The notes beneath the pieces were generated by a model. That model made no database searches, was not told where the DNA came from, and worked only from the letters and a program-made list of their open reading frames with translations. A stretch of 49,212 bases of DNA from Nitrospirota bacterium (GTDB taxonomy: Bacteria; Nitrospirota; Thermodesulfovibrionia; Thermodesulfovibrionales; Magnetobacteriaceae), in NCBI GenBank assembly GCA_015233895.1, contig JADFXG010000021.1, positions 1 to 49,212 on the forward strand, given 5' to 3'. The position numbers and the translations under genes are program-made. The stretch's first letter is position 1. Each line of letters starts with the position of its first letter. Below are positions 1 through 49,212 of the stretch, one piece after another.

Positions 1-1
1 T

Positions 2-202
2 AATAATGGTTTGATAGTTACTAACATGAGAGATCAGGTCTCGTGGGGCTTTTACATATCAAACTTTACATTTTTAGTCGGTGTGGCTGCCGCTGCAGTA
101 ATACTGGTAAAAACAAGAATAGTCCCTTCAATTCCAATAAGGGACATTGAACCCGTGTTTAAATATGATCAAAAGATGCAGGCACTCTGGGATTATATTT
201 AA
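2..202 (+). pseudogene. Partial NrfD/DsrP-type membrane subunit fused to inverted repeat
   Basis: The frame is open from the first bases. Codons 2-109 read like the N-terminal part of an NrfD/polysulfide-reductase membrane subunit, with [13 protein letters not shown] followed by a hydrophobic helix [14 protein letters not shown]. In that family this is the first transmembrane helix of a quinol-interacting subunit. From position 110 the frame no longer follows the family. It encodes [19 protein letters not shown], which is the same peptide as the tail of the kinase on the opposite strand, because it lies in the left arm of the inverted repeat. A stop follows at 200-202. The gene body to the left is outside the window. 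The family call rests on one short, very characteristic segment. The fusion is probably not a functional protein. Confidence 0.6.
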
Positions 203-251
203 ACACGGGTTCAATGTCCCTTATTGGAATTGAAGGGACTATTCTTGTTTT
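110..251. repeat. 57-bp perfect inverted repeat with 28-nt loop
   Basis: Positions 110-166 are the exact reverse complement of 195-251, with 28 nt between the arms. The right arm is the 3' part of the kinase gene. The left arm is a flipped copy of it. Outside the arms (below 110 and above 251) the two sides do not match, so this is a short fold-back and not a long palindrome. It is too long for an ordinary terminator and has no U-tract. An inversion, a fold-back duplication or an amplification/assembly chimera would all look like this. Confidence 0.9.
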
Positions 252-1006
252 ATCTAAATCTTTGAGTGAACACGGGGGTAAAAATCCTGTAAACATTTTG
301 TATGCGATTATGCCAAGAGCAAACAAATCGGCTTTACCATCCAACTCTGCTTTATCATGTACCTGTTCCGGCGCCATGTAGGCAAAAGTTCCGGCAGCTT
401 TTTGCTTTGAGCCTTCACCAGTTAAAAATGCAAGGCCAAAATCAAGTAAAACAGGCTGCGCCGGGTTACCGTCTTTTAAAATTACATTTGAGGGCTTAAG
501 GTCTCTGTGGATAACCCCGTTTTCATGTGCCGCAGCCAGTGCCTCGGAGAGATTTATAAGTACTTTTAAAATATCGTCAGCGGCTTTAAATCTGTCGGGG
601 TTTACTTCATTTTCAATCCATGAAAGCAGATCGGTGCCGCAAATAAATTCCATCTTTATTCCAAAACTGCCGTCTTTAAGCTCCACGGCATCGTGTATAG
701 AGGCAATGAGAGGGTGTTTAATGCGCTGAGGAATTTTTATTTCATCCTGAAACCTTGCAAAGTTAACCTTATCGTTAAGATGTCCCTGTGGGAGTACCTT
801 TATCGCAAAGGGTTTTTCAACTACGCTGTCCCCTGACCGCCTTTGCCGAGCTTTTTTCGTACCTCATATCGTACATCCTTAAAAAGAGAAGCGCTTTTAG
901 ACGTATGAATTTCAGACTGAATCCCTGTATCCAGCGAAACAGTCGGTCCCTCCTCTACCCAACAAGTGGGTTTATCGTCACTATGTTCATCAATATCTTT
1001 AATCAA
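159..1006 (-). pseudogene. Ser/Thr protein kinase, frameshifted and 3'-truncated
   Basis: Two minus-strand frames together give a Hanks-type kinase. The first (TTG start at 1006, GGGAG ribosome site 8 nt upstream) encodes about 45 residues and then the glycine loop KLGKGGQG, and hits TAG near 821. The second frame continues with FAIKVL (the AxK lysine), HRDLKPSN (catalytic loop), DFG, and APE in AYMAPEQ, then stops at 159. The break lies by a GGGG run (830-833). Restoring one G rejoins the frames but leaves only about 10 residues between the glycine loop and the lysine, so a small deletion of some 20 nt is as likely as a 1-base indel. The end is also odd: after PASFDHI, where kinases normally continue into the last helices, the sequence folds back into the inverted repeat and stops. 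Membrane segments are not seen. Substrates are unknown. Confidence 0.8.
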
Positions 1007-1151
1007 CTGTAATCTCCCAGGTTTTAATAAACTTTCAGAGTCTCCGCTTTACGGAGTTGAATATGTATAATATACCTTAATGTGTGAATAAAATTCAAGA
1101 TTAATGTTTAATAAATTCACCACAATCTGGTATCAAGCGTTTAGCTTACAT

Positions 1152-1178
1152 TTGACAATTACAGCTAAAATCTATTAA
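1152..1178 (+). promoter_or_regulatory. Possible sigma70-type promoter before the FlgO-like genes
   Basis: A perfect TTGACA (1152-1157) is followed 15 nt later by TATTAA (1173-1178). The spacing is short, so this is only a candidate. If it is used, the message would begin almost at the GTG at 1187, which would favour the in-frame ATG at 1208 as the start of the next gene. Confidence 0.3.
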
Positions 1179-1186
1179 CTTAGAGT

Positions 1187-1993
1187 GTGGCATTTATTAC
1201 AAGGATAATGGCGATTTCCGGCATTGTTGCCTTATTGCTTTTGCCGGTATCGTGCGCAGATAAAAGATACAAGGCAAATTTCCCAAAGGAGGATAACGGC
1301 TGCGGTTTTTTTGAAGATATATTTGGCCGTAATGATGAGGGTGTAAGGGGCTCAGGCGATAAGAGTGTTTTTAAAGCCGCATATCTTGTTGCCCAGCTTG
1401 AATACTACGGATATCTTTTTAAAGACGACAGAAAAATTATAGTCACAACCTTTGTGGATTTAAATAATCTCAACAAGACTTCAAAGTTTGGCAGAATACT
1501 GGCAGAGGAAACTCTCTCGGAACTTCACAAAAGGGGATTTAAAGTGGCTGACATACGGGAAACCGGAACGGTTCAAATGTCCGAAAATTTTGGTGAGTTT
1601 TATTTATCTCGCGGACCTATTCGTCAGGATACTTTTACTAAAGATGTGTTGCCTGCACCCCCTCAGCCTGCCACAACAAAATCCAAAAAGTCTAAAAAAT
1701 CCAAAAAGTCAAAAAAACATTCCAAGCGCTCTAAGTCAGCTACGTCAACAGAAGTCTATCAGCCCACTCACACCATTAAGAGAAGTTATCCTGATACCAT
1801 AGTTCTTGCCGGCACCTATGAGGTGGGCCGCTGTGATATATTTGTCAATGCGAGGGTAATAGATCCTGTGAAGTCGGAGGTCGTAGCCATTGCCTCCTAC
1901 AGGCTTCATCTTACGAAAGACCTCAGGTACTATCTTGACCAACCTGATGTGTTAAAAGACGAAAAAGCCGGAATTCAAATCAGGCAGAAATAA
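1187..1993 (+). CDS. FlgO-like lipoprotein 1, with Lys/Ser tract
   Basis: Predicted outer-membrane or periplasmic lipoprotein of 268 aa. The N-terminus has a hydrophobic signal ending in a lipobox-like LPVSC (Cys near 23). Residues about 84-125 (IVVTTFVDLNNLNKTSKFGRILAEE, then LSELHKRGFKV) match the FlgO pattern: an ASF/TF-x-D-x-x-x-L strand followed by a helix. FlgO proteins are needed for the outer-membrane part of the flagellum in Vibrio. Residues about 165-185 are a repeated Lys-Ser stretch, unusual inside a lipoprotein and built from an A-rich tandem repeat at 1678-1730. The start is GTG at 1187, kept because it supplies the Arg of the signal n-region; ATG at 1208 with AAGG just upstream is the alternative. 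The next gene starts 2 bp after the stop. Nearby cheX and the flagellar operon support a motility role. Confidence 0.7.
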   Translation: MAFITRIMAISGIVALLLLPVSCADKRYKANFPKEDNGCGFFEDIFGRNDEGVRGSGDKSVFKAAYLVAQLEYYGYLFKDDRKIIVTTFVDLNNLNKTSKFGRILAEETLSELHKRGFKVADIRETGTVQMSENFGEFYLSRGPIRQDTFTKDVLPAPPQPATTKSKKSKKSKKSKKHSKRSKSATSTEVYQPTHTIKRSYPDTIVLAGTYEVGRCDIFVNARVIDPVKSEVVAIASYRLHLTKDLRYYLDQPDVLKDEKAGIQIRQK

Positions 1994-1994
1994 T

Positions 1995-2759
1995 GTGACG
2001 AGGTTTGGACATACAAAAACGGTTGTTACGGCCTTAATACTTACGGCTATACTTATTATGATGTCAGGCTGCAGTGTCATATTTCCCGATAAGAAAAAAC
2101 CTCCGGAGGGTGAGAATCGGGGGTACTATGAGGGAATGTATAATGTCTTTGACGACCTTGAGGGTGCCGCCAAAGATATGGCACAAGGAATTATTACAAA
2201 CCTAAAGATTGACTTTCACAGGTCTGATACTGTTAAGCTTTCCCCGATAGTGGTTACCACCTTTGCCGATTTAAACGATCTTTCCCTGACCACTACACTA
2301 GGACGAAGTTTTTCCGAGATGGTGATGACAGGCCTACATGCAAAAAATTTCGAGATTATCGAAATGAGAAAAGGTAATGCCATTGATATTGTAAAAAATG
2401 ACGGGGAATTTATGCTGACACGGGATTTAAGGGACCTTGCAAAAAATCATAATGCTAAAAGCGTTTTCGTTGGCACTTATACTGTTACAGATAAAGCGGT
2501 AGTGTTTAACGGCAGGATAATAGGAATTGCTGACTCAAAACTCTACTCGGCCTGGACAACCCGCCTTGTACGTACTAAAGAGGTTGATTCACTCCTGAGG
2601 CAAAAGAAACACACGGCAACACCTGAGGCAGAAAATGAAAACTATAATGGCAAGTCAAAAAGCAAAAAGAAAAAGACTAAAGCTAACAACAATCAGCAGC
2701 CCGATAAGGAGATGGATGATGAGCCTGTCAAGGTTTATGAAAGACCACCGGCTAATTAA
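1995..2759 (+). CDS. FlgO-like lipoprotein 2
   Basis: Lipoprotein of 254 aa, GTG start one base after the previous stop, so certainly co-transcribed and probably translationally coupled. The signal peptide ends at MMSGC (lipobox, Cys near 26). Residues about 80-200 form a full FlgO-type domain: PIVVTTFADLNDLSLTTTLG, a helix with MVMTGLHAKNFEI, then LAKNHNAKSVFVGTYTV, a strand-turn-strand typical of the CsgG/FlgO fold, and a final strand NGRIIGIADSKLYSAW. The C-terminal 50 residues are charged and disordered-looking (KSKKKKTKANNNQQ), echoing the Lys/Ser tract of the upstream paralogue. It lacks the insert seen there. The family assignment is by motif only. Gene numbering as flgO is withheld because two copies exist. 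Confidence 0.7.
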   Translation: MTRFGHTKTVVTALILTAILIMMSGCSVIFPDKKKPPEGENRGYYEGMYNVFDDLEGAAKDMAQGIITNLKIDFHRSDTVKLSPIVVTTFADLNDLSLTTTLGRSFSEMVMTGLHAKNFEIIEMRKGNAIDIVKNDGEFMLTRDLRDLAKNHNAKSVFVGTYTVTDKAVVFNGRIIGIADSKLYSAWTTRLVRTKEVDSLLRQKKHTATPEAENENYNGKSKSKKKKTKANNNQQPDKEMDDEPVKVYERPPAN

Positions 2760-3393
2760 AGCCTGCATACCTGTTGCTATTGTATTACTGACTGCCGGTT
2801 GTGCGGATATTTCCCTTAAACCTGAAAGATATGATATTTCAATGAAATCATCAACGCTTGTTAAGTCCCAGAAAGAGCCAATGCCTTGTACCAATGCCAT
2901 ATATATAGAGCCTGAACGAAAACTTGAATTTGAAAGTAATGTTGGAATTTTTATTATGAAGTCATCAAAAGATTCAAAAGAGATTGCTGCTTTCATGGTA
3001 GATTATTTACATAAACTCCTTCTTGAAAAAAAGACTTTTCATCTTGTTGAAAAAGTTGAACAGATAGTTACTGACTTAAAACAGACTATGAGATTTTCAA
3101 GAGAAAATGGTTACAACCTTATTATAATTGGAGAGATTAATAATATAGCCAGCGGCGGTGAAACGAGACAGTCTCAGATGTCTGCTACTTTCAGAGTAAT
3201 TGACCCCAAAAGAGAAATCACAATGTTGTACTTTGACAGGTGTGAAACCGGAGATCCTAAAAAAGGGTTTTCTATCGTTGAACTTAAAGGATACAAAATA
3301 GCTTCGCCAGAGCCTAAGCAGCTTGGTGCAGCCATTATGACTGGAGCGGCAGATTTGTTAGGTTCACATACTTACGGGAAATCAATCTATTAG
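2719..3393 (+). CDS. Third lipoprotein, CsgG/FlgO-like fold, unknown function
   Basis: The reading frame overlaps the end of the preceding gene. The start is placed at ATG 2719 because AAGGAG (2706-2711) lies 7 nt upstream; ATG 2716 and ATG 2737 are alternatives, and the longer frame back to 2635 would put about 28 basic residues before the signal peptide. The protein (224 aa) begins with a signal sequence ending in LLTAGC (lipobox). The mature part has VGIFIMKSSKDSKEIAAFMVDYLHKLL, then a helix, then NGYNLIIIGEINNIASGG and FRVIDPKREI. This alpha/beta pattern resembles CsgG, LpoB and FlgO-like periplasmic domains, but I do not recognise a specific family. Three overlapping or abutting lipoprotein genes suggest one envelope complex, perhaps a flagellar outer-membrane collar. 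Confidence 0.65.
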   Translation: MSLSRFMKDHRLIKACIPVAIVLLTAGCADISLKPERYDISMKSSTLVKSQKEPMPCTNAIYIEPERKLEFESNVGIFIMKSSKDSKEIAAFMVDYLHKLLLEKKTFHLVEKVEQIVTDLKQTMRFSRENGYNLIIIGEINNIASGGETRQSQMSATFRVIDPKREITMLYFDRCETGDPKKGFSIVELKGYKIASPEPKQLGAAIMTGAADLLGSHTYGKSIY

Positions 3394-3411
3394 CCAGACC
3401 ATTTGAGGGAA

Positions 3412-3894
3412 TCACTGTTTTTTGACAGCAAAATCGTCAAAACAAATCTCTACGAAAAAACTGCCTGCGCTTGTCTCAAAAGGAAGCAATATCACGGGAG
3501 CCTTGGACTTATGGGAAATCATGTGTCCTTTTCCTACAATTATTGATGGAGTGGCAAGGTTAAACTTGTAACCCTTTTCGGAAAGGATTTTTTTAGCTCC
3601 GCCAGTTACCATGTTGGTTATCTCACCGACCATATCGGCCACTGTTTCGTCCACCTTATCCAGTTCCTCACCAAGCATCCTGGAGGCTATGTCTATTATG
3701 GCTTTCTCGGTAAAGGTAATGGCAATAGAGCCCTTTGTCTGTTCACCGGCAAGACCGATTACTCCTGATACATCCCCCTGTCCAACATTGTCTCGCTTAA
3801 TCACTGGTTTACCAACCTTTGCCTCAGTCTGTGCCATCGTTGCAAGTACATTCACTATTGATACTAAAAATGGATTTATTATGTCGGCTCTCAT
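3412..3894 (-). CDS. cheX: CheX-type chemotaxis phosphatase
   Basis: A 160-aa cytoplasmic protein with the CheX/CheC fold. Helix ETVADMVGEITNMVTGGAKK (about residues 84-103) carries the Glu-x-x-Asn signature that dephosphorylates CheY-P in this family. N-terminal MRADIINPFLVSIVNVLATM and the strand SGVIGLAGEQTKGSIAITF are also typical. The start ATG at 3894 has AAAGGAG 10 nt upstream. The gene converges on the lipoprotein gene ending at 3393 with only 18 bp between, and no chemotaxis genes are adjacent. It probably adjusts CheY-P for the flagella encoded further on. Such stand-alone CheX-like proteins can also act on other response regulators. Confidence 0.85.
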   Translation of the reverse strand: MRADIINPFLVSIVNVLATMAQTEAKVGKPVIKRDNVGQGDVSGVIGLAGEQTKGSIAITFTEKAIIDIASRMLGEELDKVDETVADMVGEITNMVTGGAKKILSEKGYKFNLATPSIIVGKGHMISHKSKAPVILLPFETSAGSFFVEICFDDFAVKKQ

Positions 3895-4040
3895 TGTATC
3901 AGCTCCTTTCTGTCCACACCATTAAATTACCTGACTCTTACTCTGTTTTACCCTGCTACACTAGAAGATTATAACCGAAATACATATTTATTAGCAATTA
4001 GAAAATTTGTTTGATAATAATTCCACGTCCACAAAAGTAC

Positions 4041-4074
4041 AAACAGGGAAAGAGGGTTAACTCTTTCCCTGTTT
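4041..4074 (-). terminator. Intrinsic-terminator-like hairpin after the Ala/Pro lipoprotein
   Basis: A perfect 14-bp inverted repeat, 4041-4054 and 4061-4074, with a 6-nt loop. It lies about 30 bp beyond the stop of the minus-strand lipoprotein gene. The U-rich stretch following it in that direction is short (GTACTTTTG), so termination there is likely but may not be strong. Confidence 0.65.
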
Positions 4075-4104
4075 ATCACAAAATAACCAAATGATACATT
4101 TGTG

Positions 4105-4443
4105 TTATTTAGCTGCAGGTGATGCTGCCGGAGCTGCTGCTGCAGGTGATGCTGCCGGTGCTGCTGCTGGAGCTGCTGCTGGAGCTGCTGCCGGTGCTGC
4201 TGCTGGAGCCGCCGCTGCTGGTGATTCTGCAGGTGCTGCTGCCGCAGGTGATGCTGCTGGAGCTGCTGCTGGTGATGCCTCAGGTGCTGCTGCTGGTGAT
4301 GCTGCTGGAGCTGCCTCAGCAGATGGCGATGGCGCTGCCGCTGACGGCGATGGTGCCGGTGCCGGCGCTTGTTTACAGCCGGTTAAAGCTGCTACTGACA
4401 ACACTAAAGACAGCACTAACACAAAGTAAAGCACATACTTCAT
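4105..4443 (-). CDS. Ala/Pro/Ser-repeat small lipoprotein
   Basis: A 112-aa protein. Its signal peptide ends in the lipobox ALTGC (Cys near 23), after which the entire mature part consists of Ala, Pro, Ser and a few Glu in short repeats such as AAPAASP. There is no globular domain. Such chains are extended and often act as tethers or spacers between an envelope anchor and the periplasm or surface. A clear AGGAGG site lies about 8 nt before ATG 4443, which argues the minus-strand frame is the real one, although two plus-strand frames also stay open across the repeats. The gene is monocistronic, flanked by a hairpin terminator and the mnmE promoter region. Function unknown. Confidence 0.7.
   Translation of the reverse strand: MKYVLYFVLVLSLVLSVAALTGCKQAPAPAPSPSAAAPSPSAEAAPAASPAAAPEASPAAAPAASPAAAAPAESPAAAAPAAAPAAAPAAAPAAAPAASPAAAAPAASPAAK
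4116..4372. repeat. GCTGCT-rich degenerate tandem repeats
   Basis: Runs of GCTGCTGG(A/T)GCTGCTGCTGG and related units in steps of 3, 15 and 18 bp occupy almost the whole mature region of the small lipoprotein gene. Repeat units are imperfect. Expansions and contractions in multiples of 3 would keep the frame and change only tether length. Confidence 0.75.
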
Positions 4444-4683
4444 TTCAAACCCTCCTTTTGTTGTTTGTCGTATTAAACCACATCATGATGTAATATATCA
4501 AATGTCAACGTATTATACTATATTTTAAAATATTTTTAAATAAAATAAATTATATTGATTATTTTTTTTATCATAGGCTCCATCTAAAAAAACTGCTGCC
4601 TCTTTTCTATGTGATTTATACATAGCTCTGCTGCATTTTAACATTATCGTCTGCTTTAATGTTATAATGCCTTCAAAAAAGTT

Positions 4684-6081
4684 ATGAATTCTTATCAGGA
4701 CACGATAGCTGCCGTATCAACACCACCCGGTGAGGGTGGTATCGGGATTGTACGTATAAGCGGAAAAGATGCCATTGTAATATCACAAGGGATGTTTAAA
4801 TCGAAAAAGTACAAATTACCCTCAACAATGCCTGCCTTTACAATGTCTCTGGGGCATGTAATCAACCCACATGACGGTAGCTCTGTGGATGAGGTACTGA
4901 TAACCGTGATGAGAGCGCCTCACAGCTATACTGCGGAGGATGTGGTGGAGTTTCACTGCCACGGGGGATATTTTACTGTGAAAAAGACCCTTGAGATAAC
5001 CCTGTCCCTTGGCGCTCGCCTTGCAGAGCCAGGAGAGTTTACATTGCGGGCATTTTTAAACGGACGTATTGATCTATCCCAGGCCGAGGGAGTTCTTGAT
5101 GTTATAAAATCTAAGACAGCTGAGAGTTCCCGAATTGCCCTTGAACAGCTCTCTGGAGGGGTGTCGGAAAAAATAACGGAGATAGTGTCTGCTTTGACCT
5201 TAGCTTGTGCACTGATTGAGGCTCATATAGATTTTTCCGATGAAGATGCACAATTGTCTGATGTGAAAGAAATATTAAAAAATATCGGAGAAATTGAAAA
5301 AAAATTGAAACAACTATCTTCAACCTATGAAACAGGGCGACTTTACCGCGAGGGTATGTCTATAGCAATCGTGGGACGCACAAATGTCGGTAAATCCTCT
5401 TTGCTTAATGCGCTGCTGGAAAAAAACAGAGCGATAGTGTCAGAAACTCCGGGCACAACAAGAGACACAATAGAGGAGTATTTAAACATTGACGGAATCC
5501 CTGCCAGAGTTATCGATACAGCTGGAATAAGACAAAGCACCGAGTATGCCGAACTTGAGGGGATTAAACGCTCTTTATCATCCATCGAGGCCGCTGATGT
5601 TGTAGTTGCAGTTTTTGACGGAGGTGCGGAGTTAACCCCCGAGGACTTTTACATTATAGAAAAAACAACAGGGAAAACACTTATAGCTTTAATTAATAAA
5701 TCTGACCTAAAGGCGGCTTTCCATGCATCTGTATTGGCGGAATCTTATGGTAGTGGCGGACTCACTCCCGTCTTACGCATATCGGCTAAGACCAACGAGG
5801 GAATCGGTGCGCTTAAGGATATGATTTTTTCAATTGTAGCCGGAAACTCTCCAGAAGTAAAAAATGGGGTACTTATAACAAACGTAAGGCACAAAAGAGC
5901 CCTTGATGAGTGCCTCTTTGCTCTGGCACGGGCAGCCACCCTACTTTCAGACAGTATGCCGCTTGAGCTTGTAGCTTTTGAGCTTCGTACTGCCCTGAAC
6001 ACTATCTCAGAAATTACCGGAGTGGTAACTACTGACAGTATTTTAGATTCTATCTTTGGCAGGTTTTGTATTGGTAAATAG
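4684..6081 (+). CDS. mnmE: tRNA modification GTPase MnmE
   Basis: Full-length 465-aa MnmE (TrmE). With MnmG it installs 5-carboxymethylaminomethyl-type groups on U34 of several tRNAs in the cytoplasm. The N-terminal tetrahydrofolate-binding domain begins DTIAAVSTPPGEGGIGIVRISG. The G domain (about 220-375) has GRTNVGKSS (P-loop), GTTRD (G2), DTAGI (G3) and NKSD (G4). The C-terminus ends CIGK, with the conserved cysteine. Length is normal. A TATAAT sits at 4663-4668, close to the ATG at 4684, but no good -35 is visible. MnmG is not in the window, and the gene overlaps the end of the next one's upstream region. Confidence 0.97.
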   Translation: MNSYQDTIAAVSTPPGEGGIGIVRISGKDAIVISQGMFKSKKYKLPSTMPAFTMSLGHVINPHDGSSVDEVLITVMRAPHSYTAEDVVEFHCHGGYFTVKKTLEITLSLGARLAEPGEFTLRAFLNGRIDLSQAEGVLDVIKSKTAESSRIALEQLSGGVSEKITEIVSALTLACALIEAHIDFSDEDAQLSDVKEILKNIGEIEKKLKQLSSTYETGRLYREGMSIAIVGRTNVGKSSLLNALLEKNRAIVSETPGTTRDTIEEYLNIDGIPARVIDTAGIRQSTEYAELEGIKRSLSSIEAADVVVAVFDGGAELTPEDFYIIEKTTGKTLIALINKSDLKAAFHASVLAESYGSGGLTPVLRISAKTNEGIGALKDMIFSIVAGNSPEVKNGVLITNVRHKRALDECLFALARAATLLSDSMPLELVAFELRTALNTISEITGVVTTDSILDSIFGRFCIGK

Positions 6082-7720
6082 TGTTTTAAAAAATCGTTAT
6101 CATTTGTTTTCAATGTTGCTCGGTGCTCTTTTCTTTGCTTATGCCATGGACATAAGGATTATAAATCCATACTACAGTTCATGGCTGATGAATGGATACG
6201 ACTGGTCACAGCACTATCTTGGCTGGTTGTTTTTTAAAACTGAACCATGGCAATTCCCTTTAGGAAAAATCTCCTGTTACAACTCTCAATTTGGTACAAG
6301 TATTTGTTATACGGATTCAATAGCACTATTGGCAATTCCATTAAAACTCTTCAGAAAACTGTTTCCTTCTGAAATTCAGTATTTTGGTTTGTTCTTTTTA
6401 TCATGTTTTGTGCTACAGGGGCTTTTGGGTTTTCTTTTATCCGGATTATTTACCAAAAACCGGTTGATTCAGTTAACAGCAGCCTCATTTTTTATTGTAA
6501 GTCCTGTGTTGGTTAATCGTTATCATCACACGTCTTTGTGTGCTCAGTGGGTTATTCTGTGTGCCTTATGGTTTTATTTGAAAGAACATGAGGGAGCATT
6601 CCGTAAGGTTTTTGTGAGCTGGTTAACTTTGCACATCGTTACTTCTCTGATTCATCCCTACCTTGAGTTCATAATTCTCTTTGTTTTCATTGCCCACTTG
6701 TTTAAACTCCGGTTTATACAAAAAAATATCAATTACCTTCAACTAACGCTTTCTATTGTGTCGGTTTCGATAATGCTTATGTTTAACTGGTGGATTAATG
6801 GCTGCTTTATATTTGAGAAATCAACAGAGTACTCGGCGTGGGGGTTTGGGGAAAAGAATCTTGATCTTCTGGCCTTATTTAATCCTTACGGAAGTTCAAA
6901 ACTGCTATACTTTATGAAAGAGGGAAGTGTATTTTGGGCTGAGGGGTATAATTATCTCGGTTTAGGAGGAATAATACTGCTTTTTGCTGCAGTGGTTGTT
7001 TTCCTCAAATCCAACACCATGCGGGAGCAATTAAGAAACTACATACCACTGTTAATTGCCTTATTTTTATTGACTTTAATTGCTATTGGCAATACAGTTA
7101 CTGTGTATAATCAGATTTTATTTGAAATTCAACTAAGTGACAGACTGAGTAATTTAGCCGGTGTATTCAGATCATCCGGCAGATTATTCTGGGCAGCCTA
7201 CTACTTTATTATTTATGTTTTGTTATATGTAGTTGTTAAATATTTTCATAGAAAAAGCATTCCAATATTGATAGCATTAATAGCATTACAGGTTTTTGAC
7301 AATAGTGATATTGATAAATATAAAAAGGACTTTAACCCGGCGGAAAATCCAATAAAATCATCCAAATGGGAGGTTATCGGCCGTGGCAGTGAAAACGTAG
7401 TAATAGCAGGAAAAATTCCATGGGATGATGGTAAGTTTTTTGCTCTGTATGCATACAGGCACAATATGAAAATCAACAGAGGATACGTTGCACGTTTTGA
7501 CTGGAAAGCTCTTCAGTCATACGTAAAAACCCTTAAAATCCAGCTAAAGGAGGGCATGGCAGACCCTAAAAGTGTCTATATCGTGTCAAAAGATATAACT
7601 GCGATTTCACAGGACAAGATCACTTGCGGCTTTATAGATAATTTTAAAGTGTGCGTTTCTAAACAATCGGTGCTATCGGAGCTTTTTACAGAGAAAAGAG
7701 TTCCACACGGTCTTTTGTAA
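6071..7720 (+). CDS. Polytopic membrane protein, DUF6311-like
   Basis: About 549 aa with roughly 10-12 transmembrane helices and a C-terminal soluble stretch of about 130 residues. The N-terminal segment YDWSQHYLGWLFFKTEPWQFPLG and the later ICYTDSIALLAIPLKLF resemble the DUF6311 family, thought to be GT-C-like membrane glycosyltransferases; the D-x-x-Q-H loop after helix 1 would be the candidate active-site loop. The start is uncertain: the frame overlaps mnmE, with TTG 6071 (GCAGG 7 nt upstream) preferred here, TTG 6056 and ATG 6113 possible. The gene is followed by a pilin-like gene after 63 bp, so a role in modifying a surface protein is conceivable but unproven. Confidence 0.65.
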   Translation: MVNSVLKNRYHLFSMLLGALFFAYAMDIRIINPYYSSWLMNGYDWSQHYLGWLFFKTEPWQFPLGKISCYNSQFGTSICYTDSIALLAIPLKLFRKLFPSEIQYFGLFFLSCFVLQGLLGFLLSGLFTKNRLIQLTAASFFIVSPVLVNRYHHTSLCAQWVILCALWFYLKEHEGAFRKVFVSWLTLHIVTSLIHPYLEFIILFVFIAHLFKLRFIQKNINYLQLTLSIVSVSIMLMFNWWINGCFIFEKSTEYSAWGFGEKNLDLLALFNPYGSSKLLYFMKEGSVFWAEGYNYLGLGGIILLFAAVVVFLKSNTMREQLRNYIPLLIALFLLTLIAIGNTVTVYNQILFEIQLSDRLSNLAGVFRSSGRLFWAAYYFIIYVLLYVVVKYFHRKSIPILIALIALQVFDNSDIDKYKKDFNPAENPIKSSKWEVIGRGSENVVIAGKIPWDDGKFFALYAYRHNMKINRGYVARFDWKALQSYVKTLKIQLKEGMADPKSVYIVSKDITAISQDKITCGFIDNFKVCVSKQSVLSELFTEKRVPHGLL

Positions 7721-7783
7721 ATTATGGCACAATTATGTTAGCATTGTGTAGAGCGTGTGAAAACAGAAGGAGGTGCTGTACAT

Positions 7784-8230
7784 ATGGAAAAGATGAATAA
7801 CAGACAAGCGCCAAAGAGCGGCGGTTTTACACTCGTAGAGTTAATTATTACTTTGTTGATACTGGGAATACTTGCCGGGATTGCAGTCCCTATCTATTTA
7901 GGGCAGAGAGAAAAGTCCAAAAATGTAGAGGCTCAGGAAAATCTCCTAGCACTTAGGCAGCTTCTTGAGCAGTATTATAACGAAAACGGCTGTTATCACA
8001 AAACCGGGACCAATTGTGACACTTCTACAACCACAATAAGCGGTGTTGCAAATATACAGGCTTTTCTCACCGGATTTAAGCCAGGCAATGCCAACGGATT
8101 ATATTTTAACTACAACATCACCTTTAGCAATAATGCTACAACCTTTAATGCTGTAGCCGCCAGATCGGGCACTACAAACGCCAACAATGTCTTTAGTATT
8201 GACCAAAATAACAACAGGCAGGGATTTTAA
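7784..8230 (+). CDS. Type IV pilin-like protein
   Basis: A 149-aa prepilin. A short basic leader ends KSGG, followed by FTLVELIITLLILGILAGIA, the class III methylation/cleavage motif for prepilin peptidase with Glu at +5. The hydrophobic N-helix is followed by YLGQREKSKNVEAQENLLALRQLLEQYY, then a small C-terminal domain with two Cys (CYHKTGTNC), as in many minor or major pilins. Start is ATG 7784, because AGGAGG (7769-7774) is 9 nt upstream; the longer frame from GTG 7757 lacks one. There is no pilus machinery nearby, so it depends on genes elsewhere. It could be a pilin of a T4P or a pseudopilin. Confidence 0.85.
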   Translation: MEKMNNRQAPKSGGFTLVELIITLLILGILAGIAVPIYLGQREKSKNVEAQENLLALRQLLEQYYNENGCYHKTGTNCDTSTTTISGVANIQAFLTGFKPGNANGLYFNYNITFSNNATTFNAVAARSGTTNANNVFSIDQNNNRQGF

Positions 8231-8252
8231 AAAGTATGGAACCCTCACGGCT

Positions 8253-8371
8253 ATTCTAATTTGAATTCAGAAGTATAACAAGGCGGCAAGGAGAAAGCGA
8301 CGGAGGCGTACTTTTAGTACGTTGAGGAGCTTTTGACGCATGCCAACGAAGTTAGGCGATTGAATTAGAAT
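8253..8371. repeat. MITE-like repeat with 9-bp terminal inverted repeats
   Basis: About 119 bp between the pilin gene and the mltD stop codon. ATTCTAATT at 8253-8261 is inverted at 8363-8371. A hairpin with stem CGTACT/AGTACG (8307-8321) lies in the middle. It holds no ORF worth calling. A 31-nt segment at its right end (8345-8375) recurs in inverted orientation at 45898-45928 with 2 mismatches, so this is a dispersed repeat. It abuts the 3' end of mltD and may serve as a transcript end. Confidence 0.65.
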
Positions 8372-8376
8372 TAGGA

Positions 8377-9873
8377 TTAAGTCGCAGCAGGGATTTTAAT
8401 CACCTGACCAGCCTTTATGCTTTCAGGGCTTTTCAAATCGTTTATTTTCATAATATCATTTACCGTGATATTGTAAAGCCGGGAGATTGCATAAAGTGTC
8501 TGCCCCTTTTGTATGACATGTCTTTTATAAGTAGGGGCAGCATCCTGAGAGATTTTTACCGGCTTTTCAGTAACGCTTTTCCTTTCTGTTAAGTCAACAC
8601 CGTCAGAATTCCTATCGGCTGATTGTAAGTCTGAATCAAGGGATGAAATCAGATGTTCTTTAGCACCTTGTGGAATTTTCAGTGTATAGTATTTAGGAAG
8701 TGGGAGTTTAGAGTCAAGCACAGGGTTTAATAACTCCGGATTAAGCCTCTGAATGTCATCCACTGTGACAGAAGTGCCTGCAATCAAGTGGTTGAGTTTT
8801 ATGGCTCTTGTAAGAGTCAAAGTGTCATAGTTTTCAGGATGCTGAAAAACAACATCACTGAAGTACTTGTCATACTCGTCAAGTATCTCTAAAACAGCCA
8901 GAAGTTCGGTGTAAAAATTCCTGGAGGCAAAACCAAACGCCGGGCCGTCGTAGTTATCCACAATGTAGCAGATATCCGTGGTAGCGGTTCTCTCCACAGC
9001 CCGTTGCATCCCATAACAGCCGTGATTATATGCCGTAATGGCAAGTGGCCATGAGTGCAGTTGTTCATAATTGAAAGCGAGGAGTTTTGACGCTGCAGTA
9101 GTTGACTTAATTGGATCAAGCCTCTCATCAACAACCTTATTAATTTTAACATACTTTTTGGCCGTATATCTGGTAAATTGCCAAAGCCCGGCTGCATTTG
9201 CCCACGAGTAGGCATTGATGTCAAAAGCCGACTCCACAAATGGAAGACGTGTCAGCTCTGTCGGCAAACCCCTTTCAGCAAATACCTCCTCCATGTTTTT
9301 TAGGTACAGTGTGCTGCGGCTCAGCGCTTTTTTAAACCTGTCACTCTGTCCCACCTGAACCCTGAGCCGGTCTGCCGCATCTTTGTAACCGCTTCTTATG
9401 CCATTACTGTAAAGTAAATCATAGACACGTTTGTCCTCACCGGTAAGTCTTTCCAATTCATATGGTGGCATAGCATCCAGCCTTTCCAGTATAGCCTTGT
9501 ATTTTCTTAAAACAGGAGATACGGCAAATGCTCTCATTTTTTTGTCTTTACTCTCGTTCTCTGTTAACTCAACAGTTTCATATATGACTCCCATTGCTCT
9601 TTTGTCGTGAATAACAGCCTGGTGATTGCTTACGCTTGTAAATATCTTTTTCCAAAAATCAACCTGATTGCGAAGTTCTGCCGGCGTCCTGAACTGGGAG
9701 GATCTTTGCAGTCTGAAAATGTTTTCAGTGGAGCTGATTTTACTGTCGGAGGTTGCTGCCGTTGTCGGCCCTTGCCGCAAATACAACTCCTCTGCCCCAC
9801 AATTGCTATGAGTTGGAATTAATACTGATGAAAAAATCATTATAAAAAAAGTCACCATAGTTTGCTTTTTCAT
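8377..9873 (-). CDS. mltD: MltD-like lytic transglycosylase with LysM domain
   Basis: 498-aa periplasmic murein hydrolase. A signal peptide (about residues 1-27) is followed by an unassigned region, then a soluble-lytic-transglycosylase domain from about 200: LTRLPFVESAFDINAYSWANAAGLWQF contains the catalytic Glu in VES and the A-x-GLWQF motif, and ITAYNHG follows. The C-terminal 45 residues are a LysM peptidoglycan-binding domain (HVIQKGQTLYAISRLYNI, ending IKAGQVIKIP). The domain order is that of MltD/DniR. It overlaps the preceding methyltransferase stop by 4 bp (ATGA) and is the last gene of the flagellar operon, suggesting it opens the cell wall for flagellum assembly. GAGAG precedes the ATG. 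Confidence 0.88.
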   Translation of the reverse strand: MKKQTMVTFFIMIFSSVLIPTHSNCGAEELYLRQGPTTAATSDSKISSTENIFRLQRSSQFRTPAELRNQVDFWKKIFTSVSNHQAVIHDKRAMGVIYETVELTENESKDKKMRAFAVSPVLRKYKAILERLDAMPPYELERLTGEDKRVYDLLYSNGIRSGYKDAADRLRVQVGQSDRFKKALSRSTLYLKNMEEVFAERGLPTELTRLPFVESAFDINAYSWANAAGLWQFTRYTAKKYVKINKVVDERLDPIKSTTAASKLLAFNYEQLHSWPLAITAYNHGCYGMQRAVERTATTDICYIVDNYDGPAFGFASRNFYTELLAVLEILDEYDKYFSDVVFQHPENYDTLTLTRAIKLNHLIAGTSVTVDDIQRLNPELLNPVLDSKLPLPKYYTLKIPQGAKEHLISSLDSDLQSADRNSDGVDLTERKSVTEKPVKISQDAAPTYKRHVIQKGQTLYAISRLYNITVNDIMKINDLKSPESIKAGQVIKIPAAT

Positions 9874-11018
9874 GTTCGTATCTCTCCTCGCTCTAAAATT
9901 ATGATAATCTCACCATTCCGGGCAGTTACTGTTATCATTTCAAAATCATATTTTGATATTGTCTTATACGATGTAAGCATCTCTAAAATCTCTGCCTGAC
10001 TCCACACATGGAAATGTATACTATAGCCCTTTGCCATAAGTTCTGAGCTCCAGCGGCTTATATCCTCCTCTTTTTTAAATTTATCAACATGTTCAGCCCA
10101 GTCTCTAAAGTGTGTTTCCCTGCTTGTTTCTGTTCCCTCGTGAAAGTCCCTGAGCAGATGTTCAAAATCAGTGGTTTGGCGGTCTTTGTCAAATGTGTAA
10201 CGTTTGTCGGGTACGGCAAAATACAAAATACCCTTGATCTTTAAAACTCTCAGCATGTTATTTAATGCCTCTATCACATTTTCGCAGTGCTCAAGAAAAT
10301 GGTTTGCTATTACAAAATCCTGTGAAAGGTCTGCTATTGTAGAAAGTTTCTCTCCATTATCAATTATATCAACCTTTAGGAATGAATCAATGTCGGAATA
10401 ATGTTCTTCTAGTGTTTCATTTGGAATCCTGTCCACATATGACACTCTTGCAGAGGCGGGAACTTTAAGGGGTTTATTCAGCGCCCCTATCTCTATCCCA
10501 TCACCAAATATGTACAGTGCAGAGTATAACTCCCTTATTTCAAAATAATTCTTTTGTAAACAAATTTGAACCATTTCTATAAAAGTAAGAGTCTGTGTGT
10601 CTATAGTTGCACTTAAAACCTCTCCGGCATTGAAAAGACCACTGTTTATAATTTCCTCAATCAGATGAATAAGGCTGATTGTACCTTTTTGAATTTCAAA
10701 TTGAATTGCCTCGGCCATGCTGAATCCGTCACCATGAAGACGAATGAGTTCCTTTAGCTCACCTGTGCTAAATATCTTCATTAAATAAGAAAGGGTTATT
10801 TCCTTTAACTTTTCGGTACTAAATAGCTTTGGTAAATAAGAAATTGCTATTTCTTTTAACTCATCCTGGCTAAACAACCCATCTCTGAGGGCTAAGTCTA
10901 TAAACTCACCTTTAACAAATATTCTGAATTTGAATATTATCTTTAAAACCCATATAAATAGCGTTGTAATATATTTTCTGATTGACCTAAGGGCAGGTTT
11001 TACAACAGCATCTATCAC
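9870..11018 (-). CDS. SAM-dependent methyltransferase with N-terminal helical repeats
   Basis: 382 aa, GTG start. The C-terminal half is a class I methyltransferase: IEIGALNKPLKVP and VSYVDRIPNETLEEHY are a recognised N-terminal signature of one methyltransferase_11 group, followed by LKVDIIDNGEKLSTI, FVIANHFLEHCENVIEAL and LKIKGILYFAVPD. The N-terminal half has a hydrophobic stretch at 10-35 and three tandem units near residues 48-95 of the form (L/I)FS-x-x-(E/K)LKE(I/L), each about 18 residues. It sits between fliA and mltD and overlaps mltD, so it shares the flagellar transcript. Flagellin or surface-glycan methylation is possible; the substrate cannot be read from sequence. Confidence 0.75.
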   Translation of the reverse strand: MIDAVVKPALRSIRKYITTLFIWVLKIIFKFRIFVKGEFIDLALRDGLFSQDELKEIAISYLPKLFSTEKLKEITLSYLMKIFSTGELKELIRLHGDGFSMAEAIQFEIQKGTISLIHLIEEIINSGLFNAGEVLSATIDTQTLTFIEMVQICLQKNYFEIRELYSALYIFGDGIEIGALNKPLKVPASARVSYVDRIPNETLEEHYSDIDSFLKVDIIDNGEKLSTIADLSQDFVIANHFLEHCENVIEALNNMLRVLKIKGILYFAVPDKRYTFDKDRQTTDFEHLLRDFHEGTETSRETHFRDWAEHVDKFKKEEDISRWSSELMAKGYSIHFHVWSQAEILEMLTSYKTISKYDFEMITVTARNGEIIIILERGEIRT

Positions 11019-11037
11019 AAGTGATCCCTTTATCAGG

Positions 11038-11781
11038 CTACCGTAAAGGTTCTGCGCTTAGTTTGGATTTAAGTCTGAGGACTGCCTGAGAGTGAAGCTG
11101 ACACACTCGTCCCTCTGAAAGACTTAACACTTTCCCTATTTCTTTCATTGTTAACTCATCCCAATAGTACAAAGAAAGCACCAGTTTCTCCTTATCAGGC
11201 AAGGATGCTATGTGGCCTGCAAGAATCCTCTTTTGAGATTCATCCACAAGTTTAGTGAGCACATCACGGCCTGAAATGTCCGGTATGTTTTCCATGACAT
11301 TCATCTCCTCGCCGTCTGATGTCTTAGAGCTAAAGTCCTCAAACCGGAGAGTTATCACTGAGTTTGCATCTTTTAATATCTTATAGTAGTCATCCACGCT
11401 TATATTTAACTCGTTTGCAATTTCCACATCCTCAGGAGCTCTGCCCAATGATTTTTCAAGCTTTGAATGCACGGATTTTAATTCGTTAACCTTTTCCTTA
11501 AGCGAGCGCGGCGCTGTGTCAAAGGTACGGATTTCATCCAGCATGGCGCCCTTTATCCTGAACTCGGCAAAGGTTTTTAGCTTGGCTCTGTTTGCATCGT
11601 AATTATCAATAGAGTCCAGTAAACCCATGACGCCCACGCTTATAAGGTCGTCAGTGGTCAACTGTGGCGGCATACGGCTTGATAATCTGTAAGCCGTATA
11701 TTTTATGAAAGGAAGAAACTCTTTTATAATCTCTTCTTTCTGTTCATCGCTAAGTTCTGATTTATATTTTTTCACGTTCAC
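11038..11781 (-). CDS. fliA: Flagellar sigma factor sigma28 (FliA/WhiG)
   Basis: 247-aa RNA polymerase sigma factor. Region 2 (about 18-90) contains FIKYTAYRLSSRMP and LISVGVMGLLDSIDNYDANRAKLKTF, the FliA form of the -10-binding helix. Region 3 has SLKEKVNEL and ELNISVDDYY. Region 4 (about 190-240) is LPDKEKLVLSLYYWDELTMKEIG followed by the recognition helix SEGRVCQLHSQAVLRLK. It directs late flagellar genes. The start GTG at 11781 lies 9 bp from the flhG stop. No anti-sigma factor FlgM gene is seen in the window. Confidence 0.95.
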   Translation of the reverse strand: MNVKKYKSELSDEQKEEIIKEFLPFIKYTAYRLSSRMPPQLTTDDLISVGVMGLLDSIDNYDANRAKLKTFAEFRIKGAMLDEIRTFDTAPRSLKEKVNELKSVHSKLEKSLGRAPEDVEIANELNISVDDYYKILKDANSVITLRFEDFSSKTSDGEEMNVMENIPDISGRDVLTKLVDESQKRILAGHIASLPDKEKLVLSLYYWDELTMKEIGKVLSLSEGRVCQLHSQAVLRLKSKLSAEPLR

Positions 11782-11790
11782 TGTCTCATA

Positions 11791-12639
11791 TTATACATTT
11801 TCCTCAGAGGTAGCGGAAAGTAAATTGCCAATAAAAAACTGCAGCGAACCTTTAACTCTGTGTTTGGTTCTGCTCATCAGCTTATAAGCAAGGTCGGTTA
11901 CCTTTTTAGAAGCCTTTCCGGCAGGGTTTACTTCAAGAAAGGCTCTTTGTTGCCGCACAGCAGCCGGCACGGCTGCATCGTAGGGGATATAGCCTAAGTA
12001 ATCAAGAGAAACATTTAAAAACTTATCAGCCGCCGTGGCCAGCCGTTTAAATACCTCTCTGCCCTCCTCCTCTCCCTGTACATTATTTACCAGCACGCTG
12101 AACTCCTTTTCCTGATACCGGGTGTAGAGCACCTTCATAAGCGCATACGCATCAGTCATAGCAGTTGGCTCAGGTGTTGCCAGAATTATGATTTCCTGTG
12201 CTGCTATACAAAAAAAAGCCACATTTTCCGATATGCCTGCTGCCGTATCTATCAGCATGACGTCCACATTACTGTTAAAACTCTCAAATTCGTCAAGCAG
12301 TCTTAACCTCTGAAATTCATCCAATACGGTTAACTCCTGAACTCCGGAGGAGGCAGGCAAAATCTTTATTCCGTGAGGTCCCTCCACGATTATGTCAGCA
12401 AGTCCCATCTCTCCGTTTAGCACATTTTGCATATTGTACTTTGGAGCAAGGTGTAAAAGAACATCTATATTACTTAGTCCCAAATCGGCATCAAGAATCA
12501 GCACCTCATGCCCCAGTTTTTTCATAGCTATTGCAAGATTTGCAACTATATTGGTCTTTCCCACTCCGCCCTTTCCACTTGCCATGGCTATCGTACGGAT
12601 GTGTTTTTCTCTACCGCCTGCTCCGCCTCCTCTTAACAT
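11791..12639 (-). CDS. flhG: MinD-type ATPase FlhG (FleN)
   Basis: 282-aa P-loop ATPase that controls flagellar number through FlhF. The deviant Walker A is MASGKGGVGKTN (about 18-29); DADLGLSNIDVLL and MLIDTAAGISENV are the Walker A' and B segments. The C-terminal part, as usual, has a short amphipathic region that would bind membrane. The start ATG at 12639 overlaps the end of flhF (7 bp). The N-terminus before the P-loop is only MLRGGGAGGREKHIRTIA and lacks the DQAxxLR element that stimulates FlhF in well-studied homologues. The remainder is full length. Confidence 0.93.
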   Translation of the reverse strand: MLRGGGAGGREKHIRTIAMASGKGGVGKTNIVANLAIAMKKLGHEVLILDADLGLSNIDVLLHLAPKYNMQNVLNGEMGLADIIVEGPHGIKILPASSGVQELTVLDEFQRLRLLDEFESFNSNVDVMLIDTAAGISENVAFFCIAAQEIIILATPEPTAMTDAYALMKVLYTRYQEKEFSVLVNNVQGEEEGREVFKRLATAADKFLNVSLDYLGYIPYDAAVPAAVRQQRAFLEVNPAGKASKKVTDLAYKLMSRTKHRVKGSLQFFIGNLLSATSEENV

Positions 12640-13964
12640 TTATAAAACTCCTTTTTTAACACCAAATCAGCTATCCTTTCCATTCCTGCAAACTCTATAT
12701 CATCCGGCACCTTTTGGCCTGTCGTGATATAGGCTATCGGCTTTTGATACGTTAACGCCATATTATACACTGAGCCATAGCGTACTGCCTCATCCACCTT
12801 CGTGTAGCCGAGGTAATTTATCGGCAGCCTTCTGTAGTAACGGTACGCCTCAGTCATAAACTCATCGTCACTGTTGGCACTCATTAGCAGATGCACCTCT
12901 ATGGGTAAATCCGAAAGACATATCTCTGCCATGTCATCCATGTACGCCTCATCCATCGGGCTCCTTCCTGTCGTATCTATGTATATTATGTCCTTTGTGT
13001 CTGCAAATCTCAAGAGCGTGTTTTTTAACTCTGCCGGGGTTGAGGCCACAGCAAGGGGTATTCCCATTATACGGGCATAAATCCGCACCTGCTCCACTGC
13101 GCCTATCCGGTATGTGTCAAGATTAATTATGGCTGTTCTTTTACCCTCACGTATTGAATTTGCCGCAAGTTTGGCTATCGTTGTAGTCTTACCCACACCG
13201 GTTGGCCCTATCAGCATTATTGCCTTTCTGTCTGTGTGCTTGTCCTTTATTTTTATGTTAGACATAAGCAAAGAGGGCAGGTCCTGGACGTCATTTGCCT
13301 TTTCACATAAAAGCACAGCATACTCCTCACGTATTGCCCTGTCTTTCAGATAATAGAGGAGCATTCTTTTTTTGGGCGGCAGGGACATTTCAAACCCAAG
13401 GTTTTTCATATCCTCTATGCTGTCTCTTAAATACTCAATCTCGCTTTGTACCTTAACTGTCATTTTATTAAGAAAATGCTCTAACTCTCTTCGTGTAAAA
13501 GCCGGTTCGGTTATGTGGTTTACTGGCTCAGGATTGGTTTCAACAGGTTTATGCACTGCCGGTTTAATATCAGCAACCAGCGTCTTTTCTGCCCTCTCAA
13601 CAACTGGCGTTGCCTTATTAACAGCACTCTCTGCCACATCAGGAACTGCCTCATGCCTCAGCTGAGCCTTACCCTTTGCGCCTTTTTTGTCATCCTTAGA
13701 GGCTTTTGCAGAATGTGAGGTGCTTTCTTTGCTAAAACTCCGTATTTTTTCCAAAATATTAAGGTCATTTTTGAGTCTTACTGCCCGTGTGTCATAGGTT
13801 CCGGCTTTAGGCGAATCATAGTCAACTGCGGCAGTTACCTCCACGCAGGGGTTTGCCCCCTTAAGCTCCTCTGTTGACAGAATTATAGCATCCTCACTTA
13901 ATTCCTTCTTGACCATAGAAAGAGCCTCAGCAAAGGTCCTTGCCTGAAACTTTTTAATCTTCAT
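12633..13964 (-). CDS. flhF: Flagellar SRP-like GTPase FlhF
   Basis: 443 aa. The N-terminal B region begins MKIKKFQARTFAEALSMVKKELSEDAIILST, a typical FlhF opening. A basic, low-complexity linker spans about 85-150. The NG domain (about 240-440) has LIGPTGVGKTTTIAKLA (G1), NLDTYRIGAVEQV (G2 region), IYIDTTGRSP (G3) and YTKVDEA (G4-like). FlhF places the flagellum at the pole and recruits the early export apparatus. It overlaps flhA at its start by 11 bp and flhG at its end by 7 bp. The FlhF-FlhG pair predicts a set polar flagellation. Confidence 0.95.
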   Translation of the reverse strand: MKIKKFQARTFAEALSMVKKELSEDAIILSTEELKGANPCVEVTAAVDYDSPKAGTYDTRAVRLKNDLNILEKIRSFSKESTSHSAKASKDDKKGAKGKAQLRHEAVPDVAESAVNKATPVVERAEKTLVADIKPAVHKPVETNPEPVNHITEPAFTRRELEHFLNKMTVKVQSEIEYLRDSIEDMKNLGFEMSLPPKKRMLLYYLKDRAIREEYAVLLCEKANDVQDLPSLLMSNIKIKDKHTDRKAIMLIGPTGVGKTTTIAKLAANSIREGKRTAIINLDTYRIGAVEQVRIYARIMGIPLAVASTPAELKNTLLRFADTKDIIYIDTTGRSPMDEAYMDDMAEICLSDLPIEVHLLMSANSDDEFMTEAYRYYRRLPINYLGYTKVDEAVRYGSVYNMALTYQKPIAYITTGQKVPDDIEFAGMERIADLVLKKEFYKC

Positions 13965-15987
13965 ATCTGATCACTCCTAATGTATAAAGCCTTGCCGAGG
14001 AAATCTCAGCATTAGAAAGAACCACTACGGCAGGTACAAACTTCTCAAGCAGACGTTTTAAAAACCTTCGTATATGAGATGAACACAGGATTATCGGCTG
14101 AACTCCCCTTAAATTATCCTTGTCCATCAGTTTTTCCACTCCTTTAACAAGCCTGTTTATAATGTCAGGGTTAATTGACTCACCCGTTTGCACACTCCTG
14201 CCGATTGAGGACTCAAAGCGCGGATCTAAGGTAAAGACCGGCACAGAGCCGTCCTGCATGGCATACTGCTTGCTAATGTGTCTGCCAAGGGCCTGTCGTA
14301 CGTACTCGGCCAGCATATCAGGGTCTTTTACGTTTGGAGCATAATCCAGTATTGTCTCAAGCACGGTCACTATGTCATTAATCGGCACACGCTCCCTGAG
14401 AAGATTCTGCAGCACTCTCTGAATGCCTCCTAGGGTCATAAGGGCTGGAACCAGCTCCTCCACTATCTTTGGATACGTACGTGTTACGTTGTCAAGCATG
14501 TTCTGTACTTCAGTTCTGGAGAGGAGCTCCCAACAGTGTTTTCTTATTAATTCTGTCAAATGAGTGGCAATAACAGTCGGTGTATCCACTACCATATAGC
14601 CAAGAACCTGTGCGTTTTCTATGTTAACCTCTTCTATCCAGTAAGCAGGAAGGCCAAAGGCCGGCTCTTTAGACGGTATGCCGTCTATTCGCTCCACATC
14701 GTCTGAGGCTACTGCCAGCCAGTAGTTCATCATAACCTCGTTTCTTGCTGCCTCTATGCCCCTTATAATAAAGCTGTACTCATGGGGGCGCAACTGCAGG
14801 TTGTCGCGTATGTGGACTGGGGGAATAACAAATCCTATGTCTTTAGCAAGCTGCCGTCTCATTGCCTTTATCTTACCAAGAAGTTCACCGCGCTGCTCCT
14901 CAACTAAAGGTATCAGGCCATAGCCGATTTCAAGAGTGAGCGGATCTATTTCTATAAAAGTCTCAGGCTTGGCCTCCTCCTGAGGCACCACTGCTGTTTT
15001 TTCCGCAAGCTCCTCCTCCTTTGTCTTTAATGTCAAAAGGTAAGCAAGGCCTGAGGCCGCCGCGGCTATCAATAAAAACGGTACGTGGGGCAGGCCTGGG
15101 ATTATTGCAAAAACAAACAAAACACCGGAGGTTGTAAAAAGAGTCTTAGGATTTATAAATATCTGGCCTGTAATATCCTGGCCCATGTCGGATTCTTTAC
15201 CGGCACGGCTGACCACTATACCTGCCGCTGTGGATATTAACAGGGCCGGTATCTGAGTTACCATACCGTCTCCGATGGTCAGTATTGTATAAGTCTGAAG
15301 GGCGTCCACTATAGGCATGCTCTTTTGAATAACACCGATAAAAATTCCGCCTAAAATGTTTATACCGGTAATGATGAGGCCAGCTACGGCATCTCCTCGT
15401 ACAAACTTGCTGGCACCGTCCATAGCGCCGTAAAAGTCCGCCTCCTGCGCTATCAGTTCACGCCGCTTCTTAGCAGCTTTTTCGTCTATAAGGCCTGCGT
15501 TTAAATCAGCATCTATGGACATCTGTTTGCCAGGCATAGCGTCTAACGTAAAGCGTGCCGCAACCTCTGCAATTCTGCCGGAACCTTTAGTAATAACCAC
15601 AAAATTAACTATGACAAGAATCAGAAATATGATAAGTCCTACCGAGTAGTTGCCGCCTACCACAAAGTTTCCAAATGACATTATGACGGCTCCCGCTGCC
15701 TCTATTCCCTCGTTGCCCTTAACAAGCACAAGCCGTGTTGTTGCCACGTTTAAGGAAAGCCGAAAGAGAGTGGTCAAAAGCAGCAAGGTCGGAAATACCG
15801 AAAAATCAAGCGGCTTTTGTATATATATGCTGGTTATCAGTATCACTATAGCTATTGCGATTGATATGGAAAGCAGCATGTCAAGCAAAAAAGGAGGCAG
15901 TGGTATAAGCATTACCCCAAGAATGCTTACCACTGCTATTGAAACTATTATCTCCGCTCTTTCGCGTATGATTTTAAGCCAATCCAT
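13954..15987 (-). CDS. flhA: Flagellar export gate protein FlhA
   Basis: 677 aa, normal length. The N-terminal half has eight transmembrane helices and the FHIPEP-type cytoplasmic loop with RFTLDAMPGKQMSIDADLNAG, a segment conserved in all FlhA/InvA proteins and essential for proton-driven export. The C-terminal cytoplasmic domain (about 340-677) is the docking site for chaperone-substrate complexes. It includes FIIRGIEAARNEVM and YVRQALGRHISKQYA. It lies 9 bp after the flhB stop. It works with FlhB, FliP, FliQ and FliR in the basal-body export gate. Confidence 0.97.
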   Translation of the reverse strand: MDWLKIIRERAEIIVSIAVVSILGVMLIPLPPFLLDMLLSISIAIAIVILITSIYIQKPLDFSVFPTLLLLTTLFRLSLNVATTRLVLVKGNEGIEAAGAVIMSFGNFVVGGNYSVGLIIFLILVIVNFVVITKGSGRIAEVAARFTLDAMPGKQMSIDADLNAGLIDEKAAKKRRELIAQEADFYGAMDGASKFVRGDAVAGLIITGINILGGIFIGVIQKSMPIVDALQTYTILTIGDGMVTQIPALLISTAAGIVVSRAGKESDMGQDITGQIFINPKTLFTTSGVLFVFAIIPGLPHVPFLLIAAAASGLAYLLTLKTKEEELAEKTAVVPQEEAKPETFIEIDPLTLEIGYGLIPLVEEQRGELLGKIKAMRRQLAKDIGFVIPPVHIRDNLQLRPHEYSFIIRGIEAARNEVMMNYWLAVASDDVERIDGIPSKEPAFGLPAYWIEEVNIENAQVLGYMVVDTPTVIATHLTELIRKHCWELLSRTEVQNMLDNVTRTYPKIVEELVPALMTLGGIQRVLQNLLRERVPINDIVTVLETILDYAPNVKDPDMLAEYVRQALGRHISKQYAMQDGSVPVFTLDPRFESSIGRSVQTGESINPDIINRLVKGVEKLMDKDNLRGVQPIILCSSHIRRFLKRLLEKFVPAVVVLSNAEISSARLYTLGVIRYED

Positions 15988-15996
15988 GAGTGTTTC

Positions 15997-17031
15997 CTAA
16001 ATCTTTCCCTGAAGCTTATAGATGTATGCAAGGATTCTTGCAACAGCTTTATAAAGCTCCTGAGGAATATATGTGTCAATATCTAATTTAAACAAAAGCC
16101 GTGCCAGTGGCTTATCCTCAACAACAGGAACCTTGTGTTTTCGGGCAAGTTCTCTGATTTTCTCTGCTACAAACCCGGAGCCCTTTGCCACTATCTTAGG
16201 CGCTCCCAAATCCCCCTCCTTATACAGTATGGCAATGGCAAGGTGAGTCGGGTTTGTTATTACCACTGTTGCCTTTGGCACCTGAGCCATCATACGCCGT
16301 CTGGAAATTTCCCTCTGGATGCCCCTTATTTTTGACTTAACCTTAGGGTCTCCCTCAGTATCCTTGTGTTCCTCTTTGATTTCCTGTTTTGACATCTTTA
16401 TGGACTCTTCAAACCGGTATTTCTCTATTACAAAACTCACCAGGGCTATAATAAAAAGATACAAAAACCCATACCATATAGCCTCTTTCAGCAAATCATA
16501 AGCCGCATAGGTCATCTGATTGAAATCTTTCACCAACAGGTATGAAAACTTAACGATATCGGCCTTAATTACAAGATAAAATATTAGTATTCCACCAATA
16601 AACTTAAGCAGGTTTTTAAGAAAATCGAAAATACCGTTTATTGAAAAAAGCCTCTTAATTCCCTCAATTGGATTCATTCTGCCAAAGTTCAACTCCATAT
16701 CCTTAAGCATAAAACCAACCTGGCTAATCTCTGAGGTAACTGCAAGCACTATAACACCCAACAGGAACGGGAACAACAGCAGCAGTGTTTTTGCCATGGC
16801 AATCTTTATGGCAATAAAAGGGTCCGTTCCGTATGAAAGGGTCAGAAAGTTTACGGTTATCCCCTTAGCGCTGACGATAAAGTGCTTGCCGCCAAAGTAA
16901 AGCACAAGCATCATGCCGGCCATGCCTGCAACAGAGGTAAGCTCCTTAGATCGGGCAAATTGTCCCTTTTCACGTGCCTTTTGCCGCCGTCGCGGTGTAG
17001 CTCGTTCTGTTCTTTCCTGTCCTTCAGCCAT
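15997..17031 (-). CDS. flhB: Flagellar export switch protein FlhB
   Basis: 344 aa. The N-terminus EGQERTERATPRRRQKAREKGQ is the FlhB signature; four transmembrane helices follow to about residue 210. The cytoplasmic C-domain carries the self-cleavage motif NPTH (Asn near 260) in VVITNPTHLAIAILY. Cleavage between N and P switches export from rod/hook to filament substrates. It follows fliR by 15 bp and precedes flhA in the usual order. No unusual substitutions are seen. Confidence 0.97.
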   Translation of the reverse strand: MAEGQERTERATPRRRQKAREKGQFARSKELTSVAGMAGMMLVLYFGGKHFIVSAKGITVNFLTLSYGTDPFIAIKIAMAKTLLLLFPFLLGVIVLAVTSEISQVGFMLKDMELNFGRMNPIEGIKRLFSINGIFDFLKNLLKFIGGILIFYLVIKADIVKFSYLLVKDFNQMTYAAYDLLKEAIWYGFLYLFIIALVSFVIEKYRFEESIKMSKQEIKEEHKDTEGDPKVKSKIRGIQREISRRRMMAQVPKATVVITNPTHLAIAILYKEGDLGAPKIVAKGSGFVAEKIRELARKHKVPVVEDKPLARLLFKLDIDTYIPQELYKAVARILAYIYKLQGKI

Positions 17032-17046
17032 CTTTCCCTATGTTTC

Positions 17047-17829
17047 CTATTTTGTTGACAGTTCCATAGCGCGGTACATATCGTGCTTCATATTCGCTAT
17101 GTTTATACCAAATAAATATATCATGAGAGGTAAACAAGCTATCATGAGGGTCAATCCTACGAAAATAAATATTGGAAAACTGACAAAGAATATATTTATC
17201 TGTGGGGCTGCCTTATATAGAAGTCCAAGCAGCAGGTTTGCCGTAAGCATTCCGACCGTAATAGGGGCAGCAATCTTTATTGCCAAAACAAATAACTGGG
17301 AACCTCCCATAAAAGCGTCAATCATTGATCTGTTCAGCACAATTTTATCCGGAGGCAGGAACTCATAACTTTTTACAAACATCGTGATTAAATCATGGTG
17401 GGCATCCATAGAGAGAAACAGCAGGGTTAGAATAACGCCAAGAAGCCTGCTGACCTCAGCCGATTGGCCAAAGTCAGGATCAAAAGTGCTCGCAACGGAA
17501 AGAGACATACTGTTACTTATAAAAGTTCCGGCCATGTTAACGGCGGTAAAGACAAAGCGTGCCCAACTGGCAAACAACATGGAAAAAAGCAACTCTTTTC
17601 CCAAAAACAACGGAATACGCTCGTTTTCACTGAAGTGAACATTGACAATAGGCGTTAATAGCACAGCAATGGCAACGGCAAAGGCGATTTTAATCTGAGT
17701 TGGAATGTTTGTACTGCCGAATATTGGCATCATGGCAACAAATATGGACGTCCTGATGAGTATAAACAAAAAATTCCCTATCTGCTGAGTTGCCATCTGG
17801 GCATTTATAAACTGGTTTATCTCTTGCAC
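17047..17829 (-). CDS. fliR: Flagellar export protein FliR
   Basis: 260-aa integral membrane protein with about six hydrophobic segments. FIRT-type features are visible: LIRTSIFVAMMPIFGSTNIPTQIKIAFAVAI and SFPIFIFVGLTLMI are the well-conserved N- and C-terminal segments. FliR forms the export channel with FliP and FliQ in the inner-membrane basal body. fliQ ends 3 bp upstream of its start, so the two are translationally linked. Family length is matched. Confidence 0.95.
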   Translation of the reverse strand: MQEINQFINAQMATQQIGNFLFILIRTSIFVAMMPIFGSTNIPTQIKIAFAVAIAVLLTPIVNVHFSENERIPLFLGKELLFSMLFASWARFVFTAVNMAGTFISNSMSLSVASTFDPDFGQSAEVSRLLGVILTLLFLSMDAHHDLITMFVKSYEFLPPDKIVLNRSMIDAFMGGSQLFVLAIKIAAPITVGMLTANLLLGLLYKAAPQINIFFVSFPIFIFVGLTLMIACLPLMIYLFGINIANMKHDMYRAMELSTK

Positions 17830-17831
17830 TT

Positions 17832-18101
17832 TTACCTGACATACATGGGCATTCTTTCAATTAAATGAGTCGTAAAAGTAATCATAATCTTTGCAAACCA
17901 AGGCAGTAAAATAAAAATACATAAGAATACGGCTACCACCTTAGGCACAAAGGTAAGTGTAAACTCCTGCAGTTGTGTTATTGCCTGAAAAAAGCTGACA
18001 AGCAAACCCACTATCATGCTGACTAAAAGTATCGGCGATGCCAATGTCAGCAGAGTTTTAAACACTTCCCCTGATATATCTTTAACGGCTTCAATTGTCA
18101 T
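17832..18101 (-). CDS. fliQ: Flagellar export protein FliQ
   Basis: 89 aa, the standard FliQ length, with two long transmembrane helices (LLTLASPILLVSMIVGLLVSF and VVAVFLCIFILLPWF). The start is set at ATG 18101 because AAGGAG lies 6 nt upstream and family members begin MT-EAV. A longer frame back to 18140 would add 13 residues from within fliP. It overlaps the 3' end of fliP by 4 bp (ATGA-type junction). Confidence 0.94.
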   Translation of the reverse strand: MTIEAVKDISGEVFKTLLTLASPILLVSMIVGLLVSFFQAITQLQEFTLTFVPKVVAVFLCIFILLPWFAKIMITFTTHLIERMPMYVR

Positions 18102-18736
18102 TGGAAACTCCTTACGACAGTGCCTATAATAAGATTCCACCCGTCAACCAAAACAAACAAAAGAAGTTTAAACGGCAGAGAAATCGTAACCGGAGGCAGC
18201 ATCATCATACCCATTGAAAGCATAACGCTTGCCACTACCATGTCAATAATGATAAAGGGAAGGTAGAGTAAAAAGCCCATCTCAAAAGCTGTCTTAAGCT
18301 CACTTATCACAAAGGCAGGAGCAACCACTTTAAAGGGCACATCCTTTGGCTCATAAGGCTGGGGGGACTTAGAGAGTTGAATAAACAGGGCTATGTCTTT
18401 TTTCCGGGTCTGTTTCAGCATAAAGGACTTGACTGGTTCTTCACCGCGCTTAACCGCCTCAGTCAGTGTAATTTGCTTGTCCATATATGGGGTTATAGAA
18501 TCCTTGGCAAGTTTATCAAAAGTAGGGGCCATTACAAAAAACGTAATGAAAATGGAAAGCCCGACTACTACCGCATTAGGCGGTATCTGGGCTCCGCCGA
18601 TAGCCTGCCGCAGAAAAGACAGAATAATCACTGTGCGTGTGAAAGATGTCAACATTATCAGCATTGCAGGTATGAGCGACAGAAAACTCATTAGTAAAAA
18701 CATAGAAACAAGCGGGTGGTCAATATTAAAATTCAT
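18098..18736 (-). CDS. fliP: Flagellar export protein FliP, short N-terminus
   Basis: 212 aa. It has the FliP core: MLTSFTRTVIILSFLRQAIG, QIPPNAVVVGLSIF, KKDIALFIQLSK, and FVISELKTAFEMGFLLYLPFIIIDM, followed by MGMMMLPPVTISLPFKLLLFV. Many FliP proteins are about 245 aa and begin with a cleavable signal peptide; that leader is missing here, and the protein starts directly at the first conserved helix region. The fliO stop is only 6 bp upstream, so no longer start is available. FliP forms the central export channel with FliQ and FliR. Confidence 0.95.
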   Translation of the reverse strand: MNFNIDHPLVSMFLLMSFLSLIPAMLIMLTSFTRTVIILSFLRQAIGGAQIPPNAVVVGLSIFITFFVMAPTFDKLAKDSITPYMDKQITLTEAVKRGEEPVKSFMLKQTRKKDIALFIQLSKSPQPYEPKDVPFKVVAPAFVISELKTAFEMGFLLYLPFIIIDMVVASVMLSMGMMMLPPVTISLPFKLLLFVLVDGWNLIIGTVVRSFQ

Positions 18737-18742
18737 CCCTTG

Positions 18743-19069
18743 TTACCTCCCTGTACCGGCTGATGCAGTGTCCTGGACTTGCAGACTCTTGACCTCGGTA
18801 TCTAACCTGCCCTTAAAATCCAGTACATCCGGTGATGATTCTTTAATTGTCATAAGAAGCCGAATATCGTTTTGCGTTACTGATATAATTAACAGATCGG
18901 CCCCTGCCTTAACCATAGCTATTCCCCTTTTTGGACCAAGCGGCAGGTACTCTTTCATAGCAAGAAAGCCACCCTGTTTGCCCCGTTTCTTCATATAATA
19001 TGACATACCGTATATGATTAAAATCACTGCAAGAAGCGCAAAAACCATCTGTATAACAGCAGCAGTCAT
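18743..19069 (-). CDS. fliO: Flagellar assembly protein FliO
   Basis: 108-aa bitopic protein with one N-terminal helix (VIQMVFALLAVILIIYGMSYY) and a small cytoplasmic domain, KEYLPLGPKRGIAMVKAGADLLIISVT, matching the FliO/FliZ pattern of an LGPKR beta-barrel segment. FliO helps assemble the FliP ring. The name rests on this pattern plus position between fliN and fliP. Its start overlaps the fliN stop by 4 bp. Confidence 0.88.
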   Translation of the reverse strand: MTAAVIQMVFALLAVILIIYGMSYYMKKRGKQGGFLAMKEYLPLGPKRGIAMVKAGADLLIISVTQNDIRLLMTIKESSPDVLDFKGRLDTEVKSLQVQDTASAGTGR

Positions 19070-19383
19070 CTTAATTGCTTTAACCTCTCGTTGGGGCTTA
19101 CAATGTCAGTAAGCCTGATTCCAAACTTCTCGTTTACAACAACAACCTCTCCCCGTGCTATAACCTTCTGGTTAACAAGTATTTCCATCGGCTCTCCAGC
19201 AAGCTTATCAAGCTCAACAACTGAGCCCTGGCCAAGCTGCAACAGGTCTTGAATCATCATCTTTGTCCTTCCTATCTCCACTGTTATAGTAAGAGGAATA
19301 TCAAGCAGAAACTTTATATCTCTCATGCCCTCCTTTGGGGCGTCTTTATCTAATTCCTGGAAATCAGCCTTTACCGCTTCCAT
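19066..19383 (-). CDS. fliN: Flagellar switch protein FliN
   Basis: 105 aa with a single SpoA/SPOA domain in the C-terminal 75 residues: LLDIPLTITVEIGRTKMMIQDLLQLGQGSVVELDKL, then VNQKVIARGEVVVVNEKFGIRLTDIV. It forms the lower C-ring with FliM and binds CheY-P-dependent switching partners. It lies 16 bp after fliM and overlaps fliO. A short acidic N-terminus has no other domain. Confidence 0.96.
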   Translation of the reverse strand: MEAVKADFQELDKDAPKEGMRDIKFLLDIPLTITVEIGRTKMMIQDLLQLGQGSVVELDKLAGEPMEILVNQKVIARGEVVVVNEKFGIRLTDIVSPNERLKQLR

Positions 19384-19399
19384 TTAAATACCTCCAAAA

Positions 19400-20368
19400 T
19401 CATTGAATAACTCCTGTTATCTTTATAGCCTGGTTACCTTTTCGCACTCCCGGCAAACACTTTAGTTTAGTGACGCCCTCAACCTTTACGACAAGCTCAT
19501 CAGTCACTGAGCTACTGAGAGGAATAACATTACCAACCTGCAGATTTAAAAGCTCCTCGATAAGAAGCTCTGTCCTGCCAAGCTCAACACTCATATTTAC
19601 CTCTGACACCATAAGGATGTCTTTGAGCCTTGCCACCCACCTGTGGTCAGTTTCGAGTTTTTCAGCCTGAATACCGGAGTAGAGCTTTTCCTTTACCGGT
19701 TCTATCACAGAGTACGGTATGCAGAAATACATCTTACCAGTAAAATCCTCGACCTCTATATGCACCTCAATTTTTATGATTACCTCTGTTGGGGTAACAA
19801 TGGTTACAAACTGGGGGTTCATTTCAGATCCAACGTGTTCGGGCTGAACCGTGGCTACTCCTCTCCACGCTAAAGCAAGGTCCTTTAGAACCATCCCTAC
19901 GACTTTTTTGATTATACGCTGTTCTATGGGGGTAAAATACCGGCCCTCACTCTTTGTATTGCGGGCAGTTGTAGCGCCAAAAAAGTACTCTACAAAGGCA
20001 AACACGGCAGGCGCCCCTATTACAAACAGTGAATACCCTTTCAGTGGCTCCATCTTAAATATGTTTATGCTGGAGGGCAGAGGGAGGGTTTTCATAAACT
20101 CACTGAATTTCATCATCTCAACACCGTGAATATTGACATCAACAAACTTCATTATGATGGCTGATATGGAGTTTCTGAAAAACCTGGCAAAACGCTCATT
20201 AGCTATTTCAAGGCCTGGCATCCTGCCGCGGATGATTCTCTCCTGATTGGTCAGGTCATAGGTCTTAACACCGGATTCACCCTCAGAGGAGGCCTCTGTT
20301 TCGATGCTTCCTGCCTGAACTCCTTTAAGCAGGGCATCTATTTCATCCTGTGACAGTATTTTATTCAT
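19400..20368 (-). CDS. fliM: Flagellar motor switch protein FliM
   Basis: 322 aa. The N-terminal CheY-binding peptide is MNKILSQDEIDALLKGVQAG, in very typical form. The middle CheC-like domain (about 45-230) includes GRMPGLEIANERFARFFR. The C-terminal SpoA domain has VSVELGRTE-like MSVELGRTELLIEELLNLQVGNVIPL. It transmits CheY-P binding into motor reversal. The EIDALL peptide implies a conventional CheY-regulated motor, consistent with cheX at 3412. Confidence 0.97.
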   Translation of the reverse strand: MNKILSQDEIDALLKGVQAGSIETEASSEGESGVKTYDLTNQERIIRGRMPGLEIANERFARFFRNSISAIIMKFVDVNIHGVEMMKFSEFMKTLPLPSSINIFKMEPLKGYSLFVIGAPAVFAFVEYFFGATTARNTKSEGRYFTPIEQRIIKKVVGMVLKDLALAWRGVATVQPEHVGSEMNPQFVTIVTPTEVIIKIEVHIEVEDFTGKMYFCIPYSVIEPVKEKLYSGIQAEKLETDHRWVARLKDILMVSEVNMSVELGRTELLIEELLNLQVGNVIPLSSSVTDELVVKVEGVTKLKCLPGVRKGNQAIKITGVIQ

Positions 20369-20380
20369 ATGTTTTTCACT

Positions 20381-20938
20381 CTACTGCACCACAAAGTCTG
20401 TAAAATAAATGTTTGTTATCAAATCCTCTCCCAGTGCCTGATTAACACGGGCAAGCATCTCGTCTTTTAACATTAGTTTACCATCCGGTCCGGATATGGA
20501 CTCCAGATTTTTTGAACTCAGAAGTATAATTATAGCATCTCTGAGAACAGGCAGCTTTTCCTTCATAGCAGCCTCCATCTTCTTATCCGGTATTTCTATT
20601 TGCACGGTTATTTTCATATATCTGCCGGGGTCAACGAGATTTACCACAAATGGCTCAAGTGGCACAATTGCACCGGTATCATGCCCTTCTTTCTTTGGCT
20701 CTTTGTGTGCCTTCTTTTCTTTCTTTTCTACCTTCTCCTCAACCGGTTTCTCAGGCTCTGCTGCGGTATTATCGTGTTTTTTCAAAAACTTGTTGTAACC
20801 TATATAGCCAGCTCCCACTAACACAAGGGCAATGCCTAAAAAGATTATTAGTTGCTTGATATTTAGTTTCTTTTTTGGTTGTGGACCTTCTAACTGTTCT
20901 TCATCCTGCTCTTCTTTTGACATAATCTGTGTGTACAC
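20381..20938 (-). CDS. fliL: Flagellar basal-body protein FliL
   Basis: 185 aa. A cytoplasmic acidic N-terminus is followed by one transmembrane helix (LIIFLGIALVLVGAGYIGYNKFL, about 30-52), a Lys/Glu-rich linker, and a periplasmic stomatin-like domain: PLEPFVVNLVDPGRYMKITVQIEIP and LRDAIIILLSSKNLESI. FliL surrounds stator units and supports torque. It is the first gene of the operon that runs to mltD. The start is either GTG 20938 or ATG 20923; neither has an ideal ribosome site. Confidence 0.92.
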   Translation of the reverse strand: MYTQIMSKEEQDEEQLEGPQPKKKLNIKQLIIFLGIALVLVGAGYIGYNKFLKKHDNTAAEPEKPVEEKVEKKEKKAHKEPKKEGHDTGAIVPLEPFVVNLVDPGRYMKITVQIEIPDKKMEAAMKEKLPVLRDAIIILLSSKNLESISGPDGKLMLKDEMLARVNQALGEDLITNIYFTDFVVQ

Positions 20939-21070
20939 CCCCTTGTGTATAAATTACACCTTCTAACTTATTATATCAAATTTCATGCCAGAGAGCAATA
21001 GCTAAGTAAAACAGGCGATTTCTCTGTTCAGACGTAGTCAAGCGATGATGTTTTACGTCAATGAATTGAC

Positions 21071-21121
21071 AAAAAAGCTGCCTTTCAAACAGTTCTTACT
21101 GTTTTGAGTTCAGAAAGACAG
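21071..21121 (-). terminator. Strong intrinsic terminator of the glycan/rubredoxin operon
   Basis: On the minus strand, CTGTCTTTC (21121-21113) pairs with GAAAGGCAG (21086-21078), enclosing a second perfect 7-bp stem (21087-21093 with 21098-21104, 4-nt loop). The outer stem is followed at once by C and six T (21076-21071). It lies 27 bp past the stop of the GT39-like gene. Confidence 0.82.
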
Positions 21122-21147
21122 TTAGGATGTAGAGAAGCCGGGAAGAA

Positions 21148-22860
21148 TCATTTTCTTTTCATCTTATAGAGGGCAAATGTCCGGCCACGCTCTGTGTAGA
21201 GGTGGACTTTTTCACAATCGTAAGTGTCAAGAATTCTTTGGCAAAAACCCTTCTGCACAGGGTCTGCCGTGTTACACCAGTAATTATAATGAAAATATAC
21301 GTTTCCGCTGTAACGGTCAAACAGATTATTTATTCTGTCAACGTTGTTTGTGGCAGTTGAGCTCTGAACAGCGTTAGCGCCCCACAGCAAAAACATATTT
21401 GGATTGTGGGTTAACACAATGGAATTGCTTTTATCTATCATGGTAAGCATCTTCTGAGCCTCCCGATAATCCACCCGGCACTCCCATGATTCCTCACCCA
21501 GAGACCGTATGTGCGGCATAAAAGATATGAATATATAGAAAAGCACAATTAATGGTATTAATTGTATATGCGTTCCGGAGTCTTTAAACAATCGCTGTAT
21601 TTGAAAAAAACCGGCGCCAGCCAGTATGGATAGCGGCATGTAAGACACCAGTGAGTACCGTACATCTTGTCCGTAGCTGTAGCTACCGGCATAAAAAAAC
21701 AAAAATATTCCAAACAGCAGGATAAACCACATCCCTAACAGCAGTTTCTCTTTGAGAAAAGTCCTCCCCGCTGTTATTCCAATCAGGGCAAGGCCAGTAA
21801 AGACCGCCGGAAATCTGACGTTGTTGAGATAAAAGAGACCGTTAACCTTTAAGTTATTCAAAAAATATGAAATTGACATCCTGTCCCCGCTTGAGCCCCA
21901 GTTTTCATTCCTTACCGAATATATCTGCAAAATATGGGTCATTGCAAGCACAAGTGAAATGAGCATAAAAATGTATAACCACCTCGATTTCAACAAAGCC
22001 CTGTCTTTCAATAAAACATACGTAAACATAACCGGTAAAATTAAAATAGCCTCAAGCCGGAATTGAAGTGAAAAGGGGAGCATTACCGAAAACAAAAACA
22101 GTGATTTAATATCCCGTTCTTTCATATAAATCAGAAAACACAGTATCGTTGCACCAGGAAAAAGTATGGAGGAGGGTTCAACAGCAGCCGTGTTGCTCCA
22201 GATTATGTTTTCAGGAATCATGGTAAATATGAGCGCTGCAAGTATGGAAAGCGTGACCTCCTCAAACAGGAGATTACTGATTAAAAACACAAGCAAGGTG
22301 GACAGAACAAACACGGCATTATTATATATAAACCCTGTAGCCTCAGCAGATCCAAACATTTTAAAAAGCAGACTTAACAGAAACGGATAAGCATACGGCT
22401 GCTTATTAAATTCAATGTTGTCGCACCCATAAACGCCATAGTGGTTATTGCCGTCATTGCACATGCCAGCCTTACCTAAAAACCCGATGTTTTGCCCAAT
22501 GCTTAGATAAATGTTCTCGTCATAATAGATTCTGTGAATACGCGGTGCAACTAAGACCACCAAACACAGCGCAAACGCTACAACTGCTCCCAGTGAATAC
22601 ATTTGCACTTTCGTTAACTTAGTAAACACTGCGGTTATTGTTTTATAATTAAACAACAGCCCCAGCACTATCAGAATAAAATTAACAGCAAGAGCGGCTG
22701 GAATCGCTGTTATAAGATGCTGCCTTATAGTGTCGGAACTATTTCCGTGGGCATAATTATGGGCTGACACTAAAATCGCGACAAATCCTGCCGCAATAAA
22801 ATACCACTCTTTCTCAACTATGGATTTCGTCTGCTTTTTAGGCGTATTTTTCGTTTTCAA
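21148..22860 (-). CDS. GT39/ArnT-like membrane glycosyltransferase
   Basis: 570 aa with about 11-13 transmembrane helices. After the first helices a luminal loop has YYDENIYLSIGQNI, the Asp-Glu motif used by ArnT/PMT-type GT-C enzymes that transfer sugar from a lipid carrier, followed by NKQPYAYPFLLSL. A soluble C-terminal domain of about 130 residues follows. It overlaps the end of the carbamoyltransferase gene by 23 bp. In context it probably transfers a sugar to a surface lipid, glycan or protein. The donor and acceptor cannot be deduced, and the family call is from the DE motif and topology only. Confidence 0.7.
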   Translation of the reverse strand: MKTKNTPKKQTKSIVEKEWYFIAAGFVAILVSAHNYAHGNSSDTIRQHLITAIPAALAVNFILIVLGLLFNYKTITAVFTKLTKVQMYSLGAVVAFALCLVVLVAPRIHRIYYDENIYLSIGQNIGFLGKAGMCNDGNNHYGVYGCDNIEFNKQPYAYPFLLSLLFKMFGSAEATGFIYNNAVFVLSTLLVFLISNLLFEEVTLSILAALIFTMIPENIIWSNTAAVEPSSILFPGATILCFLIYMKERDIKSLFLFSVMLPFSLQFRLEAILILPVMFTYVLLKDRALLKSRWLYIFMLISLVLAMTHILQIYSVRNENWGSSGDRMSISYFLNNLKVNGLFYLNNVRFPAVFTGLALIGITAGRTFLKEKLLLGMWFILLFGIFLFFYAGSYSYGQDVRYSLVSYMPLSILAGAGFFQIQRLFKDSGTHIQLIPLIVLFYIFISFMPHIRSLGEESWECRVDYREAQKMLTMIDKSNSIVLTHNPNMFLLWGANAVQSSTATNNVDRINNLFDRYSGNVYFHYNYWCNTADPVQKGFCQRILDTYDCEKVHLYTERGRTFALYKMKRK

Positions 22861-24541
22861 CTAAATAGTCACCTATTGCCATGTATCTGTTTTTAGCCTC
22901 GATGAGGGTTTTTACTGCATCTTCAGGGCTAAAAACCAGTGGTTGTCCATGAATATTAAAACTCGTATTTAGCACAACTCCTCTGCCGGTTAGTTTTTTT
23001 AATTCACACAGAAGATTATAAAACACACCGTCTCTTTCGTCAACAACCTGCGGCCTGCACACTCCTCTTAAGCTTACGATGCCTCTCATCTCCGGTATAA
23101 ATTCCGGTTTCACTCTGTAGCCCATGGCCATAAACTTATTGTAGCTGATGTTGCTGTTACGGTCTATTATGGTGTCAAAATCCTCTTTTAATATGGATGG
23201 ACAAAAGGGCTGATACCACACACGCATTTTAAGTCTGAGATTAAGACGGTTTTTGATTTCCTCTGAGTTAGGAAGCGCAAGGATGCTCCTTCTGCCAAGT
23301 GCCCTCGGGCCATACTCCATAGCTCCCTGAAACCAAAACACTATGTTACCCTCTGAAATCAGTTTTGCAGTCTCTTTGGCTATATCTGTTTTCTTTTCAA
23401 ATTTCAGGTTTTTCGTTTTTAATACATCTGTAATATCGGAGTCCTTAAACCCTGTACCCCAAAACACATCGTTAAACTCATATTTTGACACTCTGTTTAA
23501 CTCATAATTAGCGCACATAGCCGCACCCGCGGCAAGTCCGCCGTCTCCCATGTGAGGATATACAAAGCAATCGGAAACTCCCGAAAGCTCACTTATCAGC
23601 ATATTTACCACAATATTGGAAAACAATCCTCCCGCAACGGCAATCTTGTCACAGCTGGATATTGTGAGAGCGTTTCTTACAAGCTGCACAACATGCACCT
23701 CAAGCACCCTCTCTGCCATATAGGCAAACTGCTCAGAGGGATAGTGCCATAGGATTTTCTTTAACTTATCGTACATCTGTATGGAGCCGTATTTTGCACT
23801 GACGTTAAGCCCCTCGATTTGAAAAAACTCAAGCATCGGATTCTTTGTGTCATCTATCGGGTAGGCATAGTCGGCAAGCGCCATGACCTTTCCCTCATCC
23901 TCCAACTCTCGCATGTTTAACAGATTTGTTACGTGTTCAAAGAATATTCCAAATGAATTCCTTCCGCTTATCGTTTTTATTGAACTTAGCCTGTTATTAT
24001 CGAACACACTTATACTGCCGGAGAGTCCGTCTCCTATTCCATCAAGCGTCACAACAAGGGATTTATCATTTCCTGAGCAAAACGCCGCCGCGGCGGCGTG
24101 ACAGTCGTGATGGCCGTACTGATGGAAATTGACATTTTTAAACCCCAAACTTTTTAGTTCTTTTATTAACAGATGGTGGCTGATACGCCGGCTTAGTGCT
24201 GACGGACCAATTTCTGTCAGTATGTACTTAGCTCTCTTTTTTAAGCCTTGAAATGCACCCTGCTCTGTTTTCCGTCTTCGGATAAGATAGTACTGCTCTT
24301 TAAGGACAGGAAATGCGCGTGTCAGTGTTTTGGAAAAATCAGTTGTGCAACTGCTTACGCATTTAATGTCACGAGGCTCTAAGTTTAAAGCGCTCAAACA
24401 TGCCTTTATGGAAAGCACAGGGAATCCAGCCTCTAATTTCCTTCTTGAAAGCCTCTCCTCGTTTATAGCAACAAGGACCCGGTTGTCCTCTATGATGGCA
24501 GCCCCTGCGTCATGGCCATCCCATATCCCAAGTATATACAT
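22838..24541 (-). CDS. NodU/CmcH-type carbamoyltransferase
   Basis: 567 aa. The N-terminal half is an ASKHA-fold domain: LGIWDGHDAGAAII (nucleotide/metal loop), YGHHDCHAAAAAF (His cluster that handles carbamoyl phosphate) and VVTLDGIGDGLSGS. The C-terminal half has MEYGPRALGRRSILA and VLNTSFNIHGQPLV, both strongly conserved. Such enzymes put a carbamoyl group on sugars or antibiotics via carbamoyl-AMP. It starts 2 bp after the radical SAM gene and overlaps the GT39-like gene, so all act on one pathway, probably decoration of a surface polysaccharide. Confidence 0.92.
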   Translation of the reverse strand: MYILGIWDGHDAGAAIIEDNRVLVAINEERLSRRKLEAGFPVLSIKACLSALNLEPRDIKCVSSCTTDFSKTLTRAFPVLKEQYYLIRRRKTEQGAFQGLKKRAKYILTEIGPSALSRRISHHLLIKELKSLGFKNVNFHQYGHHDCHAAAAAFCSGNDKSLVVTLDGIGDGLSGSISVFDNNRLSSIKTISGRNSFGIFFEHVTNLLNMRELEDEGKVMALADYAYPIDDTKNPMLEFFQIEGLNVSAKYGSIQMYDKLKKILWHYPSEQFAYMAERVLEVHVVQLVRNALTISSCDKIAVAGGLFSNIVVNMLISELSGVSDCFVYPHMGDGGLAAGAAMCANYELNRVSKYEFNDVFWGTGFKDSDITDVLKTKNLKFEKKTDIAKETAKLISEGNIVFWFQGAMEYGPRALGRRSILALPNSEEIKNRLNLRLKMRVWYQPFCPSILKEDFDTIIDRNSNISYNKFMAMGYRVKPEFIPEMRGIVSLRGVCRPQVVDERDGVFYNLLCELKKLTGRGVVLNTSFNIHGQPLVFSPEDAVKTLIEAKNRYMAIGDYLVENEKYA

Positions 24542-24543
24542 GC

Positions 24544-25956
24544 TTATTCCACCACCTTTAAAAATTTCAATGTTGACACTATGGTTTTAAACAGTGAGCG
24601 TGGATTCATCAGTTTTATAATCCCTGAAATTACCGTGAATCTTAAGTAAAACTCCCTTACAGCCTGTGTTCTTATCTTTTCCACTTCTTGTGGCGATATG
24701 CCCTCTAAGGACATAACAGCGTGTTCCTGCCGGTAGGAGCTGAAATCACCTGTGTCTTTTATCCAGCCGTTATTGAGCGCTGTGTTGTAGAGTTCTGAGC
24801 CGGGAAAAGGAACGGCACAGTAAAATTGTGCAAAGTCGAGGTCTAAGCCCAGCACTTTCCGTTTAGTCTCTAAAGCTGATGAGACAGTCTCGTTAGGTAG
24901 CCCAAATATTATATGCCCGGACGTTTTTATCCCAGCTTTTTTAGCCGCTGTAAGTGTTTTTTTAATCTGCTCAAACCCTATGTTTTTTCTCACACCCCTA
25001 AGCACCTCCGAGTTAACCGACTCTATTCCAAAACTAATCATCCAGCATCCGGAACGTTTCATTAATTGTAATAACTCCTCGTTCACCGTGTCAATTCGGC
25101 TATTACAGACCCATGAAATATTCACTCTTTTCGTTATCAATCCCATACAGAGTTCTTTAACGAAAGCAGGATTAGCTGTAAATGTCTCAGCCCAAAAGAA
25201 ATACTCCCGCACACCGTATTTCTCTATATCAGCGTTAATCTCTTCAACTATGGAGTCAACCGTCCTAAGCCGTATCTTTTTCCCGTAATACGTCTGGCTT
25301 GTGCAAAATGTACACGGAAAATGGCATCCCCTTTGTGGCATCACCATAAGAAACGGAGTGGCTTTAAGCGGCAGGGTGTATGAGGTGATATTAATCAGAC
25401 TCCAGTTGGGAAAAGGCAAGGCGTCGAGATTGGAGGCAAACTCTCTGTCATCATTTCTTACAATATCACCGTTAACGGCTCTGAATGTTATTCCCTGCAC
25501 ATTGTGTAAATTATGCAAATTATTGACTGCTTCAAGGGCTGTTATTTCAGGCTCATTTCTAATGACTATGTCTAAGCCAGCCGCCTGCATAAGAGACTGT
25601 GCGTCAAAGACGGTTACATGGGTACCGATAACTATGGTGGTAATTACCGGTTTTTGCTCTTTTATCAATGCTGCAACAGCAAGGTCGTTGGTAATTGTCG
25701 GAGTGCCGGTACTAAGAATTGCAACATCAGGGTTAAATGAATCAATTAAGGACTTAAGGCCGTGTAAACTAATGTTTTCGGCAGGGGCATCTGTTACTCT
25801 TACCTCATGCCCGTTTTCCTGTAACAGGGTGGCAATATAAACAAGTGAAAGCGGAGGCCACAGGGTTGACCAAATGCCGCTTTGCTGAGTGCAACGCCCC
25901 TCTCTTGTGAACTTCTCACCGTAAGCATCCGGCGGATTTAAAAGCAGAACTTTCAA
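24544..25956 (-). CDS. B12-binding radical SAM enzyme
   Basis: 470 aa. The N-terminal cobalamin-binding Rossmann-like domain (about 1-150) starts MKVLLLNPPDAYG and has LSLVYIATLLQENGHEVRVTD. The radical SAM core has RGCHFPCTFC, the C-x3-C-x2-C cluster motif, and EYFFWAETFT, followed by ISFGIESVNSEVL. This is the BchE/P-methylase (class B methyltransferase) architecture. Such enzymes methylate or rearrange unactivated carbons. The gene lies 1 bp after the GT2 stop. The substrate could be a sugar or lipid of the same glycan pathway. Confidence 0.88.
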   Translation of the reverse strand: MKVLLLNPPDAYGEKFTREGRCTQQSGIWSTLWPPLSLVYIATLLQENGHEVRVTDAPAENISLHGLKSLIDSFNPDVAILSTGTPTITNDLAVAALIKEQKPVITTIVIGTHVTVFDAQSLMQAAGLDIVIRNEPEITALEAVNNLHNLHNVQGITFRAVNGDIVRNDDREFASNLDALPFPNWSLINITSYTLPLKATPFLMVMPQRGCHFPCTFCTSQTYYGKKIRLRTVDSIVEEINADIEKYGVREYFFWAETFTANPAFVKELCMGLITKRVNISWVCNSRIDTVNEELLQLMKRSGCWMISFGIESVNSEVLRGVRKNIGFEQIKKTLTAAKKAGIKTSGHIIFGLPNETVSSALETKRKVLGLDLDFAQFYCAVPFPGSELYNTALNNGWIKDTGDFSSYRQEHAVMSLEGISPQEVEKIRTQAVREFYLRFTVISGIIKLMNPRSLFKTIVSTLKFLKVVE

Positions 25957-25957
25957 T

Positions 25958-26626
25958 TTATATAATCAGATATTTAATCAACGTGTAGCCATATCTGAGC
26001 CAAACCTTAGACAATCGTATTTTAGAGTAACCGGCCTTGCGTTTATGCTCGTGTGAGGGGACCTCTGTCAGCCTGAATCGCTTTTTCAGGGTTTTCATAA
26101 TCATTTCCTGCTCTATGGTGGTAATATCTTCTTTAAGGTTTAGTTTTTTTGCCACGTCTTTTTTAATTGCTCTGAAACCGTTTTGTGAATCACTGATTCT
26201 TACTTTGAATCGCCAGTTTATACAGGCAGTGATAAAGGAGCTGCCCATCAGTCTGAAAAATTCGTCAAAACCGCCGTGCAGTTCGCTTGAGCCGCCAAGC
26301 AAGCGGGAGCCAGTGACGTGGTCAGCCTCTCCTTTAAGAATTGGCTCTACTATTTTTGGAATATCGTCAGGGTCGTGAGAGCCGTCTGCATCTATGAAGA
26401 CAATTATATCGCCTTTAGCCTCATTAATGGCGTCTCTTAAGGCAGCACCCTTTCCCTTGCCGCTGTCTGTTATACATTTAACGGAAAGATTTTTGGCAAT
26501 CTCTGGTGTCCCATCCGTAGAATGGCCGTCAATAACAATAATCTCATCACCGTACCTCTTGCAGCCCTCTATAACATTGCCAATGGTTGCCGCTTCATTT
26601 AATGCAGGAATCACGATGGTTATCAT
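25958..26626 (-). CDS. GT2 glycosyltransferase, polyprenyl-phosphate type
   Basis: 222-aa GT-A enzyme. It starts VTIVIPALNEAATIG-like (ITIVIPALNEAATIGNVIEG), with EIIVIDGHSTDGT, VFIDADGSHDPDDIP (the metal-binding D-x-D) and the late SDSQNGFRAIKKD segment. This pattern is that of dolichyl/undecaprenyl-phosphate sugar synthases without membrane helices. It probably charges a lipid carrier that the GT39-like enzyme downstream uses. The start ATG has no nearby Shine-Dalgarno; an upstream AAGGAG (26677-26682) precedes a 16-codon minicistron that overlaps this start. Confidence 0.88.
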   Translation of the reverse strand: MITIVIPALNEAATIGNVIEGCKRYGDEIIVIDGHSTDGTPEIAKNLSVKCITDSGKGKGAALRDAINEAKGDIIVFIDADGSHDPDDIPKIVEPILKGEADHVTGSRLLGGSSELHGGFDEFFRLMGSSFITACINWRFKVRISDSQNGFRAIKKDVAKKLNLKEDITTIEQEMIMKTLKKRFRLTEVPSHEHKRKAGYSKIRLSKVWLRYGYTLIKYLII

Positions 26627-26685
26627 TTTAAAACTGCGTTCATCTGTGTCATCTGCTGATTAATCTTTTTCAAGAACTCCTTACG

Positions 26686-27978
26686 TTAAGCATGTCCATC
26701 CGTTTGTTGTATTGGGAGTTCGTATGGGACTGCTATGTTGAATATTGCCCCGTCAGGGTGGTTATCGGCTGAGATTGAGCCATTCATGTTATTTACGACA
26801 ATAGTCTTTGCCATGTAAAGACCTATTCCCATGCCTGAGTGTTTGCCCTTTGTTGTAAAGTACTGGTCAAATATTTTTTCCTTAACGCTGCTGCTAATTC
26901 CTGTGCCGTTGTCTTTTATGGTTAAATTATAATTTGAACCGGAATCAAAAAGTGTTATCTCTATTTTACCCTTATAACGGTCATTTCTCAAAGCCACTCT
27001 CTTTTCAACAATTGAGTCCTTTGCATTATTTAAAATATTAAGCAGCGCCTGTTTAAACTCATTCGGATAACCTGATATTTTAGGGTCAGTCCGGGTTTCC
27101 ACTGACAAGGAGACATCAACAGAATTATGCTTAAGCAGCGCAGACATTATGGACATTACACTATTAATTGCTTCTTTCAGTGAAAATGTAAATTTCTTTT
27201 TAGAGGGTTCAAAGAAGTCTTTAAAATCCTTTATCGTATGGGACATGAAATCTATCTGTTCCATGGTTTCCTCTAAGAGCTGCGTTACATCTTTGGCGGT
27301 AGCAGTGCCGGATTCAACACAGGACGCATAGTCTGTTATAATCAATGAAAGACTGTTAAGAGGCGCTCTCCACTGGTGGGCTATCATTGAAATCATCTCG
27401 CCCACTGCTGCAAGTCTCGATTGCTGAATAAGCAGCTGTTCCTGATCTCTGCGCTTTTTTACCTCTTGTCTGACATTTTCCTCGAGGTTTTCATTAAGTA
27501 TTTTTAGTGCTTCGGCGTTTTCTCTGAGTTTTTCCTCATAAGTTATCAAATCGGTAATATCTCTTGAAATTCCTACAGTGCCGATTATCTTTCCGCTGCT
27601 GTCACACCAAGGAATCTTTGTTGTAGATACCCACGCCTCGGTCCCGTTTCGATGAGTAATTTTTTCAACCTTGTTTTTTATTGAAATTCCAGTGGAAATT
27701 ACGCTGAGTTCATCATCAAAAGCCTTTTGAGCCTGTACAGGTGGTAGAAAGTCAAAATCCGTCTTTCCTGCCATATCCTCAACCGTTGTTTTGGAGTTTT
27801 CCGCTTTAGCCTTGTTTACACGTACAAAACGGCTTTCTCTGTCTTTGAAAAAAATCGAATCAGGAATATTATCCATTATAGCCTGAAGAAAGTCGAGGCT
27901 GTAGTTTGAATCTTTGGTGTTGCAGGATTTATCAGCGTCAGTTGTCATATTATAGGGATTCTTATCATCTGTTACCAT
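26686..27978 (-). CDS. Cytoplasmic PAS histidine kinase
   Basis: 430 aa, no membrane segments. A PAS domain (about 25-150) is recognisable from ILDNIPDSIFFKD-like MDNIPDSIFFKDRESRFVRVNKA and VGISRDIT. The DHp helix carries LAAVGEMISMIAHQWRAPLN (His of HQWRAPLN), typical of a group without a classical HisKA match. The ATP-binding domain has NILNNAKDSI (N box), IKDNGTGIS (G1) and GMGIGLYM (G2). The start ATG at 27978 overlaps the rubredoxin stop (ATGGTAA); an extension to 28017 would lie inside rubredoxin. No response regulator is adjacent. Coupling to rubredoxin hints at a redox signal. Confidence 0.85.
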   Translation of the reverse strand: MVTDDKNPYNMTTDADKSCNTKDSNYSLDFLQAIMDNIPDSIFFKDRESRFVRVNKAKAENSKTTVEDMAGKTDFDFLPPVQAQKAFDDELSVISTGISIKNKVEKITHRNGTEAWVSTTKIPWCDSSGKIIGTVGISRDITDLITYEEKLRENAEALKILNENLEENVRQEVKKRRDQEQLLIQQSRLAAVGEMISMIAHQWRAPLNSLSLIITDYASCVESGTATAKDVTQLLEETMEQIDFMSHTIKDFKDFFEPSKKKFTFSLKEAINSVMSIMSALLKHNSVDVSLSVETRTDPKISGYPNEFKQALLNILNNAKDSIVEKRVALRNDRYKGKIEITLFDSGSNYNLTIKDNGTGISSSVKEKIFDQYFTTKGKHSGMGIGLYMAKTIVVNNMNGSISADNHPDGAIFNIAVPYELPIQQTDGHA

Positions 27979-28130
27979 GGGGCAAAGTCGCTCTTTGCAA
28001 CATCGCACACCGGACAACGCCAGACATCTGGTAAAGAAGCAAACGATGTACCTGCGGCTATTCCCCGCCTTTCATCACCCTTTGCAGGGTCATATATGTA
28101 GCCACAGTCAATACAAACGTACTTAGTCAT
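27972..28130 (-). CDS. Rubredoxin
   Basis: A 52-aa rubredoxin. Two iron-binding loops, CIDCGYIYDPAKGD (Cys 6 and 9) and CPVCDVAKSDF (Cys 39 and 42), match the family exactly, including the Y-x-Y-D-P turn and PDVWRCPVC. It carries single electrons to partners such as oxidoreductases and peroxide-reducing enzymes in the cytoplasm. AAGGA lies about 4 nt before the ATG. The stop overlaps the histidine kinase start, so the two are translationally coupled. It is below the usual ORF length cut-off and easily missed. Confidence 0.95.
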   Translation of the reverse strand: MTKYVCIDCGYIYDPAKGDERRGIAAGTSFASLPDVWRCPVCDVAKSDFAPW

Positions 28131-28147
28131 GTTCCTTGTTTTTGCCC

Positions 28148-28348
28148 CTAACTTTTTAATGCCAACTGACTACACTCACAAGGCTCCTCTATGGAAATAG
28201 TGTTTTGTTTCATACCCCTGTTTGTAACCAATTTATTATATATTGAAACATCTTTATCCTTAAAGTCAACACGCACGGTTTTCAACAAAGTTAAGAGTTC
28301 CTTTTTGAGGCAGTTTTTTGCTATAATACTCAGAAGTGGAGATAACAA
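28148..28348 (-). CDS. Possible small hypothetical protein upstream of rubredoxin
   Basis: An open frame of 66 codons just upstream of rubredoxin on the same strand (17 bp gap). Its only full-length start is TTG at 28348, without a ribosome site, and its 5' end overlaps the likely promoter of the divergent gene at 28367. The product ends EEPCECSQLALKS and has no recognisable domain. A shorter real gene starting at an internal codon is possible, or it may be non-coding leader. Confidence 0.25.
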   Translation of the reverse strand: MLSPLLSIIAKNCLKKELLTLLKTVRVDFKDKDVSIYNKLVTNRGMKQNTISIEEPCECSQLALKS

Positions 28349-28366
28349 AGTTTAAGGAGGTACACC

Positions 28367-29116
28367 ATGATGAGAACATCTAATCCTGCCCTGAGGGGCC
28401 ATTCTATTACGAGATATACCGGCATATCGGGGTATTCCGAGGCAATGACTATACAGGGGGCAGTAAATAAATCACTGTTTCTGATATTGATTTTAACCGC
28501 AGCAGCAGTATGGACCTGGAACAGGTTTTTTACAGAGGGACCTCAGGCAATAATGCCACTTGTTACTCTTGGGGTTATAGGCGGTTTAATTACTGCTGTG
28601 ATTACAATCTTTAAGAACAACTTTGCAACCGTAACAGCGCCGATTTATGCGCTCTTTGAGGGGTTAGTCATAGGCGGTCTGTCGTCTTTAGCTGAAGCAG
28701 CCTATCCGGGAATAGCATTTCAGGCTGTGGTTTTAACAATAGGCACACTTGTTGCCTTGCTTTTTGCATATAAGACGGGGCTTGTCAGAGCTACCCAAAA
28801 GTTTAAATCTGGTGTGATAGCAGCCACAGGGGGCGTGTTTTTGATTTATATGGCCTCTATGATTTTAGGCTTATTTCACATACAGATACCGTTTCTGTTT
28901 AGTGGAGTTATTGGATTAGGCGTAAGCCTAGTGGTAACAGCCATCGCAGCGTTAAATCTGGTGCTGGATTTTGATTTAATAGAACAATCGGCAGCAGCAA
29001 GGGCTCCTAAGTTTATGGAGTGGTACGGCGCTTTCGCACTCTTAGTTACGCTGGTTTGGCTGTATCTTGAGATTTTGCGTCTGCTTCAGATATTAAGAGA
29101 AATGAACAACGATTAG
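28367..29116 (+). CDS. Bax1-I/YccA-like membrane protein
   Basis: 249 aa with seven hydrophobic helices. Short N-terminal NPALRG and ITRYTG are followed by AVNKSLFLILILTAAAVW, FEGLVIGGLSSLAE and LVLDFDLIEQSA. The E-G-L-x-x-G and DFD-x-I-E patterns are shared by the Bax inhibitor-1/YccA family (TMBIM-like, proton-sensitive cation leak or protease modulator). AAGGAGG lies 7 nt upstream of ATG 28367 (ATG 28370 is adjacent). TATAAT at 28322-28327 could be the -10, without a good -35. It is transcribed away from the rubredoxin operon. Confidence 0.88.
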   Translation: MMRTSNPALRGHSITRYTGISGYSEAMTIQGAVNKSLFLILILTAAAVWTWNRFFTEGPQAIMPLVTLGVIGGLITAVITIFKNNFATVTAPIYALFEGLVIGGLSSLAEAAYPGIAFQAVVLTIGTLVALLFAYKTGLVRATQKFKSGVIAATGGVFLIYMASMILGLFHIQIPFLFSGVIGLGVSLVVTAIAALNLVLDFDLIEQSAAARAPKFMEWYGAFALLVTLVWLYLEILRLLQILREMNND

Positions 29117-29180
29117 TGAGGACTTAACGATAAAGAAAATGCCTGAGGGCTCTCTGTATAGCTGAGAAATCCTCTTGTTG

Positions 29181-30017
29181 CTAACTGAACTGGCCACTTA
29201 TATATTCTTTTGTATATTTTTCTTTAGGATCGTCAAAAATCTGTCTTGAATCACCAAATTCTACAAGATAACCGGTGCGTCCACCCTCCGATGTATCCAC
29301 GTAAAGGAATCCGGTATCGTCGGCAACTCTCTGTGCCTGCTGAAGGTTATGCGTAACGATTGCTATGGTATAACGTGTTTTCAGCTCCAGCATGAGTTCC
29401 TCGATTTTACGTGTGGCTATTGGGTCAAGGGCAGAACATGGCTCGTCCATCAACAGCACCTGCGGGTCGGTAGCTATTGCTCTTGCAATGCAAAGCCGCT
29501 GTTGCTGTCCTCCGGAGAGTGAAAGCCCGCTCTTTTGGAGCTTGTCACTGACCTCGTCCCACAGTGCGGCACGTCTCAGTGCCTCCTCCACCTTTTCTGC
29601 AACCGATCCCTTGTATCTGTTAAGTTTCAACCCGAAGGCTACATTATTGTAAACGCTCATGGCAAATGGGTTTGGCTGTTGAAACACCATGCCTATAAAA
29701 CGGCGTACGGATACTGCATCAACTGAGGGGTGATATATATCACGCCCCACAAAGTGTACGTGTCCTCTGAAGCGGAAGCCGCGTACAATATCGTTCATCC
29801 TGTTAAGGCAGCGCAAAACCGTGCTCTTACCACACCCTGAGGGGCCTATAAAGGCAGTTATCCGATTTCTTTTTATTGGAATATGTGTGTCCCGTACCGC
29901 TTTGAAAGTACCATAGTGAAGGTCCTTTATATTGCAGTCTATTACTACGTCGTTGTCACCGGTATTGTGAGACATGACGGCTTGAGTGGACATTTTATTA
30001 TCTTTTTCTAAATCCAT
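29181..30017 (-). CDS. pstB: Phosphate ABC transporter ATPase PstB
   Basis: 278 aa. GPSGCGKST (Walker A), FQQPNPF (Q-loop, PstB form), LSGGQQQR (signature), [13 protein letters not shown] (Walker B) and VTHNLQQA (H-loop) are all present. It energises phosphate import. It is the last gene of pstSCAB, and no phoU follows, which is unusual because phoU normally ends this operon; it must be elsewhere if present. The N-terminal 25 residues before [15 protein letters not shown] are an extension. The ribosome site AAGGAG is about 11 nt before the ATG, rather far. Confidence 0.96.
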
Positions 30018-30032
30018 TACATTTATATCTCC

Positions 30033-30995
30033 TTATTGATTCATAATTCGGCGACGGGAAAAAAACTGTCCTGTAAGATTTGTTATCAACACCATGCCAA
30101 CCAACACCAGTGCAGCTGTCCATGCCAGATTTACCTGGTTTTCAAAAGGAACACCGGCAAAGTTATAGATAAGCACGGCAAGCGACGCGGTTGGCTGCTT
30201 TAAATCTGTCAGCCCGTTTAAGCCAGGCCAATAATTTGAAAACAGTGCCGTAAAAAGCAGAGGCGCGGTCTCACCAGCTGCACGCGCCAAAGCAAGAATA
30301 ACGCCAGTAAGAATACCGGGTAAAGCCGTTGGCAGTAACACCATCCAAACAGTCTGAGCCTCTGTGGTTCCCATGCCGATGGCTGCTTCTTTCATCTTTA
30401 ATGGCACCATCCGGATAGCTTCCTCAGACGTAAGAATAATTGTGGGCAGCATAAGAATAGAAAGAGCAACACCTCCGGCAATTGCCGAATAACCCCCCAT
30501 TGTTAATACCAACATCCCGTATGCAAACACCCCTGCAAGAATTGAGGGAAGTCCTGTCAGCACTTTGGCTGCAAACCTGACAGCATTGGCAAAACCATTG
30601 TCCATATCTGACTGAGACAGATAGATTGCACCTAGTACTCCTATGGGGACACTAATCATCAAGGCTAATGTAACCATGATGAAAGTTCCTAAAATTGCGT
30701 TTCCAAAACCGCCACCCTCTTCCATCGGCGATGGCGGCAATTGAGTAAAAATGCCGAAATTCAAATTGTGGCTGCCTTTCCATATAAGCATCCATAAGAC
30801 GGAAAACAGCGGAAGCAACGCTGCAAGAGTTAAAACGGTAATGAAAGCAATTAGTAGATGATTGAATAAAGTCCTGGGCTTAAGAAGGGATCTTTCCAGC
30901 TCGGCAACGTCAATATCCCCATACGTGTTCAAATTCTTACCTGCCGGAGAAAGTGATGCGGGCTTCAGTTGCGTTTCCTTATCTCTGGTGGCCAT
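30033..30995 (-). CDS. pstA: Phosphate ABC transporter permease PstA
   Basis: 320 aa, six transmembrane helices after a 45-residue polar N-terminus. GGGFGNAILGTFIMV, VPIGVLGAIYLSQ, GLPSILAGVFAYGML and GMGTTEAQTVWMVLLPTALPGILTG (the EAA coupling loop) are typical. It forms the inner-membrane channel with PstC, whose stop it overlaps. It lies 15 bp before pstB. Confidence 0.95.
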   Translation of the reverse strand: MATRDKETQLKPASLSPAGKNLNTYGDIDVAELERSLLKPRTLFNHLLIAFITVLTLAALLPLFSVLWMLIWKGSHNLNFGIFTQLPPSPMEEGGGFGNAILGTFIMVTLALMISVPIGVLGAIYLSQSDMDNGFANAVRFAAKVLTGLPSILAGVFAYGMLVLTMGGYSAIAGGVALSILMLPTIILTSEEAIRMVPLKMKEAAIGMGTTEAQTVWMVLLPTALPGILTGVILALARAAGETAPLLFTALFSNYWPGLNGLTDLKQPTASLAVLIYNFAGVPFENQVNLAWTAALVLVGMVLITNLTGQFFSRRRIMNQ

Positions 30996-32053
30996 TATCT
31001 GCCTCCTGCGGCCGCTCTTGATGCTTTTTGAAGTATCAGGGCACCGATTACGTTAACGAACAAAGTTATTGCCAGTAAGACAAGCGCAGCGTACATCAAT
31101 ACGCTGACCTCCCTGTGGCCTGCCTCAGGAAAGTTATTGGCCAGAAGCGATGCCAACGTGTTGGCAGGGGAAAATAAAGAAAGGCTTAAGCTGTTTGAAT
31201 TGCCAACCAGCATGGCCAGCGCCATAGTTTCACCCAAAGCGCGGCCAAAGGCAAGTATTACCGCTCCGGCAATACCCCTTGTAGCCACAGGAATGATAAC
31301 TGCAAGGATAGTTTCCCATCTGGTAGCCCCTATGCCGTAAGCAGCCATACGCAGCTTAGGCGGCACCGCTTCAAGTGCATCACGGCTTATGGCCGTAATC
31401 GTAGGCAAAATCATAATAGACAGGACAATGACGGCAGGCAGCACTCCCGGTCCGCTTAAGGGTGTTCCAAAAAAAACCACCCATCCAAGTTTAGAATTGA
31501 ACCAATTACAGACTGGCCGTATTGCAGGAATGAGCACAAAGATACCCCACAAACCGTACACAACACTGGGAATTGCGGCAAGAAGCTCAATCAGATTCCT
31601 CAGAAGTCCATCTAATTGTTCGGGTAATTTACTAAATACAGGGCAAGTTTCTATTTTAAATATCTTAAGCACAACGAAAATAGCTTGCCCAAGGAAACCT
31701 TCACTGAGAAATATTGCAGCAGCTACTCCAAAGAAACTGCCGGCAATCAAAGCTAAAAAAGAGGTATATAACGTGCCCCATATTTCAGGAAGTATCCCGT
31801 AGTTCTCCGTCAGGGGATCCCACGTGGTTTCAGTCAGGAACTTGATCCCATATTGGCTCATTGCAGGCAAAGCTTTAGCTGTTATCCTCAGAAGTATAAA
31901 CACTACAAGCAATGCCGACAGCCAGGCAGAAATGTTAGACACACGCTTCAATATAATATTGGCAGTACGCTGTAACAGAGTAGGCGGCTGTGCAATCACA
32001 AGCCAATTCCCACCCTGTAAGGGTGGGAGGTCTTTATTGTCCATATCTGTCAT
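30995..32053 (-). CDS. pstC: Phosphate ABC transporter permease PstC
   Basis: 352 aa. Six helices of the PstC/BPD type; EIWGTLYTSFLALIAGSFFGVAAAIFLSE, AIPSVVYGLWGIFVLIP, GIGATRWETILAVIIPVATRGI (coupling loop) and FGRALGETMALAMLVGNS are conserved. It is longer than many PstC proteins because of a polar insert of about 25 residues (about 135-160, KIFKIETCPVFSKLPEQ) in a loop before the EAA region. It shares one base with pstA and lies 20 bp after pstS. Confidence 0.95.
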   Translation of the reverse strand: MTDMDNKDLPPLQGGNWLVIAQPPTLLQRTANIILKRVSNISAWLSALLVVFILLRITAKALPAMSQYGIKFLTETTWDPLTENYGILPEIWGTLYTSFLALIAGSFFGVAAAIFLSEGFLGQAIFVVLKIFKIETCPVFSKLPEQLDGLLRNLIELLAAIPSVVYGLWGIFVLIPAIRPVCNWFNSKLGWVVFFGTPLSGPGVLPAVIVLSIMILPTITAISRDALEAVPPKLRMAAYGIGATRWETILAVIIPVATRGIAGAVILAFGRALGETMALAMLVGNSNSLSLSLFSPANTLASLLANNFPEAGHREVSVLMYAALVLLAITLFVNVIGALILQKASRAAAGGR

Positions 32054-32073
32054 GAATGCTTAATCCTGAACCT

Positions 32074-33114
32074 TTATTTTATGTTATCTATAGAAGCTGT
32101 AACCTTCTGCACAACTACTTCAGGCAGAGGAATATAACCCAGAGCCTCGGCTGACTTCTGTCCCTCGCTCAGGCAGTACTTGATAAGGTCATGAAGGATC
32201 TCAGCTTTTTTCTTATCCGGATACTGCTTATAGCATATAAGCCACGTGAAAGTAACTATTGGATAGTCTTCTTTTCCGGAGGGATCGGAGTCCCACACTA
32301 TTAAGTCCTCAGGCAGCTTTATTGTGGACAAAGTAGCCTGGCCGGAGGCGGTTGAAGCAACAACAAAATTACCGGACTTATTCTCAAGAATGGCCATAGG
32401 CATATTCTGGGTTTTTGCGTAACCATACTCTACGTATCCTATAGAGCCGGGTGTGGTCTTAATGCTGGCGGTTACGCCTTCATTTCCTTTTGAGCGGATT
32501 CCGACAGGCCAGTTTACCGTTGTGTTGAAACCAACGCTTTTTTCAAACTCTTTGCTTATCGCACTTAAATGTTTAGCAAATACAAAGGTTGTACCGCTGC
32601 CGTCAGAGCGCTCTACAACGTTTATAGGAGCATCGGGAAGTTTCACACCGGGATTAGCCGCTGCAATTTTTGGATCATTCCACTTTTTTATCTTGCCAAG
32701 GAAAATCTCTGCATACACTTCACGTGGCAACCTCAGTTCTTTTACTCCTTCAAGATTGTAAGACAACACTATACTGCCTGCGGTAAGGGGCAGCAACTGT
32801 ACGCCAACGTTGACCTTTGACATCTGCTCTTTTGTCATAGCGGCGTCACTGGCGCCAAAATCCACCGTCTTGTCAATAACACTCTTTATTCCGCTTCCGC
32901 TGCCCACTGACTGGTAATCAATCTGTACGTCTTTATGTGCGGCTGTATAGGTTTTGAACCATTTGGTATAAAGAGGAGCAGGAAAGGTTGCGCCAGCGCC
33001 TTGCAGCTTTACAAGGTCTGCTGCCCCTAACTCACCGTTTAAACCGTATATCGCAAAGGATATTACAGCTATCGCAACAACAAACACTACTAACATACTA
33101 CTTTTCTTCATCAT
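32074..33114 (-). CDS. pstS: Phosphate-binding protein PstS
   Basis: 346 aa. A signal peptide (about 1-30, SSMLVVFVVAIAVISFAIYGL) is followed by the periplasmic binding domain with LQGAGATFPAPLYTKWF, YQSVGSGSGIKSV (phosphate-binding loop), DFGASDAAM and VERSDGSGTTFVF. It delivers phosphate to PstCAB. AAAGGAG lies just before ATG 33114. A tandem TTAC repeat array (33186-33240) and a TATAAA at 33172-33177 upstream look like a Pho-regulated promoter. Confidence 0.97.
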   Translation of the reverse strand: MMKKSSMLVVFVVAIAVISFAIYGLNGELGAADLVKLQGAGATFPAPLYTKWFKTYTAAHKDVQIDYQSVGSGSGIKSVIDKTVDFGASDAAMTKEQMSKVNVGVQLLPLTAGSIVLSYNLEGVKELRLPREVYAEIFLGKIKKWNDPKIAAANPGVKLPDAPINVVERSDGSGTTFVFAKHLSAISKEFEKSVGFNTTVNWPVGIRSKGNEGVTASIKTTPGSIGYVEYGYAKTQNMPMAILENKSGNFVVASTASGQATLSTIKLPEDLIVWDSDPSGKEDYPIVTFTWLICYKQYPDKKKAEILHDLIKYCLSEGQKSAEALGYIPLPEVVVQKVTASIDNIK

Positions 33115-33185
33115 TCACTCCTTTTGAGCACTCATAATTTTTTGTGTAAAGCTAAGGCTTATGCTAATTAGTTTATAGCTTTTAT

Positions 33186-33240
33186 TGTTACACTTTGATT
33201 ACGTTTACGTTACGTTTTGATTACGTTTACTTTTACAGAA
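33186..33240 (-). promoter_or_regulatory. Pho-box-like array of 11-bp direct repeats
   Basis: Five consecutive 11-bp units on the plus strand (33186, 33197, 33208, 33219, 33230), each with TTAC at the same place except the last, which is shifted by one base. Two 15-nt copies (33194-33208 and 33216-33230) are identical and 22 bp apart. PhoB boxes are 11-bp direct repeats placed just upstream of a -10; here the array ends 8 bp from TATAAA (33172-33177) of pstS. It is a good candidate operator for a PhoB-type regulator. Confidence 0.75.
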
Positions 33241-33248
33241 ATGATTTG

Positions 33249-33268
33249 TTACAATAGCCGAATTGTAA
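33249..33268. promoter_or_regulatory. Perfect TTACAAT dyad between pstS and sulP
   Basis: TTACAAT (33249-33255), 6-nt spacer, ATTGTAA (33262-33268). It is a palindromic, operator-like site distinct from the direct repeats next to it, located about 65 bp before the divergent SulP start. It may bind a second regulator. No known family consensus is claimed. Confidence 0.4.
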
Positions 33269-33332
33269 AACATACGATTTTTAAATTAAACAGATTAGTA
33301 ATTTTTTTGCACAATATTGGGAGATAAAGCTG

Positions 33333-35498
33333 ATGAACAGGCAGGGTGTTATGGTATCTAACAGTACGATGAACGTAATTGTGAGGCGGGTGTTTCCTTT
33401 TCTTGCCTGGTTTAAAGACTATTCTTCGGCAACGCTGAGGGCAGATTTGATAGCCGGTATAACAGTGGCGCTGGTTTTGATCCCACAGTCTATGGCGTAT
33501 GCCCAGTTGGCAGGCCTTCCGCCGTACTACGGACTGTATGCCTCGTTTTTACCGCCTCTGATAGCAGCCCTGTTTGGCTCAAGCCGCCAATTGGCAACAG
33601 GCCCGGTTGCAGTTGTCTCTCTTATGAGCGCTGCCGCACTTGAGCCGCTTGCAACAAAAGGGGGCGAAAATTTTATTGCATACTCTGTCCTGCTTGCCCT
33701 TGCTGTTGGTATTTTTCAGCTTAGTCTGTCTATTTTCAGATTAGGCTTGATTGTCAATTTCCTGTCCCACCCGGTTGTTATAGGATTTACAAACGCTGCT
33801 GCTATTATCATTGCCACATCTCAGTTGGGAAACCTCCTTGGCGTTTCCGTTGATAACGCTGAACACCACTATGAGACCATTATTAATGTTGTCAAAGCTG
33901 CCATTGACTACACTCACTGGCTGTCGTTGGGGTTTGCTGTGTTATCCATAGGGATAATGGCTGGCCTCAAAAAAATCAACCCGCGCCTTCCTGGTGTTTT
34001 GATTGCAGTCATTGTAACCACACTTCTTTCATGGGTTGTTGGGCTTGAGAATAACCAAAAAGTTAAAATCATCGCTTTTAAAGATGCCCGTGTTGTAGAG
34101 AAAATAAAAGCATATAACACCGCACTAAACGACGTCGAGGAACTTTCTAAGAAAAGGACTGAATTGTCTGAAGAGTTAAGCAAGGTTAGGCACGAAAGGG
34201 GGGAGCAATCAGTTGCAGCGCTTGAGGTATTTCAAAGCGGAGAGAGGTTGAATCTGAATATAGAAGAGGCGAAAAAAAGAAGCCAACTCATAAGGGGACA
34301 GATTAGACAATTCAAGCTGGTTAAAATATCAGAAAGCGGTAACATATTTTTTACTTTTGCTGACAGTAACACTAAGGGTGCTCTGTGGCATATAAGCGTT
34401 AAGAATAAACCGATAAAGGAGGACTCTGTTACCATAAAAGGCGGTGGAGCCGTGTTGGGGGAAATACCCAAAGGTCTGCCTGCGTTTTCTTTCCCGAAAT
34501 TCAATATGAACATATTTTTTACTATATTTCCAACTGCCATGATTATATCAATATTGGGTTTTATGGAGGCCATATCAATAGCCAAAGCTATGGCTACCAA
34601 AACAGGGCACAGGCTGGACCCTAATCAGGAACTTTTGGGGCAGGGCATTGCCAATATACTGGGCTCATTTAGTCAAAGTTATGCCGTTTCAGGGTCGTTT
34701 TCCCGTTCTGCGGTTAACCTGCAAGCTGGTGCATTTTCGGGTCTTTCCAGTGTTTTTACCAGTATCCTTGTTGTTGTGACATTAATGTTTTTCACCCCAC
34801 TGCTGTACCACTTGCCACAGTCTGTGCTGGCTTCAATTATTATGATGGCGGTTTTCGGTCTTATCAATATCAAGGGAATTATGCACGTCTGGCATGCTCA
34901 GAAATATGATGGCATATCTGCCATTTTAACATTCATCTTTACACTTGCCTTTGCCCCTCATCTGGATAAGGGGATAATGATAGGCGTTGCTTTCTCCCTG
35001 GGCCACTATCTGTACAGAAACATGAAACCGCAGGTATCAATACTTTCCAGACACGATGATGGCACACTCCGAAACAGCGACCTGTATGGGCTAAACCGCT
35101 GTCAGCATATCTCTGCTATTACGTTTGAAGGGTCACTGTTTTTTGCCAACGCTGCATACCTTGAGGAGCAGGTACTTTTGCAGGTAACGGAAAAACCAGA
35201 CCTTAAGCAACTAATATTGTGTTGTGAGGGTATAAATGAAATAGACGCTACCGGTGAGGAGACTATCGGCACTCTGATTACAAGATTAAATGACAGAAAT
35301 ATCGAGGTGTCCTTTGTAGGGCTAAAGGATCAGGTGCTTGAGGTAATTAAGCGTACCGGTTTGTATAATAAAATAGGGAGCCGCAGAATTTTCACGACAG
35401 AATCCAAAGCGATACAGGCTGTGCATCATATAGCACATGAAAATAGTTCTGAAAAACAGTGTCCGTTAGTTAATGTTTGTTATTTAAATACCCATTGA
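33333..35498 (+). CDS. SulP-family anion transporter with coiled-coil insert and STAS domain
   Basis: 721 aa. The N-terminal half has the SulP signature LIAGITVALVLIPQSMAYAQLAGLPPYYGLYASFLPPL and FLSHPVVIGFTNAAA. Transmembrane helices resume with SILGFMEAISIAKAMA and GSFSRSAVN. The C-terminal STAS domain (about 580-690) has INEIDATGEETIGTLI, with Thr at the usual Ser position. Between helices near 245-375 there is an extra polar region: first KKRTELSEELSKVRHERGEQ-like heptads, then a small beta-rich part. Typical SulP proteins of about 570-600 aa lack it. Substrate could be sulfate, bicarbonate or another anion. GGGAG lies 9 nt before ATG 33333. Confidence 0.9.
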   Translation: MNRQGVMVSNSTMNVIVRRVFPFLAWFKDYSSATLRADLIAGITVALVLIPQSMAYAQLAGLPPYYGLYASFLPPLIAALFGSSRQLATGPVAVVSLMSAAALEPLATKGGENFIAYSVLLALAVGIFQLSLSIFRLGLIVNFLSHPVVIGFTNAAAIIIATSQLGNLLGVSVDNAEHHYETIINVVKAAIDYTHWLSLGFAVLSIGIMAGLKKINPRLPGVLIAVIVTTLLSWVVGLENNQKVKIIAFKDARVVEKIKAYNTALNDVEELSKKRTELSEELSKVRHERGEQSVAALEVFQSGERLNLNIEEAKKRSQLIRGQIRQFKLVKISESGNIFFTFADSNTKGALWHISVKNKPIKEDSVTIKGGGAVLGEIPKGLPAFSFPKFNMNIFFTIFPTAMIISILGFMEAISIAKAMATKTGHRLDPNQELLGQGIANILGSFSQSYAVSGSFSRSAVNLQAGAFSGLSSVFTSILVVVTLMFFTPLLYHLPQSVLASIIMMAVFGLINIKGIMHVWHAQKYDGISAILTFIFTLAFAPHLDKGIMIGVAFSLGHYLYRNMKPQVSILSRHDDGTLRNSDLYGLNRCQHISAITFEGSLFFANAAYLEEQVLLQVTEKPDLKQLILCCEGINEIDATGEETIGTLITRLNDRNIEVSFVGLKDQVLEVIKRTGLYNKIGSRRIFTTESKAIQAVHHIAHENSSEKQCPLVNVCYLNTH

Positions 35499-35542
35499 TT
35501 TAGTATAATGAACGATAACAAATTTAAAACAGCGAGGTTATA

Positions 35543-36367
35543 ATGCCAATTATTATGATAAGCAGTCCCCCCTTTAGCGGTGGGAACATAGTTGCAGAGA
35601 CTTTATCAAAGCAAATGGGTTACGAGTTGATTGATGATGAGCTGATGGAGACATCGGCAAAGAAGTACAAAGTTCATGTCGAAAAATTTAAAACAGCACT
35701 CAAGCGGGCTCCGTCTCTATTTGGCATGTCTCAGGAGGAAATACTCAAATATACGGCTTATTTTCAAGCCACTTTGTTAAGTACTCTGACAAGGGACAAA
35801 ATTATTTACCACGGCTCTGTTGCCCACATGATGGTCTCAGGCGTGTCACATGTCCTTAAGGCCTATATAGTGGCAAACATAAACGACAGGGCATCAAGAA
35901 TGGCTGCTACAGAGGGTATTGATGAAAAAAAGGCTCTTAAAGAAATTCAAAAGCTGGATAAAGAGCATAAAAAGTGGATAAAGACACTGTTTAACACAGA
36001 TGATTCAAACCCGGTACTGTATGATATGGTATTAAATATTGGGCAGATTACGGTAGAGGACGCAGCAAAGATAATTCAGGATGCCTCTGAAAACAGACGC
36101 TTCCAGCCCATGACGTACTCCGAACAGTGTATGAGAAATCTTGCATTATCCAGCAGAGTGCGGGCTGAATTAATCACCATAGACAGTAATATAGTGGTGC
36201 GGGCCGACTACGGTGATCTTACAATACAAACTAAAGCTATGGAAAAGGACAAGGAAAAAAAGATAACATCCATCAGGGAGGCCCTAAAGGATTTTGATGG
36301 CGTCAAAAAAGTTGAGATAAACGTCGTTGAGGACTTTTTTGGGCAGGTCTCCACTATGCTGCGTTAA
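35543..36367 (+). CDS. Cytidylate-kinase-like P-loop protein with BON-like C-terminus
   Basis: 274 aa. The N-terminal 195 residues resemble the cytidylate kinase-like family (AAA_26): a P-loop-like ISSPPFSGGNIVAETLSKQMG, then YELIDDELM, YHGSVAHMMVSG and a lid-like KKALKEIQKLDKEHKKWIKTLF. The P-loop keeps SGG but lacks the Lys that normally binds phosphates, as in other members of this family. Residues about 205-270 (VRAELITIDSNIVVRADYGDL, then ITSIREALKDFDGVKKVEINVVE) look like a BON/phospholipid-binding fold. It stands 44 bp after SulP on the same strand and may be co-transcribed. Function is not established. Confidence 0.7.
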   Translation: MPIIMISSPPFSGGNIVAETLSKQMGYELIDDELMETSAKKYKVHVEKFKTALKRAPSLFGMSQEEILKYTAYFQATLLSTLTRDKIIYHGSVAHMMVSGVSHVLKAYIVANINDRASRMAATEGIDEKKALKEIQKLDKEHKKWIKTLFNTDDSNPVLYDMVLNIGQITVEDAAKIIQDASENRRFQPMTYSEQCMRNLALSSRVRAELITIDSNIVVRADYGDLTIQTKAMEKDKEKKITSIREALKDFDGVKKVEINVVEDFFGQVSTMLR

Positions 36368-36384
36368 GTTATTGCAATAGCCAG

Positions 36385-36406
36385 GGAGCGGCTGGCTGGT
36401 CGCTCC
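36385..36406. terminator. Possible hairpin between convergent genes
   Basis: GGAGCG (36385-36390) pairs with CGCTCC (36401-36406) across a 10-nt loop, between two genes that converge. There is no T-run, so it is only a weak bidirectional-terminator candidate. Confidence 0.35.
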
Positions 36407-36430
36407 TGAAGATAAGTACTACGGTAAATT

Positions 36431-38638
36431 TTAAAACTCTTTTTCTAAATCGTTGGTATCAGCTTTTGGAAAATATCTCAATGTGTCATAGTACTCAGAG
36501 CCAAACCTTATAGCTTCAACCTTATTAAGTACAACTCCGGAGTGCAGTATTCCTGAGGCCTTAAAGTTTGAAAAGATTCCTTTAATAACGTCAATATGTA
36601 TTCGTTCGTTTTCAATTACAACTACAAGGTTTTTACCCGTATGGCTGCCCATAAGTAAAGCCTCATCAGAGGATAACAAAGACGGGGTATCTATTATAAT
36701 AAAGTCGAAATCTTTTTCCAGATTGTCTATGAGGGAGATACACCTGTCAGATGTCAAATGCCTCATGCCTCCGGCATCATTTTTTCCCGCAGGTATTAGA
36801 AAAAGCCCTGAAACAGAGGTTGGCTTGATGCTTGTAATCTGAGTCTCCTCTCCGGATAAAAACTCAGCAAAACCCGGTGAGTTGTGTAGTCCAAAGATAG
36901 TGCTGAGAGTGTTTTCCTTATTGTCAGTGTTTATCATAAGTACCTTTTTACCCTCAGAGGCCAAAGATAAAGCAAGATTTGATGACAGAAAACTCTTTCC
37001 CTCGCCATCATGAGCGCTTGTTACCAGTATGGTTTTTATAGGCTTTTCACGGTGAATCATGGCAAGACTGTTTGATATGGTTTTAAATGATCTGGCCTGT
37101 GTTTTAGCTTTCAGTCCAAAGCGGTCGTCTGCCAGTTTTTTAATGACGCCAAGAAGTGCAACATTTTTTAATTCCCTTATATCTCTGATACCCCTAACAG
37201 TGTTATCCATGATTTCCATAATAACGATGCTTAAAATACTGAGTATAGTGCCTAAAAATATTGCTATAAGCATATTTAGTAACATTGATGGTGACTTATG
37301 GGTTGCTTTGTCATGTACTACGGCTGGCTCCACAATGTTGAAATTTGAGATCTCTATGGATTCCATGAGGCCGACTCTGTACTTATAAGTAAGGAGATTT
37401 GAGTAAACGGTGTTAGTGGCCGTGGATTCCTGCGTCAGGTTTGAACTTGTATATTGTTTTTCCGGAATGGAGGCGAGTTTTTGTTCATATTTTTTTATAA
37501 TTTCCGGATATGCCTTGTTCTGGGCGTATAGTCCGTCAAGCTCCAGGTAGTATGTGATGAGGCTCTTTCTTGCAGTCATATATATGTCGTCCATGTTGTA
37601 GGATTTAGAGTCAAAGAGATTTTCATATTCTTTTTGCAGAAGTCCTTTTGCCATGTTAATCTGGTTTTGATAATCAATAACAGTTGGATGCTTTTCTGTG
37701 TACTTGGTTTTTGACTCAGCAAGTGACTGATAAAGAGTTGCCAGTTTTTGTTTATAGTATGAGAGCATGTCGGAATTTCCCATGTTGCTGCCATCTTTAG
37801 CAAAAGAAGGTACGTTTCTTAACTGACTTTCAAGCTTTGCTATCAGGACTTTGTCTTTTGCTATGTTTACGATATTTGATTCAAAAGTTTTCTTGTAAGT
37901 GTTAAGGTCGGTCATGGTGTTAGAGATTTGGGTGTCCAGAGCGAGTGCATCGTCTTTTTCCTGAAAATCTCTTATCTTTTTTAAATTACCAAGAGCCGCA
38001 TCCCTGACTTTGTCAATTTTATCATCTATAAATTTACCGGCATATTTGTATGTATCATAGACTCTTCTGATTTCCTGATCAATTAAGGCAGCAGCCATAG
38101 TGTTAGCGATGTTGGCGGCAGTTTCGGGGTCTTGTGCTTTAGCCGTTATTTGAAATAAATCAGTATCCTCTATCTGGGTCATCTTTACGTTTGGATAGGG
38201 AAATATTTTAGACATAATCCCTGAGTTTAATAACTGCTCTGCTGTCAGACGTTTCCCCTCAGCGTTAACATCAACGCCAAGCGCTTGAAGGACAGGTTTG
38301 AGAAATGGCATTGATCTTACCACTCTTTGCCTTATGCGAAGCTTTCTGAGGGAAAGTTTCTCTACAACTTGCTCAGCCGTAGGCCTGAGTGTAAGCAAAG
38401 CAAGATAGTCAGCCCTGTCTGTTGTTGAAAATGATGCGGACTCAGTAGCAGTTACTCCCATAGCCGAATTCAGAAAATTAAGTGATGCCGGTTTTTTCAA
38501 CATTATTTTAGCAGTTGAATTATAAGAAGTGGCAATGAAAAAAGTGCCAACAGTTATTGGCAGAAAAATAGAAAGGAACACCTTTAATATAAGCCGCCTG
38601 CGTCTATAGAGCAACTCTATAATATATCTTATATCCAT
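36431..38638 (-). CDS. Wzc-like polysaccharide tyrosine autokinase
   Basis: 735 aa. N-terminal Wzz/chain-length domain with a first helix at 15-40, a long periplasmic coiled-coil part (about 170-420) and a second helix near 455-475. The C-terminal cytoplasmic BY-kinase domain has TSAHDGEGKSFLSSNLALSLA (Walker A), VLMINTDNKENT (A') and FIIIDTPSLLSSDEAL (B). The tail SEYYDTLRYFPKAD has a few tyrosines (three), fewer than Wzc. It regulates export and length of a polysaccharide. It is the last gene of the sugar-transferase operon, 22 bp after the dehydrogenase. Confidence 0.9.
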   Translation of the reverse strand: MDIRYIIELLYRRRRLILKVFLSIFLPITVGTFFIATSYNSTAKIMLKKPASLNFLNSAMGVTATESASFSTTDRADYLALLTLRPTAEQVVEKLSLRKLRIRQRVVRSMPFLKPVLQALGVDVNAEGKRLTAEQLLNSGIMSKIFPYPNVKMTQIEDTDLFQITAKAQDPETAANIANTMAAALIDQEIRRVYDTYKYAGKFIDDKIDKVRDAALGNLKKIRDFQEKDDALALDTQISNTMTDLNTYKKTFESNIVNIAKDKVLIAKLESQLRNVPSFAKDGSNMGNSDMLSYYKQKLATLYQSLAESKTKYTEKHPTVIDYQNQINMAKGLLQKEYENLFDSKSYNMDDIYMTARKSLITYYLELDGLYAQNKAYPEIIKKYEQKLASIPEKQYTSSNLTQESTATNTVYSNLLTYKYRVGLMESIEISNFNIVEPAVVHDKATHKSPSMLLNMLIAIFLGTILSILSIVIMEIMDNTVRGIRDIRELKNVALLGVIKKLADDRFGLKAKTQARSFKTISNSLAMIHREKPIKTILVTSAHDGEGKSFLSSNLALSLASEGKKVLMINTDNKENTLSTIFGLHNSPGFAEFLSGEETQITSIKPTSVSGLFLIPAGKNDAGGMRHLTSDRCISLIDNLEKDFDFIIIDTPSLLSSDEALLMGSHTGKNLVVVIENERIHIDVIKGIFSNFKASGILHSGVVLNKVEAIRFGSEYYDTLRYFPKADTNDLEKEF

Positions 38639-38660
38639 TTTTTACCTCACATCCGTAAGA

Positions 38661-39830
38661 TTAGGAAATAAACACCAGGCTTTTTCCGTCAGTCCGGGTC
38701 GTTGAATTTTTTATTGCTCCAATTGCGTCCGTAAAATCATATGTGGAGGTAATCATCTCTTTAATATTCAACCTGCCTGAGGCAATTAGTCTTATGACGT
38801 TGTTATAAATGCCGTAACCGGCATGTCCTCTTGCCCCTATGATGCTGTTAGCGCCTGAGACCAGTGTGTCAAGCATGAGAGGTACTGAGGCTGCAGCTCT
38901 GCCAAGGTAGATTATCTTGCCGTTAACGGCAAGAGAGTTTTCCATCTCAGGCACAGTAAACGGAGCAGCACCGGCAGACTCTACCTGTACCTCTGCTCCA
39001 ACCCCTTTAGTCTGCTCCATAACAATGTCTCTTGGCCTTAGGCCGGTTTTTTTAAGCTCATTTATATTATAGACTTTATCTGCTCCCATACTTTTTGCTA
39101 TGGAGAGTCTTTCATTAATAGTGTCAAAAGCTAAAATCAGACTTGCCCCGGATAGCCTTGAAAGTGCTGCGGCAGCAAGCCCAATAGGCCCTACGCCATA
39201 AACTACCACGGTTATGCCAGGTTTAAAGCCGCCGCCACTTATGAAAATCCCGTTATAAGCACATCCTATAGGCTCAATCAGCGCACCCACAGAAAACACA
39301 TCGTCCTCTGAGTAGCGATCTCTCAGCGAGTCAATTTTCCAGCAGTGGCGCTCCTTAGCGCATATAAACTCAGCCAGTGCTCCGTCTTTAGTTATGCCGA
39401 TAAGTTCCACCTTCTGGCACTGATTAAAAGCGCCGCTTCGGCACGGTGTACACTTTCCGCACCAGTGAATACTCTCTGCCGCAACAATATCTCCGGGACG
39501 AAGGGTGTCCACGTTTTTCCCGACTCTTTCCACCACACCTGAGTACTCGTGCCCTATTATGCAGGGAAACCTGGCCGGCCCGGAAAACAAGATGTAGCCG
39601 TCTTTGTCGTGTTCATATATGTGGGTGTCTGAGCCGCATATGCCGCATCGCTTAACTCTGATTAGTACCTCATTGTCCCCTGTGTCAGGAACCGGAACCT
39701 CTCTGATTTCAAACACAGGTTTTCTCCAAACCTGACTTCCCACAGAGGCGCGTCTTAGCAGTATCTCTTTTTCAGTAGGAAGGTATCCCGCAAGCGGTTC
39801 CCACTGAGCCTCTACAACAAGCGCTTTCAT
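38661..39830 (-). CDS. Zinc-binding medium-chain dehydrogenase, scyllo-inosose-dehydrogenase-like
   Basis: 389 aa. CGICGSDTHIYEHD and FPCIIGHEYSGVVERVG carry catalytic zinc ligands (Cys, His and Glu); CGKCTPCRSGAFNQC is the structural-zinc loop. The Rossmann segment is VVVYGVGPIGLAAAAL. The opening MKALVVEAQWEP and the inserted ASVGSQVWRKPVF recall the scyllo-inosose 3-dehydrogenase group known in Thermotoga inositol catabolism. It overlaps the ANL gene by 4 bp. In this operon it likely oxidises or reduces a polyol or sugar precursor; the exact substrate is open. Confidence 0.8.
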   Translation of the reverse strand: MKALVVEAQWEPLAGYLPTEKEILLRRASVGSQVWRKPVFEIREVPVPDTGDNEVLIRVKRCGICGSDTHIYEHDKDGYILFSGPARFPCIIGHEYSGVVERVGKNVDTLRPGDIVAAESIHWCGKCTPCRSGAFNQCQKVELIGITKDGALAEFICAKERHCWKIDSLRDRYSEDDVFSVGALIEPIGCAYNGIFISGGGFKPGITVVVYGVGPIGLAAAALSRLSGASLILAFDTINERLSIAKSMGADKVYNINELKKTGLRPRDIVMEQTKGVGAEVQVESAGAAPFTVPEMENSLAVNGKIIYLGRAAASVPLMLDTLVSGANSIIGARGHAGYGIYNNVIRLIASGRLNIKEMITSTYDFTDAIGAIKNSTTRTDGKSLVFIS

Positions 39831-41341
39831 ATGTTGCCATCCTCAAAGAGTTTCTTTAGTCTCTTTTTATCTATCTTACCGCTTCCTATTTTAGGAAGTT
39901 CAGAAACAAATTCCACCCTTCTGGGTATCATGTAATTGGCAATTTTTGACCTCATGTACTGCGATAAATCAGAGGCAGTCAGGTTACAGCCTTCTTTAAC
40001 CACGATAAAGGCTGCCGGTACTACTCCACGGCTTCTGTCTTCAATGCCTATCACGGCTGCATCGTCAATACAGGGGTGCTGCTTTATGGCTATCTCCAAC
40101 TGCAGGGGATACACCTTAAGCCCTGCCACTTTTAAAAGACCGCTTTTTCTTTCTATAAAATGGTAAAACCCATTACTGTCTTTTCTCACCAGATCGCCTG
40201 ATTTGTAAAAACCATCCTCATCAGACAAAAACTCAGCATTATCGTCTATATACCCTGCAACGACAGCCGGACCCCGAATAACCATCTCACCAGTGTCTCC
40301 TGTAGGTACCTCCCTGCCATCCTCCTCAATAACCTTTATGTCATAGTACGGACAGGGTTTCCCCATAGAGCCGTCCAACCGGTAGTCATCCGGTCTGTTA
40401 GCAAGCGCTATGCCGCTTGTCTCTGTGCTGCCCCAGACAGAGAGCACAGGAATTCCGAAGGAATTTTTAAAACCCTCCGATATCTCTGCTCTTGTAAACA
40501 TTCCTCCGGATTCTGCAATTCTCAAAGCGGACATATTATAACCAGAACAGTGTGAAAAAAGCATATCGTACAGGGGTGCAATACCCATCATCATAGTTAT
40601 AGAGTCGTCCATTATAGTGTTTGCAATGGTCTTAGGGTTTATTTCCTCAAGCAGAGCTAAAGTGCCGCCAGTGAACAGGGCTCTGCAAAAAATTTCATGA
40701 GGGTGGGCAAATGAGGCAAACATACACAGATGCGTGTCATCGGCTGTTATTTTAAATGCCTCTATGGCCGACAACGTATTGTAGTAAACGTTTGCATGAG
40801 TTGCAAGTGCCCCCTTAGGGTCAGAGGTTGAACCGGTTGTGTAGTTTAAATATGCTAAATCATGTGGATTTGACCTTGCCTCCACTATTCCTTTTTTTTT
40901 GTAACAAGCGCTTTTCCACGGGATATGTTCGTGTTTAATCTTAGCGTCTGTTTCCACTACGACAATGGTGCCGGCAAATGTTTGTAAGTCCACAAGATGT
41001 AACAATTTTTCATACACGACAGTCACCTTAGGGCAAACGTGTTTTATAAATGCAGTGACTGCCGGCTTTTCTGTTGTATAGTTTACAGGAACACAAAGTG
41101 CTCCCATATCAGAAGCAGCAAGCATGGTTATTACAAGTTCGGGAATTCTGGGAAGCACAAGGCAAATCCTGTCATTTTTCTTAACTTGCAGCTCTTTCAA
41201 AAACTCGGAAAATCCAAGTACCAGCCATCCTGTCTTTTCATAGGTGATTTCCCTGTGGCGGTACCTGATGAATACTTTGCCGGGGTTTTTCAGGCAATTT
41301 TGCCGTAAGGCCGTGTTCAGAGTCACTGCATGGTCCTTCAC
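39827..41341 (-). CDS. ANL-superfamily acyl-CoA synthetase/adenylating ligase
   Basis: 504 aa. AYLNYTTGSTSDPKGALATH (ATP/phosphate loop), SVWGSTETSGIALA (A5-type motif), GEMVIRGPAVVAGY, then YKSGDLVRKDSNGFYHFIERK and LLKVAGLKVYPLQLE, and the C-terminal catalytic Lys in GSGKIDKKRL. These give a complete adenylate-forming enzyme. It begins directly after the sugar-transferase stop (TAA immediately followed by GTG) and overlaps the dehydrogenase. Its acyl substrate is unknown; in a polysaccharide operon it could activate an acid for acyl decoration. Confidence 0.88.
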   Translation of the reverse strand: MKDHAVTLNTALRQNCLKNPGKVFIRYRHREITYEKTGWLVLGFSEFLKELQVKKNDRICLVLPRIPELVITMLAASDMGALCVPVNYTTEKPAVTAFIKHVCPKVTVVYEKLLHLVDLQTFAGTIVVVETDAKIKHEHIPWKSACYKKKGIVEARSNPHDLAYLNYTTGSTSDPKGALATHANVYYNTLSAIEAFKITADDTHLCMFASFAHPHEIFCRALFTGGTLALLEEINPKTIANTIMDDSITMMMGIAPLYDMLFSHCSGYNMSALRIAESGGMFTRAEISEGFKNSFGIPVLSVWGSTETSGIALANRPDDYRLDGSMGKPCPYYDIKVIEEDGREVPTGDTGEMVIRGPAVVAGYIDDNAEFLSDEDGFYKSGDLVRKDSNGFYHFIERKSGLLKVAGLKVYPLQLEIAIKQHPCIDDAAVIGIEDRSRGVVPAAFIVVKEGCNLTASDLSQYMRSKIANYMIPRRVEFVSELPKIGSGKIDKKRLKKLFEDGNI

Positions 41342-41938
41342 TTAGCAGGCCCCCTTGCGTCTTAACACCGCTCCTGCCGTAAGAATCAGGATTTTTAAAT
41401 CTAAAAGTATAGACCTGTTATTTACATACTGGCAATCATATGTTACCCAGTCAGCAAATTGTCCTGTTCCTCTGCCTTTTATCTGCCAAAGGCCGGTCAT
41501 CCCAGGCTTAACTTTAAGCCTGATCTCTTTCCACTCCATGTTTTCAGTCATCTCTTTGTCTTCAAGCGGGCGAGGGCCTACCAGTGTCATGTTCCCAAAT
41601 AGCACATTAAACAACTGTGGCGTCTCATCAAGGCTCCACGTCCTGAGTACTCTGCCTACTTTTGTCACTCTTGGATCGTTTTTAAGTTTAAAGACCGGGC
41701 CATCCACCTCACTTGACAATGAGGTCTTGATTTCATCGGCATTTGTCACCATTGTGCGAAACTTATACATGTTGAACTCTACCCCTCCTTTGCCCACTCT
41801 CCGTTGGTAAAAGATTATCCCCCCCCGGGAGTCAATCCATATCAGTAGTGCTATAGTCAGCATCATCGGAGAAAAAATCATAAGCAAAAGCAGACTAAGT
41901 GAGATATCAAGTAGTCTCTTAATAAACTCATACAGCAT
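41342..41938 (-). CDS. Monotopic sugar-1-phosphate transferase (PglC/WcaJ-type)
   Basis: 198 aa, the minimal PglC form: one N-terminal hydrophobic re-entrant helix (LLDISLSLLLLMIFSPMMLTIALLI), then GGIIFYQRRVGKGGVEFNMYKFRTM, LDETPQLFNVLFGNMTLVGPRPL (Asp-Glu catalytic dyad region) and KVKPGMTGLWQIKGRG. It loads the first sugar phosphate onto undecaprenyl phosphate in the inner membrane. It lacks the four-helix N-terminal part of WbaP/WcaJ. It starts the minus-strand operon, just downstream of tRNA-Ser. Confidence 0.92.
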   Translation of the reverse strand: MLYEFIKRLLDISLSLLLLMIFSPMMLTIALLIWIDSRGGIIFYQRRVGKGGVEFNMYKFRTMVTNADEIKTSLSSEVDGPVFKLKNDPRVTKVGRVLRTWSLDETPQLFNVLFGNMTLVGPRPLEDKEMTENMEWKEIRLKVKPGMTGLWQIKGRGTGQFADWVTYDCQYVNNRSILLDLKILILTAGAVLRRKGAC

Positions 41939-41990
41939 AATTTCGTATAAAATAAAAAACCTAGCTCCTTCCTTTAGGTGAAGAGAATAA

Positions 41991-42087
<97 letters not shown>

Positions 42088-42270
42088 TAAAGTAAAGCAT
42101 ATTAATTTTACTATTTTTACGGTAAATATTGCTACAAGTACGGGTAAAAAAAATTTTAAAAGATATTGTCCGCTTTTATCAGATTTTTCATAAATATAAT
42201 TTAAAAAAGTAAATAATTATGCAGTTATACAAATTAATGTAAATACATTTGATGTTACGGAAGGAGAACA

Positions 42271-45200
42271 GTGGCTTACTTTTTCACAAATGCGATAGAT
42301 ATAACCCCTTCAAGCGGGAGCTGGGTAACAATTGATTTATCACCGTATCTGCCACAGGATGCTACAGTGGCAGTGTTGAGAGTGCATGAGGGCAGTTACG
42401 GTGAGCATGTAAATTATGGGTTAAGAACCTATGGATCAAGCAACGATAACTATGCAGTCGGCTATATTAATGGTTATAGCCAGTGCGATTTTTATGTAAA
42501 GGTATCAACAGCTCTGAAAATTGAGGCGAAAATCCAGACAACATATTGTAAGATAAAACTGACAGGCTATTTTACCTCAGATGCTGCAGGATTTACCGAA
42601 CCATATCAAATTGCTGCTGATTTAACAAGCTCATGGACAACTTATAACCTGAGCAGCTATATCCCAATTAGCGCAAAATTCGCTCTTTTAGAAATAACTT
42701 GTACTGATAGTGTTTGGAATAATACCGGTATCAGGCCATTTGGCAGCACTGATACAAGGGTGGCTCCTCAGTATGGGGCAAGCCATTTCGGGTTCTGTGT
42801 GCCAATAGATGGTAACAGAAAATTTGAAGCTATAAAAAATGGCGGCACAACTAAGATATATCTGCACGGGTATGTCACTGCAGGCAGATCCTTTGTTAAC
42901 GGAATCAATAAGAGTGTCACCAATACGGATAATTATCAGACAATTACACTTACTCCGCCGTGGGGCGCCTCCGGTGTGCTTATAGAGTCATGGACACACA
43001 CAAGCGGACATGACGGTTTTGTTGCGTTAAGAAAAGGTTCCACTGATGACATTTATAAAAACAGCAGTTTTTGTACTCATGCCATAGGTATTGATTTTGC
43101 TGCAAAAACAATTGAGGGCAAAAGACAGAATACCTATATGGACTTCTACGTGATGGGTTACTTTTGTAAACCATATAAAAACATAGACTTAATGCCTCGC
43201 AACTGGGTTGGAGAGTTTAATAATCAGGTGTCGGGTTCTTTTTCTGATGGTGATGAGGTTTTAATTGATATAAGGCAACCTTCTGGCGATAACGGCTATT
43301 ATAATTTGCCGTCCCCAATTGCCGATATGGGTACACTGAGTTTATTAAACTTATTAAACACCGAAATTGCGGCAAATTATATGGCTACAATTCTGTCTGA
43401 CATGGCTGAGTTTTATGAGGCAAACGGCTTAGGGGATTCTGTCAACGAGTTTTTTGAAAGCGTCATAAGCAGTGAGTATCTTAACAGCATAAATTCTCAC
43501 GGCAGCGACTTAAAGATACTGTTTATTAAGCAACCGTTTCTTTTAGAGCGAATTCTGCATTTTTCACTGGATATAGCAACCGGGTTTTGGAATAGTCTAT
43601 ACATTGGAAACAAGATAGTGGATTCCGGCATAGAGACTATGTTTTCAGTTAGCAGTGGGCTTGGTAATTCAAAAGACGTTAATTTCCCGCTAACAATTTC
43701 AGAAGGTTTTCGCAAATACCTGGCCCTGCTAAATGGGATAACTGATCCGGTTAACTCTCTGGCTGTACTTACAAGCACCATTGAAGAGCATATACACATC
43801 CCATATTTTTTCAGAAATTCTTTAAGGCCGGTTCTTACAACGAGAGTATCTCCTGCATGGGATATAACAATCGAGGGGTCATCAATTAAAAAATACGTAA
43901 AGAAAATAAATCTCACCAAACAAGAATCAGAGGCAATTGACCATATTGAGATAGAGCTGGCTGGTTTAAAACTCTGGGATGTTTGCAATCCTGTAACAAA
44001 CTATGGTGAATTATGTATAAAACTAACATTATCAAATCCGCCTGGGGTCGCTGACCCCTACGAGTTTTACCTTGAAACCAGAGAAAAGAAGGAATCAGCT
44101 GTGTCAAACCCGGCAGCCCGTGGCGGCAGCGCCAATATTAATATCTGGGGACGTCAAAAACCGGCAATATTAGCAAAGGGATTTGCCTCAAAACTATCAG
44201 ACACTTACTACAATAAATATGCTTCAGAAATAGCCGCAGAGATAGCCGGAAGTTCCTTAGCGGGGTATGGGGTATCTATCCCCATAACCTGGGATTGTGA
44301 TGACTATTGGATAAGTGAATTCAGCACTGAAGATTACCCGATAAACGCTCTTATAAAGCTGGCTGAGGCCGCAGGTGCCATAGTCAGAACCAACTCTGAC
44401 GGCTCATTAACCGTCAGAAGCAAGTTTCCTGTTAAGCCTGAGGAACTGTCAAACGAAACGGCTGTGTACTCTTTTGACTTTACCAACATAATATCAATGG
44501 ACTATACCGAGGAACAGCCGGAGTTTAGCTCTGTCACGGTTAATATTAATAATGGCAGCAGCTCTGAGGATTACTCCATTGAGGCAGTGGACGGCACATG
44601 TGCAAAGCCCGGTGAAACTCTTCAGATAAAAGTGTATATCCCTAATAAAAGTGCAAGTTATAAATTAAAAGTTGCCGGAGATGCCAAAATCTCTAAAGTT
44701 GGTACCTACTCTGAGACATTGGATGAAACGGTTACAATAACTAACGGCTCAGGCTCTGTCAGCAAGGCAATCTACAGCGTTACCTCTTACACACTCCACA
44801 CTTGTGATGGATCAGGGAAAACGATAGATTACACGGCAGGCTCTAAAACCATTACTATCTGCCGGGGGTCGCTGACCCCTTTGGATGACACGTGCTCATT
44901 ATTAGATATCTGCTATGAGACAAAATATGATTTATGGGATGTGACGTCAACAGTTAGTGGGACTGTTGCGTTATTTGTAGTGAAAGACACCGGGAGCAGT
45001 GCGGCATCTGCTGTTACAGTAGTCGTAGGGGGGGTAGCGGCGCCAGACAATAAAGGCGCTGATAATATAAACAATGCTCTTATCATCACTGAAACTCAGG
45101 CAGTTACAGTTGGGCAAATCTACCTGTATGATAATTCCTACAGGCGCAGAAAATATACACTGGACGTGCCCTACTGCGGCGCACAGGATGGCAGCGTGGC

Positions 45201-45354
45201 ATCGGTAAATGACGATGAAAGCGGCACGTACATGAAGGGAATAGTAAGAGAGGCATCAGTGGAAATTTCATTAAGCAGCAAAGACAAATCACCAAAGTTT
45301 AAGGAAACCATCGTGGTGTATGGATATGACAATTATAAAAACCCGGTAAAATAG
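42271..45354 (+). CDS. Large beta-repeat protein with phage tail-hub-like segment
   Basis: 1027 aa, not recognised as a whole. The first 300 residues are three repeats of about 100 aa, each opening with W/Y-x-T-I/Y-x-L-(S/T)-x-(Y/P)-x-P-x-(S)A and followed by G-x-R-x-(F/Y)GS(T/S). From about 530 to 740 it resembles phage tail-hub/baseplate proteins: IEIELAGLKLWD, ISIPITWDCDDYW-like and INALIKLAEAAGAIVRTNSDGSLTVRSKF. The last 280 residues have Ig-like strands. There is no signal peptide or membrane helix. The start is GTG 42271 with AAGGAG 6 nt upstream. Codons are AT-rich, as in the 180-bp AT-rich leader. No other tail genes flank it. Confidence 0.75.
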   Translation: MAYFFTNAIDITPSSGSWVTIDLSPYLPQDATVAVLRVHEGSYGEHVNYGLRTYGSSNDNYAVGYINGYSQCDFYVKVSTALKIEAKIQTTYCKIKLTGYFTSDAAGFTEPYQIAADLTSSWTTYNLSSYIPISAKFALLEITCTDSVWNNTGIRPFGSTDTRVAPQYGASHFGFCVPIDGNRKFEAIKNGGTTKIYLHGYVTAGRSFVNGINKSVTNTDNYQTITLTPPWGASGVLIESWTHTSGHDGFVALRKGSTDDIYKNSSFCTHAIGIDFAAKTIEGKRQNTYMDFYVMGYFCKPYKNIDLMPRNWVGEFNNQVSGSFSDGDEVLIDIRQPSGDNGYYNLPSPIADMGTLSLLNLLNTEIAANYMATILSDMAEFYEANGLGDSVNEFFESVISSEYLNSINSHGSDLKILFIKQPFLLERILHFSLDIATGFWNSLYIGNKIVDSGIETMFSVSSGLGNSKDVNFPLTISEGFRKYLALLNGITDPVNSLAVLTSTIEEHIHIPYFFRNSLRPVLTTRVSPAWDITIEGSSIKKYVKKINLTKQESEAIDHIEIELAGLKLWDVCNPVTNYGELCIKLTLSNPPGVADPYEFYLETREKKESAVSNPAARGGSANINIWGRQKPAILAKGFASKLSDTYYNKYASEIAAEIAGSSLAGYGVSIPITWDCDDYWISEFSTEDYPINALIKLAEAAGAIVRTNSDGSLTVRSKFPVKPEELSNETAVYSFDFTNIISMDYTEEQPEFSSVTVNINNGSSSEDYSIEAVDGTCAKPGETLQIKVYIPNKSASYKLKVAGDAKISKVGTYSETLDETVTITNGSGSVSKAIYSVTSYTLHTCDGSGKTIDYTAGSKTITICRGSLTPLDDTCSLLDICYETKYDLWDVTSTVSGTVALFVVKDTGSSAASAVTVVVGGVAAPDNKGADNINNALIITETQAVTVGQIYLYDNSYRRRKYTLDVPYCGAQDGSVASVNDDESGTYMKGIVREASVEISLSSKDKSPKFKETIVVYGYDNYKNPVK
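44044..44058. repeat. GGGGTC-GCT-GACCCC palindrome, copy 1
   Basis: A perfect 6-bp dyad with 3-nt centre inside the large gene. Its identical twin is at 44865-44879, 821 bp on. Here it encodes G-V-A-D-P. Confidence 0.7.
44865..44879. repeat. GGGGTC-GCT-GACCCC palindrome, copy 2
   Basis: Identical to copy 1, and the same T follows, but read in a different frame (G-S-L-T-P). Conservation of DNA and not of peptide points to a mobile or structural DNA motif. Confidence 0.7.
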
Positions 45355-45365
45355 AAGGAGGAACA

Positions 45366-45902
45366 GTGAACAGCTCATCAAATGTAAAAGCCACTAAAAC
45401 GGTAACATTTAAAAGCAGTTGTACCAGTACCGGTGAAAGCATTATAGTGAAAGCGGATGGTGACTTAAATGTGGACAGTAGCGGCAATAGTAAGTCATCA
45501 TTTGCATTTGGCGACAAGTATTATTTCCGGGTGTTTAAGACCTCCGGCATATCAGGCTATACAATCAGTAAGTCAGACGGTATTATTACGCCTTATGGCA
45601 CAGGAAAGACTGTAACCATAACAGAATCAATTAAATTTGAAAAAAGCGATACGGCAAAAACATCATGCCCGATTACCTCAGTTAATTCAATCACCTGGCA
45701 GGGGACAGACCTTGGCACAATTAAAAAGAGTGGTTCGAGGGAGGTTACCTCAGAAGTATCAGGTGTGGCAGTAGGGCAGTTGTGCTATGAAAGCAGCTAC
45801 GATTCATACTACATTACCGTGCAACAACCCTCAAACTACGACACGGAACAGGATGCCGGGTACGAGGTGCTGATATGTGTTGATGAGATGTCTAAAGCCT
45901 AA
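45366..45902 (+). CDS. Companion beta-rich protein of the tail-hub-like gene
   Basis: 178 aa, GTG start, with AAGGAGGAACA directly before it, nearly the same ribosome-site context as the 1027-aa gene 11 bp upstream. The part VNSITWQGTDLGTIKKSGSR and VGQLCYESSYDSYYITVQQP resembles VTSYTLHTCDGSGKTIDY and LDICYETKYDLWDV in the large protein, so the two share a small beta domain. It has no signal peptide. Its stop codon TAA (45900-45902) lies inside a repeat relic (45898-45928), so the present C-terminus may be shortened by that insertion. Function unknown. Confidence 0.7.
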   Translation: MNSSSNVKATKTVTFKSSCTSTGESIIVKADGDLNVDSSGNSKSSFAFGDKYYFRVFKTSGISGYTISKSDGIITPYGTGKTVTITESIKFEKSDTAKTSCPITSVNSITWQGTDLGTIKKSGSREVTSEVSGVAVGQLCYESSYDSYYITVQQPSNYDTEQDAGYEVLICVDEMSKA

Positions 45903-45928
45903 TTCTAATTCAATCGTCTAACTTTGTT
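45898..45928. repeat. 31-nt relic of the dispersed repeat
   Basis: 29 of 31 bases match the reverse complement of 8345-8375, the right end of the MITE-like element. Only this end is present here. It supplies the stop codon of the 178-aa gene. Confidence 0.75.
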
Positions 45929-46035
45929 TTAGATAGTGATTCCCTACCTTGACAATAAAGGATAATAATGCTGTACGATACTGTAGTGTCCTGAGGTGTT
46001 CCTTGCGGAAACTGAAGAATTTAGTAAATGTTTAT

Positions 46036-46057
46036 CTTAATTTAGACTCAAATTAAG
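46036..46057 (+). promoter_or_regulatory. Perfect dyad overlapping the hemerythrin ribosome site
   Basis: CTTAATTT (46036-46043) and AAATTAAG (46050-46057) form an 8-bp stem with a 6-nt loop. Its right arm reaches into AAGGGGG (46055-46061), the ribosome site of the gene at 46068. It could be an operator or an RNA hairpin limiting translation. AT-only stems are weak, so this is tentative. Confidence 0.4.
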
Positions 46058-46067
46058 GGGGATTTAT

Positions 46068-46475
46068 ATGCCGTTGATATCATGGAATGACACCCTTAGT
46101 GTGCATATTTGGGAGTTTGACGAACATCACAAGAAAATAATAAATCTCCTCAACGGCTTATATGACGCCATATCGGCCAAAAAGGGCAGCACCATAGTCG
46201 AACCGGTAATAGTGGAGTTGATAGACTATACGAGATACCATTTTGCTGCCGAGGAGAAGCTTATGAACAAGTATTCATTTCCGGGGGTCTCCGGACATGA
46301 ACACGAGCACAAAGAGCTGATTGCGAAAGTAGTTGATTTTCAAGAACAATTCAGAGCTGGAAAGGCTAAGATAGACTTTTCGCTGTTGAACTTCTTAAAG
46401 ACATGGCTGACTAAACATATCATGGGAACTGATAAAAAATATTCGTCATTTCTAAAAGAAAAAGGCATAAGATAA
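46068..46475 (+). CDS. Bacteriohemerythrin 1
   Basis: 135-aa single-domain hemerythrin. All likely diiron ligands are present: His21 in FDEHHKKI, His58 and Glu62 in HFAAEE, His77 and His81 in HEHEH, and His117 with Asp122 in WLTKHIMGTD. Such proteins bind O2 and act as oxygen stores or sensors in microaerophilic and motile bacteria. It is monocistronic and converges with the HD-GYP gene. Start ATG 46068 follows AAGGGGG. Confidence 0.93.
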   Translation: MPLISWNDTLSVHIWEFDEHHKKIINLLNGLYDAISAKKGSTIVEPVIVELIDYTRYHFAAEEKLMNKYSFPGVSGHEHEHKELIAKVVDFQEQFRAGKAKIDFSLLNFLKTWLTKHIMGTDKKYSSFLKEKGIR

Positions 46476-46545
46476 AGGTGTTGTTTATTTTCTATATGGG
46501 GGAAATCTCTATTATTGGAATATCAGAAAATTCTCTCCACTAACT

Positions 46546-47838
46546 TTAATACACAAAATACTTACGTACCAGCTTTTTCATCATTTTCTCAATGGTATCG
46601 TCTTCAGATTTGCTTATTTTGTCGTACAGATCGAATGACATGTCTATGAACACCTCCAGTAGCTTAGGGTCGAAGTGTTTCCCTGAGTTTTCTTTCATTA
46701 TCTCTAAGGTTTCTTCATAAGAGTAAGGTTCTTTATAAGGACGCTTTGAGGTGAGGGCGTCAAAAACGTCAACTATTGCAAATATCCTTGCACCAATGGG
46801 GATGTCTTCTGACATAAGCTGCCCTGAATAACCTTTTCCGTCATATCTCTCATGATGATATACCACCACGTCCACTGCATCTCTGAGCCATGAGTATCTT
46901 CCCACTATATCCATACCATGAAGGACGTGATCCTTCATATGTTCAAACTCCTCTTCAGTAAGCTTGCCGGGTTTCAGCAAGATATTGTCAGATATTGCGA
47001 TTTTTCCAATGTCATGGAGAAATGATCCCTTTATCAGGCTTCTTATTTCGTCATCTTTTAAGTGCAATGCCTCGCCAAGTGAGACGGCATAAATTGCAAC
47101 CCGGTAATTGTGGCTGTTTGTGTCGCTATCTCTTTTGGCAATGGTGCTGCCCAATGTCTCAAGCATCCCAAGGTTTGCTTCTGTCAGATTGCGGGTATGC
47201 TTTATTAAATCATTGTTCATCGATATAACTAATGGATAAAAGATGATCGATGTTACTGAAACAGCCAAAACTATTACCAGGAAAGACACTACGAGGGAAT
47301 GTCTAATATCTTTCATTGTATGGTTATTCGTACGATATATACCCTCCAGATAACCGTATTTCTTGTTAGTCTTGTCAAACAGCGGCACAACGAACTGTAA
47401 GAAGATTCGACCGTTTATGTAAAACCTTTCAGAAGTGATATTGTTAATAAACATAGTGCCTCTCTCTTTACCGACGGTCTCTTTAGGTTCGATGTACTTG
47501 TTGTGTGCCTCCATCGCATCGATGTCATTAGAGGTAACTTCATAGAGTTTCTTTAACTCAGTGGTGTAGAGTTCTAAGGCAATGAAATTGCCGTATTTGA
47601 TGACGAGTTTGAGTTTATCGGCCATTAGGTTATTCTCTTGTTCGGATAAGCCTTGTGCAAAAAAGCGTCTGTCATTTAATATCATTTTAGATTCGGCTAT
47701 AGCAAGGTCTTTGACCATTTCGTCAATGTCCTGAAGTTTGATAAAAAACACTGTCACTCCTAACAGTATGGATAAGACACACCAGCCCAATATCAGACGC
47801 TTTATCAGTGTTATATGTATTTTTCTTGCTACCGACAT
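46546..47838 (-). CDS. Membrane HD-GYP domain protein
   Basis: 430 aa. A first transmembrane helix (about 10-30), a periplasmic sensory region of about 150 residues, a second helix (about 190-212), then an HD-GYP domain: SHNYRVAIYAVSLGEAL, GSFLHDIGKIAI, HHERYDGKGYSG, PIGARIFAIVDVFDALTSKRPYK. HD-GYP enzymes hydrolyse cyclic di-GMP. The diagnostic loop is GYS instead of GYP, but the metal-binding H and D residues are kept, so it is probably active. Sandwiched between two hemerythrin genes, it may tie oxygen status to motility or biofilm switching. Confidence 0.92.
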   Translation of the reverse strand: MSVARKIHITLIKRLILGWCVLSILLGVTVFFIKLQDIDEMVKDLAIAESKMILNDRRFFAQGLSEQENNLMADKLKLVIKYGNFIALELYTTELKKLYEVTSNDIDAMEAHNKYIEPKETVGKERGTMFINNITSERFYINGRIFLQFVVPLFDKTNKKYGYLEGIYRTNNHTMKDIRHSLVVSFLVIVLAVSVTSIIFYPLVISMNNDLIKHTRNLTEANLGMLETLGSTIAKRDSDTNSHNYRVAIYAVSLGEALHLKDDEIRSLIKGSFLHDIGKIAISDNILLKPGKLTEEEFEHMKDHVLHGMDIVGRYSWLRDAVDVVVYHHERYDGKGYSGQLMSEDIPIGARIFAIVDVFDALTSKRPYKEPYSYEETLEIMKENSGKHFDPKLLEVFIDMSFDLYDKISKSEDDTIEKMMKKLVRKYFVY

Positions 47839-48119
47839 CTGTTTGCATTATAAAACAAAGACAGCTATCTTCTCAATTTTGGGGAAAACGCGGTCAAGTT
47901 GTTAAATTATGCCTGATTATAAACGTCTAAGAATATTATATGAGTGACAAGGTATGCTAAAATATAATTAAGCAGGTAGATACTAAAATGAACTCGATAC
48001 CATGGTTATCTGGTGTGGAGATTTAAAGGATGAGTATAACTGGCTGAACTGGTAGTTGCGTGAGAAGCAAAGATATATTTTTGGAAAACGTTTGTATGTC
48101 AAAAGGGGAATGAAGGGAA

Positions 48120-48548
48120 ATGAATATTGAGTGGACAGATGATTTAATAATTGGTGTTGATATTATTGACGAACAACATAAAGAATTCTTTAGACGTATA
48201 AATTTACTATTTCAGTCTATAGAAACTAACGATTTAAAAGAGATAGCCAGGACATTTTTATTTGTCAGGCAGTATGTCAATATTCACTTTAAAACCGAAG
48301 AGGATTTTATAAAGAACAATATTAACTATGAATATGGGATTACAAATTATATAGAACATAAAAATGATCACGATGCATTCATAAGAGATTTTACAGAGTT
48401 TGAAAAAATAAAGATAAAAAATAAACGTGAAATATTAAAAATAGCAAAAGAGTTTTATCCCTGGATGCGGAACTGGCTGTCTCAGCACATTACTTGTATA
48501 GATAAAAAGATGGGTATTATCTATAATAAATCTATGGAAAAGAAATAA
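48120..48548 (+). CDS. Bacteriohemerythrin 2
   Basis: 142 aa. IDEQHKEFF (His20), HFKTEE (His56, Glu60), EHKNDH (His80, His84) and WLSQHITCID (His123, Asp128) give the full diiron ligand set. It is clearly divergent from the first hemerythrin in this window. Start ATG 48120 follows AAGGGAA-type GAAGGG about 3-8 nt upstream. The region before it (47839-48119) is AT-rich with no clear gene or terminator. It is read divergently from the HD-GYP gene. Confidence 0.92.
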   Translation: MNIEWTDDLIIGVDIIDEQHKEFFRRINLLFQSIETNDLKEIARTFLFVRQYVNIHFKTEEDFIKNNINYEYGITNYIEHKNDHDAFIRDFTEFEKIKIKNKREILKIAKEFYPWMRNWLSQHITCIDKKMGIIYNKSMEKK

Positions 48549-48686
48549 CCGATTTATATATAGTGCAGGTAACGTAAAGTTTAAGATATCCCCCAATTCA
48601 CTGTTTTATATGACAAAAAAGTGTCTTTTTCAATGCTTTCATGAAACCGGTAAATCCCCATGTGATTAATAAATAAAGGTAATGAC

Positions 48687-48733
48687 TGGTGCGCCACCCA
48701 GGATTCGAACCAGGAACCAACGGATTAAGAGTG
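48687..48733 (-). other. 3' half of a tRNA-Lys (CTT) gene: probable attachment-site remnant
   Basis: Read on the minus strand, it begins in the anticodon loop (CTCTTAA), continues with a TCCGT stem strand, T loop TTCGAAT and acceptor GTGGCGC-A-CCA. The 5' acceptor strand and D arm are absent upstream. Integrases that target tRNA genes leave exactly such a fragment at the distal end of the element. The T stem has a central mismatch, so it is decayed. Confidence 0.65.
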
Positions 48734-48862
48734 CGTTGTTCCAATATTTTTAAGGGTTTGTAAAACATTGATTTTACCCATAAATCCATGATATATAAAG
48801 ATAATCATCTTTTAGCATTATTGGCTGTAGTTGGATAGAGATGGGTGGAATTTGATTGCCGC

Positions 48863-48886
48863 GGGCACCTTTATGGGCACCTCATT
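48863..48886. repeat. Pair of GGGCACCT direct repeats
   Basis: GGGCACCT occurs at 48863-48870 and 48875-48882, 12 bp apart, about 130 bp inside the putative element from the tRNA fragment. Integrase arm-type sites are short direct repeats at such places, but no integrase gene is in view. Confidence 0.3.
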
Positions 48887-49057
48887 TTAGATAAACAACG
48901 AGGATGGAGATGGAGGAAATTCACACCCCCGAACGCTTTTGTGGATATTGTGTTTGCGGTACATCCTTGAACCAATCTGGAACGAGTGGATAAATTAACA
49001 AATTGGCACATATTTATTTTAGTGCATTAATTTACCCAAATGTTATAATAACACCAA

Positions 49058-49212
49058 ATGCCTAAACGCTATGACAAGGTTATAAAGGAAATCCTTAAGG
49101 ATGTTGTAGATACCCTAATTACAGAAGTTATAGGGTTAAAAATAGTTAAATCCACGGCCATAGAAACTAAACTTCAGATAACGAATGAGCGTGAGGCTGA
49201 TTTTATTTTACT
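49058..49212 (+). CDS. Rpn/PD-(D/E)XK-nuclease-like protein, 5' fragment
   Basis: Begins at ATG 49058 and runs off the window; 51 codons are visible. The start MPKRYDKVIKEILKDVVDTL and later LKIVKS, TKLQITNEREADFIL match the opening of Rpn-family (recombination-promoting nuclease/transposase-like) proteins, where the acidic E-x-x-D-F-I/L segment contains the first catalytic carboxylate. They are often plentiful in mobile regions. No promoter is certain. The rest of the domain lies outside the window. Confidence 0.6.
   Translation, partial: MPKRYDKVIKEILKDVVDTLITEVIGLKIVKSTAIETKLQITNEREADFIL

Follow-up and report, generated by a model that had tools for sequence, protein, structure and literature searches.

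Viriform gene transfer agents (GTAs) are built from proteins derived from tailed phages and able to form a tailed-phage-like particle; their genes are endogenized, often at multiple loci, and show vertical inheritance and co-diversification with the host, and the particle, whose own genome cannot be fully packaged, carries mostly random host DNA and delivers it to cells (PMC9662315). GTAs typically include loci of one or two genes, their small terminase is without a detectable DNA-binding domain, and verified examples come from a handful of lineages, namely alphaproteobacteria, Brachyspira, Desulfovibrio and Methanococcus (PMC11841831). New cases resemble scattered remnants of phages, which makes them hard to find, and the literature we searched included no GTA from Nitrospirota. 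RcGTA of Rhodobacter capsulatus, like other GTAs, comprises phage-derived terminase, portal, protease, capsid, connectors, tail tube and hub, and spreads about 20 kb over five loci (PMC9662315, PMC11841831). The gene set described here, one part of which lies in the window (the whole 49,212-nt stretch of DNA that was analysed), has the same components, amounts to about 23 kb at five loci, and shares with GTAs both vertical inheritance and purifying selection (PMC9662315, PMC11841831). It differs from RcGTA in the Mu-type ancestry of its head, in belonging to another phylum, in its putative production and transfer, and in a structural core split into five operons joined by an upstream box, in which tape measure, gpF and gpG are not recognisable.

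Three phage groups offer further comparisons. With phage Mu the set shares the portal, protease I, gpT capsid, gp36 and gp37 families and a hub core akin to gp44, whereas its tail is of the siphophage type (phrog_807), no Mu transposase was recognised at its loci, and gpF and gpG were not found. In Vibrio siphophages of the SIO-2 group, a homologue of the second gene of the window's cassette comes right after a hub-like gene of 428-447 aa, a few genes past the tape measure, but identity is about 20-30% and the genes are contiguous in phage genomes of 80-87 kb. An apparently complete prophage in a sister genus (G011 C101, L027/L063) combines a Mu-type head with a siphophage-type tail, running from terminase through protease, connectors, tube and tip genes; its terminase, portal and capsid are 64-68%, 58-60% and 55% identical to the dispersed genes, yet it is contiguous and carries gpF-like, gpG-like and tape measure genes. 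On the sequence evidence we propose, with moderate confidence, that five dispersed operons encode a domesticated phage-like particle, passed down vertically and most likely a viriform GTA of this Nitrospirota genus, and that the cassette in the window is one of them.

The cassette, whose first and second genes we call P1 and P2, has the following features, all on the forward strand of the window:

42175..42192, +: candidate regulatory box TTTATCAGATTTTTCATA, lying 96 nt upstream of the GTG that starts P1; the box also precedes operons B, C and E (below)
42212..42217, +: AATAAT, a possible -10-like element that follows the box
42262..42267, +: ribosome-binding site AGGAGA of P1, read in the sequence
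42271..45354, +: P1, 1027-aa tail hub protein, GTG start, intact open reading frame; three N-terminal beta repeats (residues ~1-305), a linker, a gp44/gp27-like hub core (~540-790) and C-terminal beta domains
45356..45362, +: ribosome-binding site AAGGAGG(A) of P2, read in the sequence
45366..45902, +: P2, 178-aa tail-tip protein, GTG start, homologous to P1 residues 775-894

Both genes have strong ribosome-binding sites (GAAGGAGAACA-GTG for P1, GAAGGAGGAACA-GTG for P2), the chance of such open runs at the local base composition is P ~3e-28 for P1 and ~2e-5 for P2, and intact relatives occur elsewhere in the genus; these open frames are not random. Among the P1 repeats, the second is clearly related to the first (z=13) and the third to the first (z=7), while the second and third hardly align (z=2.3). 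Residues 44-154 of P2 match residues 775-894 of P1 in profile-profile comparison (hhalign probability 96.5%, E=9e-10), so that the C-terminal beta domain ascribed to both proteins by the initial annotation is indeed shared, though in P1 it does not form the extreme end. No signal peptide is visible by eye at the P1 N-terminus (MAYFFTNAIDITPSS), again as had been claimed. That first description of the window genes, as a GTG-started pair with matching ribosome-binding sites and three beta repeats in P1, was right, since the reading frames, ribosome-binding sites, repeats and P1-P2 homology bear it out. On one side the cassette adjoins a sugar-transferase/AMP-ligase/dehydrogenase/GNVR-AAA locus, and on the other hemerythrin and HD-domain genes; in the latter neighborhood, the genes at 46068-46475 (a hemerythrin) and 48120-48548 of the window are related to each other (25% identical) and have the HD-domain gene between them. 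A tRNA-Ser(GGA) gene lies near the cassette, and tRNA-targeted integration was set aside because P1-P2 are on its 5' side.

Singly, P1 and P2 found nothing useful in Pfam and PDB searches, but against PHROG P1 alone matched a tail protein (E=0.004) and P2 alone phrog_24905, a family of unknown function (E=4e-10). Once relatives were aligned, the best solved-structure match of the hub profile was the Mu baseplate hub gp44 (1wru, E=0.005), a weak but specific hit in which the hub core aligns with gp44 residues 55-131. Structure predictions for the hub core and P2, made from two-sequence alignments, gave pLDDT values of 31 and 29, too low for the models to be of use. Scans of viral contigs returned no relative, and by tblastn 27 Vibrio siphophages carry a P2 homologue. 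In the sister genus the corresponding genes stand in a contiguous tail module with the order tape measure, 125 aa, 111 aa, 466 aa, hub, 75 aa, P2, 265 aa, 527 aa and 727 aa. Both the gp44 match and this tail-module position agree with the initial suggestion of a tail-hub-like cassette, and the best assignment from sequence and gene order would make P1 the hub and P2 its tip partner. Residues 1-350 of the window's P1 are 84% identical to their counterpart in G003, 53% in G002 and 24% in G001, where the N-terminus is instead a LamG lectin domain resembling the LamG domain of an 848-aa protein encoded in operon E (42% over 216 aa). Judged from these alignments, the N-terminus is the exchangeable part of P1.

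The initial annotation had regarded the cassette as an orphan, with no other tail or capsid genes. While the latter statement is uncontradicted inside the window, it is false for the genome as a whole (G000), where tail and head genes lie elsewhere; the cassette is no orphan, as the remaining particle genes occupy four further loci of G000 and its relatives have tail-module neighbors. The five operons are:

Operon A, window 42271-45902, +: the P1-P2 cassette
Operon B, G000 C16: genes for 125-, 201- and 464-aa proteins
Operon C, G000 C5: genes for 267-, 523- and 667-aa proteins
Operon D, G000 C36: genes for 94-, 114- and 164-aa proteins and the 564-aa terminase large subunit (TerL)
Operon E, G000 C39: portal, protease, 136-aa protein, capsid, gp36, gp37, 125-aa protein, 848-aa LamG protein, two small open reading frames and major tail protein

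In the closed 3.27-Mb chromosome of G001 the set occupies six places, near 0.09, 0.35, 1.23, 1.85, 2.47 and 2.99 Mb; the particle would likely be unable to package its own genome fully, because the loci are scattered over megabases. The phage homology of the head, packaging, tube and tip proteins is plain: operon E encodes Mu-type head families (Pfam: gpT 3e-119, Portal_Mu 2e-90, protease I 9e-84, gp36 1.5e-33 and gp37 7e-8) and a tail tube protein of phrog_807, a major tail protein with Ig-like domain (E=4e-45), and TerL belongs to phrog_38 (E=5e-115). The 164-aa protein preceding TerL matches phrog_4151 'DNA binding protein' (E=4e-5) and, weakly, terminase small subunit families, with no Pfam domain. 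Between the connector and tube genes of the head operon, the 848-aa protein (L099:9873-12419) has an apparent signal peptide, tail-fibre-like repeats and LamG. A tape measure is required by a normal siphophage tail. Tape measure, gpF and gpG genes were sought in G000 and not found, a tape measure candidate in contig C27 proving to be a TPR protein; lysis genes were likewise not identified. In G001 a two-ORF IS-like element (97 + 275 aa, copies 100% identical) is frequent (L095:5830-6965 and 13708-14843; L096:2450-3585; L094:269-1404; L147). Two copies bracket operon E, which may be impaired in this genome because one of them parts the upstream box from the operon and the other truncates the 848-aa gene.

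The conservation of these genes was followed across the four genomes of the genus (G000, G001, G002 and G003). In a survey of the family, all seven core genes are single-copy and intact in each of the four (operon C of G003, located outside the survey, is counted in it); elsewhere in the family they occur partly in the sister genus and are absent from five other genera, and P2 is restricted to the genus and its sister among 395 genomes of the phylum. The dN/dS values are 0.03-0.08 for TerL, 0.05-0.10 for the capsid, 0.04-0.11 for the 464-aa protein and 0.28-0.31 for the hub, compared with 0.11-0.13 for one host gene, a few saturated comparisons yielding no estimate; the device genes with such estimates are under purifying selection. 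These values bear on the alternative that survives best, namely a domesticated particle or tail-tip assembly that does not move host DNA between cells and has another role, for example as a decoy, a protein carrier, or an adhesin or lectin complex at the surface. The failure to find gpF, gpG and a tape measure, without which no normal tail would be built, favors this alternative, as do the LamG domain at the P1 N-terminus in G001 and the LamG protein with its apparent signal peptide in the E operon. Against it, terminase and portal have no role outside DNA packaging in known systems, and with dN/dS of 0.03-0.10 they belong to the more strongly constrained part of the set; we regard a particle without DNA transfer as unlikely, if still worth serious attention.

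The box TTTATCAGWTTTWWCAYA stands upstream of operons A, B, C and E, leaving D as the only one of the five without it. The best common 18-mer has 7 summed mismatches in G000 and 4 in G002; neither 160 shuffles nor 160 sets of real upstream regions drawn at random gave fewer than 13. Exact copies number 5, 4, 5 and 4 in the four genus genomes, and 16 of the 18 are at device operons (4 of 5 in G000), counting the G001 copy now parted from operon E by the IS-like element; 13 other genomes of the family have none. As the consensus was derived from the operon sites themselves, the independent tests are the null comparison, the rarity of the box in the genus and its absence from the 13 genomes. AATAAT or GATAAT hexamers follow the box at B and C at a distance similar to that in the window, and GATAAC follows it at E. 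These upstream sequences suggest that A, B, C and E are probably co-regulated.

The operons also keep their places. P1 and P2 adjoin the same sugar-transferase locus in all four genus genomes, and operons A, B, C and E each have conserved flanking genes, so that four of the five loci hold their position; the host neighbors of operon E are bamD-, moaC- and trpF-like genes, whereas the flanks of operon D are common to three genomes and different in G002. A head-gene cluster of the sister genus (G013 C68, L107:1281-9466 and 14509-18999) lies near two 565-568 aa host genes, which also adjoin operon E of G002 (L101:14153-19473); this shared neighborhood hints that operon E might have been at that site before the genera split. 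It is improbable, given such conservation, that the five operons are independent relics of several decayed prophages persisting by chance. Decayed fragments of related phages do exist near 2.58 Mb in G001 (L059:9325-10553) and in G002 C31 (L061:3900-10397), with fused connector/head pieces and partial tape measure genes, but the dispersed pieces are complementary, each surveyed gene is present once and undamaged in every one of the four genomes, most loci keep their position, and purifying selection and an upstream box are common to them. The conservation and the shared box largely refute a relic origin.

The set is inherited vertically and co-diversifies with its host in the four genomes: the four-taxon trees agree for 8 of 8 device genes and 7 of 7 host genes, and the G+C content of the device loci is host-like. 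An intact prophage was rejected, the genes forming five separate operons with conserved neighbors in four genomes. A living but unusual prophage or satellite, transmitted horizontally and re-acquired by each species, could draw on the complete related virion modules of the sister genus (terminase, portal, capsid and tape measure in G011 C101); we consider it very improbable against four loci in the same positions, a tree matching that of the host, host-like G+C and the lack of any recognised integrase or replication gene among the cassette genes. We give hardly any credence to a contractile injection system or tailocin, which the match of the hub profile to gp44, the hub of a contractile tail, might suggest, since the tube protein is a major tail protein with Ig-like domain (phrog_807), the modules read include no sheath, and conservation extends to portal, capsid and terminase, which such systems lack.

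The initial annotation had envisaged either a domesticated tail part or part of an injection device with its other genes elsewhere. Of these the former is supported; the particle is likely to be a DNA-packaging one of the GTA type rather than an injection device, because terminase, portal and capsid are present and no sheath is found in the loci read. We posit that the set works like a GTA and probably is one, and we keep to 'probably' because the several loci, the vertical inheritance and the phage ancestry are clear, while packaging and delivery of host DNA are what we infer from them. A common regulator acting at the TTTATCAG box would turn on A, B, C and E in some cells, with terminase operon D otherwise controlled. 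By homology, operon E would supply a Mu-type procapsid (portal, protease, capsid and connectors) and the major tail protein, and the terminase of operon D would package DNA, which, given how scattered the device genes are, would presumably be fragments of the host chromosome. Homology and gene order suggest that A, B and C would build a siphophage-type tail tip, with P1 as its central hub and P2 as the tip partner. The exchangeable N-terminal repeats or lectin of P1 might then bind the recipient surface, and the released particle would deliver its DNA to related cells.

We further lean, slightly, towards a Nitrospirota GTA of independent origin in a probably magnetotactic genus, with a Mu-type head, a siphophage-type tail, a core of five dispersed operons of which four are tied by the box into a small dedicated regulon, swappable recipient-binding domains on the hub, and no recognisable tape measure, gpF or gpG. 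If true, this would add a phylum to the GTA-bearing lineages and point to a candidate means by which uncultured and possibly magnetotactic bacteria exchange genes. The scatter was resolved here through synteny, selection, co-diversification and a shared regulatory box, a combination that offers a recipe for finding other GTAs.

Where a one-mismatch copy of the box fell within or next to an unrelated gene, as several did, it was put down to chance. Other one-mismatch copies precede three paralogous CHASE2-domain membrane proteins (~390 aa) in G000 (L140:3388 in C2, L141:4029 in C45 and L142:11906 in C7) and one in G001 (L146:3264), with a small open reading frame (MGKGDNYIQDPKTGKFNGS...) between box and CHASE2 gene in two cases; these genes may belong to the box regulon. 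The fifth exact copy in G000 (L139:283-300, C12) precedes an 81-aa gene that diverges after about 40 codons near the contig end, and in G002 C33 (L152:2540) a one-mismatch box stands before an 81-aa gene followed by a 188-aa aspartyl-protease/SEC-C gene.
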